In this document: positions 1 through 64,000 of the stretch, piece by piece | Layout of the letters: each line of letters starts with the position of its first letter | How positions within the stretch are numbered: the stretch's first letter is position 1 | Made by a program: the position numbers and the translations under genes | Notes under the pieces: generated by a model | Seen by the model: only the letters and a program-made list of their open reading frames with translations | The model's database searches: none | What the model was told of the DNA's origin: nothing | Assembly: GCA_004565275.1 (NCBI GenBank) | Contig: SDOX01000019.1 | Span: 554,340-618,339 of the forward strand | From: Nannochloropsis salina CCMP1776 | Taxonomy: Eukaryota; Sar; Eustigmatophyceae; Eustigmatales; Monodopsidaceae | DNA length: 64,000 bases | Direction of reading: 5' to 3'

Positions 1-356
1 AAGCTGTGGAAAGGAGGTTGAGATAGGTGCTTCGTGGAGGGGCTTCGTTGTAAGATTTTGAAGTACAGGGCTTGCCATCTTGTTTCGTCTTGGGGCGCTG
101 GACCGCATTGAGGCATGTCTCGGTGCGTATGTGTGGAAAAAGATTATCCGTCCAAGACTGTGATTGAGCTGCGGGTAGTCGGTATGCAAATAGTAAACAA
201 GACGATTTTGGGGTGAAAGCAGCCAATTTAATTAAATCGATCCCGTCAATTCTTTGATGTTTACGGATAGATGTACAACCAAAATGTCTGTAGGGACGAC
301 AAACTCCAACTCGAGGCCGTAATGTGGTACTGGCACTAGATTTCGATAATTTTCTA
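1..356. other. Intergenic, 3' of GPN3
   Basis: AT-leaning sequence downstream of the GPN3 stop, which is read on the minus strand. I see no ORF with family features, no tRNA and no repeat. It should hold the GPN3 3' UTR. Confidence 0.5.
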
Positions 357-1238
357 CTACAAGCTTTGCTGGATGTCATTATCTTCCATGGCATCTTCAT
401 CTTCCGTCCCTCCATCTCCGACATCATCGCGCGGTTCCCGCGGTTCCAAATCCTCCCCGTACTGTAAAGCCATGTCTGCCTGTGCTAGAATGGCGTCCCA
501 GCTATTCTCATCGTTGGGGTCCAACGGGAGGAAACCCACCAACGTGTAGTCATCCACCACCGCGGCAATCGTGTGCGTTAGCGGTTGCAGGCGTCCGTGT
601 GCAGCAAGGTGGCCCATGCGTGCTACCATGGCCGCAGAATCCATGTCGAGGACCCGTTCTATCTCCTCCTTATCGACTAGATCCGCCTTTGAGATAATAT
701 TGACTTGGGGCACCTCCAGAGCGATCATCGTAGAAAGGCACAGTAGCGCGCCAGCCACAAATTTGCTTGGATCCACCATGAAATGTGCGTCTATTAAATA
801 AACACCACAAACTGAGAGGCTCAATGGACCCTTGACAAGGAAATCAACAAGGTGCTTCATGACAGGTATATGTGAGTAAAGCTCTACTTGACCCGGGCAG
901 TCGAAGACCAGATAATCCCCCTCTGCAAAGACCTCCAAACGCTCCTCCAACCATTCTAGATTTTCTAATAAATATTCCATACAATGAACGAGTGCACCAT
1001 TCGGACCCAAATCCATCATCTCCATTACATCGTCCGCTGTAATGAGCTCCCGCACATCAACCTCAGGCGCTGCATAGGCGAATTGCCCTTCTGCTGCTGG
1101 ATCAAGATTTATTATATGTACAGCTCGGCGCTGGGTCCCTGGGCCTTGCTGTGCGGCACAATGCTCTTGCAAAAGCTTACAATAGGTCGATTTTCCAACT
1201 CCGGCTGGCCCCATAACGAGCTGGCAGCATCGAGGCAT
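357..1238 (-). CDS. GPN3: GPN-loop GTPase 3
   Basis: Single-exon gene for a 293-aa GPN-loop GTPase, close to the usual 280-290 aa. The start ATG (1236-1238) gives the family's MPR N-terminus. G1/P-loop is GPAGVGKST (about residues 10-18), followed by NLDPAAE, the diagnostic Gly-Pro-Asn loop in LGPNGAL (about 77), G3 as DCPGQVEL (about 113) and G4-like SKADLVD (about 182). The C-terminus is acidic. Family knowledge: GPN3 forms heterodimers with GPN1/GPN2 in the cytosol and supports assembly and nuclear import of RNA polymerase II. The family is conserved through eukaryotes and archaea, and all nucleotide-binding motifs are intact here. It faces away from the neighbouring tRNA cluster. There is no sign of an intron. 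Confidence 0.95.
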   Translation of the reverse strand: MPRCCQLVMGPAGVGKSTYCKLLQEHCAAQQGPGTQRRAVHIINLDPAAEGQFAYAAPEVDVRELITADDVMEMMDLGPNGALVHCMEYLLENLEWLEERLEVFAEGDYLVFDCPGQVELYSHIPVMKHLVDFLVKGPLSLSVCGVYLIDAHFMVDPSKFVAGALLCLSTMIALEVPQVNIISKADLVDKEEIERVLDMDSAAMVARMGHLAAHGRLQPLTHTIAAVVDDYTLVGFLPLDPNDENSWDAILAQADMALQYGEDLEPREPRDDVGDGGTEDEDAMEDNDIQQSL

Positions 1239-1621
1239 ATCTAATTCTTATATGGGGAGGTTCACAAATAAAAAGTCAGTCTAAACCCTGAAATAAAGAA
1301 TAATGTCTGCGATTCGACATGTAAAACTCTGAGATAGACAATATCTACAACTTTATTCATTGAAAGGTCATGAAGCGCCGAGGTTGGCCTTGTGCACATA
1401 GCTTCAGGTAAACCTTTCCACCAGTTCCTGCCTTTCAGACCAGAAGAAATCCAAACGACCTGTGCATCTGGCGCCGGCGTAACACTGACACTTTTCCAAT
1501 ACCATTGTAAATGATATAATGGTATGAAAAGCATTTTGGCGTCAAAAAATGCGAGGGGAAAAAGTTATCCCACGAGTACATGTATGTAGAGGTCGAAATC
1601 GCTCGCGGAATGAACCCTGTA
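1239..1621. other. Intergenic between GPN3 start and tRNA cluster
   Basis: Holds the GPN3 promoter. A 90-codon open frame on the minus strand (1262-1534) has an ATG but no recognisable domain and lies directly upstream of GPN3. I treat it as chance or 5' UTR sequence. Confidence 0.4.
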
Positions 1622-1740
1622 GCACCAATAGTCTAGTGGTAGGATTGAACCTTCCCAAGGTTTAGGCCCGGGTTCCTTGCGATGACGCTCGTCTTTCGCC
1701 GACGAGTAGCCGCAAGCCTGTGCGATTCCCGGTTGGTGCA
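1622..1740 (+). tRNA. tRNA-Gly(CCC) with a 48-nt insert in the T loop
   Basis: The acceptor arms GCACCAA (1622-1628) and TTGGTGC (1733-1739) pair fully, with discriminator A at 1740. The anticodon arm is GAACC-TTCCCAA-GGTTT, giving anticodon CCC. The T stem is CCGGG/CCCGG. With 1676-1723 removed, the T loop reads TTCGATT and the molecule is a canonical eukaryotic tRNA-Gly. The insert lies after the loop's TTC and splits the B box. It folds on itself: CTTGCG (1676-1681) pairs with CGCAAG (1711-1716), and CTCGTC (1688-1693) pairs with GACGAG (1701-1706). A T run at 1746-1749 can terminate Pol III. It could be a working gene with an ectopic intron, or a disrupted copy. Confidence 0.85.
1676..1723 (+). 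other. Candidate ectopic tRNA intron (T loop)
   Basis: A 48-nt segment interrupts the T loop between the equivalents of positions 56 and 57; the boundary can slide by one base because C flanks both ends. Two nested 6-bp perfect stems make it a strong hairpin. I cannot draw a textbook bulge-helix-bulge at the junctions. T-loop introns are known in archaea, in red algae such as Cyanidioschyzon and in nucleomorph tRNAs; whether this one is spliced is inference. Confidence 0.65.
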
Positions 1741-2133
1741 TTCTCTTTTGTTCGTCTCCTCAACCGCCCCCTTCCTCCTATTTCTGCTCAGCTCTAAATT
1801 TTAGTTAGAGTGTAAAATGGTTTACCAACTTCTCCAAACAATATGTCGGGATACATAATGAAGAGGCCTGGTCTTCTTGACGCCTCACTACCTGTATGTA
1901 AAGGGGGACAATTTTATACTTTGCAGAGTTAACAACTTCGTTCCTTGTTAAAGAATCGCTCACGTGCTGTATTTTTTATCGTGCTGTTATTCTGTGTATC
2001 AGCACTTAAAGATCACAAAAAGTCAGTCACTTCATTGAATAGGTCTGAACTACTGAAGTACGCATTTTTTTTAAAAGTGAGAATTATTTGGTGGTTTGAT
2101 AAAGAAGATGATACACGTGGTTTGGCAATTGAA
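1741..2133. other. Spacer between tRNA-Gly and tRNA-Ser(AGA)
   Basis: AT-rich spacer with a TTTT terminator at 1746-1749 for the upstream tRNA. No other gene is seen. Confidence 0.5.
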
Positions 2134-2214
2134 GTCAGCATGGCCGAGCGGTTAAGGCGATCGACTAGAAATCGATTGTGTTCTCACTCACAGGTTCAAA
2201 TCCTGTTGCTGACG
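2134..2214 (+). tRNA. tRNA-Ser(AGA)
   Basis: Acceptor GTCAGCA (2134-2140) pairs with TGCTGAC (2207-2213). The anticodon arm is ATCGA-CTAGAAA-TCGAT, so the anticodon is AGA (Ser). The long variable arm, TGTGTTCTCACTCAC, marks a class II tRNA. The T arm is AGG-TTCAAAT-CCT type, and no intron is present. TTTTT at 2225-2229 is the Pol III terminator. Confidence 0.95.
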
Positions 2215-2580
2215 GCACCGTAGCTTTTTGTCGTCTCTACCCATCGGCGGCCTTCTCTTCTGCCATTTCAATGCACTCGTATCTAAGAGAGGGATACGTT
2301 TCCCTCATGCATGACACCGGCTGCACGCAAGAAGTCGTGTTGGGTACACAAATCCGTTACTCGCCGAGAGGTTAGAGATTTGAGGCGAAGGGGTCTGCCA
2401 CGGGGAAAGTATGCTTTTTTTAAATTGCAAACATCAAGCTTTGTTCTGTGATCTATATCTCGTCGTTATACGGAAAGCTGAGACAATCACTCAGTTGAAA
2501 AATCTACGTGATTTGTAATAATGGTGTTGAAGTAAATATTACTTCATTAACTTTCAGTTCCGCTTAAATACGATCTTCCA
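2215..2580. other. Spacer between the two tRNA-Ser genes
   Basis: Contains the TTTTT terminator just after tRNA-Ser(AGA). The rest is featureless AT-rich sequence. Confidence 0.5.
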
Positions 2581-2662
2581 GACGAGTTGACCGAGTGGTT
2601 AAGGTGTTGCACTCGAAATGCAATGGTGTTTCGCCGCGGGAGTTCAAATCTCCCACTCGTCG
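2581..2662 (+). tRNA. tRNA-Ser(CGA)
   Basis: Acceptor GACGAGT (2581-2587) pairs with ACTCGTC (2655-2661), discriminator G. The anticodon loop CTCGAAA, flanked by TGCA/TGCA, gives anticodon CGA (Ser). The long variable arm is GGTGTTTCGCC and the T arm GGGAG-TTCAAAT-CTCCC. No intron is present. TTTT at 2673-2676 can terminate Pol III. With the AGA gene upstream it forms a serine isoacceptor pair on the same strand. Confidence 0.95.
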
Positions 2663-2830
2663 TCGTTCCTTCTTTTGGTAGAAAAATGTTTTCTGGCCCA
2701 CCTACACCATGTGTTTTTTATACCACTCTTTGTTCTCTTCAGTATATCTGCAAGAGACACTTTCGCGGTACAATACCATCTAGCGGCACTTCAGTATAAA
2801 AATTTTAATAAAAACATGTTGTTCTGCACG

Positions 2831-5203
2831 TTATGCTTTCGTCTGTAATAGTTTGTGCAATACCGCCTGCTTCCGCCTTTCTATTGTCTGCGGTCTAAAC
2901 GTTAATGAAGATCGTGCTAGCCGTTCTATTTCGGAACGCACCTTCGCTTGGCTGCCACGTTGATCTTGTGGACGGGAGCTAAGCCGGAAGGGACGAGATG
3001 TCGTCATTGTGTACAAAGAAGGAACACAATTTGTCCGCATTCTGGCTCCCCCAACGGCCAGGGCAGCCGTGGCGGATGCCTGCCCTTGACGCTGTTGTGC
3101 CGCTGCCTGACTGCGGGCTAGGAACTTCCCCAATCCGCGTACTAGAACTGGGGACTGGTGGCGATCCATTCGCGGCCGGCTCATGTTTTTCGTTAATAGT
3201 GGCGACCAAGTACAGGCTTTCAGCTCTTCTGCCTCGCGGGCAGCACGAGTATCCGCCGCCTGGGCTTCCTTTAGACCCCACCGGTCCTCGCCCCCAGCCG
3301 ACGTGGGCTGTTGCGCCCCAGATAATGAACGGTCCTTCACTTTTCCGTGATTTCGGGCAACAGTCTTGGCAATGACGGACTTGCTTGACACGTGTCCTGA
3401 TCTTGATCCAAGGGCAGGTCTCTGTAATGAAGTGTAAGAATGCACATTGCTTATCTCTGGTTGAAATGTGCACGCAGCTTCAAAGCGAGCCTGAGCCTCT
3501 TCGGCGGCCTTGTTTCGGGCAACTACTCCACGCCAGTTGTAGGTGAGCTCCTCGATGTCGGAGGACCGGCCCAGCGCACGAGACAAGGGATTGATAGATG
3601 GTTCATAATGAAACTCGCTCAAGGCGGCCATCGTGCGAGCCTGCCGTGCAGCTTCCCGCCGAGCCCGCTCCTCGACCGCCAATCGATGCACCACAGAACC
3701 CTGCAGGTTGGGGCGCTCATCGCTTTCATGTCCCTTTGACTCCCTCAGACTTCGGATGCGCGCCACTATAGCTTCACTCTTGGGCTCCAGGACTGGCTTG
3801 AACCAACGCTCTTCCTCCGCCGCCATGGCCTGCTCGACGGCCACTGCTTTCTCTCGCCTGTAATCCTCCCAAAGTTGCTGGCGCGCTTCAAAGCCTGAAG
3901 GCCAGCCTGCTTTCACGAGAAGCTCATCCGTCTTCTGCGCAAGAGTGGGCGCAAATCGGCAGTCCACATGCCGCCTCGCCTCCGAAGCCGATCTCCTGGC
4001 CATGCGTTGCTGCAAAAAACGCTCAGAATCACGCACAAGTCGGGAGAAAGTGCTAGATTGACGTCCCAGAGGATGCTTCACTTTTTCCTGATCAGTGCCA
4101 GTGTCTGAATTGCCGTTGCCAAGGCGCCGTTGGCGAGCCATCCCCTCTGTCATCCCACAGAGGCGCGGTTGGAACGTCCATTCTGCCGCCCTTACTTCCT
4201 CTCTCTCCGCTCGGAGTCGGGCCAAGTGCTCGCGGCGAGCCCGCTGAACGTCTCCAAGGCGTTCATGCAAGGGTTTTTCTCGCTTGGGACACTGGGACGG
4301 CGAGATAAGTGTGGAGGACGGGGGCACGCGGCCTCCAGACCCGCTTGAAGCGCTCGTGTACAGTACCGGACGGAAAGTGCACTCGCGCGCCTGCTCCTCC
4401 AGTACTTTCGCCTGTCTGATTCGCCTAGCCTGTTCTGAGGCTTTTTTTTTTTCCATCAAGCGCTCCGGCAAAGGCTTGACAACTTCTTCCCTGCTGGCTG
4501 CTGCAGCTGCGGCAACGCGTTTTTCTGTCCCTTCGCACAGGCTGGGCTTAAAAGTGCATCCCGCTTCAGCCAATTTGAGTGCTTCTTGTTCGCGACGCAG
4601 GCTTTCTCTCTCCTTGTAAATCTCGTTGCGTGGTTGAGCTAGCCTGGAAAGTGCAGCGGCAGAAGTTGCGAAAGTAGTCGGAGTGTGATATCGGCGGCGG
4701 AACGCATGGGCACTCGCTCGAAGCGTTTTGAAGGGTTGATGCGTTGAAGATGGGGACGGCAACCTGCCTGCAGCCATGAAAACTGGAAAATTAGTGCGAC
4801 CACCATCCACTTTGGCCAGTTGCGAATACTGGACTGGATCTGAGGGTTTCGGGCCGAGTGAACCGGAGGCAGAGCGATGTCTGTCTGATGGGGCGAGATC
4901 AGGCCATCGTACCAACTCAGCTTCTGCCTCGTGAAGCTGGTGCTCTATTAAGTCAAACTCTAGTAGATGGGATTGCATGGCCAAGGCATTCCTAGTGCTG
5001 TGGATGTGTCGGTCGCGAGCGTGAAAACTGATTCCCAGACGAGGCCGTCGCCAAGGCCGCCTTGGCGAGGCCTCAAGTTCAAACTTTCCCCTCCTTCCCG
5101 CTGGGCCCTTTCTGCCGCAGCTCGCAGGCATCTCAGGCCTCTGCCCGTCTTTGCTTTTGAGGCATCGATAGGGTTGAGCTCTTTTTAGGAGCCTTTCAAG
5201 CAA
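2831..5203 (-). CDS. Coiled-coil protein with nine FxPx(L/I) repeats, function unknown
   Basis: Single open frame of 790 aa, rich in Arg, Glu, Ala and Gln, predicted helical with coiled-coil stretches. I do not recognise an enzyme domain. It carries nine copies of an aromatic-x-Pro-x-(Leu/Ile) motif, usually preceded by Cys or Trp and a second aromatic or Thr. Examples are CTFKPSL (about 216), CTFRPVL (273), WTFQPRL (340), CRFAPTL (413), RWFKPVL (465), FHYEPSI (530), CTFQPEI (576), CTWSPLL (663) and LTFRPQT (764). Spacing is about 50-100 residues. Each motif follows an Arg/Glu/Ala-rich helix, which suggests repeated docking modules on a scaffold. A later Met at about residue 76 could be the true start, because the first 75 residues are basic and low in conservation features. 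Its start lies 102 bp from the divergent myosin gene. Confidence 0.75.
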   Translation of the reverse strand: MLERLLKRAQPYRCLKSKDGQRPEMPASCGRKGPAGRRGKFELEASPRRPWRRPRLGISFHARDRHIHSTRNALAMQSHLLEFDLIEHQLHEAEAELVRWPDLAPSDRHRSASGSLGPKPSDPVQYSQLAKVDGGRTNFPVFMAAGRLPSPSSTHQPFKTLRASAHAFRRRYHTPTTFATSAAALSRLAQPRNEIYKERESLRREQEALKLAEAGCTFKPSLCEGTEKRVAAAAAASREEVVKPLPERLMEKKKASEQARRIRQAKVLEEQARECTFRPVLYTSASSGSGGRVPPSSTLISPSQCPKREKPLHERLGDVQRARREHLARLRAEREEVRAAEWTFQPRLCGMTEGMARQRRLGNGNSDTGTDQEKVKHPLGRQSSTFSRLVRDSERFLQQRMARRSASEARRHVDCRFAPTLAQKTDELLVKAGWPSGFEARQQLWEDYRREKAVAVEQAMAAEEERWFKPVLEPKSEAIVARIRSLRESKGHESDERPNLQGSVVHRLAVEERARREAARQARTMAALSEFHYEPSINPLSRALGRSSDIEELTYNWRGVVARNKAAEEAQARFEAACTFQPEISNVHSYTSLQRPALGSRSGHVSSKSVIAKTVARNHGKVKDRSLSGAQQPTSAGGEDRWGLKEAQAADTRAAREAEELKACTWSPLLTKNMSRPRMDRHQSPVLVRGLGKFLARSQAAAQQRQGQASATAALAVGGARMRTNCVPSLYTMTTSRPFRLSSRPQDQRGSQAKVRSEIERLARSSLTFRPQTIERRKQAVLHKLLQTKA

Positions 5204-5305
5204 CCAAAGAGTCTCGCATTTACGTTCGGAGAGCCAATCAATGCCATTAACTCATCGTACCGGTTAAGCCGTAGTGTTCATTTTTCTTCCTCTACAACAC
5301 CTACA
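5204..5305. promoter_or_regulatory. Short divergent promoter, coiled-coil protein / myosin
   Basis: Only 102 bp separate the two start codons, so both 5' UTRs and the core promoters must overlap or be very short. No clear TATA box is seen. Confidence 0.5.
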
Positions 5306-8300
5306 ATGCGCAGATTCCACATGAATCATCAATTTGACTGGTCTCACAGCAGTAAGGGCGATCCATTGTGGCTTTCTGATACTGACGAGGGCTATATTGA
5401 AGCTCTTCTGGTGTCTGTGCAGGGTGACAAGATTATCGTCGAAGACAAAGGGGGCAAGGTACGTCCAAGTGATGACATGAAGATGGATTTCAATGTTCCC
5501 ACGCGGACTCGACCATACTTGAAGTTCGGAGAAGTAAGATGAGAGGATTCGATGTATATGGAAATGTGCCATGAGAAATGCAACAGGAGAGTGAACATAT
5601 GAAATACCGCATTGGCATCTCATCTTGATTAAAGGAAGGGATGTTGTGCAGGGCCCCACGCGCCCGTCAGAATATTTGTCTATCAGACTCCTTTTAATTG
5701 TACAATGTATCTGTGTAAAGCGTTTTACCGTAGATGCGGACGCTCTGTCACGGGGTGGGCCGCCACCGGCTTTGCACGGTACCGGAAGAAATGGCGGAGG
5801 ACGCAAGAAGAACGCGGAAGGAATGCGGCGCTTGTTGCCTCGCGCGAGCAATGTCAGCGCTGCTTCACCTACAACGAAAACTTCAGTCCCGCCAGAGCTG
5901 CACTGCCACAACATGGAAAATATGGATGACTTGCACCCTCTGAACGAGGCGACCATCCTGGCCAACATCGCGCATCGCTACCGCACGGACCAGATCTACA
6001 CCCGCACGGGTCCCATCCTCATTGCCATGAACCCCTTCAAGTGGCTACCCATATACGGTCCCGAAGTCGTGCGACAGTACAGCGGCAAACCCTATGGGAC
6101 ACTGCCCCCGCATTGCTATCAGGAGGCCGAGGATGCGTACCAACAGCTTCAGCGTACACACGTAAACCAATCGGTCGTTATATGCGGGGAATCGGGGGCC
6201 GGCAAGACAGAGACAACTAAGCTTATGTTACAGTATATCAGCATTGTGGCGCGAGACGACTCAGAAAAGGAGAAGGCAAGTGGCCATCAGGGGCTCGAGG
6301 CGGGAGGAACGGCCGCCATGCAAGAAGGTGTCTCCCCATCGCAGGCCAAGGAGCCTCTGACCATAGGCGAACGTCTGGTACAATCGAACCCATTGATTGA
6401 AGCCTTTGGAAACGCAAAAACCCTCCGCAATAATAATTCAAGGTACGTTATTGACCAAGAGAGGATTGCTGGATTTCTCAGCATCACAAGGTGTCACGGT
6501 ATTCAGGCTCGATATTCGAATGCGCGCGCCACATCAAGTCTTTCCCTTGGTTTGGACATTTGTGATGTACGACTTTTTTTTCCTCGGCCATTCTCATTAA
6601 CCCGATTCCTGTAAATAATGCTCATATATCCTTCAGCCGATTTGGAAAGTTTACACTGCTCAATTTCAAGCGCACAAGCAATGTGCGCGGATCCCCGGTC
6701 CGCCATGATCTGTTAGCACAGCCTGGGAGCAGGCAGGGGGGATTTCCCATTTGTGGAGGGCAAATTAGCAATTTCTTGTTGGAAAAGTCACGTGTCTGTC
6801 GTCAACAGGGCGGAGAGAGAAATTATCACATATTCTACCAACTTTTAGCTGGTGCCTCAGAGACTTTGCGAAAGCAGCTGCACCTTCCAGCGGAAATTGA
6901 TAAGGACAAGGCGAATAAGTTCTACTATCTTGCGCAAAGCGGCTGCACGCAAGTGGAGGGTATAGAGGATGCTGACGATTTCGCCATGACCAGGTACGGA
7001 TTCAGACATGACCCTCAAATCTGTAATTTTGCATGACTTTGTGCTCAGTTGAGCGCACGGCACAAACATCGCCCTTGTGTGTCTCTATTTAATGTTCTGA
7101 CTGACGTATTTACGGGCACGTGTTTGTCAGGGCGGCCATGGATGCTGTGGGAATCACGTACGAGGAGCAGGTTGCTCTCTTCCAAATGGTGGCGGGTGTC
7201 CTGCACCTTGGCAATGTGGATTTTGAAAGCAGTCCTGATGGCGAAGAATCAAGCGTTCGGAGGGCATTTGGAGCTGGAAATAACGATGGAGAAGTGGACA
7301 ATGGAGAATCCGCTCTGGATGTGGCAGCTGAGTTCTTAGGACTCGCTCCAGAAAGACTTGCTGAAGCTTTAACGACGCGCGTGCGGCAGCTACCAGGAGG
7401 GAAGACTGTCCGCTCCCCGCAGACCGTGGCGCAGTCACGTGATTCGCGCGATGCTCTGGCAAAAGCTTTGTACAGTCGGCTCTTTGATCGTCTTGTGGAT
7501 CGACTAAATGCAACCTTTGCTGAAGATTGCGGGTCTACGAGCACCGCCATAAGCATTACAACGTCTCACAGGAGCAATGTGCTTTCATCAGACTCTGTGT
7601 CCGCCCCATGCTTCATCGGAATACTCGACATTTTTGGTTTTGAGAATATGGCCGTCAATTCGTTGGAGCAATTGCTTATTAATCACAGTAACGAGCGTCT
7701 CCAACTTTTGTTTAATTTAGCCACCTTCAAGCGTGAAGAAGAGGAATACGCGCGCGAGGAAATCGATTGGGATCGCTCCGATTTTCCTGATAATCAGCCA
7801 TGCGTCGATCTCATTGAGAAGAAACCTTTGGGTGCGTAGGAGAAATTATCTTAGCAATATTTGTCGCGCCTCATTTTCTCTTTACTTGATATGCATCCTG
7901 TTCGACTCGAGTGACACCATTTTTACCTCTTGCTCAGCCAACTTTTGTCGACCCGTTTTCCCACATCTATGTTCAGGCCTGTTGCCCATATTGGATTCGG
8001 AATGCACCAGAGGTGCGGCTGCTAGCGATGGGGCCTTGGTGAGCACCTATAACAAATCATTCAGAGGACATGCACATTACGGCGTTTGCGGTCCTTCAAC
8101 AGCGTGGCGAAAACAGGTTGGAAGTAAGACCAGCACTGGCAGCCACTTCACGGCCGATACAGATTTTGCTGTAATGCATTATGCGGGCGGCATCATCTAT
8201 AGCTCCAACGATTTCGTAGACAAAAATCGCGACGCGTTATTCGACCACGTCAACGCACTCTTGGCCACAAGCTCATCTTTCCCGCTTGTTACCTCTCTCT

Positions 8301-11300
8301 TCAAGGCAAACAATGCTTTGTCTTCTTGTTCTGCTTCGCCTTTAGAATCCCCACAGTTCTCAGCAAAAATTCGGGCAAGTACTGGTGAAAGCGGCGGAGA
8401 TGATGATGGTACTGGCGGCAATACGAATTTGCGCGCCAGCAATGGCACAGTCTCACAGCGGTTCAATGCACAATTGAATGGACTGATTCAGACTCTAGAG
8501 GGCTGCGATGTACGATTTGTGCGCTGTATTAAATCAAATCAGCTCTTGGCGCCCCAGGTGCTGGACAAGCCAAGCGTGTTGAACCAACTCGTCTGCTCTG
8601 GAGTGATGGCAGCACTAGAAGTGCGACGAGCGGGGTTCCCCACTCGGATGCCCTACTGTGATTTTATACGGGACTTCCGCGTTTTTACGGTCGGCTTTCC
8701 TTCCTCCGAAAAGGAAAATGAGGCGATTGCATACGACAAGCTTTTAAGTCTGCATCGTAATGAGACTCAAATAAGGGCTGCTGTCAAGCCTAGGATGCCG
8801 TCTCTTAAGATGGATTCAACCACCCCGAGCACTCACGATCATCCTCCAGGCATATACGAAGTCGATGACCATGATGAAGCCAACGGACAAAGCAAATACG
8901 GCGAGTTAAAAGCAGCCCGCTCGTTGACGGCCATGATGATGACTCATCCAGCCGTACTAAAGGCTGTAACGGCACGTCAGTATCGCTTGGGCTTGACGAA
9001 ACTTTTTTTACATGCCGACACTTTGCTGGTTCTTCAAAATGTTAAACACAAAATTATACTACCGAAAATTATTCGTCTTCAGCGATGGTGGGTTCGGATT
9101 TCTGAGTCGGTACTACTGCACAAATTGAATCGTGCAGCCCAACTTTTGCATGAACTGGAATCTCAAGTCGACGTGGGAGGGATGCATGGGACAGAAAGAG
9201 TGCAGCGGGCTCTAGATGAAACAGCGACCGCAGTTATGTACGCGCGGCGGCTCAATTCTCTTCAGCCTGAAGTGTTCCGGCCTGCTGTGGAGCGAGCCTG
9301 TAAGAAGGCACAAGTGGCAGAGGAGCTTGTTGAGCGGGTTATAGCCATCAAGAAAAGGGACTCAGAGCAGCGGGCAGAGCTGTTGGGAATGCTGGATACA
9401 GGCCGTGCGCGATTGAGTCATGCGCAGAGGGACCTAGATGATGTTGAATTGCAGGGTGAGGCGCGATATCTAGTGATACACAGGATGGATAAGGCGGCGA
9501 AGGCTCTACGAGAACAGTCAACGCAACTACTGAAAGTAGCGAATCGAAATGCCATTCGTAGCCATGGCAAGAATCAGGACTCAGAGAAAGGGCACGAGCC
9601 TGCAGCTTTGCATCGCCTTCATCTTCAAGCTACAGAAAACGCTGATGAAGGAATAATTGACGGCACAAGCTTGGACCGTACAGGGAAGATTTACAAGTGT
9701 TTGGACCAGGAAGATCCTGAAGAGGTTGCGCGTCGAAGAGTGCTTGCGATAGAAGGCGTGCTGACGATGGTGAAAGATGCAGAGATAGCACTAGTGCATC
9801 TCCAATCACAACAGCAACGCCTCTACGAAGCAAGGGAAAAAACTAAAGAAATTTTTGCGCACATAAAAAAAGATTTTCGGCATACATTAGAGGCGGCAGA
9901 GAGCAGTGGCATCGTGGGAGATGGCATGGGTGTGGAAAGCAGAGCAATACAGCAAAATATCGCGACTGTCCGCGACAACATAGCGGAGGTCGATTGTGTT
10001 TTAGAAACCTCTCAGGATCCCACGGCTTTGCAACCGGCAGTAGAGCACGCAGCCTTCCTTGTTTCTGAACTCTCTTCCTTCGTGCAAAATGAAAGGCTGC
10101 GCATATCATCGGAGGAGAGGCGGCGACAAGGTCGACAATTATGGGAAGAAGCTCACTGCAAATTCAAGGAATTTCTGTCCGAAATAGAAAGCTCGGGTAT
10201 AAAAGGAGGAAATGTACCCGCTTCTGCGCATGCTGTCACTGATGCCTTCACTGATTTCGAGACTGCGATAGAGCAAGCAGCGTCTCTATTGACTAGCGAT
10301 GATTCACACGCATACGTTCATGCTTGCCAATCCCTGCACGGAAAACTTGAGAAAATGAATGCGATTCTCAAAGCCGAGATTTTAGTCAAGCAGAGACATG
10401 ACAAAGTGCGAGAGAAAGAGCTTGCGCGCGTCAAAGTTGCACACGAGAAGGTCCTGAACTTGCTGAGAAGCGTTGAGATGCATTGTACTATGGCCGCAGA
10501 GCAGCAGTTGTGTGAGGGCTTGTGTACGAGTCTAAGCTTCTCGGAAGAGGTCTTGGCGGATTTGCAAGCGAGTCCAGCGGTCGCTTCCCTAAAAGATAAG
10601 GTTGAAACGGCCATTCTTCAGTGTGCAGCCTCAGAACGTCGTTATGCAGATGTCAAGCAGCGGCATGAATCGCAGGCAAGAGAAATAGCTACGGCTCATT
10701 GCGAGCTTGTAGCTATGCAGAAACGATTCAAAACGCTGCTCTCAAGATATGGTATAGGTGGACCGGCAGTAGCAGATAGTAGCAGTGACGACCAAGGCAC
10801 TGTCGGTGCAATTAATGTGCTCACTACCTTATGTGAGTCAGCAATGTGTCTGTGTCGTGATGAATTGCGAAACTTGGAAAATGCCGTCCGTCTGGGAGCC
10901 TGTCCATCGCTTTCCTCTGCTTTGTCTGCCGCTACCGAATCTATATGTGAATTTGAATCGCACGTCAAGACGCAGAGCCAGCGCGTGGAAGCAATGTGTA
11001 AAGCCAGGCAAGAGGACCTTGGGAGATTATTATCAACGAAAGGCCGCTTCGACTCCTTTCTAGAGAATATATCGCTCGTGGAGGAAAATTGTCAACCTGG
11101 TAACGCCGCTTCCCCTTCATTCACCGTTCGGTCATCCATGCTGTCAGGTAGCTTATTTCTTGGCAAACCGAGCCTTCGGAGACTTGTATCAGACGTCAAA
11201 ATGGGCTTGCAGCAGGTCGAAGAAGAGATACATGTACCGATCACGGCGACATGGTTCGAAGAAGAAGGCTATCACGGAAAACGACAGCAAGAGCGGCGGT

Positions 11301-14300
11301 CTGTCAATGAGGCAATCTCTCGTGTTGAGAAAGCTGAGAGCTTGATAGAGCATGCACGAAAGAGATACGCAGAGCGTCAGAAGGAATGGCAAAAATGTCA
11401 ACTTAGCCTGGAATCGGGGCAAGCCAAATTGCTTTGCCTGGAGAATCTGGTAGCAAATGGCGGAATGCTAGCTTATCTGCGCGCGGCTCAAGAGATCCTT
11501 GAAGCTTGTCAAGCGTCGTATGATATGACAGCGAAGCTGATGGCTAATGCCCAGAATACAGCGTCAGCACTGAATACCAACGTAGACGACTTTGACGAGC
11601 AGGACGTTGAGGAATCTGCGCTCATTAAAGTGTGCCAAACCGTCGCATCTTTCATCGAGAAAGTTACGAATGCTGAAGCTTCTTTGAAAGCCTATCAAGT
11701 TAGGGAAGACGCCTTTACGAAGGAAAAGCACAATTTACACGAAAAATTTCATTCAAATTTGTGCCGCTTCCAAGAAAACGTGGCCATGATTGCGGCGGCC
11801 GGTTCCACCGTTCAAAAACTATGTCAGGTTCCTTCAGATGATGCTGCTATGGCGATTAACCGAGCAGCTTGGCTCCTTCGTCGTGGCGTTGTAGTAACTT
11901 CCGACAAAAACGGTGGAAAGGTCATTAAGGAAAGCGAAATAGATTCCGCACGACTTTATGATCCTTTAGATAATGATGGCATGCATACCTTGCAGTCGAT
12001 GACCGAAGCGATTCATGAGGCTGTCAAACGCGTCGATTCCCTAGAACTTGAGGCGCAGCTACTTCGAAGGCGCGTAGATCGTGCCTCTGCTTTCAAAATT
12101 TGTGAAAGCAAGAAGCTAGCCTCTCTTCAAGACGCGTTGCAAGTGTGCGCTGAGAGGGCCGAAACGTATGGTCTGATTAATGAGAGCTCAAAAGTAGAGC
12201 TTCCTCTAAGTCGGGCAAAGCTTAGCGTAGCCTCGATATTTTCCAAACTTGAGCAACCATTACATGTTTGGATGGATAATATGACACTACTGGCCAAGGA
12301 TGTGGATGCAGCGATAGCAGAGGTAGTCAATGTCAAAGAATTGTTAAATCAAGATGTTGAGCTTCAAGCCCGAGATAAACGAGAGCGTGAGCAATGGCTA
12401 ATCGGTCAGAGGGCTCTTCAAGATCGATGGGAATGTGCTCGGGATGCTGCTGTGAATAGTGGGGTGATGCAATTCCAGGAGGTACAATCAATGCTGCTGG
12501 CCGTTGAATCAGATTTAGCGGGGCAGGAAGGAATGGAAAATCGGCCAATGCGCCTCCATACACTGACGCAGCGTGTGACAGACATGGAAGAGCTCGTATC
12601 ACGTGAATCCCAGCGCCTTCGTATTCGAGAGTTGAACGTAGAGAAGGCGTTGAAGGCTATACCAACCCTTGTTGACCGACTCGCACGCCTAGAAAAGACT
12701 CTTCGATCCAACTTCCAAACATCGTCGCAAAGACAATTTTCTGAAGTCTCAGCCGCTGAAGCTACTGACACGACGGCGGCTGGGGACGAGTCACTCGGCA
12801 GGACTCATAAGTATTATACCGACACAAAGGAGGGAAGGAGTGATAGCAAAGAGGATGTATTGCAATCTGTCGTTCCACTTCATGTCAAAATGGTCGTTGA
12901 AGAAGCTAAGTCAGCCGTCTGGAAGGTCCAGCATTTTGCTCAAGAATCGTTAAGGTCGCCCCAAGTTCCGTTGCCTCGGGTTGATTGGGCGCTGGACAAG
13001 TTGCACGAAGCGGAAAAGGTGCTTGCGAAAGAAGTAGACCTGAAAAAGGCTATCAACAAGCAGCGGGCGGACGCTTTGCAGCACTATCGCTCGTTGGAAC
13101 GCAAATTTGCAGGTATTCAAGATGAAGTTACAACCCTTTGCACCAAATTTAGCTTCTTTCGCGTACAGCTTGAAGCTTATTCGGACGGTGAACTTTTCGA
13201 GTGGTTGGGTACTCAAACTAATTGCGTCCAGTCGGGCACTAGTGCTTCCTTATTAGTAGACGCAGCAATACCAGATACTGTGGCGTGCTCTAGTGCGCAA
13301 TCCATGGTCAGAAGCATCGCCGACGCACGAAATGCACTCATGGATGCTCAAAGGTGTCTCTTCACGGAGAAAAAATCGACAGCAACTCATGATGGAATTA
13401 CTGAAGACGGATCGCAACTTGCCAGCAAGACGGTTGCAGATCCAGCTTCTATAGCAGCAATATTAGAGCGTGCTGCTTCAAAAATTGATCGAGCCAACGA
13501 GATGTTGGAGCGACAGAATGATTTTTGTGTCAGAAATGAGCACCAACGCGTGGTTGTACTGCGCAGCCTGGAGAAAGAACAAGACCGGATCGCCCGACTC
13601 TACGCCATCATAGGGACGCGGGGCTTGGATAGGACGATTTCTCCCGTAGCGAACGCATTGCAAGCTGCCGAGAGCGCTCTTAATACCGTGTCTCAGCTCA
13701 TTGATGCGGGACAGATATTAGTGGTAGGACCTGCTTTTGATGTGGCGGCAGCCAGAGTGCAAGAAGCTGAAGATGTTGTCATTTGGGAAACAGAACGGAA
13801 AAGAAGGCTTGATCGCCAGCGCGACGCGGTCAAGGTTGAATTAGAACGTCAAACTCTGCGTCAGAAAGCCTTGCGTCAACTTGTGCAAGAAACAAAGTAC
13901 TTAAATCAAGCAATTGCAGTCACCGACTGCATGGTAGATGTGGGTAAGGCTCTCGAGCACGCAGCCCTGTGCGTAAATGATAACCCTATGTCGTCGGTCC
14001 CTCTAGCCACCCAGCACGCCGAACTTCGGATTGTAAATGAGCGTCTACAAGCGGCAGAACGCGAAATTCGTCGAGCAAGAATCCAACACGAAGAAGAAGA
14101 ACGCTACGCGCGGCAGCAAGCGAAAGAGGCGCGACTGCGCGTGATGCGTGACGCAGAACAAGAGCGGATCCGCGTGGAAATTGAAAAAATTAAGCGCTCT
14201 AAATTGGAAAGCGAGCTTGAGAAACTCACAGCTCGTTTAGCTTTTCATCGACCAACTCTCGACAATATTTTTTCAAGCATGGCTCGGGCAGAAGAGGCTG

Positions 14301-16213
14301 TAAAATCCGCTCGCGATACGTTGTCTTTACAAAATGAAGATGCTTATGGCAATGATGAAAATGGCACTTGTGGAGAGTGCGAGAAGAAGGATGTAGGTTG
14401 TGGTAGCATGAGCCGTTACAGCGGTGACGGAAGGAGTAGTGCCCCTGACAAAGGTATTTCCGAAGCCGCGGCAGCTGCTGAGGCCGCGCTGACGCTGACC
14501 GCACGTCTAGAGCAAGCTCTACATGGCTCAGCGATTGGTAAGTACTCGTCATTATCCCTTTCCCCGAGTGGCATAAATACTTGGGGCGAAGATAAGCTCG
14601 ATCTCAGTAGGCCAAAGGCAGAAGCGATGGGTGAGTGGGAAAATTCTACTACCTCAAGATCGGTTTCCACCGAGAAATTACAAATCTACATGGACAAGAC
14701 TACGCACACTTTGGAGGCGGTCGCTCGGAGTGTCGAGGTCTTGAACCTCGGAATGACAGACCTAAAAATGTCTGTACAGGAACAAGGCCTTCAGCAAAAT
14801 GCCCACAAAGATATTCTTAAGTGCGCATCTTACTCGCCCGATAGCATCACAGTTCTCCCTGTGGAAGGCGAGGTCTTTTCGACGCGCGCTCCCTCATCCA
14901 TGGGGGGTCCGATGGTAAGTCGTCTGCCCAAAGAAGGTTCGTGGGAAGCTTTGTCGCTTTTGCGCCACGCTTCGACACCACCTGGTATCTACGGAAATGG
15001 TGGTCCTGAGGAAAAAGGAGACATTTTGTACAACGGTAGTGATGAGACGGACTGTGATAATGGCGGACGACTGGAAGATGAGATTGGGCGGTCGGTTGAT
15101 GCGAGCAAGCAGGCGGCGCTTTGTCTTCGGGAAGAGAATGGCGTCACGCGGAAGGAAAAAAGGCAATCGGTGGATGAGGACATTTCTGCGCTCCTCAGTA
15201 AATTTTATCCCGACGATCTAGTTTCCCACCTAAGAAAGCTCGTCACATCAGGCGGTGTTGTGCTTAATGACACAATTGCCAAGAGCAGCTATTCAGGGGA
15301 TACCTTGGAGCTTTTTGCCGGAGATTATGCCTGCTATTCTTTATTTGCCCCGCTCTTTGACCCAGTTATAGCTGCTTGCCATCCGCGCTACAATAAAACG
15401 CACAAGCAGCCGTCGGATTTTAATGTGGACCATCTGAGGGAGGCCTTAGGCCCTTCTGTGCTTACAGAGAAAAATGGGGATAACGTGCGAATGGCGCGGC
15501 TAGTCGCATCTAGAAATTTGTGCGGTTACAATTACACGCCAAAAATGGGCGTTGCGCAATTACGAGAAGTGGAAAGGAAAGTTGTGGCAGCTTTAAACTG
15601 CTTGACAGGGGACCTGCAGGGCACATACACTACGATTAAGGATTTGAAGACGAATTCCGCATTGCAAGAGGAGATGGATATTGCCGAATTGCCGCAATCT
15701 TATCGCCTGGATGAAAGTGCAGGTGACCTGTCGTGTTGGCCCGAAGGACGTGGGGTATTCCTCAATCAGGATCGCTCTCTTTGCATCTTCGTGAACGTGG
15801 AAGATCACGTCACAATTGTAGCAACTGCTCGACAAAATGGATCGCAGGATGGAATCGCCGCCATCGGCTGTCGTGCCTTTGCTCTGTCATGCCGGGCCCT
15901 CACAAACTTGGGACTGGACTTCGAATTTGACCAACGCCTGGGTTACATTACCCCTTCGCCGGCCAAACTAGGGACGGCCTTGGCCTTCAGCCTGGTATTT
16001 ACCCCTGCGACGTCTGCCGGGGAGCTGGATGAGGTAGAGCGTCAGTACGATGTGGTCTTAGATCGGGCGGGGAGCGCACACCACGGTAAAGACGTCCCGT
16101 GCATAGTCTTCAACAAATTCAGCTTGGGCGTGTCGGAAGTAGAGAGCATTCAGGAGGTTATTATGGCGTCAAGATTTATCCTTCATGCTTCAAATGGCGC
16201 AATGAATGGATGA
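5306..16213 (+). CDS. Giant myosin with C-terminal phosphagen (guanidino) kinase domain
   Basis: Proposed exons are 5306-5533, about 5898-6442, 6637-6993, 7131-7831 and 7977-16213. All introns are GT-AG and the sum is 3355 codons plus stop; the first acceptor is least certain. An SH3-like N-terminus leads into a complete motor (about residues 75-960) with P-loop GESGAGKTE (about 173), switch I NNNSSRFGKF (split by an intron) and switch II DIFGFEN. One degenerate IQ-like helix follows. The tail (about 985-2780) is helical with recurring units of about 95-130 aa, then a charged coiled coil and a low-complexity linker. Residues about 3010-3355 align end to end with creatine/arginine kinases. Conserved landmarks include AGDxxxYxxFxxLFDPxI, WPEGRG, the EDH of NEEDH, RLGYI, LGT and LGxSEVE. 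The motor should be an active actin-based ATPase. The kinase part may be a pseudoenzyme. I cannot assign a myosin class. Confidence 0.9.
15180..16213 (+). other. Phosphagen kinase domain of the myosin
   Basis: This stretch encodes about 345 residues, close to the 350-380 aa of a whole arginine or creatine kinase, including both the N-terminal helical and C-terminal catalytic parts. By-eye alignment retains the Arg of WPxxRG and the second Glu of NEEDH. It has ARLV where active enzymes have SRVR, Thr for the Arg after NEEDHL, Ser in place of the reactive Cys, and Ala for the Arg after LGTxL. Loss of several ATP-phosphate-binding arginines suggests weak or no catalysis. Substrate cannot be inferred. 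Confidence 0.85.
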
Positions 16214-16475
16214 TTGAGGAAAAAAATATTCCGCTTTTCTCTTTTAATGTTGACAAAACATTGTTGTTCCCTGATCCAATAGGCAGAAAAATTGATATTA
16301 AAATCATTTATGGTATATTAAATGACTACTGGAACTCTATGACAGCGTTGGAAAAGATGATTGCTCAAAAATGACCCTCAACCAAAGTAAATCAAAGCAA
16401 ACTCCTGAAGACAGCTTCATCTGCATCAAGCTCCGCCTCCGGAAGATTTATGTTTCGTTTCTTTCCATAAATAGT

Positions 16476-17686
16476 TTACATCTCTTTATCACCTGCATTT
16501 TCTCTTTCAGTAATATTTCCTCCCAGCAGAGGATTGTCTTTTCGGCTCATGAACAAAATGCCTTCGTACATTACAGAAGACAGCATCCCAAGAGGAGCAC
16601 TTGAAACAAGCTTCGGCGCGAAACCTCGAAGAAAGGACTGCCACAGCCCTTCCTGCTGTATGATGGTATTTAGACTTCGTATGAAAGTCAAGGGTCCGGG
16701 TTTGGCATGCTGTGTTTGTAACCGCGTCTTGGCGACGTCTAGAGGGTTCGTGGCAAGAGCGCTCAGACCACCCGCAAATAAGCCAGCAATCATGTGTGGG
16801 AGCGACTGCCGAATGGCGGCGAAAAGCTCGCTTACTTGATCGAGCACAAGTTCAACAGAGAAAAGGGATGATGATGTTGAGGATGTTGGCGCGGACGACG
16901 GCGATACAATCTCAAGCGGCGGAGGGGGAAAGGTTGTCGCCATTGTAAAGAACGACTTTAATGATTCATAAGTTTGCCACCACACGCCCGAGGCGATGCA
17001 GGACGTCACCAGTGTCGCCCCGAAACCCCGATAAAATGTGCGCAAACCTGGAGAGAAGAGGAAGAATGTCAATCAACAGATAGATTTGCACGCTTTTCTG
17101 AGACTCTAATACAAAATAAGCAAGCCATCCCATAGAGAGAGAAATTACGGCACACGCAGTTCGAGAGATGGCAGATTTTTAGGTCGCTCTTACCGTCCTC
17201 GCGCCACATGTCCGTAAGCACCTGTTGGACTCCAGAATAGCGCGTGGGCAGTTGTAAGCGTTGTGCCACAATTTCTACTGGTATGTACAAAACTAAACAG
17301 GCAGCATCAGCCATGATACCGGCAGCCATGGGTGCCATGGTAAGCGGGAAACTGCCCTTCGAGGTTTCGACAGGACCGTCAGCGGATGGCGTGCTTAACG
17401 CACTCTTCGTGTAGGTGTACGTTCCTATGTATGTGAGGTAGGCGGGAAGACTCGCGATAGCGTAGAATAGGAAACCTTTGTAAAGTGAGCGTAAACCGCC
17501 CATGCGGCGCACGCTCAAGGAGTGCGTGACCGCCCCAGTCTGAACTTGTTGCCGGGTTTTCATGGCCCACATTGGCCACATGATGCTGTTTTCCACAAGA
17601 GTGGCTAAAGTAGAGAAAATAAGAAGCTTGTTCATGTCGAGATCTTCCCAAGTGGTCTGCCCCAGGTTAGAGATGTCTAAAGTCAT
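16476..17686 (-). CDS. Mitochondrial carrier family protein, SLC25A44-like
   Basis: Two exons on the minus strand, 17194-17686 and 16476-17047, with a 146-bp GT-AG intron, encode 354 aa. Three carrier repeats are visible through their signatures: PMWAMKTRQQ (first), PVEIVAQRLQ (second) and NPLDVAKTRLQ (third), each followed by a glycine-rich RGF or KGF element. The opening WEDLDMNKLLIF resembles the WEHLDKKKFYVF opening of SLC25A44, a branched-chain amino acid carrier, but substrate assignment from this is weak. The protein should sit in the mitochondrial inner membrane with six transmembrane helices. A Ser/Pro-rich loop (about 210-235) is inserted in the second half. Its 3' end converges on the myosin gene, 262 bp away. 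Confidence 0.85.
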
Positions 17687-18232
17687 GATGAATCGTAATA
17701 GTCGGCTTACTAATCTTTGTGGAGTTTTATATGGGTGACGAGCGCGAGCAGGTTACGAAAAGCAGTTGGCCAAAAACTCGCCTTGACCGTCCACGTCAGA
17801 TGACCTAAGGTTGTTAAAAAGTCATGTGTCAGGATTAAATGCCATGTTACGCCGTGAGAGAGTCGGGGTAGGGGCCCCTATCGTTCGACTTCGACGTCTT
17901 CTCCGCTCCCGGCGACCCAGCGAGTCTTCGCCGGCCCATGTATTCTTCAAGGGCCCGTCGGGCCATGACCTGCTCCCTGTACAAGTTGTCGGGTTTTAAC
18001 GAGTAAACCATGCACAGTAATGATTTGACAGTTGATCTCCATCATCAGAGATTCAAATGTCGAAGGGTTGACGTACGGAGGGACGCATGCCGAAGGATCA
18101 AGCGTGCTGAGGACGCATCGAAAGAAGTATCATGACGGTGCATCTTCCAAAATGTTCCTCTGGTCTTTCTTTTGTTTCCCTTTCAAATCACATTGAATCC
18201 CGATTATAAATTTGAATCTATTGGGTGACACA
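17687..18232. other. Intergenic, carrier 5' side / METTL3 3' side
   Basis: About 546 bp holding the promoter of the carrier and the 3' UTR of METTL3. A short plus-strand open frame here shows no family features. Confidence 0.45.
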
Positions 18233-19840
18233 TTATCGCTCGGTTGCTTCCCATCCACGGTATCGAACGAGGGTGTCGCCGACGAGATGAGTGGGAGGTA
18301 ACTGGTTTCCCACCGTAATCCAGCCTTCACGTATATTGTGTTTGCGACCAAAAACCTCTACTTTACGACCATCAGGGCATAGTCGTTCGATAATATCGTA
18401 GATTTCATCGGGTTTGCGACTTGTTTCACGGGCCTCAGCAACGATCACGTCGCAGTCAACATGATGGTTCACACGAGTACGTCCGCCGCCTCCTTCTAGT
18501 CCTGCCGTGACGAAGTCCCCTTTGACACCTACCAAGCAATGCTCCTTCGAATGATTTAGCCAGTGGCCTGTTCGGCCGGTGCGAATGACTTTTTGCAGCT
18601 GATTGGTCTTGATCCATATGATTTCCTCCAGCTGCTTGTATCCCCAGTACTGAAAGATTTCCCGCGCACGCTCCATCGCGCGTCCTGTTACCCACAAAAA
18701 AAGCAAGCCACCCTCTTCTTCCTGTAGTTTGGGAAAGTCGAGCTTACACACCTCATCGTCCGACATGGTGCCATAGGGAAGGTCCATGTGGATCTAGAGA
18801 TGTGTAAAGTATATAAGAAAAGGAGTGAAAGGCGGAGGCCAGAGTGTGACCTTCCGTTAAGATACTGAGGCGCCAAATCTCAAATATATCATGCCTCTTA
18901 CCTCCCATGGTGGGTCCGCCATGATGACCGGAAATTTGCCAAGTACAGAAAGGTCGAAATTTCGCACATCTACGTTCACCCACTGCGCAGGTGCACGGGG
19001 CGTTCTAGGGAGTGCCGGCGTCGGAGTCACTCCACGCCTTGCGCTTTCTGACTCGCGATGTACAGGATTGTTTTTGTCGCTCGTAGTATCCTCAATCTCG
19101 TAGTGTATGTACTTGCATGTACGAGTTCGTCGGCAGGTTGAGAGGTACGCACAATCACCCAAACTCACGTCAGTATGACTCTCGATGACTGGCTTGAAAT
19201 GGAGCTTCATGCACCTTTGATTCGTTGCCGTCCTAGACGGCAATGGTGTAGCCATGCCAATAGAAGATGGTTCTGACATCATTCTTGCTCGGCGATCGCA
19301 CTCCATGCGTGTTCCGTGAGGACAAAATTCCCGGATCGAATGGGCATCCTTTGTGAAGTACGCCACGGCTGAAGCCTCAAGCGCAGTAGGCTTTCCCAAT
19401 AAAGCTGCTATATCTTGTTGTTGCGTGTAGCGTGGTTTCGGGGATTTGCCTTCGGAAACTGATGCCAGCTTTTGCATTTCTGCATCGTCGGACTTTGTAA
19501 CTGCACGTCGCGGGTGTTCACATGTTTGTTCTGTCACATCTTTATTCGGATCCCATGAAGCTTGCGCGATAAAGCGTTGTAAAGCTATCAAATTAGTCCG
19601 TGTCAGCATTAATAAGCTTTTTGACCCAAAGTGTAATATATCAGTGTCAATCAGTTTATGCTCACGAAATTTCAATACTGCAGGAGCAAGGTCATCAGCT
19701 GAGGCAAGCGTATTTAGGTTTCTGAACTTATCCCGGTCGGAGCAGCGACGTAATTTTCGATAGAATGAACTTAAATCTAGCGGCAGACTTTCTTGCTGGC
19801 CGTGCTGCTCAGCAAGATAGAGTGCCAACTCTTTCTCCAT
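18233..19840 (-). CDS. METTL3: mRNA N6-adenosine methyltransferase, METTL3/IME4/MTA type
   Basis: Two exons, 18902-19840 and 18233-18793 (minus), joined in phase 0 exactly between DPPWE and [15 protein letters not shown], give 499 aa. The N-terminal half holds the family's CCCH-type zinc-finger module, recognisable as [13 protein letters not shown] ... [10 protein letters not shown] ... [11 protein letters not shown] ... [10 protein letters not shown]. The C-terminal MT-A70 domain contains the catalytic DPPW motif, [36 protein letters not shown] and the FGRKHN substrate loop. By family knowledge it writes m6A on mRNA in the nucleus as the catalytic half of a METTL3-METTL14 heterodimer using S-adenosylmethionine. 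All key motifs are present, so it is probably active. It is shorter than human METTL3 (580 aa), mainly at the N-terminus. Confidence 0.95.
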
Positions 19841-20235
19841 AGAAGCGTCTGTGAGTGGTGCAAGTATGAAGTAAAATTTGTCTTCGATCGTTTGAGACTT
19901 TGATACTTCACGACGTAAACACTTAAGGTCTACAATCGCGCATTCTATGTCCAGCTACTAGCTGACAATGCCATGTTTCCATATTTCCAGGCCGAACGGA
20001 GACCGTGACCGTGATGAAGAAGAAAGAACGTTCATCGCCTCCAACCTCCTGGCGCCCGGCTTGGCCCAGCCGTTACAAAACCGTTACGAAGCGTTTCTCG
20101 GCCGTCCCGCCCCCGCGTGAAACAAGACTTGCGATTCTCTTGGCGCGCAACTCAATAACAAGCCATCAAACACATACAAAACAGGAATATCAGCTTGCGA
20201 GTTTGGGGAACGTCATCGTGCATTTTTCAGTATCT
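19841..20235. promoter_or_regulatory. Divergent intergenic, METTL3 / PRA1 promoters
   Basis: About 395 bp between the METTL3 start (minus) and the proposed PRA1 start (plus). No RNA gene or conserved ORF is visible; promoter content is inferred from gene orientation. Confidence 0.45.
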
Positions 20236-21517
20236 ATGACCATGCGTGATGTCATTGGAGATGTAAGTTCATTGGATGTGTGTACGTGGGTACCTTGAGA
20301 TATGGATGTTCAGGGCAATCAGTGTGTCTTTTGCGTATATCAGTGTCGGAGCTGACCTCTGAACGTCCATTTTCCGCTTCTGTGCGCTTAACCTGTGCAC
20401 GTAAAGCAATGATGCTCATTGGTATGCGACATACGACCATAATCTTGTTTGAAACAGTTCAAGACCGACATGCTCATGTCTGAAATGCAAGACTTCACTG
20501 AAAAGCTTAACAAATGGGGACTCAAAAGCCCACGGCCATGGAACGAATTTGCGGGCACCCTCAAGAAACCCAAGAACAAACAAGAATTAGAGGAGCGCCT
20601 CCAGACGAATTTCATGTTGTACAAGGCAAATTACATTCTATTGCTGGCAGGTATTATGAGTTGGTCAGTCATCATATCGCCTTTTACAATGGGTGTCCTT
20701 TTTGTCTGCGCCGGGGTTTTTGCCTTGTTGCTTGGTTGGCCACAGCCTTTGGAGATCTTTGGACGGCTCCTCACGCCAAAGGAGAAAACGATGATTGCTG
20801 CTAGCTGTAAGTTGTCTGTGAGAGTAGCCATATCCGTCTACTCTCCTCACTTTTCTGGCCATGACCCCTTATTCATCTGTTTCTCGTCCATCCTATAGTC
20901 TCTTTCTTTCTCCTCCTGATCACGGGAGCCATGGTCAAGCTCATATGGGGTTTCTCACTGGGCGTTTCTCGTACGTATTTGGGGGGCCACTCTGTGAGCG
21001 CTTCGCTTGCCTGACACACCAGTCAGCCCATCCATTTTAAAGTAGCGGCTTAGCTGCTCAAAGTAGAGCATACTTATACTCTAGAGCCCAACGACTGAGT
21101 CCTATTCTTACCTCGATGAACGAGCACACTGAAAATTGACAAAGCAGTCTCGCCAACCGTCTCTTTTCCTCTCACAGTTATAGTCGCACACATGTCATTC
21201 CGACCCCGATGCTCGGGACACCGCAAAAATATCATTGACGACGCCAACTTGTCTCAAAGCCCTATAAAGGTATCGGGAACCACCTGCTGCCCGCAACAAT
21301 CTCGTTATTTCCACTGCAATTTCTCCTCATATCCTTCTCGAACGTCATTAATTAGACGTCCTGATGTTTTCCCCAATCATTCAATGCGCATTATCCGTAG
21401 ATTGTGGAGGACATCGAGTCGCCCAACAACGAGGACAGCGGCCTGAATTCTTATCACTCCGAGATAGCCCAGCTCAGAGCGACTGCTCACTCTATGTCAC
21501 GAGACGGGCGCGATTAG
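20236..21517 (+). CDS. PRA1 (prenylated Rab acceptor) family protein
   Basis: Five proposed exons, 20236-20262, 20458-20806, 20899-20970, 21178-21269 and 21401-21517, all GT-AG, close to 218 aa. The first exon encodes only nine residues and is the least certain. The RPWNEF motif, a conserved helix with LYKANYI, two hydrophobic hairpins (IMSWSVIISPF...VFALLLGW and FSFFLLLITGAM...GFSLGVSLIVA) with QPLEIFGR between them, and AHMSFRP at the end of the membrane part identify PRA1/YIP3 proteins. The C-terminus is acidic (EDIESPNNED). Family knowledge: these ER/Golgi membrane proteins bind prenylated Rab GTPases and assist vesicle traffic. Without splicing, the reading frame after the fourth exon would give a different, unconserved tail. 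Confidence 0.85.
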
Positions 21518-21810
21518 TCTTCCTTCCTTTTACAATCTTTTGAATTTCCCACAATTGGTTTTAAATGTATGTATATAAATAATGGCTTCGAAAAGATAAG
21601 TGGTGTCTGGTGTATGCGAGGTACTCGTATTTAGTTTAAACTGTCCGGATCAAGTTGAAGAAGTTCATCTCGAACTTCAAGTTACCCGTTATGCCACTAA
21701 CTTTCGACTAAGGCGACATTCGGGGGAAAAAAGACAAACGTGACCGAAGTTTCTCACATTCAAGGCGCTAGTTTAATTTATCTTTCGTGCAGGAGGCTTA
21801 AATTCATGTA

Positions 21811-22844
21811 TCACGCCGTAGAGGGAGGAGGGGCGCCGACCGTTCGTTTAAAAGCGGGACGCGAAGTAATTCGATTGATGTACGCTCGCAGAAATGGGTA
21901 TGCGTCAAGTGAAATTTGGTCTGGGAAAAAGACAGGAATGTACGACAAGTAAGAGCCCACGGCAACGTCGCCGACTCCGAATCGCTCCCCTTGGAGGTAG
22001 GAGGATTCGGCGAGCAGCTGGTTCAGGACAGCGAAAAACTTGTCCATCACACCCGCCTCGCGTTGCTCTTTCATGAAAATCGATGGTCCTAGGCTAGCAT
22101 TTGCAAAGTGAGTCCACTGGGAGGCCAGTCCTCTCTCTTCTGCTGTGGAGACGTTGGGATCGAAAACATCTGCCAAATACAGGAGCTGTGCGCCCGACTC
22201 GATTAAAGGGGTGCCATCAGCCATTGTGATGACGGGCAGCTTACCTATAAAACAGCAGTGTATCATTTCAACATGCGAATAATTGGTGTCCGTTCGTGTT
22301 TTCATTTTGAAGGGTACAATTCACATGGCTTGAACATGCACAGCATCGACGGAGGTCAGGGAACCAAGACCGGTCCCGACCACACTATCAAACACTTACC
22401 GAAATGATTGACATTTTTGATGAAGTCTGAAGCTTTGTGCTGTCCTGCACCCATATCTACTTGTACGGCTTCGTAATCAAGGCCAAGTTCTTGACAATAC
22501 CACTCTATAATTTTCGATCTGGACCGATAATACGCCCAGACCTTAGGTTTGTAGCCATGCGAGGATGGTGGTATGTTTCGAAGAGCTGCATTATCAGCTG
22601 CAGCGAAGGCACTTAAAAAAGTGGATCGTGTATATTGAGGACGATACGAGCGTCGGGGTGACAGAAACGTTGGCCGTCTGCCAGCAAGAGGGCGGGCGGG
22701 CAGGGTGGGAGGTTGGCTGCCCGGGAAGGCTGACGTCAAGAAAGATCCGCACGTCAACAACGCCACGGCCAGCCCGAACCGCGATCGGAACCTCGCGCTC
22801 ACTGCCATGCCTGCTCTCGTCGTCCTTCGGAATGCGATGAACAT
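21811..22844 (-). CDS. Glutathione S-transferase-like protein with plastid-type presequence
   Basis: Exons 22400-22844 and 21811-22244 (minus) join in phase 1 to give 292 aa. A signal peptide (hydrophobic GLAVALLTCGSFLTS) is followed by SAF and a Ser/Arg/Pro-rich transit-like stretch to about residue 90. This is the heterokont bipartite plastid-targeting layout, with Phe at the predicted cleavage. A thioredoxin-fold N-domain follows (KVWAYYRSRSKIIEWY ... GKLPVITMADGTPLIESGAQLLYLAD, with the cis-Pro LPVI and the E-S glutathione site). The all-helical GST C-domain has YLQGERFGVGDVAVGSYL. Glutathione conjugation or a related redox role is the family expectation; the substrate is unknown. A second Met at residue 13 is an alternative start. 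Confidence 0.88.
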
Positions 22845-23300
22845 TAAATAGAGACGATATTTATAAGGGCACTAGGACGGACTTTGCCATGCACGGATTT
22901 TGGGAGTTCTCTGATGGGCGCTGGCACTTTCTGCGTGCACTCGTCGCCCCTCCCCAGATGAACAGCAAATCTATAGGCCTCAAGCTTCGCTTGCAGAGTA
23001 CGTCTTGTATTTCACCCACGGGTTGGGCGCAACTCGAGATCCATCTCTTAATGAAAGGATACGGGTTACTATCTACAGAGATCAGCACAGCATTATCAAG
23101 CGAGTCGGGCAAGCTTTAAGTATGGGGACTTGACACATGCTTTGAGTTGTTTGGTATCGACCCCTTGGATCACCGCTGCACCGCCTCACGGATGCGCTTT
23201 CACTTTTTGAATTATCTCAGCTCTTACTCTAATCTCATTTCTCTGATGCATATTCAATGAACCACGACAGGTCCAAACACCCCCTTCTCTCCTCTAAATC
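22845..23300. promoter_or_regulatory. Divergent intergenic, GST / light-harvesting protein promoters
   Basis: 456 bp between two plastid-directed genes on opposite strands, so their promoters may share elements. No other gene is seen; the minus frame here is unconserved. Confidence 0.45.
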
Positions 23301-24425
23301 ATGAAGTTCTTGGCCCTCGCCACCGTCGTGAGCACTGCCTCTGCCTTCCTGGCTCCTGTTCCGATGCACACCCGTACCCAGGGCCGCGTAAGTCATAATT
23401 TTGATATTTCTCTTCAGTCACATGCTTTCCATCTGGTGCAAGGCGTGGACCGCGGAAGAGCCTTTCCTCTAACTTGGATGGGAACGGCGGAGTGGAATAT
23501 AGACCTTCACCCCAGAAGGATGCTCGGCACCCAAGCAAGCCTTCGAACAGTCTCACGCTCTTCTCTCACTGCACGGATAACAATGCTTGCTAATGGCTAT
23601 GCTTTTCTTTCCTTTTGACCGTATTCGATAAACAGATGTACATGGCCGACCAGGCTCCTGTGGATGAGGAAGAGCGGTCCATCGCCTTGCCCTTCGCTGC
23701 CAAGCCGCAGAACTTGAATGGCGAGCTTGCTGGGGATGTAGGCTTCGATCCTTTCAAGTTCTCTGACAAGGGTGATGTGGCCAAATTTCGCGTGGCTGAG
23801 CTGAAGCACGGTAGGTTCGTTACGGGAAGAAAACCGCGCGCCGTCATCGCGTGCTATCATGAGCAGACCTTGGTTGTAGAATGTACTTGAGAGATGCCGT
23901 GTGGGGAATTAAATGCCTCGAAAGCTGTCTCGTGCGCTGGCATCTGTGCATGTGCTTGTGAGTGTGTTGCGCCCGCTTCCTATGCCCCCTGCCGGCACGC
24001 TCCTCTTATACCCTGCTTGCCTCTTCCCCCCCCCTCCCCGCCCATGACTGGTATTAGGACGTGTGGCCATGCTTGCGGTAATTGGTGTGTTCGTGCAAGA
24101 ACTTTACCAGTGGAACGAAAACTTTCCCTCCAAGAACTTCCTGGAGGCCCTCAAGACCGCCCCCGCCCTCGGTCTGCTCCAGCTCTTCGTCTTCCTGGGC
24201 GCCTATGACGTAACGACCAGCAAGTTCGAAGGCCGCGTACCCGGCGACATTGGCTTTGACCCTCTTCGCCTCTCTGCGGATGGCCTGCGCGAGAACTGGC
24301 AAGTGGCGGAGCTGAAGCACGGCCGCTTGGCCATGATCGCCTTTTTGGCATTTGTTGTGCAAGCATCAATCTCCGACAAGCCCATCCTCGAGCAGACCTT
24401 CGAGTGGGCCAAAAGCTTCGCCTAA
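23301..24425 (+). CDS. Light-harvesting chlorophyll a-binding protein, VCP/LHCF-like
   Basis: Exons 23301-23387, 23636-23810 and 24058-24425 (GT-AG) give 209 aa. The N-terminus [19 protein letters not shown] is a textbook heterokont plastid presequence: signal peptide, then the ASAF cleavage motif. Mature LHC helices 1 and 3 carry the paired signatures [12 protein letters not shown] and [12 protein letters not shown], whose Glu and Arg/His residues ligate chlorophyll and form the intramembrane salt bridges. The flanking [12 protein letters not shown] and [14 protein letters not shown] match stramenopile antennae. The predicted role is thylakoid light harvesting with chlorophyll a and xanthophyll (violaxanthin in eustigmatophytes). 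Length is typical. It lies head to head with the GST-like gene. Confidence 0.95.
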
Positions 24426-25155
24426 AGAGCGGCAGCCTTTACCCCAGTAACAGAGCGACCACCCCTCCACTAGCCCGAGGAGGAGGGGACACACTACCTC
24501 ACCCTCTCACCGCGGTCTTCAGTCCCGGACCCCTTTTTTTTTTAACATCGGTATTGACCTTGGAGTGAGTGCTGTCGAGCAAATGATGCGGTGTTGAAGC
24601 TATCGGCCGTGTGTTCGTGCCATCAAAACAGAAATCAAAGCGCCGTCTGGGCTCGCTCTTGTTCTCGCGCGTATGGTCGCACGTTTGCTCTATGCTGTTT
24701 CTTTTTAAGATGACCAAGTTTATCCTCAGCGCCTTACTCCCATTACTCTTAAGAGCTTATTTGTTGCCCGAATAGAGGGCCCTGGTCGATGTAAAGCGCT
24801 CATAATGTTTCAAATTTTAAAGCCATTATACTTCACTTGCCAGCGGGACGTACGAGTGGGAGACGCGCGTCTCGACAGCCTGATGCCCTGTCCTTCAGCT
24901 TCCCGAAATACATGTGACAATCTCACGGGGAGGAAGCAGGGAAAATAGACAGTGCAGGGGCACGATAAGCTATTGAAAGAACTTAGTGAACATCAAAGAC
25001 TCGTGCCACTGTTCGGTCCTTTAGCTGCAAGGACGTCGCGTCGTTTCCTCTCCACCTCCCCATCCCCAAGTCGGGCGCATATCCAATCGATGTTCACCGT
25101 CACCTAATTTTTAGCTTTTTGCGCCATTGAAACCCACAGGCGTTTTTTGATCACC
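24426..25155. other. Intergenic, LHC 3' side / RPA1 5' side
   Basis: 730 bp with a T homopolymer of about 10-12 nt near 24532-24543. The rest should hold the LHC 3' UTR and the RPA1 promoter. No RNA gene or ORF with family features is seen. Confidence 0.45.
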
Positions 25156-28100
25156 ATGACGGAGCGCTGCGTCGTCCGGCACGATGTATCAGAAGTACAG
25201 TTTGGGGTGTACAAAGAGGAAGAGATTTTGCGGCTGAGTGTCGTTCGGGTGAGCACAGCAGCAACGTACGATCGACTAGGCAATCCCCTACCCGGTGGAT
25301 TATACGACCCCGCCATGGGACCGCTGGACGCACGCTCTATTTGTGTCACGTGCAACTTGTCCATGCGAGACTGTCCCGGACATATGGGTCATTTTCCCCT
25401 TTCCCTTCACGTCTACAATCCATTGACGTTTGGGATAGTTTTTCAGGCACTTAGGGTCAAGTGTTTTGGATGCCACGGCTTCCGTTTATCCACATTTCCG
25501 TGTAATGTTATAGCGCTGAAATTGGGTTTGATTGATGCCGGGCTAGCGCACGAAGCTGATAGCTTGGACCAGGCACTTTTTCGGGCGGATGTACATCGCA
25601 GCACGATTCTTCGCGATACCGAAATGCGTCTGCGTCGACACCTTCAAACACCTGGTCAAGTACCCAAAAGCTGGATACCAGGAGAAATGAAAGTAAAACG
25701 ACGCGCTTTGATCAAAGATTTTCTGCAAGAAGTTTTAAGCTGCAAGACTTGTGACAGGTGTAGTGCGCCCAAAGCCACGGTTAGAAAAGACGGGTATACG
25801 AAGTTTTTCGTGAGAGGCCGACGCGCCGGGCATAGTCGTGGCACGGGGGCACAGGTTCCCTCTGCTCTTGCTGTTGTACGGAATGGGAGACATGAGGTCG
25901 AGTGTGGAAACGGGTTTGGGGATGATAGTGATGGAGAGGAGAGCGAGGAGGGCAGCGGGGAGGAAGACGCGGCGTCCCAGGAGAGATTTGCCGCGCGGGG
26001 GGGGGACACGGAGGCGGAGGGCGACAAATACATGGCACCCGCAGAGGTACAGATGCATATGAAGCTTCTATGGGAAGCCGAGCCGGAGCTAGCCACGCTG
26101 ATATGGGGCAAAGCTGCGGGGGGAAAGTCTGTCTTTTCGGCGCCGGGGGCGGACACCGGGAGGGCTGATGGATGGAAGACCCTCTTCTGGCGCGTGCTGC
26201 CCGTCACACCCTCACGCTTTCGACCGCCTAGCAAAAACGATGACGGTAGTCTGGCGGAGCACCCGCAGAACTACAATGTCATCAAGATAATGAACCTGGA
26301 CGAGCGGATACGCGCCTTGCTACGAAAGGAGGACGGGGGCGAGGGGACGACAGGGCCCGAGAATCTCCCCGCCGAGGGGCTATCACGCGTTCTTTCCACT
26401 TGGATTGACCTACAGAATGCCGTGAACGGGTACATCGACTCGAGCAAGGACGCGAACGCCCGGCTGGGGGGGGGCAACCTGACCCCTGGGATCCGGCAGG
26501 GCCTGGAGAAGAAGGAGGGGCTCTTCCGCATGCATATGATGGGCAAGCGCGTCAATTTCGCTTGTCGGTCCGTCATATCCCCCGACCCTTACATCGGCAC
26601 CTCGGAGATTGGCCTCCCACTCCGCTTTGCCAAGGTTTTGACCTACTCGCAGCCCGTCACGCCATTCAACGCGGCGCAGCTCCGAGAGGCGGTGGAGAGG
26701 GGCGCAGAGGGTCATCCGGGTGCCAATTATGTGGAGGACGCTAGGGGCCGACTGATCGACCTGCGGCGCATGGATGTGGGCAGACGCCGGGCACTGGCGG
26801 CCCGCCTCCTGACCCCGCCCGGACAGAGGGTGTGGAGACATCTCCAAGACGGAGACATGGTCCTGATGAACCGCCAGGTGCGTTAAGGGCTTGGCGGGGA
26901 TTGCCTGTGGGCAGACGCCTCGTCCTAGGTGGAAGAGTCAGGAATAGTTTGGTTTGCACCCACAGGTGTCATGAATCGGTCCCCGTGATTAAAGCATCAA
27001 TCACAATCACTCCAGTCTTACCTATCAATCATGGGGAATCGTATCAACACCAAATTCCACAATGAGGGACTGATTTCATCGACTCTTGCCCAACTGCCTG
27101 ACCAACGATAGCATTCTACGTCGTGTTATTGAACAGTATACCGTGGTCTAACCTAGTCGTGCCCCCTATGTCCCTTTCCGCACCAAAACCAGCCGACATT
27201 GCACAAGCCTGGTATCATGGCCCACCGCGCCCGTGTCCTCCGAAGCCCCGCCCAGCAGACCATTCGGATGCACTATGCAAATTGCAACACGTACAATGCT
27301 GACTTCGATGGGGACGAAATGAATTGTCATTTTCCTCAAGACGAACTCTCCCGTGCGGAGGCGGAGACGATTGCCTGCACGGACGAGCAATACCTTGCGC
27401 CCACCAACGGCAAGCCTCTCCGGGGTCTGATCCAGGACCATGTGGGCAGTGGAGTCAAGCTCACTGGGAAGGACTGTTTTCTGTCCAGGGCAGATTTTCA
27501 GCATATTCTTTTCTGTACACTTTCCGGGTTGCCAGGCGTGGAAGTCGTTCCCCCATACGGTCATATCTACATGCCGGCCCCCGCGATTTGGAAGCCCCAA
27601 GAACTATGGACTGGCAAGCAAATGATCTCGGTCCTACTGCAGCACTTAAGTGAGGGTCTTCCCCCACTTAATCTGGACTTTAAGGCCAAAACGCCCGCCG
27701 TAGCTTTCGGCGTCGATCAGGAGGAGCACGAGGTAGTAGTGCGTGGCGGAGACTTGATCCGCGGAGTACTAGACAAAGCGGCTTTTGGGGCCTCCGAGGG
27801 TGGTCTTGTGCACGGTGTCTACGAGTTCTACGGTCCTCGTTTTGCCGGGCGGCTGCTTACAGCATTAGGGCGCCTTTTCACAGTCTACTTGCAATTTGCC
27901 GGCCACACGTGCGGTGTGGAGGATTTGGTTTTGAGCCGAGCGGCGGAGCAACGACGTCGCGCACTAATCACCCGTGCTGGTCGCTTAGGGGGTTTAGCCA
28001 TGTATTGTTACACCTCTGGTACGGCATTTGAGCCTCCGCCCTTGCCGCCGCTTCCCTCCACCGCCGGCCAAGCTGAGAAGGATGGGGCCTCGGCGGATGG

Positions 28101-31068
28101 CCTGAGCGCAGCCGACCTGGCCAGAGTACAAGCCCGCACTGCTGAGTTGTTGGAGGAAGATATGCGCACGGGACAGGTCACTCAGGCAGCGGCTATTGAC
28201 AACTTTATGCGAACAGTCTTATCCCCGGTTTCAAGCGATATTATAAAGGCCTGTCTTCCGGATGGGCTGACGAAGCCTTTCCCTCATAACGCATTTTCTC
28301 TGATGGTTTCCACGGGTGCCAAGGGAAGTACGGTGAACCAGAGCCAAATCTCTTGCGGCCTTGGTCAGCAGGAACTAGAGGGTCGGCGCGTGCCCTTGAT
28401 GCCAAGTGGTAAATCCCTCCCCTCCTTCCCTCCTTACGATCCGAGCCCACGGGCAGGCGGATTCATCGTGGACAGGTTTCTGACGGGCGTCCGACCGCAA
28501 GAGTACTATTTCCACTGTATGGCAGGGCGGGAGGGTCTAATTGACACCGCGGTCAAGACTAGCCGCTCTGGATACCTCCAGCGCTGCCTTGTGAAGGGCC
28601 TGGAGGAGCTGCGCGTGCATTACGATAACACTGTAAGGGACGCGGACGCGGGCGTTGTGCAATTTCTTTATGGGGAGGATGGCGTAGACCCCTTGCACGG
28701 CAAGTACCTGGATGGACAAGCCCCACAAATGACCGCTTTGGCCAGAAACTTTGCGGCTTTGTTATGCCAGTACAAAGTAGACCTGAAGTTCTTGGAACGC
28801 ACCGGTATGGACTTAAAGACAGCCCGCGCTATGCATGAAGAAATCAAGGCAGCGCGATTGCAAATCAAAGAGCAGTCCCAGAAAAGAGAGCAGGAAAGTT
28901 TAAGTGCCGTGAGGCCTGCACAATTGAAGGTAGGCAACATGGTGTTGACCAAACGTCTGAAGCGAACGAGGACAGAGTGGATCACGGGGGCCTGGCTGCC
29001 TGGTTGGGAGCCCGCCGAGGTGGTGAAGGTGCACGGCTCCAAGGGGGCGAGTCGTCCTGCCACTTACGACCTAAGGTATATTTCGGATGGTAAGGTGGCC
29101 AAGCGGGTCCCCCGGCGCATTCGACACACTGTCGTGGAGCCCTCTCGCCCAGCCGCCTCCGCTCTCGACATTCCCCCCCCTCCTCCCTCCTCCTCCGCTT
29201 CGCAAGTGGATTTAATCCGGTGGCCCTATCTTCCTGACCCGGTGCTGGGACGAGCCAAGACGCAGTTGGGTCTCCATTTGGGAGCTATCAGCGAACGGTT
29301 TCAAGATGCGATTGAGGACTACCTAGGCCGCGATCCCGAGCACCTTTTCCAAAAATCGGAGATGGGGGGCTCAAAGAGCAAGGCTGGTCTAGAGTTGTTA
29401 CTTTGGCTCAAGTACATGCGCAGCTTGACGTCTCCGGGGGAGGCGGTGGGCTCCATCGCGGGACAGTCGATCGGAGAGCCTTCCACCCAGATGACTCTGA
29501 ACACCTTCCACTTGGCCGGGCACGGTGGCGCAAACGTCACGTTGGGCATTCCCCGCCTCCGCGAAATCATTATGACCGCCAGTCGGAACCCGAAGACCCC
29601 CTCTATGACCGTCCCGCTCTGTACTTCGATCTCACGCTCCGAGGCTCAGTGCCTCTCAGCCCGCCTGCGGCGCCTGCAGCTGCTCGAGCTTGTCCACCAC
29701 ACACAGGGCGGTGTCCTGGTCAAAGAGCGGCTAGGGAGGTGTGCCAGTAGTGGAGTGACCTGGCAACGCTACTACACGGTGTCCCTCCGGCTGCACGACG
29801 AGGAGGTGCTTCAGGAGGCGTTTAGGTTGAGCCACGAGGAGATGTTCGAGGTGATTGCCACGCGCTTTGTGAGGCAGCTGCTGGCCTCTGTCACGGCGGA
29901 ACTGCGGAAGGTTGCCAGTCGAGATGTCGTGAGACTCCTCAAGGAGCGTCGTGGGAATGCACGAGACGCGGAGGGTCGAGAGTCGGGAGAGGCGAGCGAA
30001 GACGAAGCGGACATGACAGGCCTCGTTGGCGGGAGGGGCTCGGGGGTCAAGGCGGCGGCCAGGGCAGGCGCAAAGACAAGCCCCAAGCTTGCTGCAATGG
30101 ATGTCGATGGGGAAGAAAATGAAGAAAGAGAGGAAGAGGAGGACGGCGACGAGGCTCAGGGCACTCTGAGCTTCGGACGAAAGGAGGAGCGTGGCGAGTA
30201 CGAGCCGGACGAGGAGGAGGACCCGAGCGAGGAGGTCGGGGACGATGCTTCAGGGATCGAAGAGGGGGATAAAAATTCAGGCGAAGGGCAACTATCTGAA
30301 GTGCCCGCAAAGCAACGGCGAAATGGCAGCAGGTTTGACGATGTCGCCGCTGTCGCCAAGATTGATCATCCTTTCTTCGAGAACTTACGCTTTGAACGTG
30401 AAACCGGTGTGGCCCATATCACACTCAAGACCCGTGCCTCTCACCGCCGGTTATTAATGGTCAGTATAGTTGAGGCAGCAGCTGAGCGATGCACGGTGCG
30501 TGTCTCTCAAGGTATTGCGCAAGCTTTCGTGGTGGAGGGAAAAGACGGGCGATGCAGTATCCAGACAGAGGGATGCAATCTGTCCGAGTTGTGGGAAGTC
30601 GGAGACGCAGCACTGGAACTAAACAACATAACTAGCAATGACATTTGGGCCATCCATCAGACGTACGGCGTGGAGGCGGCTCGGGCCACAATTGTGAAGG
30701 AGATAAAAGGTGTTTTTGGGGCTTACGGTATCGCTGTAGACCCTCGACACTTGGGTTTGGTTGCAGACTTCATGACTTATCAAGGTGGCTTTCGCGCTTT
30801 GAACCGTATGGGCATGTCCGAGGTCTCATCGCCATTTTTGCAAATGAGCTTCGAGACTACTGCCACCTTCCTCACAGAGGCCGCGCTCAACTCTGAGAAA
30901 GATGATTTGCAAACTCCATCGGCGAAGCTGGTCATGGGCCAGCCTACGGGGAATGGCACAGGGTCGTTTGACATTATGATTCCTGTTGATATGAATAGGA
31001 AAGCTAGCGAGAGCTACGTCGAAGATCCTCGGAGGGAAGAGGAAGGAGATAGGATGGAGGAGGCTTAG
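25156..31068 (+). CDS. RPA1: DNA-directed RNA polymerase I largest subunit
   Basis: Two exons, 25156-26877 and 27193-31068, joined in phase 0 inside NRQ|PTLHKP, give about 1865 aa, somewhat longer than yeast or human RPA1. The ATG at 25156 is preferred over an upstream in-frame TTG. Landmarks: clamp zinc site CVTC...CPGHMGH (about 60) with CFGC, catalytic NADFDGDE (about 610), bridge helix [20 protein letters not shown] (about 1018) and trigger loop [20 protein letters not shown] (about 1323). An acidic, low-complexity insertion (about 1500-1615) sits in the jaw, where Pol I has its DNA-mimicking loop. These features, and the [13 protein letters not shown]-terminus, separate it from RPB1 and RPC1. 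There is no C-terminal heptad repeat. It transcribes rRNA in the nucleolus. Confidence 0.96.
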
Positions 31069-31355
31069 GATCGTAAAGGTGATTGGCAGGATAGTATTTA
31101 ATGTACAGAAAGTAAAAGCAACGCGCGATCATGGAATTCTCGGTAAATTTCACGAGTCGGGGAATCACTTATTGGTTTGATGCGTTTATTTGCCTGTTAT
31201 TTCGGAGATTTGTGACGAGTCGCTGCAAGGGGGGGGACGGGGAGGTTGTGGTAGGGCCTGGAGGGATAGGAGGCCGGTGTGTTATCTTCTGTCTAATCTT
31301 TGGTGCTGTACACGATAAATATGTCATAAACAACAGATTTCGAGGATATTTTATT

Positions 31356-32661
31356 ATGAACGTAGATGAAGCTGTAGAGCAAATGTCTGCAGTGGTCGGG
31401 GAAGAAGCCAAAGACGAGGTGGAAAGCAACGAGGAGGACGAGGAGGAACTCCCTCCTCTCGAGAAACGAACAGACATATTATACTGCGGCGGTAGGTGGC
31501 AATTGTCGGGATGTTGAAGCATAATTGATGCTTGTGTATGTTCCTAAAGCCATTTTCTCTTTCGCAGCTTGCAGTATTCCGCCAGAGTATTGCATCTTTA
31601 ACCCCCCTGATTTGTACGCCGATTGCCTGAGATGGCAAGCGAAGTGCCACAGGGAGCTTTTACCTGAGGTAATTATACGCGACAAATAAAGGCTATACAA
31701 GAATGTCTGGTTGCCCAATTGAGACGTTTTTCTCATCGAACTAGACTACTCTTCTCTATGTTCACTCTGTAGGGTGCATCGGTCGACGACATGCTGGCAA
31801 AGCTTAATCTGCACAATTCCGGAAGTGGAGGGAAAATTAACAGCAGTGGTGATGGTCGAGCAGGTGCCAATGCAGCAGCAGGCGAAGGAGAGAGCACAGG
31901 CGAGGGTGAAAAGGTGAGAGTGAGAAGAAAGCAAGATTTTTTTGCAGCTCATTTCTCACTGTATTCATTTTCGTCACACAGGATGACGGAAACGGAAGAG
32001 AAGAAGACGGTGAGATGGCAGAGACGCATATCTATGAAACATAGGGGGACGATGTGTGGGTTGCCCTGACTTCTGACGACAAAGTTATTCCTTTCTTTTC
32101 AACAGAATGCGGCAAAAAGAAGAAAGGAGGGCCTAAAGGGATTAAGAAGAAGGAGACGGCATCAGGGGGCAAGGTCCTCATCATGCGCATGTCTCGGAAT
32201 AAGCGCAAGTCAATCACAGTGGTCACAGGTCTCGATTCCTATCCAGGTGAAGACTGGAATCTTGGAAACCGGTTTCTCTCTCAGTGAAGCTCCCTTGACT
32301 GTACGGTCGCTTGTGATATGATTGTGACTGCATTTCAGATGTGCTGTGTGCGCTGCCTGTCACCCTCCGTCCTCATAAACCGCACTCACTTTTTACCCAG
32401 ATTTGAAGCTCAAGGACGTGGCCAAGGCGTTGGGAAAGGCCTTTGCGTCCGGAGCATCTGTTTCGGACACCGGCAGCGGAGGGAAGGAAATTGTAATTCA
32501 GGGCGATGTCATTGACAGCCTGGCGACCATGCTTGAGGAAAAGTATAAGGTAGGTAGCAAGGTTGGCAAAATCTTCAAATACAATCAAAGAGTGTGACAC
32601 GAAATTCCTTGTCCTTTTTTCTGTAAAGGTACCCGCGACAAATATAATGATCAAATCATAA
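31356..32661 (+). CDS. DENR: Density-regulated protein, SUI1-domain translation factor
   Basis: Seven small exons: 31356-31491, 31568-31668, 31773-31913, 31982-32009, 32106-32246, 32401-32549 and 32629-32661. All are GT-AG and the phases close at 242 aa. The N-terminal zinc-ribbon-like part has ILYCGACSIPPEYCIF, as in DENR. A Gly/Ser/Asp/Lys-rich linker follows, then the SUI1 domain: KVLIMRMSRNKRKSITVVTG, DLKLKDVAKALGKAFASGAS and EIVIQGDV. Family knowledge: DENR pairs with MCT-1 to recycle 40S subunits and promote reinitiation after short upstream ORFs, in the cytosol. An upstream in-frame extension to 31131 is hydrophobic and unlike DENR, so the ATG at 31356 is preferred. Such a densely split gene contrasts with the intron-poor neighbours. 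Confidence 0.92.
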
Positions 32662-33583
32662 AGCACGTCGTCCACAAGGAATGTCAGGAGACGAAGAGAA
32701 AACATCGATGGCGCACGCCTTGGGTTCCAGCGTTCACCGGACAAAGCGTCAAGCCTGACGTGTAATAGGTAGCGCGAGACAATAAGCGTAACTTAAATGG
32801 AAAGATCAACTAAAATGCGTCTATTTGTATGTTATTTCCGTTTTCTTGCAACTGTGAAGAAGAAAATCGTTACTGCCTCATTTGCTGTGAATGAGGGAGG
32901 TTTTGCCAGCCATCTTGGAGGCGGAGCGTTTGGAACAGGGACTCACGAATAAGACGATCCAAGACGCGAACCAGGACGGAAAATCCCTGTGAAAAGCGTA
33001 TATCCCGCGTTTCTTGCCTGCGGATGCTTTTTCGCGGCCCCGCCAAGCTGCAGCGTGTCGAGACAGCCCATTCCGGGTCATGTCACGTCCTTCGCGGGCT
33101 TTTCTTCAGCGACCACCGAACCATGTTCGCGGGGCGGTGCGGCCACCGCCTCAGGGATGTGTCGTCTCCAACTCTGAAGAGATGGTGAAAATGAACAGAT
33201 TGCGGGGAATGTGAATGTGGGGGCAGCATGTTGGAGAGTGGAGCAGGGAGGTGATGTGCGCAGTGTGGAATGTTTCCTCAAGGTACTTTTTGTGTTCCTG
33301 AGACCTGACAGAACCCTACCATTTTACGCAAGCATTTGGTACGCAATATGCACGGAGCCTATCTCTTATGTACTTCATGCTGCCCATGGGCTGTTGTGGT
33401 ACAACGTTTTTTAAGATATAACGAACTTATATATGTGTTGCGGAAATATGGCCGGGCGTGCGTCAGGCTCACTAAACCATAATCCCGCACTCCATCACAC
33501 AGGCTGTCGACTCGCTCCACATCGATTCAGGCTGGATTGTCGAAGAACTTGGGCACAGCAGCTGTTGCGCAGAATTGACGACA
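32662..33583. other. Intergenic, DENR / WD40 gene
   Basis: About 920 bp. Short open frames on both strands have no recognisable features and no consistent start. It should contain the promoter of the WD40 gene; I see no RNA gene. Confidence 0.4.
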
Positions 33584-35695
33584 ATGCATTTGCTCCTTTT
33601 TCAGAGCAGCAGAAGCCTAATAGGCAGAGGGGGCGCCCCGCCTGGTGTCGCCCTGCGCGTCGCAGCTTTCCTCTTCTTCTTCGCGGGGGGCGTCGAAACT
33701 TTTGTGTTCGGTGGCACATCTTTGTCCTCGCACAAGGTGTCGCAGCATCCGTCAGCAGCCCCAGTGGAGAGGGCATGGGTGGGGTGGAGACCGTGGTCTG
33801 TGGCCCCCCGGCGACCTTGCTGGGTGGCGGCGGGGAGGGGAGGCGAAGAGTGGGACAGTGCGGGTAGTAGCGGGGCCGGAGGTGGGAACGAGATGGGCCG
33901 GGAGAACGTATGGGCCACGCAAGCGCCGGGCGAGGACGACTGGTGCATGGATACGCCCCGCATCCACTATTTGCGGGAGATGGAGAAGCTGGGCCAGGAG
34001 GTGCACGACCTCACGGGGCTGGGCAGCGGGGGGGCCGCAGACGTGCAGGGGCTGGTGGTATCCACGCCTTGGGCGCCTGCTCAACCCTTCCAGCCGTCGT
34101 CGGTGCCGTTCCCGCAGGTGCCCCCCGGGGCGGCGTCAGAGCAGGCGAAGACAGCGCGGGAGGTGGCCTTGCAGGAGGAGCTGCGGCGTCAGGTGGTGAT
34201 AGCGGAGGGCTGCGCCATGAACTGGCGCGAGGAGCCGGCTTTCTGTCGGCCTGTGGGCCACGTGCCTGGCAACCGGAAGGTGCAGCAGGTGAAGCTCTCA
34301 GAGGACCGCGTCATGTATGGGTCCGACGCGGGGACGGTGGGGCTGGCCTCAGCCTCGGACGGCCGGGAGCTTTTCCGCGCGCAGGCGCACGCGGCGCTGG
34401 TAACGGCGCTTGACTACGACGCGGGCACGGGGTGGATGGTGTCGGCGGCGGACGACGGCGTGGTTAAGGTCTTCCGGGAGCAGGAGCGTGAAGTGGGAGG
34501 GGCAGGGGGGGGGCGCGTGGAAGCCGTGGGGCCAGGAATGCGCCACCACAGCAGCCGGGTGGTGGCGGCGGAGGTCCTGGACCATCGGTGGGGCCTGAGC
34601 GCTTCGATGGACGGCAAGATCGTCGTGTTCGAGCTGGATGGGGGCGCCTTGGTGCAGGAAATGTGGGCCTCGGACACGCTGCTGGCCGTCACCGTCTGCA
34701 AGAACTACGTCTTTGCCGGGCTCCTGGGCGGGCCCGTAGAGGCCTTCTCCATCCGTAATGGCGGCCGCTCCGCCTTCCGTTACATCGCGCAACGGACGCC
34801 GGTGCGCTCGCTGTGCGCGTACCCCCTGGCCGGGAACCACATCCGCGTGGTGGTGGGCGGCCAGGACGGGGCCCTGCGCCAGTTCCAGGTGCGGGCAGTC
34901 ATGTCCTCGGAGGGGGTGTGGCGCGTGCCCCAGGATCGCGCCTTCGACGACCGGCTGGTGCTGGTGTGCAACACCCACGTGGACCCGGACACGCGCGAGG
35001 TGGACCAGGGCTTTGTCCTGACGGGCCACCGGGGGCCCGTGGTGGCGGTGGCGTGCGACGAGGAGAAGGTGGTGAGCGCCTCGGAGGACGGTTCTGTTAT
35101 CGTCTGGGACGCAGCCAAGTCCTCCCCTCGCTTCATGGTCCGTGCGCATGTGGACGGCGACCTGGTGGGGGCGGTGGACTTCAACGAGCGGTATCTGGTG
35201 AACGACGGCACGCAGGGCAAGGTGATGGTCTGGGACTTCGCGGTCGGCCACCCGCCTCGGAGGCCCGGGAGCAATGGGCTGGGGGCTGCTGCAGGTGTCG
35301 GGAGCCTTGGCGGTAAGCGTCGACGGTCCTCTGCGGCAGGCCCCCGAGGCTCGCGTGGCCAGGGCGGGGGGCAGTCCCGTCGGTCGAGGGCCTCCTCCCC
35401 CTCCCCGCGCCACGACGGCCCCCCTCCCGCAGACTCCCAGCGTGGGCAGAGCGGAACCCCGCCCCCCACCGAAGCCGAGGACCTGCGGCCCCACTTCCCC
35501 TTCCTTGGTGGCTGGAACCTAGGCCACGGGCCCACAGACCTGGAGGGGGTGGGAGGGATGGGCAGGAGCGGCCCTCCCTCTCCAGATGCGACCGTCCCCA
35601 CAGCGGACGTGGAGCACGCCGAGGCGGACACGCCGCATTCGCCCTCCGCCGAGGAAGAGGGCGACAAGGGAGAGGGGGAAGAAGGGCGCTTGTAA
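33584..35695 (+). CDS. WD40-repeat protein with plastid-type signal sequence
   Basis: Single-exon frame of 703 aa from the ATG at 33584. The N-terminus has a hydrophobic signal segment (VALRVAAFLFFFAGG) followed by VETFVFGG, with Phe just after the likely cleavage site. This resembles a heterokont plastid presequence but is less classic than ASAF. Residues about 230-560 contain at least six WD-type blades, for example LVTALDYDAGTGWMVSAADD, GLSASMDGKIVVFEL, VVVGGQDGALRQFQV, VSASEDGSVIVWDA and GTQGKVMVWDF. The C-terminal 150 residues are Pro/Ser/Gly-rich and acidic, probably disordered. WD40 propellers are interaction platforms, so no specific role can be given. The region is very GC-rich, which creates long spurious frames on the other strand. 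Confidence 0.8.
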   Translation: MHLLLFQSSRSLIGRGGAPPGVALRVAAFLFFFAGGVETFVFGGTSLSSHKVSQHPSAAPVERAWVGWRPWSVAPRRPCWVAAGRGGEEWDSAGSSGAGGGNEMGRENVWATQAPGEDDWCMDTPRIHYLREMEKLGQEVHDLTGLGSGGAADVQGLVVSTPWAPAQPFQPSSVPFPQVPPGAASEQAKTAREVALQEELRRQVVIAEGCAMNWREEPAFCRPVGHVPGNRKVQQVKLSEDRVMYGSDAGTVGLASASDGRELFRAQAHAALVTALDYDAGTGWMVSAADDGVVKVFREQEREVGGAGGGRVEAVGPGMRHHSSRVVAAEVLDHRWGLSASMDGKIVVFELDGGALVQEMWASDTLLAVTVCKNYVFAGLLGGPVEAFSIRNGGRSAFRYIAQRTPVRSLCAYPLAGNHIRVVVGGQDGALRQFQVRAVMSSEGVWRVPQDRAFDDRLVLVCNTHVDPDTREVDQGFVLTGHRGPVVAVACDEEKVVSASEDGSVIVWDAAKSSPRFMVRAHVDGDLVGAVDFNERYLVNDGTQGKVMVWDFAVGHPPRRPGSNGLGAAAGVGSLGGKRRRSSAAGPRGSRGQGGGQSRRSRASSPSPRHDGPPPADSQRGQSGTPPPTEAEDLRPHFPFLGGWNLGHGPTDLEGVGGMGRSGPPSPDATVPTADVEHAEADTPHSPSAEEEGDKGEGEEGRL

Positions 35696-36217
35696 AGCTC
35701 ATCGACGTTGAATCGTTTGCAGATGTCTAATTTTTCCGCTTGGAAATATTTGGTCATTCTCATTGTACAGTTATTTTCGTGTGCCATACAAAGTACTTTG
35801 ACTCCCTTGACAGAGCCACCTCGTTGGGAGTATTAGCATTATACATAAAGAAGTGAATGATAAGATGTAGTAGGTGGTAGCTGTACGAACAAGTCGAAGA
35901 ACCGCATGTAGCAATTGAGAGAGGAGACTGAAGAAGTCGTCAGGTGAAACTTCAACCTGTGTTAATCGATGCCTGTGCAGGGATAAGAGCCAGATAATAT
36001 ACGGCGGAGGTTTGAAGGGAATGGATCGAGAGCTTAGCATGGACTCGATTTGTTAGCATTTCTCCTGTACATACGCGTGGTTGCGACCGCGCTGATTTTA
36101 CAGTCCTCGGGGGCCTGGTGGTTGGATGCAATGTCGAAAGCTGTTCAAAAGGAAAATGAATGTTTAGACTCGGTCAAGCGGGTTGAAAGTCTAGACTTCA
36201 CCCTTTGCTAGCGAAGA
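35696..36217. other. Intergenic, WD40 gene / ArgRS
   Basis: About 520 bp of AT-rich sequence, with an unconserved minus-strand frame. No RNA gene is seen. Confidence 0.4.
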
Positions 36218-36433
36218 ATGATAGATCGCAGCGTATGGCTCCTTTTAATTTTCTTGATGTTGAATGGACGGGTGCTAGCGTGGGAACGTACGCTGCCAGA
36301 CCAGCAGACGGCGGTCGGCGAGGCAGCGAGGCAAGCTTTAGCCACCACTCAGACTGCCGCACTCACATGCCACCCTCCCCCTAGCCTCAGTTGTGCGATA
36401 AAGATTAAACATCACGAAAGGTGGTGCGCGTAG
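36218..36433 (+). CDS. Short ORF with signal peptide, possible upstream exon
   Basis: A 71-codon frame beginning with ATG encodes a convincing signal peptide (SVWLLLIFLMLNGRVLA) and a short hydrophilic remainder with no domain. It lies 190 bp before the arginyl-tRNA synthetase start on the same strand. It could be a leader exon giving an organelle-targeted ArgRS form, a small secreted protein, or chance. I could not find a donor and acceptor pair that joins it cleanly in frame. Confidence 0.3.
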   Translation: MIDRSVWLLLIFLMLNGRVLAWERTLPDQQTAVGEAARQALATTQTAALTCHPPPSLSCAIKIKHHERWCA

Positions 36434-36623
36434 TATGGGGAGATACGGAGATGGGGTGTGTAATTGATAGAGGAGGTGGTATGCTGCCTCGGAGGAAGAC
36501 GACGGCTCGTTTCCCTCGTCTTTGTTCCACGTCCTTGACTCACTCGGCGTCCTTTCCGTCCTATATACTGCACAATCCTCTGAAATTACATCAGATACCG
36601 GTTTCAGTAAAGGGGTCAAGAAG

Positions 36624-39092
36624 ATGGAGAAGAAAAAGGAGAAACGCCAGCCTGAACGCGTCGGCGCCGTCCGTTCGACGACCGCTGGCAAGAACATTGC
36701 CGCCAGAAAAACAACTGTAGATTCCAGACAGGGTGCCTGTTTGTATCCGGGAGAAGACGTTGAGGGGACGCATATGATATTGGCTGTGGCCCACGCAGCT
36801 AACATAAAGATGAAGCGGGGCTTTGGTAGAAAGCAGGGCTCTTGGGGGGATCAGGGTCCGTATTTGGACATGGGAACGCAAACGGTGTCGGGCGTTGAGG
36901 GAGCAGTCCGCGCTTTGGCATTGAATGGGACATCTCTGGCTGCCTGTCGTCCCGCAACTGACGAATGGGTTGAGTGGGGCTTCCGGAGGCTGGCGGCTGC
37001 AACCAGCCACGCGTCAGAGGAGGAAGAGGGCGCACGGCACCTCCTGCAGGAGCTGGCGGTGCTGGAAGCCGCCCTCGCCCGATGTCCCCGCAGCCTGCTC
37101 ACGTCAGAGGCGGCCAAACCCATCACCACCTTGGCAGACATTGTGCTGGCTCCATTGTCCCTGCGGGCCCTCAAGTTCTTCGGGGAGCACGAGTACCCCT
37201 TGACGCGAGCGTGGGCGGCATCGGTAGTGAGAGGCCCAGAGAGCCCCTACGCGGCCACAGCGGCCTTGGTGCAGGAGGGGGGGGCATTCGAAGGCACTGG
37301 GGGGAAGATAGATCCGCGCCGGGGGCTGCTGGCTGTCATCACAGCGCTATTCACTGAGGCAATGCATGAAGCATTTCCTGAGCTAGCGGGGAACCCGAAT
37401 TTCCGGCGGGCCGATGTAGCCAAATGCGGCAATGCGGTGCACGGAGATTACCAATGCAACAGCCCCATGGCAATTTATAAGGCTCTTAAGGCTACCGGTA
37501 GGCCCTCGGTCCTTGCTCGCCCTCAAGACGTGGCCAAGGCGCTCATCGACAGCCTCCCTGCCAAGGGCCACGAGGTGTGCGCCGAGGTCTCTGTCGCTGG
37601 CGCTGGATTCATCAACGTGAGGGTGCAAGGGGGCTATCTTCAGGCGCGAGTCAAGGACATCTTGCTGCACGGGCCCCAGGCGGCCATGGCGCGAAAGCTC
37701 AAAGTCCTGGTCGACTTCTCCAGCCCCAACATCGCCAAGGAGATGCACGTGGGCCATCTGCGGAGCACCATCATCGGGGACAGTCTGTGCCGCATGCTCG
37801 AGTTCCTGGGGCATGACGTGGCGCGAGTCAACCACGTGGGCGACTGGGGCACCCAGTTCGGGATGCTGATCAAGTATTTGAAGGAGGAGTACCCCAACTT
37901 CATGCAGGACCCACCGAACATCACGGACCTGACAGGCTTTTACAAGGCGGCCAAGGCGCGGTTCGACGAGTCGCCCGCTTTCAAAGAGCGCGCCAGGGAG
38001 GGTGTTGTCGAGCTGCAAGCTGGGGATCCCGAGAGTCGGGCCATTTGGAAACTGCTGTGTGACATCTCGCGCGCCGAGTTCCAGAAGGTGTACGACCGGC
38101 TGGACGTGCGACTGGAGGAGTACGGCGAATCCTTCTACAATGACCGTATTCCCGCGGTGATCGAGGAGCTCAAGGCTGAAAACTTGCTCGAGGAAGACGG
38201 CGGAGCCATGATCATGTGGTGTGGGGGGAAGCATCAGATTCCGCTGATGGTCAGGAAGAGTGACGGTGGGTATGGCTACGACTCAACGGATTTGGCCGCG
38301 ATTCGCTACCGGCTCAAGGACCTGAGTAGGGATTGGGTCATCTACATTACGGATGCGGGTCAAGCGACGCACTTTCACATGATCTTCGACGCTGCTCGGA
38401 TGGCGGGGTGGGTGGACGAAGAGCATGGCCGGCATAGGCTGGATCATGTTGGCTTTGGCGTCGTGCAAGGGGAGGACGGGAAGCGGTTCAAGACCAGGTC
38501 TGGCGACACGGTCCGTCTCGTGGATTTGCTTGACGAGGCCGTCGTACGGATGACCGCGTCTTTGACGCAGAGGATTGAAGATGGCAAGTCGGCCTTGAGT
38601 AAGAGCGAGGCTTGCGAGGCTGCGGCTGCCCTGGGCTACGGCGCTGTCAAGTACGCGGACCTGAAGCAAAACCCTGGGACCGATTACCAGTTCTCATACG
38701 ACCGCATGCTTGATACGAAAGGTGATACTGCTATTTACCTCCTCTTCACGTGCGCTCGTTTCCATTCCATTTTGCGCAAGGCAGAGGAGGAGAAAGGCAT
38801 TGATGTCAAGGCCTTCGAGGCGGGGGGTGACGTGGTCCTCGAGCATCCCACAGAACGTGCACTGGCGCTCGAATTGACACAATTTCCAGAGGCTTTGCAG
38901 CAGGCAGTCTTGGAACTGATGCCAAATCGCCTTACCTCCTATGTCTTCTTCTTGTCCGCACGAGGGACAGATTTTTTAGAAGCTTGCCATGTCTTGACAC
39001 ATCCCAAACGTCTTGTGCTCGTGCATGCAACAGCTTTGACTATCGCGCATTGCTTGGAACTGCTGGGAATCACGCCTTTGACCAAAATTTAA
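36624..39092 (+). CDS. Arginyl-tRNA synthetase, GST-C-like N-terminal extension
   Basis: Single-exon, 822 aa from the ATG at 36624; an in-frame TTG at 36522 is not a plausible start. The class I core holds SPNIAKEMHVGHLRS (HIGH equivalent HVGH, about 375), the ArgRS-typical NHVGDWGTQFGMLI, and KRFKTRSGD (about 619) in place of KMSKS, as in many eukaryotic ArgRSs. The C-terminal anticodon-binding domain ends with HPKRLVLVHATALTI. The enzyme charges tRNA-Arg, probably in the cytosol. Upstream of the catalytic part, residues about 75-205 resemble a GST C-terminal helical domain (TTLADIVLAPLSLRAL, YPLTRAWAASVV). Such domains mediate assembly of multi-synthetase complexes in other proteins. The first 30 residues are Lys-rich. 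Confidence 0.93.
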   Translation: MEKKKEKRQPERVGAVRSTTAGKNIAARKTTVDSRQGACLYPGEDVEGTHMILAVAHAANIKMKRGFGRKQGSWGDQGPYLDMGTQTVSGVEGAVRALALNGTSLAACRPATDEWVEWGFRRLAAATSHASEEEEGARHLLQELAVLEAALARCPRSLLTSEAAKPITTLADIVLAPLSLRALKFFGEHEYPLTRAWAASVVRGPESPYAATAALVQEGGAFEGTGGKIDPRRGLLAVITALFTEAMHEAFPELAGNPNFRRADVAKCGNAVHGDYQCNSPMAIYKALKATGRPSVLARPQDVAKALIDSLPAKGHEVCAEVSVAGAGFINVRVQGGYLQARVKDILLHGPQAAMARKLKVLVDFSSPNIAKEMHVGHLRSTIIGDSLCRMLEFLGHDVARVNHVGDWGTQFGMLIKYLKEEYPNFMQDPPNITDLTGFYKAAKARFDESPAFKERAREGVVELQAGDPESRAIWKLLCDISRAEFQKVYDRLDVRLEEYGESFYNDRIPAVIEELKAENLLEEDGGAMIMWCGGKHQIPLMVRKSDGGYGYDSTDLAAIRYRLKDLSRDWVIYITDAGQATHFHMIFDAARMAGWVDEEHGRHRLDHVGFGVVQGEDGKRFKTRSGDTVRLVDLLDEAVVRMTASLTQRIEDGKSALSKSEACEAAAALGYGAVKYADLKQNPGTDYQFSYDRMLDTKGDTAIYLLFTCARFHSILRKAEEEKGIDVKAFEAGGDVVLEHPTERALALELTQFPEALQQAVLELMPNRLTSYVFFLSARGTDFLEACHVLTHPKRLVLVHATALTIAHCLELLGITPLTKI

Positions 39093-39356
39093 GGAAATGA
39101 GAATTGAGAAAGAGCGCCCTGCAAGCATGATTTTAAAGCAAATTTAAAGTATCACGTATCAACAGGCCGCGCATCCAGTGTTAAATCGCTCCTTCTTGCT
39201 TTACTATGTTTCAACTTTTGTCAATCCCCAAACTCATCACGATTGGCACACAGGCACCGAATACAGGTCCTGGCGTAATCGGGATTGTCAACCTTTTTAA
39301 GTTTTCAATGTAATCATGTCTTTAGGTTGAGCGGCATAGCTAAATCCAGACACACC

Positions 39357-42300
39357 CTACCCCGTCCGCTCTTCTGCACTACTGCCACCACCGATGCTTC
39401 CTGCTGAAACCGCTGTAGAGGTGGTGCCTTCCCCCGCTCCATCGTCCTCTTCATCCTCCTCGCCCCCGTCCTGCTCCTCGCCCAGTCCCCTCCCGGCCCC
39501 AACGTAGTCAGTACCATACACCAGTAAGTCTCTCATGATGTACCAAATGCGACGGAACGTCTTCCAGAGCAAGAAGACAGCATACTTTTCAGACCCGCCC
39601 CCACCCTTCCCCAAGCAATTATGCATGAGCCGCACCACTGAGCCCACTTTCCAAAGACGGTGCTTCAGCCGGAACCAATCTACACTTGTGAGGGCACTTA
39701 AGGAGGGGTCAGACCCTGGGGTCTTCCGCAACACTAAAAGCTTGAATAGCGTTGAATCCAAGGGACACGGTGGCTCTCCCGGAGGAGCTGGCTGTCTTTC
39801 CAGCTTCAGGGTACCTCGATCGGCCTCTTCAATTAAATCGATGCGGGCCTGCGATCGACGCAAAATTTCCTCCACGTCCTTCAGTATGCTCGCACGGCCA
39901 GGCGTTGAACTTACGAAAGGTTCCTCGTGCAATGGCGTGGCGCCTTTCTTGGGCGCCTCTCTGTCTATCAAAGGGAGGAGCATGATCAGGAAGTCCCGCT
40001 CGACGTCATCAATCTTGACCCGCCGCGACCACTGCTTGAAGACGTAACCCGCTGTTTTCTTCTCCAATATGGGGCGCACTTTGCCCATCATCCACGGCAA
40101 CGCAAACACAACCCTCACACCTTCGGCAGGATACTCTCGGAGCTCCCATAGTAAAGCGAGGACGCCTGGCGCTTTTATCAGCTCCTTGTTGCCACCTTCC
40201 TCCTCCATCGCTTCTATCATCTCTGCTGAGCCCGATGGGGAAAGCCTGTCCTCTCCCAAGGATGTCGGCGATGTAGTGGGGCGTTCGACGCGGATGAAAC
40301 GCAGCGCCTCCAAGACCCGGAGGGAGCTTCTATAATAAGCGTCGTCGCATGGGCCGGGATAAGCGCCGTTCGTCGCATGCCTTTCGCGGGCTTGAAGGAA
40401 GTCTTCCAACGACGGGCCAGCAATCGCTTTCATTCGTGCCTCGTTGATGTATTCGGGGAAGAAGCGTACACGATCGCTCTTAGGCGCACTTGTCCGATTG
40501 TAGTACTGGGAGAGCACGTGCTGCAGGACCATGGTCGGGTAGCGAGGCTCGCGGCCTCGAATAGCAGGGATGCAGCCCAACATGAGCACCTTGATCCGCT
40601 CCCAGGGCATATCTAGATAAACTAAGTTGCCCTGTTCGTCCAGTCCTCGACGGCCAGCACGACCAGACATTTGTGCGGCCATGAGCGGTGTCAAAAGCTC
40701 AGGGTCGTCGCCCACGAAGGTGCTGGTGCGGAAAGGCATATTGACGCCGTAGGCCAGTGAGTGGTCTGAAAAGACCACAGCAAGCTTACCTTGCTGTGCC
40801 AGCGATTGCACCACGCGCCGATACTCTTGTGTGTGAGAGTCATCGACATAGAGTCCGATGCCACGACGCAGCCCTTTGATGTAGGGATGCTCCGAGTCGA
40901 TATTGTCCTTTGACAGCTTTTCAAGAATTTCGGTCAGCTCTGAGTCCGTGATGCGGTTCACCGGCGAGCTGAAGACAAAGTCTGGATGAGGGGCGGTGTC
41001 ATCCACGGGAGGAGGCACACTCCCAACGGCGTCTGCAGGATCGTCGTCGTCACGCTCTGCCTCCACGCGATTACCTCTCTCGTCTACCTCCACTCGTTTC
41101 TTGACTTTCTTGTCTTTCCGCTTCTCCGCCGCGTCTCGGACCTTGCGCGCGAGCACTTCCCGCGCTTCCCTTTTCTTGGTCAAGTCGGCGTAGTAGGTGG
41201 GATGCCGCGCCTTCTCTTCTTCCGCGGTCTTCACGAGAAGCTGCTTGAAAAGCTCCACGCACGAGTACGTGTCAAGCCGGAAGAAGATGGCCGGGAAGAA
41301 GCCCGCCTCCTTCATATGGAGGACCACGTCCACGAGGCGGAAGTCCTCGTTAGCTTGCGCGTCGGGTGGAGGTGCGAAGGTCTTCAAAATCTCCTCGACC
41401 TTTGCTTCAGCCTCTCCCCCTTGCGAGGCCAGCGCCATGAGTTTGGCCTTCAGCAGGTCCTCATACTCCTTCGACCGCTCCAACGTGATGCGTCTCCCGC
41501 CAAGCACCTCCTCCGGGTCCACATCCTCCACCACCTCTTCCTCAAACGCGTCTCGCAGCGCCTCCCACAGCTTGAAGGAGTCATAAGGCGTAAAAGGAAG
41601 GGCCGCCTCCTCATGCCCACCGCCATTTTGGTCCGGACCCTGTCCGCTCGTCTCCTTCGTCGACGCGCTCGACTTTAAGAACCCCAGGCTCATGGCGGCC
41701 AGAGGGTGCAACGTCTTGAGCTGGTTGCCCGCCCACACCCACCGCTGCAGATTGATAAAGCGCGCCTTGTGATCGACAAGCTCCACAACTGTCTGCGAGG
41801 AGGGAACAGGAACGAAGACGTCTTGAGGCGCGGGCGGCGAGGCTCTGGCCGCATCGCGGCACTTGGCACGCACCGAGGTCCAGCGCCCTTTCAGCGCCTT
41901 CACGTCCGGGCCCTGGGCGGGAGACAAGTGAATGTAGCGCATGCGAACCAGGCGCGCGAGCATCTCGTAGTCCTCTCCCTCCTCCCGCGTCTGGTCCCCC
42001 CTCCCCGCCAGCATCGCCTCCACCTCCGCCCTTTCCTGTCCCACATGGTCTTCGTGCACCCCCTGCCACCAATCGCGCAGGGCCGGGCCATTCCCGATGG
42101 TCGCAGACAGGGCCAAAAAGTTGCAGCGTACTGCCTTGATGATCCGCTGCAGAGCTGCCCCTTCCTCCCCGTCCAGGGTGTGCACCTCGTCGTAGATGAC
42201 GTACTCGAACTCGTGGAAGCCGCCACGGAAGGTGGAAAAATCTTGCTGGCCGAGCATTTCCGCCCCTTCCCGCCCCCGTGGCTTGCTCAAGGCCGACTCC

Positions 42301-43802
42301 AGGGCCAAGGGCGTGCCCACGATGACGCGCCAGTCGCGGGGGTCCTCCCGCTTGGGGTTGTACACGATCTGGTTGGTGACCACGGCCACCTCCCCCCCCA
42401 GCACCTTGTAGAACATCGCCGCCACCTGCCAGACAAGCGGCTCGGTCGGCACCACGAACAGGATCTTGTCGGCGCGCATGGTTACGTAGGAGGACAAGAT
42501 CGTCTTCCCCGACGACGTTGGCGCGCAGACGATGACGGAGCGCCGCTCGTCGATGAGGCCCAGAACCCTCTTCTGCCAGGCGTCCAGGCTGCGGCCGAAG
42601 GTGAAGCGACTGAGCGGGGGCAGCCGGTTCGCCATCTTTACGAGCTGGAACTCGATCACGTCCTCGATCTCTCCTAGCAGCCCCATCACCTCGTCCACCG
42701 TCTCGCTGAAACGCGCCACCAGCTCTCCCTCCCTGGACAAGGGGGCCATGCCCTCCTCCTCGCCCCTCTCCTGTTTCTCCTTCTTCGACTTCTTCCCCTC
42801 CTTCTCCTTCTCCTTCTCCTTCTCCTTCTTCGCCTTCTTCCGTTCCTTCTCCCGCTGCTTCAACTCCTTCCTGGCCGCCACGAACATGGGGGTCTCGATC
42901 AGCGCGAAGAGGCAGTCCAGAATCAGGACATCGTCCCGCGGCCGCTGACCCAGAGCGGCCTTGATCACCTCCAGCATCCACTGCAGCCTCCCGTGCGCCG
43001 ACTTGAGGCTGTTCTTCAGACCCATCAAGGACGGGACGAGCGTCCGCTTGAACTTGGAGAGCGTGTTGGCCAGTAGCTGGGCGTCGTCCCCGGTCTCGTC
43101 CACCTGCTTCCTCGCCTCCACCTTCTCGCGTATCATCTCCGACTTCTTCTTCAGTCCTGTACCTTCCTCCCGCGCCTCTTTCAGCTGCTTCGCGGCCGCC
43201 TTGACGAGCTTGTCCAGCTTCTTCTCGCAGTCCGTCTTCTGGCTCTTGCTGATTGCCTTCCCGCTGTCCCCCCACAGCTTCTCCAGCTTGCTCACAAAGT
43301 CCTCGAGCACGGTCTCTGCCTGCCCTCCCGCCCCTCCCAGCTCCCCCTCCACTGTCTTACGCGCCTGAGCCATCTTCTTCGCCAGCTCCTCGCGCCACTT
43401 CATGTCCCCCCCCCCAACGTTTGTTGCAGTCTCCCCCTTCTCTTCCGCCGCGGCCCCCCCGTCGTCGTCCTTGACCGACATTTTCTTCATCCGATTCTGC
43501 ACGCGCTCCAGCCGCTTCTCCTCCTCAGCTCGGGCTTTCCCCGCTTCTTCCTTTCTCTTTTTCTCCTCTTCCTCGACTACCAACAGTCGGTCCTGTTCAG
43601 CTTCCCACACCACACGAGGATCAAAGAAGGTCCCTCCCGGCGCCAGCTCCCGCATGATTTTCGGCATAATGGTTTTGTCGGCCTCCCCCCCTTTCCCTGA
43701 CCGATGCTGTATTAAATCGTGCCATAGAAGATCGTATGTCCGCTCAAGACCGTCATCCTCTGAGGATGCGTGGGCACGTTTACTGAAGGCCACCACTGTC
43801 AT
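39357..43802 (-). CDS. DDX60-like SKI2-family DExH RNA helicase
   Basis: Single-exon frame of 1481 aa. Helicase motifs in order: I APTSSGKT (about 425), Ia PTEPLVWQ, Ib VGTPLALESAL, II DEVH (about 536), III LSATIGN, V SLAYGVNMPFRT and VI QMSGRAGRRGLDEQGN (about 1042). The SGRAGRRG form and the overall layout match the DDX60/SKI2-like group rather than DEAD-box proteins. The N-terminal 400 residues are highly charged helices with Lys/Glu repeats (KEKEKEKE), partly encoded by a CTTCTC microsatellite near 42807-42833. DDX60 in vertebrates aids antiviral sensing and translation surveillance; in protists its role is unknown. The ATG at 43800-43802 starts the frame. A further upstream exon cannot be excluded. 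Confidence 0.85.
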   Translation of the reverse strand: MTVVAFSKRAHASSEDDGLERTYDLLWHDLIQHRSGKGGEADKTIMPKIMRELAPGGTFFDPRVVWEAEQDRLLVVEEEEKKRKEEAGKARAEEEKRLERVQNRMKKMSVKDDDGGAAAEEKGETATNVGGGDMKWREELAKKMAQARKTVEGELGGAGGQAETVLEDFVSKLEKLWGDSGKAISKSQKTDCEKKLDKLVKAAAKQLKEAREEGTGLKKKSEMIREKVEARKQVDETGDDAQLLANTLSKFKRTLVPSLMGLKNSLKSAHGRLQWMLEVIKAALGQRPRDDVLILDCLFALIETPMFVAARKELKQREKERKKAKKEKEKEKEKEGKKSKKEKQERGEEEGMAPLSREGELVARFSETVDEVMGLLGEIEDVIEFQLVKMANRLPPLSRFTFGRSLDAWQKRVLGLIDERRSVIVCAPTSSGKTILSSYVTMRADKILFVVPTEPLVWQVAAMFYKVLGGEVAVVTNQIVYNPKREDPRDWRVIVGTPLALESALSKPRGREGAEMLGQQDFSTFRGGFHEFEYVIYDEVHTLDGEEGAALQRIIKAVRCNFLALSATIGNGPALRDWWQGVHEDHVGQERAEVEAMLAGRGDQTREEGEDYEMLARLVRMRYIHLSPAQGPDVKALKGRWTSVRAKCRDAARASPPAPQDVFVPVPSSQTVVELVDHKARFINLQRWVWAGNQLKTLHPLAAMSLGFLKSSASTKETSGQGPDQNGGGHEEAALPFTPYDSFKLWEALRDAFEEEVVEDVDPEEVLGGRRITLERSKEYEDLLKAKLMALASQGGEAEAKVEEILKTFAPPPDAQANEDFRLVDVVLHMKEAGFFPAIFFRLDTYSCVELFKQLLVKTAEEEKARHPTYYADLTKKREAREVLARKVRDAAEKRKDKKVKKRVEVDERGNRVEAERDDDDPADAVGSVPPPVDDTAPHPDFVFSSPVNRITDSELTEILEKLSKDNIDSEHPYIKGLRRGIGLYVDDSHTQEYRRVVQSLAQQGKLAVVFSDHSLAYGVNMPFRTSTFVGDDPELLTPLMAAQMSGRAGRRGLDEQGNLVYLDMPWERIKVLMLGCIPAIRGREPRYPTMVLQHVLSQYYNRTSAPKSDRVRFFPEYINEARMKAIAGPSLEDFLQARERHATNGAYPGPCDDAYYRSSLRVLEALRFIRVERPTTSPTSLGEDRLSPSGSAEMIEAMEEEGGNKELIKAPGVLALLWELREYPAEGVRVVFALPWMMGKVRPILEKKTAGYVFKQWSRRVKIDDVERDFLIMLLPLIDREAPKKGATPLHEEPFVSSTPGRASILKDVEEILRRSQARIDLIEEADRGTLKLERQPAPPGEPPCPLDSTLFKLLVLRKTPGSDPSLSALTSVDWFRLKHRLWKVGSVVRLMHNCLGKGGGGSEKYAVFLLWKTFRRIWYIMRDLLVYGTDYVGAGRGLGEEQDGGEEDEEDDGAGEGTTSTAVSAGSIGGGSSAEERTG

Positions 43803-44830
43803 AAGGAAGGCGATGATGGAGGAGCGTTATGCACATTACCGTGGTACAGAAAGCACGAGGGGAACCCCGCGCCTCAGAGAAAGCAACATACTTGTCGATG
43901 ACAAAAGATTAAAACTGATTAAACTGCTTGAGAAAAGCTGTAGGGGTCAACCTATCTCTCTGAGGGTTGCTGTGGAAATTAACGGGGTGTGACAAGGGGC
44001 TACGTCCACCGTTAACATTTTGCCGGCGCGTAGGCAGATTTACTGCTTCCCTCAATACTTAGTCTTGTGATGCATTTGGCCTTAAAACTGATTGACCGAA
44101 CGGGGTAAGATAGCTGAATTCCTAGCGTTCCCTCTCCTCTTACCGTCATCCTCCAGATAAGCTGCCATGCCGCGCTCACTACAGCAACGACACACCCGCG
44201 AATGAGCAAAATATGTCGAGAAGCCGTAAACCCTCGCTTAAAGATTTCCTGTTCATACGTGATGCGATGTGATTACGATGAAGGGGGGAATAAATTTCTG
44301 CACCTGGTACGGATGTTTTTCAACGTTGTCCTCTTTGGGAGTGAAGAAGACTGAATTGCGACCCCAAATCCCTCCGGAGGGAAAGAGGGTTCCGACGCCT
44401 TTGGACACCGATATCCAATGTCCCTCAAACGATCCGGAGAACTAAGTGGCTTTCGGGGTCATAAATCCTTCCAAAGCTCGTGTGACAGAGATGGCATGAT
44501 CTGAGGCGGCGATCTCACGGCCATGCGGTCAGGAGCACCGGCGAGTGGGGCGGGCGAGGAGCGGGCGAGGAGGGGGCGTCGAATAGAGGGCAAATGTGCG
44601 GGTTTCAAGGCGTGCGGAAAAGGCGAAAGTTACAAGCCATGTCTAGAATCCTAGGACATGCTTAAGACTATGGAGATAACAATCATGCGGCGAAAAGTGT
44701 AGTGCAAAGCAACAGCAAGGCCTGAGAGAGGGCACGGGGGAGGTTAGTCCCCCCTTCTTCGAGGTGGTAACCAAAGTCTGCTCGAGATAAAAGTCGACAT
44801 ATTTTGGAATTTATTGTACAACATTTAATT
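43803..44830. other. Intergenic, about 1 kb
   Basis: Lies upstream of the DDX60-like start and downstream of the carrier-like gene. It includes a short imperfect GC-rich tandem (GCGGGCGAGGA units near 44545-44575). A 58-codon plus-strand frame near 43816-43992 has no family features. I see no RNA gene. Confidence 0.4.
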
Positions 44831-46879
44831 TTACATGCTTTTTGATGGCCTTTGTATCAGCTCGGCGTCTTCCCGGGAAGATTCTTGCACGCCATGCGCC
44901 CGCTCCGCTCCGTCGGATGCCTCACCATCATCACCCGCGCCGTCTGTGTGAAGAGAATGGGAGTTTTCGAAAGAGTACGAGTAAGAAACCCCATCTTTTA
45001 TCTTAAAGCGCTTCCGATTCGAAATGAGGCACCGCTTACCATCGTCGTCCTCATACTGGGACTCGATCATGCTCTGGAAGAAAGCAGACTCCGAGAGAGC
45101 GCGCCAAACAACAGTGAAGACGATGGACTGTAATCCTGTCGTACATGACAAGACAATGCGTGCGCCACGAAGATGTGAAGGCGATAAGTGAAAAAGAGAA
45201 CAGCAATCCTGAGCCCTGTCACACTCACACATGCCAAAGCCATCCAAGCCATTCCGCTCTCCTCCCATCATTTTCCCTTCAGAGACCTCCGTCTTCCGGA
45301 TCTGCTCACCATTCGTCAATATTCTTGTCGACAACCCCCTGCCGAACAACCCGTTCCATCCGTCCGCGGCCAAGATTATCTGCACGGTCTGCGCGTAGGA
45401 GATGGACGAGAGGGAGGCAGTGGCCTGCTTGGTCGTCTTCACCACCCTCATCACGTTCGTGAGGGTGTCTGCCACCAGGGAGGCCACAAAGCCAATGAAA
45501 GCGTTGCGACAGAGCTTGCCCAGCCAGCCCGCAGGGGCCCGGATCGCCTCGTTCAGCAGAGTGTAGACATAGAACCAGGGGAAATGGCCCAGGGCGGCCG
45601 CCGCCGCAGTAGCCAGAGACCCCTGGTAGAAGGCGGAGAGCTCCCCTCGCCCGATCCTGCGCATCAGCGACCGGTAGCCTTCATTCCCCTCCACCTGCAG
45701 CACTGTCTTAGCTGTGTCGATGGGCATGAGGAAGATGCGCCAGCTCCCCGCCGCAAGGGCGGCCATGGCCGTAGGAACGAAGAGGGGAAGGCCTCTGCAG
45801 GTCAGGGTGAGGCACAGGGTAAAAGCATGAGCGAGACCTGCCTGCCGGCGCTCCTGTGCTACGACTTGACTGAGTCTTTCCCTTTCCCCATTACACGTCC
45901 TTTGTCTCGCCTGTGGCCTCATCCCGATAACCAATCGTGCCCTCCAAGCTAATTCCGCCTCCCCCCTCTCACCTGGTAGTCTCGAAATTTTTCAGAAGAG
46001 CACGGCACCCGTCGTTTGCCGCCGTCGAACCAAAGCGGGACAAGGGCCCTTGAATCAGCGCAAAGCCCAGTCCCTCGTAAAAGCGGCCCATGCCGCCCTG
46101 TTTGTAAAGCGTCGCTACGGCCTCCCTGAAGGAGGTCCCGTACCGGTACTGGTAGTTGCCGACCGTCCGCAACCACATGAGGGTCACGACTTGCATCATG
46201 CCGGCCAGCGCCCCTGGGATCCCGCCACCTAATGCTCTTGTCAAGAAAAATAGTACGGGACAAATGAGGCACCAGCGAGCGCATGATGTTGCTGGATTTG
46301 TGCATATGCATTGAACAAAGCACGGAGTCCATGGTCACAAACTTCACGGCCCTCCCCCTGTATCACTGGAAAGGGCCGGCCTTCCTTTCAATAGTTAGAG
46401 CATGACGTACCTCTTCCCCGCGATACGAAAAATGTCGATGATTGTCTTTTGAGACGGAGGGGGGGGGCTCTTCGAGGGCACACTTGCCGTCTCGGGCATT
46501 GATTTAGGCTCCTTCTCCTCCTCCATTTTCCTATCTTCTTCTGCGGGAATCGAGCCGCCCCCACTAGTCTCTTCCTTCAAAGCCTTGTTTTCTTTCGGTC
46601 CGCGCCTGTTAACATGTGCCTGCACCGGCGGACCTGCCCGGTCGCGATGCGCTGACTCCTCATGAGACGTAACGATTGCCTCCTTCTGCTTCTCCTCCGA
46701 GATCACCTGCACAATTCAAGTGGCAGATAACTCCGTCACAATGGATAAGTTTCTATACAAGCGCTTCACGACATTCGTACCTGGGTCTCCCCATGCGAGA
46801 GGTTCATAACAAGCGCCAGCAGCAAGGCGATAAGGTGCACCGTAAGGAGCAGGCGCCCAGAACGTGTACGGACAGGCAT
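44831..46879 (-). CDS. Mitochondrial-carrier-fold protein with N-terminal signal peptide
   Basis: Six proposed exons on the minus strand: 46781-46879, 46411-46706, 45973-46236, 45310-45794, 45040-45135 and 44831-44943. All are GT-AG with phases closing at 450 aa. The first exon encodes a signal peptide (LLLTVHLIALLLALVMN) and joins in phase 0 to a charged, Pro/Glu/Lys-rich spacer. Carrier repeats follow: GIPGALAGMMQVVTLMWLRT, PIDTAKTVLQVEG (clear PxDxxK signature) and LTNVMRVVKTTKQ, with HFPWFYVYTLLN between. The substrate is unknown. The signal peptide suggests ER, plastid envelope or another membrane rather than mitochondria, and algal plastids do have SLC25-family members. The C-terminal 45 residues are acidic and hydrophilic. 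The first exon is inferred from splice phase and peptide quality, not from homology. Confidence 0.75.
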
Positions 46880-47369
46880 AGACGCGATAGCGCGAATTTA
46901 TCAGACCTTGTAATCGAGCGAAACATGTATGGAAAACCAATTATGAGTCGTGGATGTCACGTGCTCCGTGCATCTGGAGAAACAGTCCGCATTTAATCGA
47001 CTCGATCGCACCCGGCTGCTCGCGTTCTCGGAGGCAGGCGTACTACTACTAGTAGTAGGGGACACGGTTTAATTGGGCGAACAGAAAAAAGATACAATCG
47101 AAGGGGAGCAATGGGCTATTACTGCACTCAAAGGCTCGTATTTCTACTGGCAAACAATGGCACGCAAGTAATTGATAGTCTTACTGTGAGTTGAATACTT
47201 TACTCCATACCCCCCCAGAATACAACGTCCTTAAAAGTGTTTTCACTGACTGATGATTTATTTATGATTCCAACCTTATCTTTTGCAAAAATATCTATAC
47301 ATTTGTTGTGTCGTGTCCTCTGCCATCCCTGATACGTATTCGTAACTTATCCAAATGTTCGAGGTAAGG
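46880..47369. other. Intergenic, carrier-like gene / VHS gene
   Basis: 490 bp holding the promoter of the carrier-like gene and the 3' UTR of the VHS gene. A short perfect palindrome (CTACTACTAGTAGTAG, near 47042) is visible; no gene is seen. Confidence 0.4.
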
Positions 47370-48650
47370 TCACTTCACAGGCGGGTCGCGGTCATCGTCC
47401 AACTCTAAGGCATTCAAAGCCGCCGGGCTTAAAGATTGGGCGTCTCCGAGTGCACATACTCGTGCAGCAGGAGGTTCCTCAAATATGTCCAACGGGTCGC
47501 TCGATTGGGTCACTCGGGCGCCATCTCCGCCGTGGCCCTCATTCTCACCTCCCGTTGCCGTCAGGTCCGGGTGCGTAGGGATGGGCCGTGGCATGGGGGC
47601 GGGCGGTGGATGGTGATCGAAGTCGAGCAAATCATCGGTCCGACCCGTTTCCGCCCTCCCCTTCCTCTTCGCACCTTCATTCTCTCCTTTCCCTTCGCCA
47701 CCTTGGAGCTCCGCATGGGATCTCTCAGCTCCGAGGACCTCCACCACCTCTTCGTGCACCTCCAATGCGAGTTCCAGAACTGCCTCTGTGAGTGTTATAC
47801 TCTCTTCCCCCCCTCCCATTCCCGCCTCTATCACCTCTGTTAAGCGCTCTTTGCATGCCTCCAAGAAACCCACGGCCTCGGCCAAAGCTTCATCCCCCGA
47901 CTCAATGCCCTCGCTGTGAGATAACATCGCGAAACACGCGCGCGCCCTTTCTCGTACTTCTCCAAGATCCTGCTGCAATTTGGTCAGGTCGCGGTCTGCT
48001 GTTCTTGCGCGAGGTGCTGCTGATGGCAACGAGGCGGGGACACCTTTGTCGATCTCCGTTGTCTCGGCATTAAAAACACCTTCCGAGGTGGGAGTGGTCG
48101 AAGCCGGTAGCGTGGCAGGGGACGGCTGGGCCGGGGGAGTGAAGATGGGCGACGAGGCTTCTAGCCTAGGAAACTGGACGCCTTGCAGACGCAGGTCCAT
48201 GTAAGTTGAGTAAAACGCCAACGTGTCCCGCCTGCTCTCAAATGACAGCCCCCACTGCTGCAGCAGGGCTAAAGCCTGTTCTTTAACCTCCCAGCCTCTT
48301 TTGCCGTCTGTCAACGACGAAATCTTCGCGAGGAAATCGGGGCTCCCAACTAGCGCATGGAAGCGACTTTCACGCCCTGGCTGGTCCGCGTTCTTGATCA
48401 CAGTCTCAAGCAAGGTTAGCGTTAGCTGGAGCACCTTCGGGTTGGCTTCCCGGAGCTTGCGGCGAAAGGCCCGCATTGCTTGCTCACCAGCAAACTCGTC
48501 ATCGCTGTTGACTGCATCACAAACGGCCAAATTCAGGGACCAATCAGGAGTCACTAAAGTCTCCGAAGTGGCGTCGTCAATAAGCCGTCCTACTGGCGTT
48601 AACAGGTCGGAGCGCGACTGTGACAACTTCGAATTTGTGAAATACTCCAT
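47370..48650 (-). CDS. VHS-GAT domain trafficking adaptor, TOM1-like
   Basis: Single-exon, 426 aa. Residues about 1-160 form a VHS domain: LIDDATSETLVTPDWSLNLAVCDAVN, RAFRRKLREANPKVLQLTLTLLETVIKN and KEQALALLQQWGLSFES. A GAT-like three-helix region lies at about 215-320 (LTKLQQDLGEVRERARACFAML). The C-terminus is acidic and Pro-rich with short DLLDF and DPLDIF motifs that resemble clathrin-box or adaptor-binding peptides. Family knowledge: VHS-GAT proteins bind ubiquitinated cargo and clathrin on endosomes. In non-opisthokonts the TOM1 family may act as an ancestral ESCRT-0. There is no GAE ear, so GGA is unlikely. Confidence 0.88.
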   Translation of the reverse strand: MEYFTNSKLSQSRSDLLTPVGRLIDDATSETLVTPDWSLNLAVCDAVNSDDEFAGEQAMRAFRRKLREANPKVLQLTLTLLETVIKNADQPGRESRFHALVGSPDFLAKISSLTDGKRGWEVKEQALALLQQWGLSFESRRDTLAFYSTYMDLRLQGVQFPRLEASSPIFTPPAQPSPATLPASTTPTSEGVFNAETTEIDKGVPASLPSAAPRARTADRDLTKLQQDLGEVRERARACFAMLSHSEGIESGDEALAEAVGFLEACKERLTEVIEAGMGGGEESITLTEAVLELALEVHEEVVEVLGAERSHAELQGGEGKGENEGAKRKGRAETGRTDDLLDFDHHPPPAPMPRPIPTHPDLTATGGENEGHGGDGARVTQSSDPLDIFEEPPAARVCALGDAQSLSPAALNALELDDDRDPPVK

Positions 48651-49086
48651 GAATCCCTATTATGCCATGGCTCAGTGAGTTCAGGAGGCTGAGAGAGTGT
48701 CGCGTAAAGGATGAAAGTCATTCTGCTTCAACGGTGTGCATGATGGCTTGCACTCCAAGGAACGCCCAGCTCCACGGATGCAGAGAGGGTGGAAGGCGGC
48801 ACCCGTTCTCTTCACGCACCGAGATGACCCGCGACTCGGAGGGAGAGGGACAGGGGGCCCGAATCGCCGCCTCAACCTCCCCACCCCTCCCTCCTCCCCC
48901 CTCCCTCTTTATTTCTATTCGCAGAGCGAGAAGCCGTCCATTGGAGCAGCCTGGGCCCTGGAGACATGCATACTCATGGCTTTCATCGCTTTTAGGGTCT
49001 TCGCTCTCCCTCCTCCCGATCAAATAATTAATGGAAATTACTCTCCTCCCGTACCCCCCGCGACTACACGTACCCTTTAGGACATT
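48651..49086. promoter_or_regulatory. Divergent intergenic, VHS gene / HFM1
   Basis: 436 bp between divergent starts. A C/T-rich tract on the plus strand near 48880-48920 could be a promoter element or 5' UTR. No gene is seen. Confidence 0.4.
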
Positions 49087-52000
49087 ATGCCTTACAAACC
49101 TGGGTGGGGCTTCAGGCCACCCATCTTGCCAAAACATTGCAAATCTTTCTCGGCAGCCTCTGTCTCGTTATCTTCCCAACATCCTTTGGGTTTGCCTCCG
49201 CCATCTTCTCCTTCTCCTCCCTCTTCTCTACCTCCTCATCTTCTTTCTTCTCCTGCATCTCATCCTTCTCCTCTTCCACCTCCTCCTCCGACTGTGCATT
49301 TCAAATTAACGTTTGAGGATGATTCTGATGAGGACGACGACACTGACCTCTGTATCGAAACGAAAGCAACTGTTGGCGCTACAATGAGTCATATTGACAA
49401 CACAGGAAAAAAGAAAGAGCAGCAGCTGCCACACACAACTTCAAAATTGGAATCTTCAATGATTTTCGGACCCAACAGAGAGCCTTGCTCACAACCTTTG
49501 GGATTTGCTGTTGACCTGGACCGAGAGCTTGGAGGGAAATTTCGAAATTTATGGCCTTACCGCATCCTTAACGAGGTGCAAAGTGCATTTTGGCCAGTGT
49601 GCTTCAACACTGATCACAACGTGGTCATTGCCGCACCAACAGGTGTAGGTAAGACCATGGCCTTAGAGGCAGCTATTTGTCGTCTTTTGCAAGAGGATGA
49701 GGGTACGGGGAATGGGCGAAAGACTTGGAAAGCTGTGTACGTCGCCCCTGTCAAGGCTCTATGTCAACAGCGCTTGGTAGACTGGCAGCGGCGTTTCGGG
49801 ACAAGATTCGGTCTAAAATGTGCCGAGCTGACCGGCGACTCAGCAGGTATGCGCGAGGTGGCCGCTTCTCAGATTATCTTGACCACACCGGAGAAATTCG
49901 ACGCGGTTTCGCGCGACTGGCGGGACAATCTTTACCTGCTGGGCTCCGTCCGCTTGGTTCTCATCGACGAGGCACATTTTCTAGGGGAAGATCCACGGGG
50001 TTCAGCCCTCGAGGCACTTATTTGTCGGCTCAAGATCATGAAATCCCACAAAGTAATCATGGATAAGGGCTTGCCTGCCTCCAAGCTGCGCATCCTGGCC
50101 GCTTCTGCAACACTGCCAAATGTCGAGGACATAGGAAGATGGCTAGAGGCACCCCCAGAGGCTATCTTCAACTTTGACTACACCTACCGACCCGTCCCTC
50201 TTGAAATTCATGTCCTCGGCTACGCCAATGCCAGCAACCCTTTCCTATTTCAGCGCACTCTAGAAGGCCGTGCACCGGAGGTGATTGGCCGATATTCGGA
50301 GGGGAAGGCGACACTGGTCTTTTGCGGAAGCAAAAAGGGAGCGGAGGCATTGGCTACTAAGCTTGCTGGAGCTGGAAGCGGGTTCGGATTTGGCAACAAG
50401 CAGGTGGGAAGAGGCGGGATGCAAGGAAGGAGCCAGCAGCGACTGGAAGCTGAGCGTTTTTCAAACATCCAGAATCATAAGCTCAAAGACCTCCTTCTAA
50501 CCTCAGATGGTGCGGTGGCCTTCCATCATGCGGGTCTCACAGCCGAAGACAGGACATGTGTGGAGACTCTTTTCCAGCAAGGTGTTGTTCGCACTCTCTG
50601 CTCAACCTCCACGCTTGCACAAGGAATCAACAGTCCTGCCTTTCTAGCCATAATATTGGGAACCACCTTCTGGCGAGGCACTGGAACCGGTTACGAAGAT
50701 TTGCCCGTCTCGGCCGTGTTGCAGATGATAGGCCGCGCCGGGAGGCCAGGATACGATGATCGAGGAGTGGCGGTCATCATGACAAGCAAGGATAAGGATC
50801 TCATGTACATGTCGATGGCCGAAGGGCAAGAAGTCGTCGAATCCCAGCTCCCAGCCCGTTTTCACGAGAGCTTGAACGCAGAGGTGTGTTCCAATGTCAT
50901 CAGTGACCTTGGCGATGCCATACGATGGCTGCGTTCCACCTTCTTATGGGTCCGCACGCATCGCAACCCGGATTATTACACCGCGCTCCTCCCGCGCGGT
51001 ACCGTCTGTAGGGATGCGGATAACAGTATAGGGGAATATCTGAAAGCGTATATGCTGCGCATCTTGGCTGAGTTGGAAGCAGAAAATGTCCTGCGCCTGG
51101 AGAAGACAGTCGGTCTGAGCCGCGATGGAGCACCAATAGAGAATCAAGAAACTGAAACCATTGTGCCGCTTGTAGCGGGACGGGTCATGAGCAAGACATT
51201 GGTGAGCTTTGAAACTATCAAAATACTCCGTGCCGTCCCCTCCGACGCCAGCTTGGAGGACCTGCTTTACGCGTGCTGTGGCTGTCCTGAAGTTTGCAAC
51301 CCAGTCCGTAAAGCTGAGAAACGGCCATTGAATGATCTGCTGAAGCGCGTCCGCTTTTCAAAGGGGCTCGGTATCAAGAAATGCACGCATCCGTCTCACA
51401 AAGCGTTCGTACTTGTTCAGGCTTGTCTTGGGAACCTGGAAATCGTAGATTTTACTTTGAAGGTATGTGACAACCCTATGTGCTTGATAAGTAGTGTATG
51501 TGCTGAGGAGTGATAAGGGAAAGCGCTCGGCCCTCTTTTTCTTTTTTTTTAAAAAAAATGATAACCTCAAATGACTTACCTATCACTTTCACGCTGGGCA
51601 GCTTGAGGCTGAGACTATTCTTGACAACGTGACGAGGATTCTCAAGGCCAATCAACAGCTGTGTGTTGATACCGGTAGGGGTATGTGTGCCTACCTAAGC
51701 CTGGTATTGTGTCGCTCTTTACGCGCACGAATGTGGGAGACAGAACGTGGTGCCCTATTGCTTCGGCAAGTCGAAGGCATCGGTGGCGCGTACTGTCAAA
51801 AGCTAGGCGTCGCCGGCATAGACAGTTTCCAAGGCATTCTAAGTGCCATGCCATCAAAACTTGAGGCCATATGCCATCGCCGTCATCCTTGGGGACTGGA
51901 GGTGATCCAACTCGTCTCTGAGATCCTCGATAGCTCTTGGACAATGCATGTTTCTCAGATATCAGGTACCAGCAGCGCTCGGGGAGACACAGTTACTCTC

Positions 52001-54416
52001 CTAGTAGAACTTTCACGGTCCATCTCGAGAGAATGTGCGGTCCAAAACAATCCTGACCCACGCGGTGGTTCTGAACGCACAACTTTACAAAGACGCAAAA
52101 AGTGGTGGCTGAACTCGACTTTAGTGGCGTTCTCGTCGGATCCAGATCGCAATTTGCTGCTTTTCAGAGAAATTTCAGTGTCATCTTCGAGATCGACCGC
52201 TTTGCAGGCACACAGCAATAATGTGGATCACAGAATCGAATTTTCCGTGCCTCGCCCTGCCTATACGGATAAATTGAAGGGTGAAGACAAGCGCTTCCGC
52301 GTAACCCTTGCCTTAATCTCTCCATTTGTCTCATTGGACTGCTTACAAATATTCTATCCGACATTCTTAGAGAAAACGCAAAGGAGGACGGGACTTCACG
52401 AGCTTAAAGAAAATACAACAATGGCTATGCACGCGCCCAATCATCGACCCTCGCCTCCTCGATCAAAGAATTGTACAATCTCTTTAAACTCGGATAAGAC
52501 AGACCAACTCGCAATGGAAAAGACACGTCAACCTGCTCCTACGCCTAATTTGACACTCAACAATGGAGACTTACTTGCAAAAAAACGATTAAGGATCACT
52601 CCTGGAAACGTTTCTCTTGCACTTGGTGGAAGGAAAACCATGCAACCTGCGATTATTCGTTCCCGGCATGAGCGCCATAAAATGCAGAACTTGTACAGGA
52701 AAGACGAAGAAATGCGGCCCTCCAATGCAGCTGGCCAGTCGTCGAATGTATCAGATTCACATGTACAGAAGCGGCGAGAATATTCACAGGAGCTTAAAAA
52801 AGGCTATGAGCCGGAGAACCATGTACAAGGTAGGACGGATCATAGTAAGGATTTTCAAAACGAGGAACCGCAGCGACGAGCTTATCACGATGAGGCACAA
52901 GTGTTGGTTCATCCTTCTGTGTCAAATGTCGCGCCTAAAGGCTCCGCAGCGACTGCAAAAGATCCTACACTTCAAGAAAAGGATCCTTTTTGTCAACTCC
53001 AGTTCAAACCATCGCAGGAAAGCCCGTTCTTAAATGTTAACGAAATGCATGACGCTGCTAATGAGGAACAGCAGAAATTTGGTGCAGTGCAAGTGGGTGC
53101 TTTGTCCTCTTTATCACCGTCTGTTTTATCCTCTCATGGAGCTAGCCAACAGATATTATCAGGAATACCCTTGAATTGCTCGCCGTCTTGTTGGAATCAA
53201 GTACAACGCAATCTTAAGAGAAATTTCACTAGAGATTCCCAAGGTTGGAAGAGTAATGATCTGCCTTTTACGTCGCAGGTCCAAGATTACGAGGTCACGC
53301 GTGAAGGCGACGCGGAACTCTCTTTGCTGCAAGCCAAGGCTCAAGAAATGAGAACCGACCAAGTGCCGATTTATCGCGTGTCCAGAGCTGCTGCTCTACC
53401 ACCGCCCTCTGTCAAAACCTCAAATGTAGGACCCATACTATCACGAAAAGTTGTAGGCGTTTCCTCTCGCGTGGGCTCGAGGTCAACCAGGGAAGTTACA
53501 GCGTCCAAACCCGTCAGTGGACTGTTGCAAAGACACTCTCGGGATACCTCAGGCCTTTCGACGGCGCATACCACACAGATTTCCCAATGTTGGCACAATT
53601 CGCGAAAAGAACAGTTTCAAGGCATCACGGAAAATAGTTCAAAGGAGCAGTGGGCTTACGTAGATCCTCACTTCCGCCATGTAATAGATGACAAGGTGAG
53701 ACATTGATTGCCCATTCATACCCCTTAATTCAAAAATGATCAAGATGTTAAGACGTTGGGGGTTAATGTGGTGCAGACGAGATCGATTGGAATCCGTTCT
53801 GCTTCACCCATGGATATGTGGTCTGGAGAAGGAGAGGGAGGGAGGGAGGGTTCAGAGGGTGATAAAAGAAAAGAAGGAGAGGAGGAAAATGGAGGGGAAG
53901 AGGGAAGGACGGGTGGAAGGAAGGAGGAGTCGGAGGCCACGCCGAGAGGGGGGAATCCGCCACTTATTGCACTTACAAGTCTTCTTTGACTCTTCAGCAC
54001 ATGGGATCAATTTGAAGGTTTATACTGCTCTTTGGAATGCTGTCTCACAAAATGTCAATATCCATTATGTAAAACAGCGAGGTACTTCGCCCAACAGTCA
54101 AGGCAACTACGAGCAGAGTGAGGCGATCGGAAGCGAGAAAGCACAGGTTCCTTTACTGACACCACCGTGCAACGCCTCACCACGCGAGCCCCCTACCAAG
54201 CACATTTGCAAGCAACAACGCGCTCGAGTGTTTCCTATCCAAGTTGCTAATATTGAAACCTACCCTCTTTATCATGATCCTTCACAACACCTGTCTCTAA
54301 TCGCATCCCCGCGACACCTCAGGCATGTTTATGAGAGTGACGAATGCCATCTCGTTGACGCACTTGGCAATGTGGAAAATTTCGCAGAGGCATTTGATGC
54401 AGCTGGCTTTTTCTAA
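49087..54416 (+). CDS. HFM1: Meiotic DNA helicase HFM1/MER3
   Basis: Proposed exons 49087-51462, 51602-53695 and about 54018-54416 give roughly 1622 aa; the last acceptor is uncertain. SKI2-like motifs: I APTGVGKT, Ia APVKALCQQR, II DEAH in IDEAHFLGE, III SATLPN, V STLAQGINSPAF and VI QMIGRAGRPGYDDRG. The winged-helix and Sec63-like regions follow, with GIGGAYCQKLGVAGIDSF as a helix-hairpin-helix-like segment. HFM1/MER3 unwinds recombination intermediates and promotes interfering crossovers in meiosis. The C-terminal 600 residues are unconserved and probably disordered. The N-terminus is Pro/Ser-rich, encoded by a C/T tract near 49195-49300, so a downstream Met (49384) could be the start. Confidence 0.88.
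53823..53948 (+). repeat. Purine-rich low-complexity tract in HFM1 intron
   Basis: A run of GGAGG/GAAGG units, almost all purine on the plus strand, within the proposed last intron of HFM1. It keeps several frames open by chance. Confidence 0.6.
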
Positions 54417-54844
54417 GTTTCTTTCTAACACTGTGATTATGTATGCGTTATCAGTGAGTACATGTCACATTCTTTCAAATCTGCTGGAGAGCAATGTCGT
54501 TTGAGTCGTCACAACAAGAGGTTTGATTACCACATACAACTGTTTCGACCCCCAGCCGTGTGGCGGGGAATCAAGCCGCCGTGAATTTGAAACGTGATTG
54601 ACATTTTAGAAATTGTGCACAAGTCTCTTATAAGTCGAGAATTGTCCTTCAATGAATGTTATTCTCTTTCACTTTTAAACTGCTAATCCTTTGCTCTTCG
54701 TCTGTTTTGTATCGTGCTAGTCCCCAGCTAGGAAACAACAGAAGTAGGGAGAAAATAAAAAAGAATCGGACCTAAGAGGTATAAATTTGCTTCTAGGATG
54801 CGGTTCAGCACCGATAACTTTTTTAAACGCTTCCCAAGTGTCTC
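54417..54844. other. Intergenic 3' of HFM1
   Basis: AT-rich, with no gene or repeat seen. Confidence 0.4.
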
Positions 54845-55243
54845 ATGTCAACATTGCTCCATACCCTCCTAGAGAACCTCGAGACGCTAAGGAGCGAGTA
54901 CATCAGCGTCTTGTATTTCTTTAGAAATCATCCATACATGAAACCGCAGAGAAACGATGATCGCTTTGCAAGAGCAAGTATTGTATCTCGCTTCATTTTA
55001 AGCTTACGCTGTCTGGGACTCGGGATGCTCGTACCCCCCTGGTCAGAAGGCGAGGTCGAGCACACGGCGGGCATGGGCGGCAACATTCGTGTCGATGACA
55101 CCAAAACCGTCACGTCCCGCGGCTCGGATATTCGCCATGCTTTCAAAACGCTAATTGATCAAGGGAATAATGCCTCGTGTCTTTTCGCGTGTACAGTGAA
55201 GAAAAAAAGGGTACTGCCTGTCCATGTCTCTAAGTGCATTTAA
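54845..55243 (+). CDS. Hypothetical small protein
   Basis: A 132-codon frame starting with ATG. The N-terminal third is helical (TLLENLETLRSEYISVLYFF) and the rest is of mixed composition. I recognise no family. It lies between HFM1 and the GDPD gene on the same strand, and could be a real small gene, an unlinked exon, or chance. An imperfect telomere-like stretch follows at about 55315-55336. Confidence 0.3.
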   Translation: MSTLLHTLLENLETLRSEYISVLYFFRNHPYMKPQRNDDRFARASIVSRFILSLRCLGLGMLVPPWSEGEVEHTAGMGGNIRVDDTKTVTSRGSDIRHAFKTLIDQGNNASCLFACTVKKKRVLPVHVSKCI

Positions 55244-55314
55244 GCAGAAATATGACTGCGATCAAGAACGCCTCGGTCCCTGACCGATCTCCTGATCTAT
55301 TACCACTCCTATCC

Positions 55315-55336
55315 CCCAAAACCCTAACTCTAACCA
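55315..55336 (+). repeat. Short telomere-like stretch
   Basis: CCCCAAAACCCTAACTCTAA resembles degenerate CCCTAA repeats. At fewer than three units it may be chance. Confidence 0.3.
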
Positions 55337-55545
55337 TTAAGCCTACCATGCCTAAACTCAGTTCTCATATTCGAACCTTTTCCGAATGGAATATTACGAG
55401 AGGAATATGCAACATCCTCTTCTCGTGTGTTTGGAAATGAAGAACTGAGCTTAGATTCCGCTGGCGTTTGATAAAGAATCTGACCTTCCCTTGCCTCAAC
55501 ACTTTCCTCCTTTCATACGCGACACAGTTATCATACCTAAGTGAC

Positions 55546-57237
55546 ATGGAACTCACTGACATCTTGGGCCCCGTGTCAAATGCCTCTGTAATGATACATC
55601 TGATTGGTATGTACGTCGCGTTTTGCATCGTAAGTATACTCCTTCACCACTTTCCTGCCATCCTGCACCGTCCCAAAAAACGACTCTATGAACCAGTCGT
55701 CCAGTCAGAGACCCTTGATCCGGTCAAAAATAAAAGTTTATGTTGTAAAGTATCAACGGGTACCTCCATTTCTGTTGCCATGAAGAGTAATGTCGACCCA
55801 AGATTTCGTGTGCAGCACATCGCACACAGAGGCTCTCGGCTGGAGGGCCTGCCGGAGAACACGCTGGCCTCATTCGACCACGCTGTTGCCGCGGGCTCGG
55901 ATGTCATCGAACTTGACGTCTGGTTAACCAAAGATGAGAAAGTGGTGGTGTTTCATGACGCGGATTTGGAGAGGATGTGCGGAGCACCGGCTTCCAGGGC
56001 AGCTCTCGCGACTGTGGACGCCAGGGAGGCGACAACGAAGCCTGGCACCACCCGAGAGCGGCGCAGCATAGGCATCCCCGACCTGCTTTTTCATGAATTA
56101 CCGGAAATATCTTTGGATAGTGAAGCGCACTGGGCTGTGGATGCAGGCAATCGGGCAGAGGCCTGTCGCATCCCTCTGTTTTCCGAGGTGCTGGCGCTAG
56201 TCCCCCCCCACATGACCATGATAGTTGAAGTCAAGCAAAAGAGTGCGGTAAGTAAGTTTGGTCAGAACCTTTGCGTTCCTTTTCCCGTTTCAAAACATTT
56301 AAGGGTTTGCTATGAGTGGAGGCGATTTGAGGAAATGGTTCTCATGAGAGCGAGTGCATCGTCGTTCGCGTGTCTTCGACCGGTCATTTTGTACCTACGT
56401 AATCGAGAATGACTAATGCATTGGTTTCTGGTAGGTGCTTGTCCGCAAGGTGCATGAATTAATCGTGGCGCGAGGCCGGCTGGAGCGAACCATCTGGTTC
56501 AGTCTCTCTGAGGATATAAATGCCGACCTCCGAGCTTACGATCCGTCAATACCCAATATTTCATCAGTCATGGGCATGCTTAAGGTAATGAGAGGATGGC
56601 GGATGATATATTGTCCAGCGACGCCGTCCTGTCGGTTTCTGCCGTGACATCCTCAGAGACCATCTCTCACTTTCTTACCCACCTCCACCTCCACGTTGCA
56701 CAGTGTATATTTTTTTACTACACGGGAATTCTGCCGTTTGTCCGACTGAATGAGGACATACTGGGCATTCCGATTGATAGAGTGGACTACGCCAGAGTCA
56801 GAGAACAGAAAGCACTGAAAGTTCTTCCTGACGCTGTCTGCGCCATTCTGGCCTTCGTGCTGGGCGGAAAGCCACCCTCAGCGCTCATCCCACCTGGACT
56901 TTTTAAACATCTGCGAGCTCGAGGTATACCGATATTCTTCTTGGGGGTTAACGATGAAGAGGACCTCAAGGTAAGGAGGAGATTGCTGTAAGTTCAGGAG
57001 AGCAGTAGTGTACGTGTCGCCCGTGTGTGTGCTTGAACATGCAGGATCTATGCGTAAGGACGCGGACAATGACAAATACCCGCAATGCCTTTCATGCTCC
57101 GAAGCTTATCGCATCGTTTGTTTTTTTAAAACTCATAGGTTGCCGAAGTGGCGGGCTCCACCGCGGTTCTAACGGACAGGCCACGATGGCTGAGCCAACG
57201 CATGATGGAGGGCAAAGTAGCGTTGAGGCAACTGTGA
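55546..57237 (+). CDS. Glycerophosphodiester phosphodiesterase, membrane-anchored
   Basis: Exons 55546-56247, 56435-56584, 56704-56970 and 57139-57237, all phase 0 and GT-AG, give 405 aa. A transmembrane helix near the N-terminus (VMIHLIGMYVAFCIVSILL) precedes the GDPD TIM-barrel. Catalytic and metal-binding motifs are HRGSRLEGLPENT (about 106), VIELDVWLTKD and VVFHDADLERMCG, then MTMIVEVK and the C-terminal TAVLTDRPRWL. The enzyme hydrolyses glycerophosphodiesters to glycerol-3-phosphate and an alcohol. In plants and algae such enzymes recycle phosphorus from deacylated phospholipids. The ATG at 55546 is chosen over an upstream in-frame TTG. The next gene downstream is an SPX-MFS phosphate transporter on the same strand, 434 bp away. 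Confidence 0.92.
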
Positions 57238-57671
57238 AAAAGGGGCACGGAAACGGTAAAGGTACTCATTCAGCATTAAACATCGAAATGGATGATAGAA
57301 ACAGAATGATCGGATAAGAAAACACAAGAAAGCACACACTGGTCCTTTATTTTCTTTAGGATGGGCGACCAACCTCCTTTCTTTTGGTAACGGAAACTTC
57401 AAGTCTCACAGCGCGAAAATCGTCCTGCCACTTGAATAATTGCTGGCTAGATTCTCAGACGAAAAAAGTCCTGATATGCGGGAGCTCTGGCGGCTTAATT
57501 CATACACATTATTTTATTCAAATTCGATTGTCATATCTTTGCCTGCTGGAAGCTATTTAAATCTTTTGATGTTATATCAGTTGAACTGCATTGACTTCTG
57601 TTCTGACGACAGGGTGGGAGGCGGCCAAGCGCGGTGACCTATTAGTCGCAGCAGAAGAACGAGGTTTTTCG
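57238..57671. other. Intergenic, GDPD / SPX-MFS
   Basis: 434 bp, AT-rich, holding the GDPD 3' UTR and the SPX-MFS promoter. No gene is seen. Confidence 0.4.
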
Positions 57672-60600
57672 ATGGTACGCTTCGAAAAATTTTTAAACGC
57701 ATCCAAAGAGCCGGAATGGGAAAGTTACTACATAGCTTACGGCGATCTGAAAACCGTCCTCCGCCATGAGGAGTACAAGCAGGAGGCGCGGACTAGATTG
57801 CAAGCCTCAAAGGGTCTTGTCCTGCTCGATCATCCCCAACACGATACGGAGAAAGACATGGCGCTCGAATCAAGGATACCACTAGCATCGACAGCCTCTC
57901 TAGAAGACTCCTTTTCTCAGGTAGGAATGATAAAAAGAAAATTGTCCGGTAGACAAATTTTTTATCTCGTATCAACCACTAATTTTCCTTCCTATCATCT
58001 CATCTCACCGGAAAATGATTGGCATACCAGCTATTAGATCGCGAGGTTGAAAAGGTCGACATATTTTTTCTGAAAGCTCAAGGCGAGATAGCAAATAAAT
58101 TGTTAAAATTTCGCCTTCGGATGCGCGCGTTAGGCCCCGTCGACGACCAGGCAGAAGACAATCTACAAAATCAAATACTCGACAGTCCAAGCAGCACAAA
58201 CACCCTCAGCAGTAGTGCTATTGGAGCGCTCTCGGCTACATCACCTACAAAATCAAGACACCGTCGTTTAATGTACGTAATAAGAACGAGGGCTTCGAGA
58301 AACCCCCCCTTCTGGATGGAACGGGGCGCTTAGAATACTACTTCGGGGCCTTCAACATTGCAAGCGCTTTCCACATTTTATTTGCTAGGAAACTGCTGAT
58401 CAAAGCTTGATGGTACAGATTAGCATATATATGCCTATTCCAAGATGATTTACTCGATGTGAAACCGTCCTTTCCTATTGTCGCCTTTCTATCTCCTCCA
58501 CACAGGACGGCCAGGCCGAGCGACCTCATCGAAGAGTATCGTGACATTTGCCATCAGTTGACAAGGCTCCTCCATTTCCTTGAGCTGAACGCGGATGCAG
58601 TGAGGAAAATATTGAAAAAACACGACCGACGTCTCCTCTCTGACGACTTAGCAACGGGCTCGTATTTGACCACGCGTGTGTCTCGGAACCCCGACAGTCA
58701 CCTGAGACAGCTCTTTTGGCAAAATGGTTTGAATGCAATCGTTCTAAGCTTGAAAGCAGCCATCCAAGAAATGCCTGCTAAATGCCAAATGTTGCAAGAC
58801 GGCTCTGGTGAGTTAAGAAAGAGGAGAGGAATGAAGAAAAATCGCGCCTTTTTTACATGTCGTTACAAAAATCCAAGTCTGCTGTCGCTTTTACTCGTTC
58901 ACCTTTTATAACTATTTCCTAAACATTTCAAAACTTCTCTTTGGCGCTTGGGTGGCGGCAGCAATCCATCCACAGGACAAAAAAGCCATCAAGGACATGG
59001 TCGCTAGCTTGGACTCGGTGCAGACCGCACGTGCCCAAGTGCGTCGCAAGACGACGCCTTTCACACATTTCCTGTCCCTCAAGCCTCTCATCTTCGACCA
59101 AGAAGAGCTTGAAGTTGGTGATATTCATGATTTGCTTCCCATGGTACCGCACGGGCTATCTGTCTGGTTAAACATCGCTCAGATCTTCCTGTCCACTGTC
59201 AACGCGTACATCACTGTGCCCACCACCAACAAGTACGCGGAAAACTTGGGCGTACATGCTGCTTACAGCGGGGTCATCATTGGGATGAGCCCCTTAGCGC
59301 AAATATTTTCTGCATTCTTGTTTTCATATTGGAGGTGAGTTTTTGTGCGGCTGAGGGGAAAGTAATGCCATGGCCCTAACATTCCCGCCGTCTGCCTCTT
59401 CATATTATGCACAGCAATTACGCGTTCAAGCTACCGTTGGTTGTTTCCTCTTTATTGCAATTGAGTGGCAATGTCCTGTACGGGGCTGCCCTAGGATACA
59501 AGAGTCTGCCCATGCTTCTTCTGGGTCGTTTTTTGGGCGGAGCAGGGACAGCCGAGGCCGTCAATCGACGCTACATTGCTGATGTCATCCCTCCCAGCGA
59601 GCGCACGGGGGCATCGGTAGCTTTCGTGACGGCATCTGCCCTGGGAATGTCTGCAGGTCCCGCCTTGGCCGCTGTCCTCTTCCCTATCGACTTTCAAGTC
59701 GGCCGCTTCCCGATCATTAACTCCACCGCGCCCGCGTGGCTGATGGTTATCTTGTGGGCCGTATTTCTCGTAATAATGGCACTTTGCTTCCGAGAACCCA
59801 CACATCGCCACCGTAACACAAAAAGTGAGCTCTTGCACAATCACAAAACGGGAAAAAAGGAGATCGCGCCTGAGTCTTTTGCTACATCTGCTCAAATGGA
59901 TGAGGAGAGAGCCTTGTGTGAAAACGAGCGATCCCATTTGATATCTCACGACAGCAAAGGGGACTACGGGGGTCTGCGCGTTCCAAGTGCTTCGGTCGAA
60001 GAGCAAGTGGGTCCCAAGGACCCCCCCACATACTTCATGTCTCCCTCCTCCACGGCTACGTCGGCAGTGTCAATTTTCCACGACCGCGAATTGCGGCCCT
60101 CTTCGTACTTGCCAAAGCTTCGTCATCCCCTCGCCAAGATCCATCCAATCCTACTGCTTGTGTGGCGCAACAAACCCCTGATGTTGACGCTAGCTGTTTA
60201 TTTTTTGATTGAAATCGCGGACGAAATTATACTTTCTTCCGCAGGGCTTATTGCCACTTCTTATTTCAATTGGAGCATAAGCCACGTCGGCGCCTTCATG
60301 GCTGCCCTTGGCCTTCTGGTGTTGCCAGCGAACTATCTGGTGGGTGAATTTTCGGAGCACGGGTACGAGGACCGGACCATTATTGTCACCTCCCAAGCAA
60401 TCACCATCATGGGGCTTCTCCTTATCATATCCTACTGGGGAGAGTACAACGAATTTCAATTTGTGGCCGGCACATCTTTGATATTTGTAGCTGTGGCCGT
60501 AATGGAGGGCGTCGACACCTCACTCATGTCCAAGGTAATCCCTCCCGTGCTCTCGCGAGGTACTTTCAACTCCGGTTTGCTTGCTGTGCAGATTGGCATG

Positions 60601-60744
60601 GTAGCCAAGGCCCTCGGGGACGGCCTGATCACAGTCATCGGACTCAGCGCGGACGACCTGATCAATGGCCTGTACATTCCCATCCTTGTCATCACTGTAG
60701 GCTTGTTCTTTATCTGTAAGCAGTACTTCAAACACATGTCGTAA
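57672..60744 (+). CDS. SPX-MFS phosphate transporter, PHT5/VPT type
   Basis: Exons 57672-57920, 58031-58272, 58506-58807, 58962-59334 and 59415-60744 give 831 aa with closing phases. The N-terminal SPX domain begins MVRFEKFLNASKEPEW with YIAYGDLKTVL, continues with LLDREVEKVDIFF, and has the inositol-pyrophosphate-binding basic cluster near VRKILKKHDRRL. The C-terminal major facilitator part (about 350-831) has about ten or more hydrophobic helices, for example GRFLGGAGTAEAVNRRYIAD and the final VITVGLFFICKQYF, with a long hydrophilic central loop. SPX-MFS proteins move phosphate into the plant vacuole and respond to inositol pyrophosphate levels. In this alga an acidic or vacuolar store is likely, by inference. 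Confidence 0.93.
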
Positions 60745-61188
60745 TCAGCCGTTGAGGAACGGGGAGACCGGAACATGCGCGACAAATCGACAGGATAAAT
60801 TGGGCCACAATTCAAGCGTTTCCCGTACGAAAAGTAAACAGAAGCTGTCTGTAAAGTACGGGTGAATGTCTGCATTGGTACATCCAAGCCATCCAAAAGA
60901 AAAAGGCAAAGCACAAAATGCTGTGCGTCCGTCCATTGACAGCAAGGGACGATGTGTGATATACTTTCTCTTCCTTACCTTCATAAAATTTTACATACAA
61001 ATCTCCGCAGTGGTGTTTGTAGTGACAATGAAAGCATGAAAGGGATGAATGAGAGATTGATGATTGCCTGACACCACAGTAGACGACTTTTGGCACTGAA
61101 AGAACGACGTTTGATCGGTCCACATGCGATAGCTGGTGAAGGTCTGCGTGCGCAGGATTGAGACACGCCACTCCCTCGAACTTCCTGT
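60745..61188. other. Convergent intergenic, SPX-MFS / BAR-SH3
   Basis: 444 bp of shared 3' flanks. Minus-strand frames run through but show no family features. Confidence 0.4.
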
Positions 61189-62975
61189 TCAGGGAATGAC
61201 CTCCACGTAATTGGCGGGGATCGAGCCCACCTTCCCATTGAGTCGGGCGTCCCACCACCCCGAGTCGTCCTTGGCCAGGATTTCTATCACATCGCCCACC
61301 ATAAACGCAAGCTCGGTCTCGTCTTCGGCCTCGTTGTCGTAGAGGGCGCGCGCGAACACAGGCTTCTGGGAGGAGTTAGGCGGGGCTGCAGTTGCCATGG
61401 GTAGTGGAAGGGCGTCGTCCATGTGAGCCGCACCGTTTGAAGAGCCCATCTTGTCGTATCCTGTTGCGGTCGACATGCCCGCCCCCGCGGTCGTCGATCC
61501 ACCGCCCTTACTGGCATCCCCCCGGCTTGACTGACGGCTAAAAAAGCTGGAGAACATGCCACTGGTACGACCACCTTCGCTATTACCATTAACGCCTCCG
61601 CCACTAGCGACCAGGGCGCTCGAGGTAGGTTTGTGAGGGCTCTTAGGGGGCCCTGATTGGCTGGCGTTGGTCACAGGCGTGGGCTGACCCCCCTGTGCAG
61701 GCTGATGATCCAAGGCCGACTGAGACGCCGGCGGCATCGCTCCTGGATGGACTGGAGACGGGGAACGCGGCGTGAAGGTGGTTGTGACGGTGGCAGTGAC
61801 GGCTTTCACAAGCTTCTCCATCTGCGAGAGTTCTACGGGCCTCGCCTCCGGCCCCCCCGCCGCGACCAAGTCTTTGACCTGCGTGCGTAGAGACTCGACT
61901 TTCTCCTCCTCCGGCAAGCTTTTCAATAGCTGGCCCAAGTGCTCTCCCGTCTGACAGAAGAGCTCCGCCTGACATGCCAAAACAGTGCGCAGTGAAGTCT
62001 CCAAAAGTTCGTCTCGGAAGAGCTTGGCCTTGAGCATCTCGTCCTTGATTTTGGCGTTCTGGCGCCTGTAGCGATCTTCTGCGGCGTGGAGCTTGCTCTG
62101 GATCTGGTAAAGGGCCTTTTCTACCTCTGCTAGGCGATGGTTGGGGGCGCCGTTGGCCGGTGCGGGAGCAGCCGCGTACTTCACTTGCTTGTCTTGTAGG
62201 GAGTTGAAGCGACGGCGGTAAGAGTCGTAGTCCTTGACGTAGGCCTCGCGAAGGTCGGCTTCGTGCTGGATCTCAGGGACGATGTCAGCAATGAAAGCCC
62301 GCAGCCGCGTCAGACCCTGATCGAGCCACACCTTGGCCACAGACCGACGCACCGTTTCGTTGCAGTGCGTCCAGGCCTGCTTGTATTGCGCGGCGGCGGG
62401 GTGGGAGCGAAGGGCGTTGGGCGTGCCCGGGGGCCTGAACAGGGAAAACAAAATCAGACCAAGGTATTGGTGCATACATACCACGCAAGTCCCCTCTGAC
62501 GTACCAATCCATCATCAGCCGGCCCCAGTAGTATTCGTAGACAGTACTACCCAGGTCCATGCCCACACCGAAGAGGTCCTTGCTTTTGTCCAGGAAAGCG
62601 CCCATTCCCTGGCTGAGCTCACCCAGCTCCCGGATGGTGCGGTCGAAACGTTGCTTGCAGTCCTCATATTCCGTGTCCAAGGTCCCGTCCGAGACGCCAA
62701 TTTTCTGGGCAAGGGACGTGGAGGGAGAAAGCACAAGGTGACTGATTAGGGATGTCGTACATAAGAACACGACCCCTTTTTCGCCTGACACGAAGAAGCA
62801 GCCTGCCACGAAAAGGAAAAAAAAAGCGTGCGAGCGACGCGGGTAGACCCCGAAGCTTTAGCACGCAGTTGCCGGAGGTACCCTGGAAGTATGAAGTACG
62901 ATGAGCGAACTACTCACGACTAACCTGAAATATTGCCTCGACTCCTCTCCGCTTGATGGCCTTCATTTTTTTCAT
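61189..62975 (-). CDS. BAR-SH3 membrane-curvature protein, endophilin/amphiphysin-like
   Basis: Exons 62925-62975, 62478-62704 and 61189-62434 (minus) close at 507 aa. The first exon (MKKMKAIKRRGVEAIFQ) is basic and amphipathic, as expected for an N-BAR helix. Residues about 20-290 form a BAR-type coiled coil (DTEYEDCKQRFDRTIRELGE, AYVKDYDSYRRRFNSLQDKQ, KLHAAEDRYRRQNAKIKDEM). A Ser/Pro/Gly-rich linker follows. The C-terminal SH3 domain has ALYDNEAEDETELAF, GWWDARLNGKVGSIPANYVE. Family knowledge: BAR-SH3 proteins bend membranes and recruit dynamin or actin regulators during endocytosis. A further upstream exon near 63120 (MHLRQ) could extend the N-terminus by a few residues. Confidence 0.9.
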
Positions 62976-63559
62976 GACTGTAGGCCTGGCATCATCGTAT
63001 TTGTGATTGGGGCATGTCAAGCGCAAAACGTTGTCGGGAGTTCCGTTAGCTGAGCTTGATTAGCCAATGGGATGCGGGTGCATACAGGAGGGGGTAAGAC
63101 TGTACTTACTTTGCCGGAGGTGCATCCATGCTTGAGTGTGGCAGCCAACCTGTCAAAGCCTATCCTCCTTTGCAAGTCTGTGCGTGTGACAAGAAGGGAG
63201 TGAGACTATTCATTCGAAGCCGACTTTCACCTAGCTAGGGCAGCGAGATCGAGGTCCTCGCAGGGCCCATGAGGGCATGCCCTCGCCTCGCACTCGGCGC
63301 CCGTCGATTCTCGTCGGCATCCGAGACCGGAGTAGCGAACGTGTGCTTCATGTCCTTCTCCGTGAGTCCGAAGTGACTAAGGAATGGTGCGAGCGTTTAA
63401 ACGTGGTGGCAAGAACTGGGTTTCATGTCGAGCCTCGCCTTCTCCTTGTCCCGAGTCCGTTGCTCGTGGGGGAGCCTAACGGCGTGGGAGGTAGAAACTT
63501 ATCCTTCCTTTTGGTATTGACGCGAAATGTAACGCCTCCATTTGCCACAAAAACAGGCC
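62976..63559. promoter_or_regulatory. Divergent intergenic, BAR-SH3 / SAL1-like gene
   Basis: 584 bp that may include a short first exon of the BAR-SH3 gene (around 63110-63130, minus) and both promoters. A 117-codon plus-strand frame here is unconserved. Confidence 0.4.
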
Positions 63560-64000
63560 ATGATTTCATCGCATCATTTTTTTGGGGCCCTGCTCTTATT
63601 TTTGTCCGGTCGGGCGGCCATGGCTTTTAGCTCTATTCGTCGGCCCTCCCGCACAAATTCTCGCCCGTGGCTCTGCATGACAACGACAAACCTACAAGAT
63701 GAGCTAACAGTAGCAATCAGTACGGCTCGTAAGGCTGGCATCGCAGCAAAAAGGCTGCAAAAAACTTTGATTGAAACGAAACGTGCGGCGATCGAGAAAT
63801 CCGATAGCAGCCCCGTCACGATTGCGGATTATACCGTGCAAGCTCTAGTCATTGCGGCCCTTCGTGTCTCCTTTCCTGGGGACCAAGTGGTGGCCGAAGA
63901 GACTTCAGGCGTACTTCGGCAAGATCCAGTCGCCTTAGCAGCTGTTATGGATGTTTTCCGGCTCGAAAGTGGCGAAACATATGTCACTGAGGAGAGTTTG
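63560..64000 (+). CDS. SAL1/HAL2-type 3'(2'),5'-bisphosphate nucleotidase, 3'-partial
   Basis: Open from the ATG at 63560 to the window end (147 codons). A signal peptide (FFGALLLFLSGRAAMA) is followed by FSS and an Arg/Ser/Pro-rich stretch, a heterokont plastid-targeting layout. The enzyme part starts near residue 46: AISTARKAGIAAKRLQ, then KSDSSPVTIADYTVQALVI, FPGDQVVAEETSG. These match the KxDxSPVTxxDxxxQ and the first metal-binding Glu-Glu (VAEETS) of HAL2/SAL1 proteins in the inositol monophosphatase superfamily. SAL1 removes the 3' phosphate of PAP, a by-product of sulfation, and in plants acts in chloroplast-to-nucleus signalling. The remainder of the catalytic core lies outside the window. 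Confidence 0.85.
   Translation, partial: MISSHHFFGALLLFLSGRAAMAFSSIRRPSRTNSRPWLCMTTTNLQDELTVAISTARKAGIAAKRLQKTLIETKRAAIEKSDSSPVTIADYTVQALVIAALRVSFPGDQVVAEETSGVLRQDPVALAAVMDVFRLESGETYVTEESL

Follow-up and report, generated by a model that had tools for sequence, protein, structure and literature searches.

The window analysed here, a stretch of 64,000 nucleotides from Nannochloropsis salina CCMP1776, carries on its forward strand a gene that we model as five exons (5306-5458, 5721-6442, 6637-6993, 7131-7831 and 7977-16213, all +) joined at GT/AG splice sites. The spliced model yields 3389 residues with its sole stop at the end and comprises an intact myosin motor, some 2000 residues of tail and, at the C-terminus, an entire phosphagen-kinase (PK) domain. 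Exon 1 encodes an N-terminal SH3-like myosin segment that matches Myosin_N weakly (E 1e-5; 25.6 bits, with the cut-off at 27). The motor continues through exon 2, with the P-loop GESGAGKTE at about 6186-6212, exon 3, at whose junction with exon 2 the switch I motif NNNSSRFGKF is formed, and exon 4, with the switch II motif DIFGFEN. Exon 5 holds the motor end, the tail and the PK domain in a single open frame. Within it, a degenerate IQ-like segment, LQRWW, was recognized by eye at the neck or tail start (9077..9091), where Pfam IQ gave no match at E up to 1. The tail that follows (9092..14671) has no Pfam family and contains a recurring motif of about 38 residues at uneven spacing; it leads into a last conserved tail segment, predicted to be a helix (YMDKTTHTLEAV..., 14672..14830), and then into the two Pfam domains of the PK, ATP-gua_PtransN (15188..15370) and ATP-gua_Ptrans (15566..16183).

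Around this gene, on the minus strand, lie an ATP_bind_1 protein (360-1247), which we take to be a GPN-type GTPase; an 806-codon open frame (2834-5251) in which repeated F-x-P-type segments were seen by eye and Pfam gave nothing at E 0.01; a mitochondrial carrier in two frames (16479-17752); and an MT-A70 methyltransferase (18236-18793).

An earlier, sequence-only reading of this locus had claimed an intact myosin motor whose end shares the large exon 5 with the end of the tail, so that the fusion would not depend on a doubtful splice. These claims hold. The exon coordinates are exact, and one open exon crosses the join, running from the closing part of the motor through the tail into the PK domain. 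Residues 1-950 of the spliced protein match Myosin_head with E 1.3e-192 and include the P-loop, switch I and switch II, as expected of a complete motor. The stop-to-stop frame 7721-16213 (+, 2830 codons) places the motor end, tail and PK on a single open stretch and, taken by itself, matches Myosin_head (profile positions 438-638 of 679, E 2e-36), ATP-gua_PtransN (E 1.2e-8) and ATP-gua_Ptrans (E 1.2e-16), so that all three domains proposed for a profile check score above their Pfam cut-offs. Motor, tail and PK form one gene, because P0005, a 2997-aa chain from another contig that carries all three parts, reads through all four exon junctions (compared by eye).

To find relatives, we searched a protein database with the kinase part as query, limiting matches to 0.55-1.75 times the length of the query protein. 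The six matches were the window protein itself (P0001), four proteins that join a motor to a PK (P0002, P0003, P0005 and P0006; 97, 60, 48 and 40% identical to the window in the PK) and the motorless P0004. The same architecture, which the earlier reading had proposed to look for in other genomes, is thus present in four more proteins, and because these also join motor and PK, the fusion is real and conserved and no local artefact. That a faulty gene model or assembly joined two separate genes has a negligible probability, given the stop-free single exon across the join and the identical join in four further proteins on other contigs; local mis-assembly or mis-splicing was dismissed on the latter ground.

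A second search, with the domain alone as query, gave 25 matches, among which P0007, P0008, P0009 and P0010 were set well apart by their E values (3.8e-138 to 1.1e-76, with the next match at 4.0e-33). P0008 has an N-terminal part similar to the final tail segment plus linker of P0003 (E 2e-9), so this protein too joins a tail segment to a PK. P0007 begins in the linker before the PK, and its N-terminal part matches the linker only (E 3e-28). In P0009 (599 aa), nothing resembling the tail was found among the first 260 residues (best E 0.18), and this protein may be a free-standing pseudo-PK or a broken gene model; P0010 is too short for a tail comparison. P0004 (1807 aa) has four PK units in tandem, without a motor match, and its residues 131-158 weakly resemble an RIIa docking domain (E 0.0072, below cut-off). 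As a multi-unit, motorless protein that falls outside the pseudo-PK group in the tree described below, it was dropped as a family member.

By homology the C-terminal domain is a PK: PtransN and Ptrans are both present above cut-off, and its match to the two-unit arginine kinase 4rf6 reaches a whole-sequence E of 3e-74, with the better unit alone giving 131.8 bits over 335 query residues. The earlier reading had described a full-length phosphagen kinase, and this is borne out for the fold; the active site is a different matter, for several catalytic residues are replaced. Our residue audit compared nine family rows with the shrimp arginine kinase 4am1, the second unit of 4rf6 and the canonical matches P0011, P0012, P0014 and P0019; it set P0031 aside and read four of the 20 canonical matches P0011-P0030 residue by residue. 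We use Limulus numbering and roles, taking R124, R126, R229, R280 and R309 to be the phosphate-binding arginines, E225 and E314 the catalytic glutamates and C271 the reactive cysteine.

In all nine family rows R126 is replaced by V, I, L or M, R229 by T or S, R280 by A, Q or T, and C271 by S. E314 is kept in none of the nine (replaced or gapped, in a gappy stretch). All five residues are kept in the two solved kinases and the four audited canonical matches. H185, H284 and R330 are likewise absent from every family row, and the substrate loop has changed as well, with G66 replaced by E and Y68 by F or I in the eight rows that cover both. Conversely, R124, R129, E225, D226 and S282 are kept in 9/9 rows, and given these residues some binding or rebuilt chemistry may persist. 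At the R309 column, where the shrimp enzyme 4am1 itself has A, no family row has R and six of nine have R one column later; R309 may therefore survive one column on, and we give little weight to the gappy region 309-314. The replacement of C271 and the three arginine losses are independent of that stretch. Thus, among the five phosphate-binding arginines, R124 is kept, three are absent throughout and R309 is unsure, and among the catalytic glutamates and the cysteine E225 alone is kept. More broadly, the six canonical rows share 111 fixed positions; at 46 of these the canonical residue occurs in none of the nine family rows (a gap being scored as absence), and at 22 every family row has it. 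In the window, E225 lies in the motif EDH (15800..15808, +), whose preceding E224 and following R229 are lost, and the C-P-T-N-L-G of arginine kinases is replaced by SPAKLG (15956..15973, +).

Because all nine rows have other residues at R126, R229, R280 and C271, and none has E314, the domain is most likely a pseudo-phosphagen-kinase, and ATP buffering by it appears unlikely. We searched the 26.5 Mb genome (103 contigs) from which the window comes exon by exon with PK profiles and found no other PK, a search that a highly split gene could escape. Each of the two PK domains had a single genome match, at this locus; a canonical kinase query at E up to 10 again returned this locus alone. No second copy of the tail was found in the genome with a 1309-residue tail piece as query. 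These results bear on the suggestion that a working phosphagen kinase buffers ATP beside the motor. An active enzyme tethered to the tail and regenerating ATP there would be in keeping with the complete fold, with both Pfam domains above cut-off and E225 and R124 kept in all nine rows, but it would have to work without the four replaced residues, with E314 replaced or gapped and an altered substrate loop, and with no second PK detected by the exon-by-exon search to serve a shared phosphagen pool. We consider it very unlikely, and the residue audit led us to reject active ATP buffering. Of the earlier proposal that the fusion couples the motor to local energy state or senses it, active buffering therefore falls away and sensing is left in a non-catalytic form.

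The same fold is used by McsB, a protein-arginine kinase with an active site of its own and no N-terminal PK domain. Protein-arginine phosphorylation by the window domain would agree with the shared fold, with the match to chain 8gqd, which is named a protein-arginine kinase (E 5.9e-7), and with the source label of P0010, which reads protein-arginine kinase. McsB is a single catalytic domain without PtransN, however, and PtransN is present here; the match is also much weaker than those to arginine kinases, and the three phosphate-binding arginines are gone. We regard this reading as scarcely credible.

A domain that has lost several of its catalytic residues might be a decaying, functionless remnant at the end of the protein. 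In the PK tree (30 rows) the eight distinct pseudo-PKs make up one side of a 100/100 branch, whose length of 1.35 on their side of a midpoint root could be read in this way. Against decay, the frame has stayed open, and in the diverged relatives the PK is better conserved than the tail: measured side by side, identity to the window in PK and tail is 61 versus 51% for P0003, 53 versus 42% for P0005 and 42 versus 33% for P0006 (97 versus 95% for the near copy P0002). Motor identity is higher than that of the PK in P0003, P0005 and P0006 (72, 70 and 55%); it is 86% in P0002, whose record covers the motor end only. Furthermore, at ten positions where the canonical kinases are invariant, the eight family rows all share another residue, with S271, A273 and K274 among these. 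From this pattern of conservation the pseudo-PK appears not to be simply decaying, and we judge the remnant explanation highly improbable.

EDH and SPAKLG are invariant in the eight aligned family rows and form a fixed new signature at the old active site. Former active-site positions are invariant more often than others, 14/25 versus 55/264 (Fisher p 0.0003), counted over ungapped positions of eight family rows. This count leaves out P0002, which nearly duplicates the window sequence, and 35 positions with gaps, 7 of which belong to the 32 positions that we took as the active site. Such a pattern would suit a pocket or surface with a new use. One possible, if rather doubtful, interpretation is a ligand-sensing pseudoenzyme with a rebuilt pocket for a nucleotide, for arginine or for some other small molecule, whose binding would regulate the motor or its attachment to cargo. 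The excess of invariant active-site positions and the two invariant motifs speak for it; on the other side, our choice of active-site positions and the dropping of 7 of them weaken the count, Pro/Gly loops may be fixed by the needs of the fold, any ligand is putative, and the three phosphate-binding arginines are gone. A shade more tentatively still, the emptied active site may have been rebuilt as a conserved ligand pocket through which a metabolite or nucleotide would control the cargo or the running of the motor.

The roughly 38-residue motif of the tail gave 5 to 10 matches per tail in eight tails at uneven spacing, compared with 5 matches in all the sequence that follows the motor in 102 other myosins of the list, and 1 in eight shuffled tails; its six seeds were chosen by eye from the window tail, so matches there are expected. 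It also occurs in relatives without a PK. A first extension of the repeat merged units. The hydrophobic periodicity of the tail is near 3.5, which fits helical bundles and coiled coil alike, and the tail of about 2000 residues may act as a helical spacer.

We used the motor of P0005 to look for the nearest relatives without regard to the PK: 8000 candidates were scored and 4052 passed E 0.001, of which the best 120 were listed. Among these, the nearest motors outside the family were P0032, P0033, P0034 (Tribonema minus) and P0035 (Chrysophaeum taylorii), and a family PK profile run over 147 proteins found no PK in listed myosins outside the family (best E 0.32, P0038). In a tree of 31 motors, which contained no class-labelled stramenopile references, the motors of the window, P0003 and P0005 cluster with 100/100 support, inside a larger group of nine supported at 100/99. 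The other six motors of that larger group, P0032, P0033, P0034, P0035, P0037 and P0038, including the Tribonema and Chrysophaeum myosins, show no PK, and the order within the group is resolved in part. P0006, with a small motor part only, was left out of the motor trees, so that three motors carry the PK label. Tails related by BLAST occur in five of the six PK-less motors (P0037, P0038, P0034, P0032 and P0033), with no match at E 1e-3 for the tail of P0035. In the window, about 120 residues separate the last conserved tail segment from the PK. A profile of this segment matches the C-terminal part of P0034 (domain E 2.3e-6), where the protein ends 46 residues later; P0032 gives a weak match (domain E 0.2), 30 residues short of its end. 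Elsewhere in the genome of the window, myosin-motor matches occur on contigs C29, C56, C57 and C85, those at C85:9623-11731 being short, diverged and spread across several frames, possibly a further myosin gene.

The simplest history would be that the PK was added once at the C-terminus of an existing tail and then lost catalysis, because the six nearest PK-less motors fall into one group with the PK-bearing ones, five of them have related tails and the tail of the Tribonema minus protein ends soon after the last conserved helix. Loss of the PK from the sister myosins may have occurred instead, which is compatible with the trees and their three labelled motors.

Taken together, we think it somewhat better than even that the gene encodes an ochrophyte myosin with a long tail, to the end of which a PK was added in an ancestor, that this PK lost catalysis, and that the tip now serves as a cargo, anchor or self-association module. 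As the motor motifs are intact, force production on actin would be expected. The PK, joined to the end of a pre-existing tail, would no longer carry out phosphotransfer. In other myosins, globular cargo-binding domains sit at the tail tip, and because the pseudo-kinase occupies this position, it would act as a non-catalytic module for cargo, anchoring or self-association, a role suggested by position only. We rank non-catalytic binding or self-association first and a ligand-sensing pocket second, and consider active phosphagen chemistry unlikely.

The sequence-only reading knew of no described myosin with this domain, and none was found in the literature searched. Searches for a myosin with a phosphagen kinase or guanido phosphotransferase domain returned no fusion by title or start of abstract; those on arginine kinase and unconventional myosin domain architecture returned nothing; those on myosin, arginine kinase domain and stramenopile had no arginine kinase domain in the best 20 of 116; those on phosphagen kinase in stramenopiles or algae had none on myosin by title; and those on pseudoenzymes and arginine kinase returned bacterial protein pseudokinases only. 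The words guanido and phosphagen are absent from the main text of three myosin surveys (PMC5583752, PMC3942036, PMC2375034), whose figures and supplements could hold the architecture. The main text of two of the three mentions unclassified stramenopile myosins, and a relative is possible in a figure or supplement. As far as the main text of these surveys goes, the protein encoded here would thus represent a new type of myosin tail. It draws attention to a family of phosphagen kinases emptied of their catalytic function and suggests the capture of a metabolic enzyme as a motor tail, in the probable order of tail first, PK added at its end and catalysis lost. The PK-less sister myosins offer a ready comparison for experiments in an alga.

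The closest known systems compare with the window protein as follows. The PK-less myosins P0032-P0035, P0037 and P0038 belong to the same motor group, and five of the six have similar tails, but they lack the PK. The arginine kinases 4rf6 and 4am1 and the taurocyamine kinase 4wo8 align nearly end to end with both PK domains of the window, and the canonical database matches P0011-P0030 are 27-32% identical to its PK; these differ in being enzymes with the catalytic set (in those audited) and in having no motor attached. McsB resembles the window PK through a weak match in the catalytic domain (8gqd). The kinase fold of class III myosins is unrelated to that of phosphagen kinases. According to the main text of PMC3942036, class III myosins combine a protein kinase with a motor; they are like the window protein in joining a kinase-type domain to a myosin motor, and they differ from it in that their kinase is N-terminal and a protein kinase.
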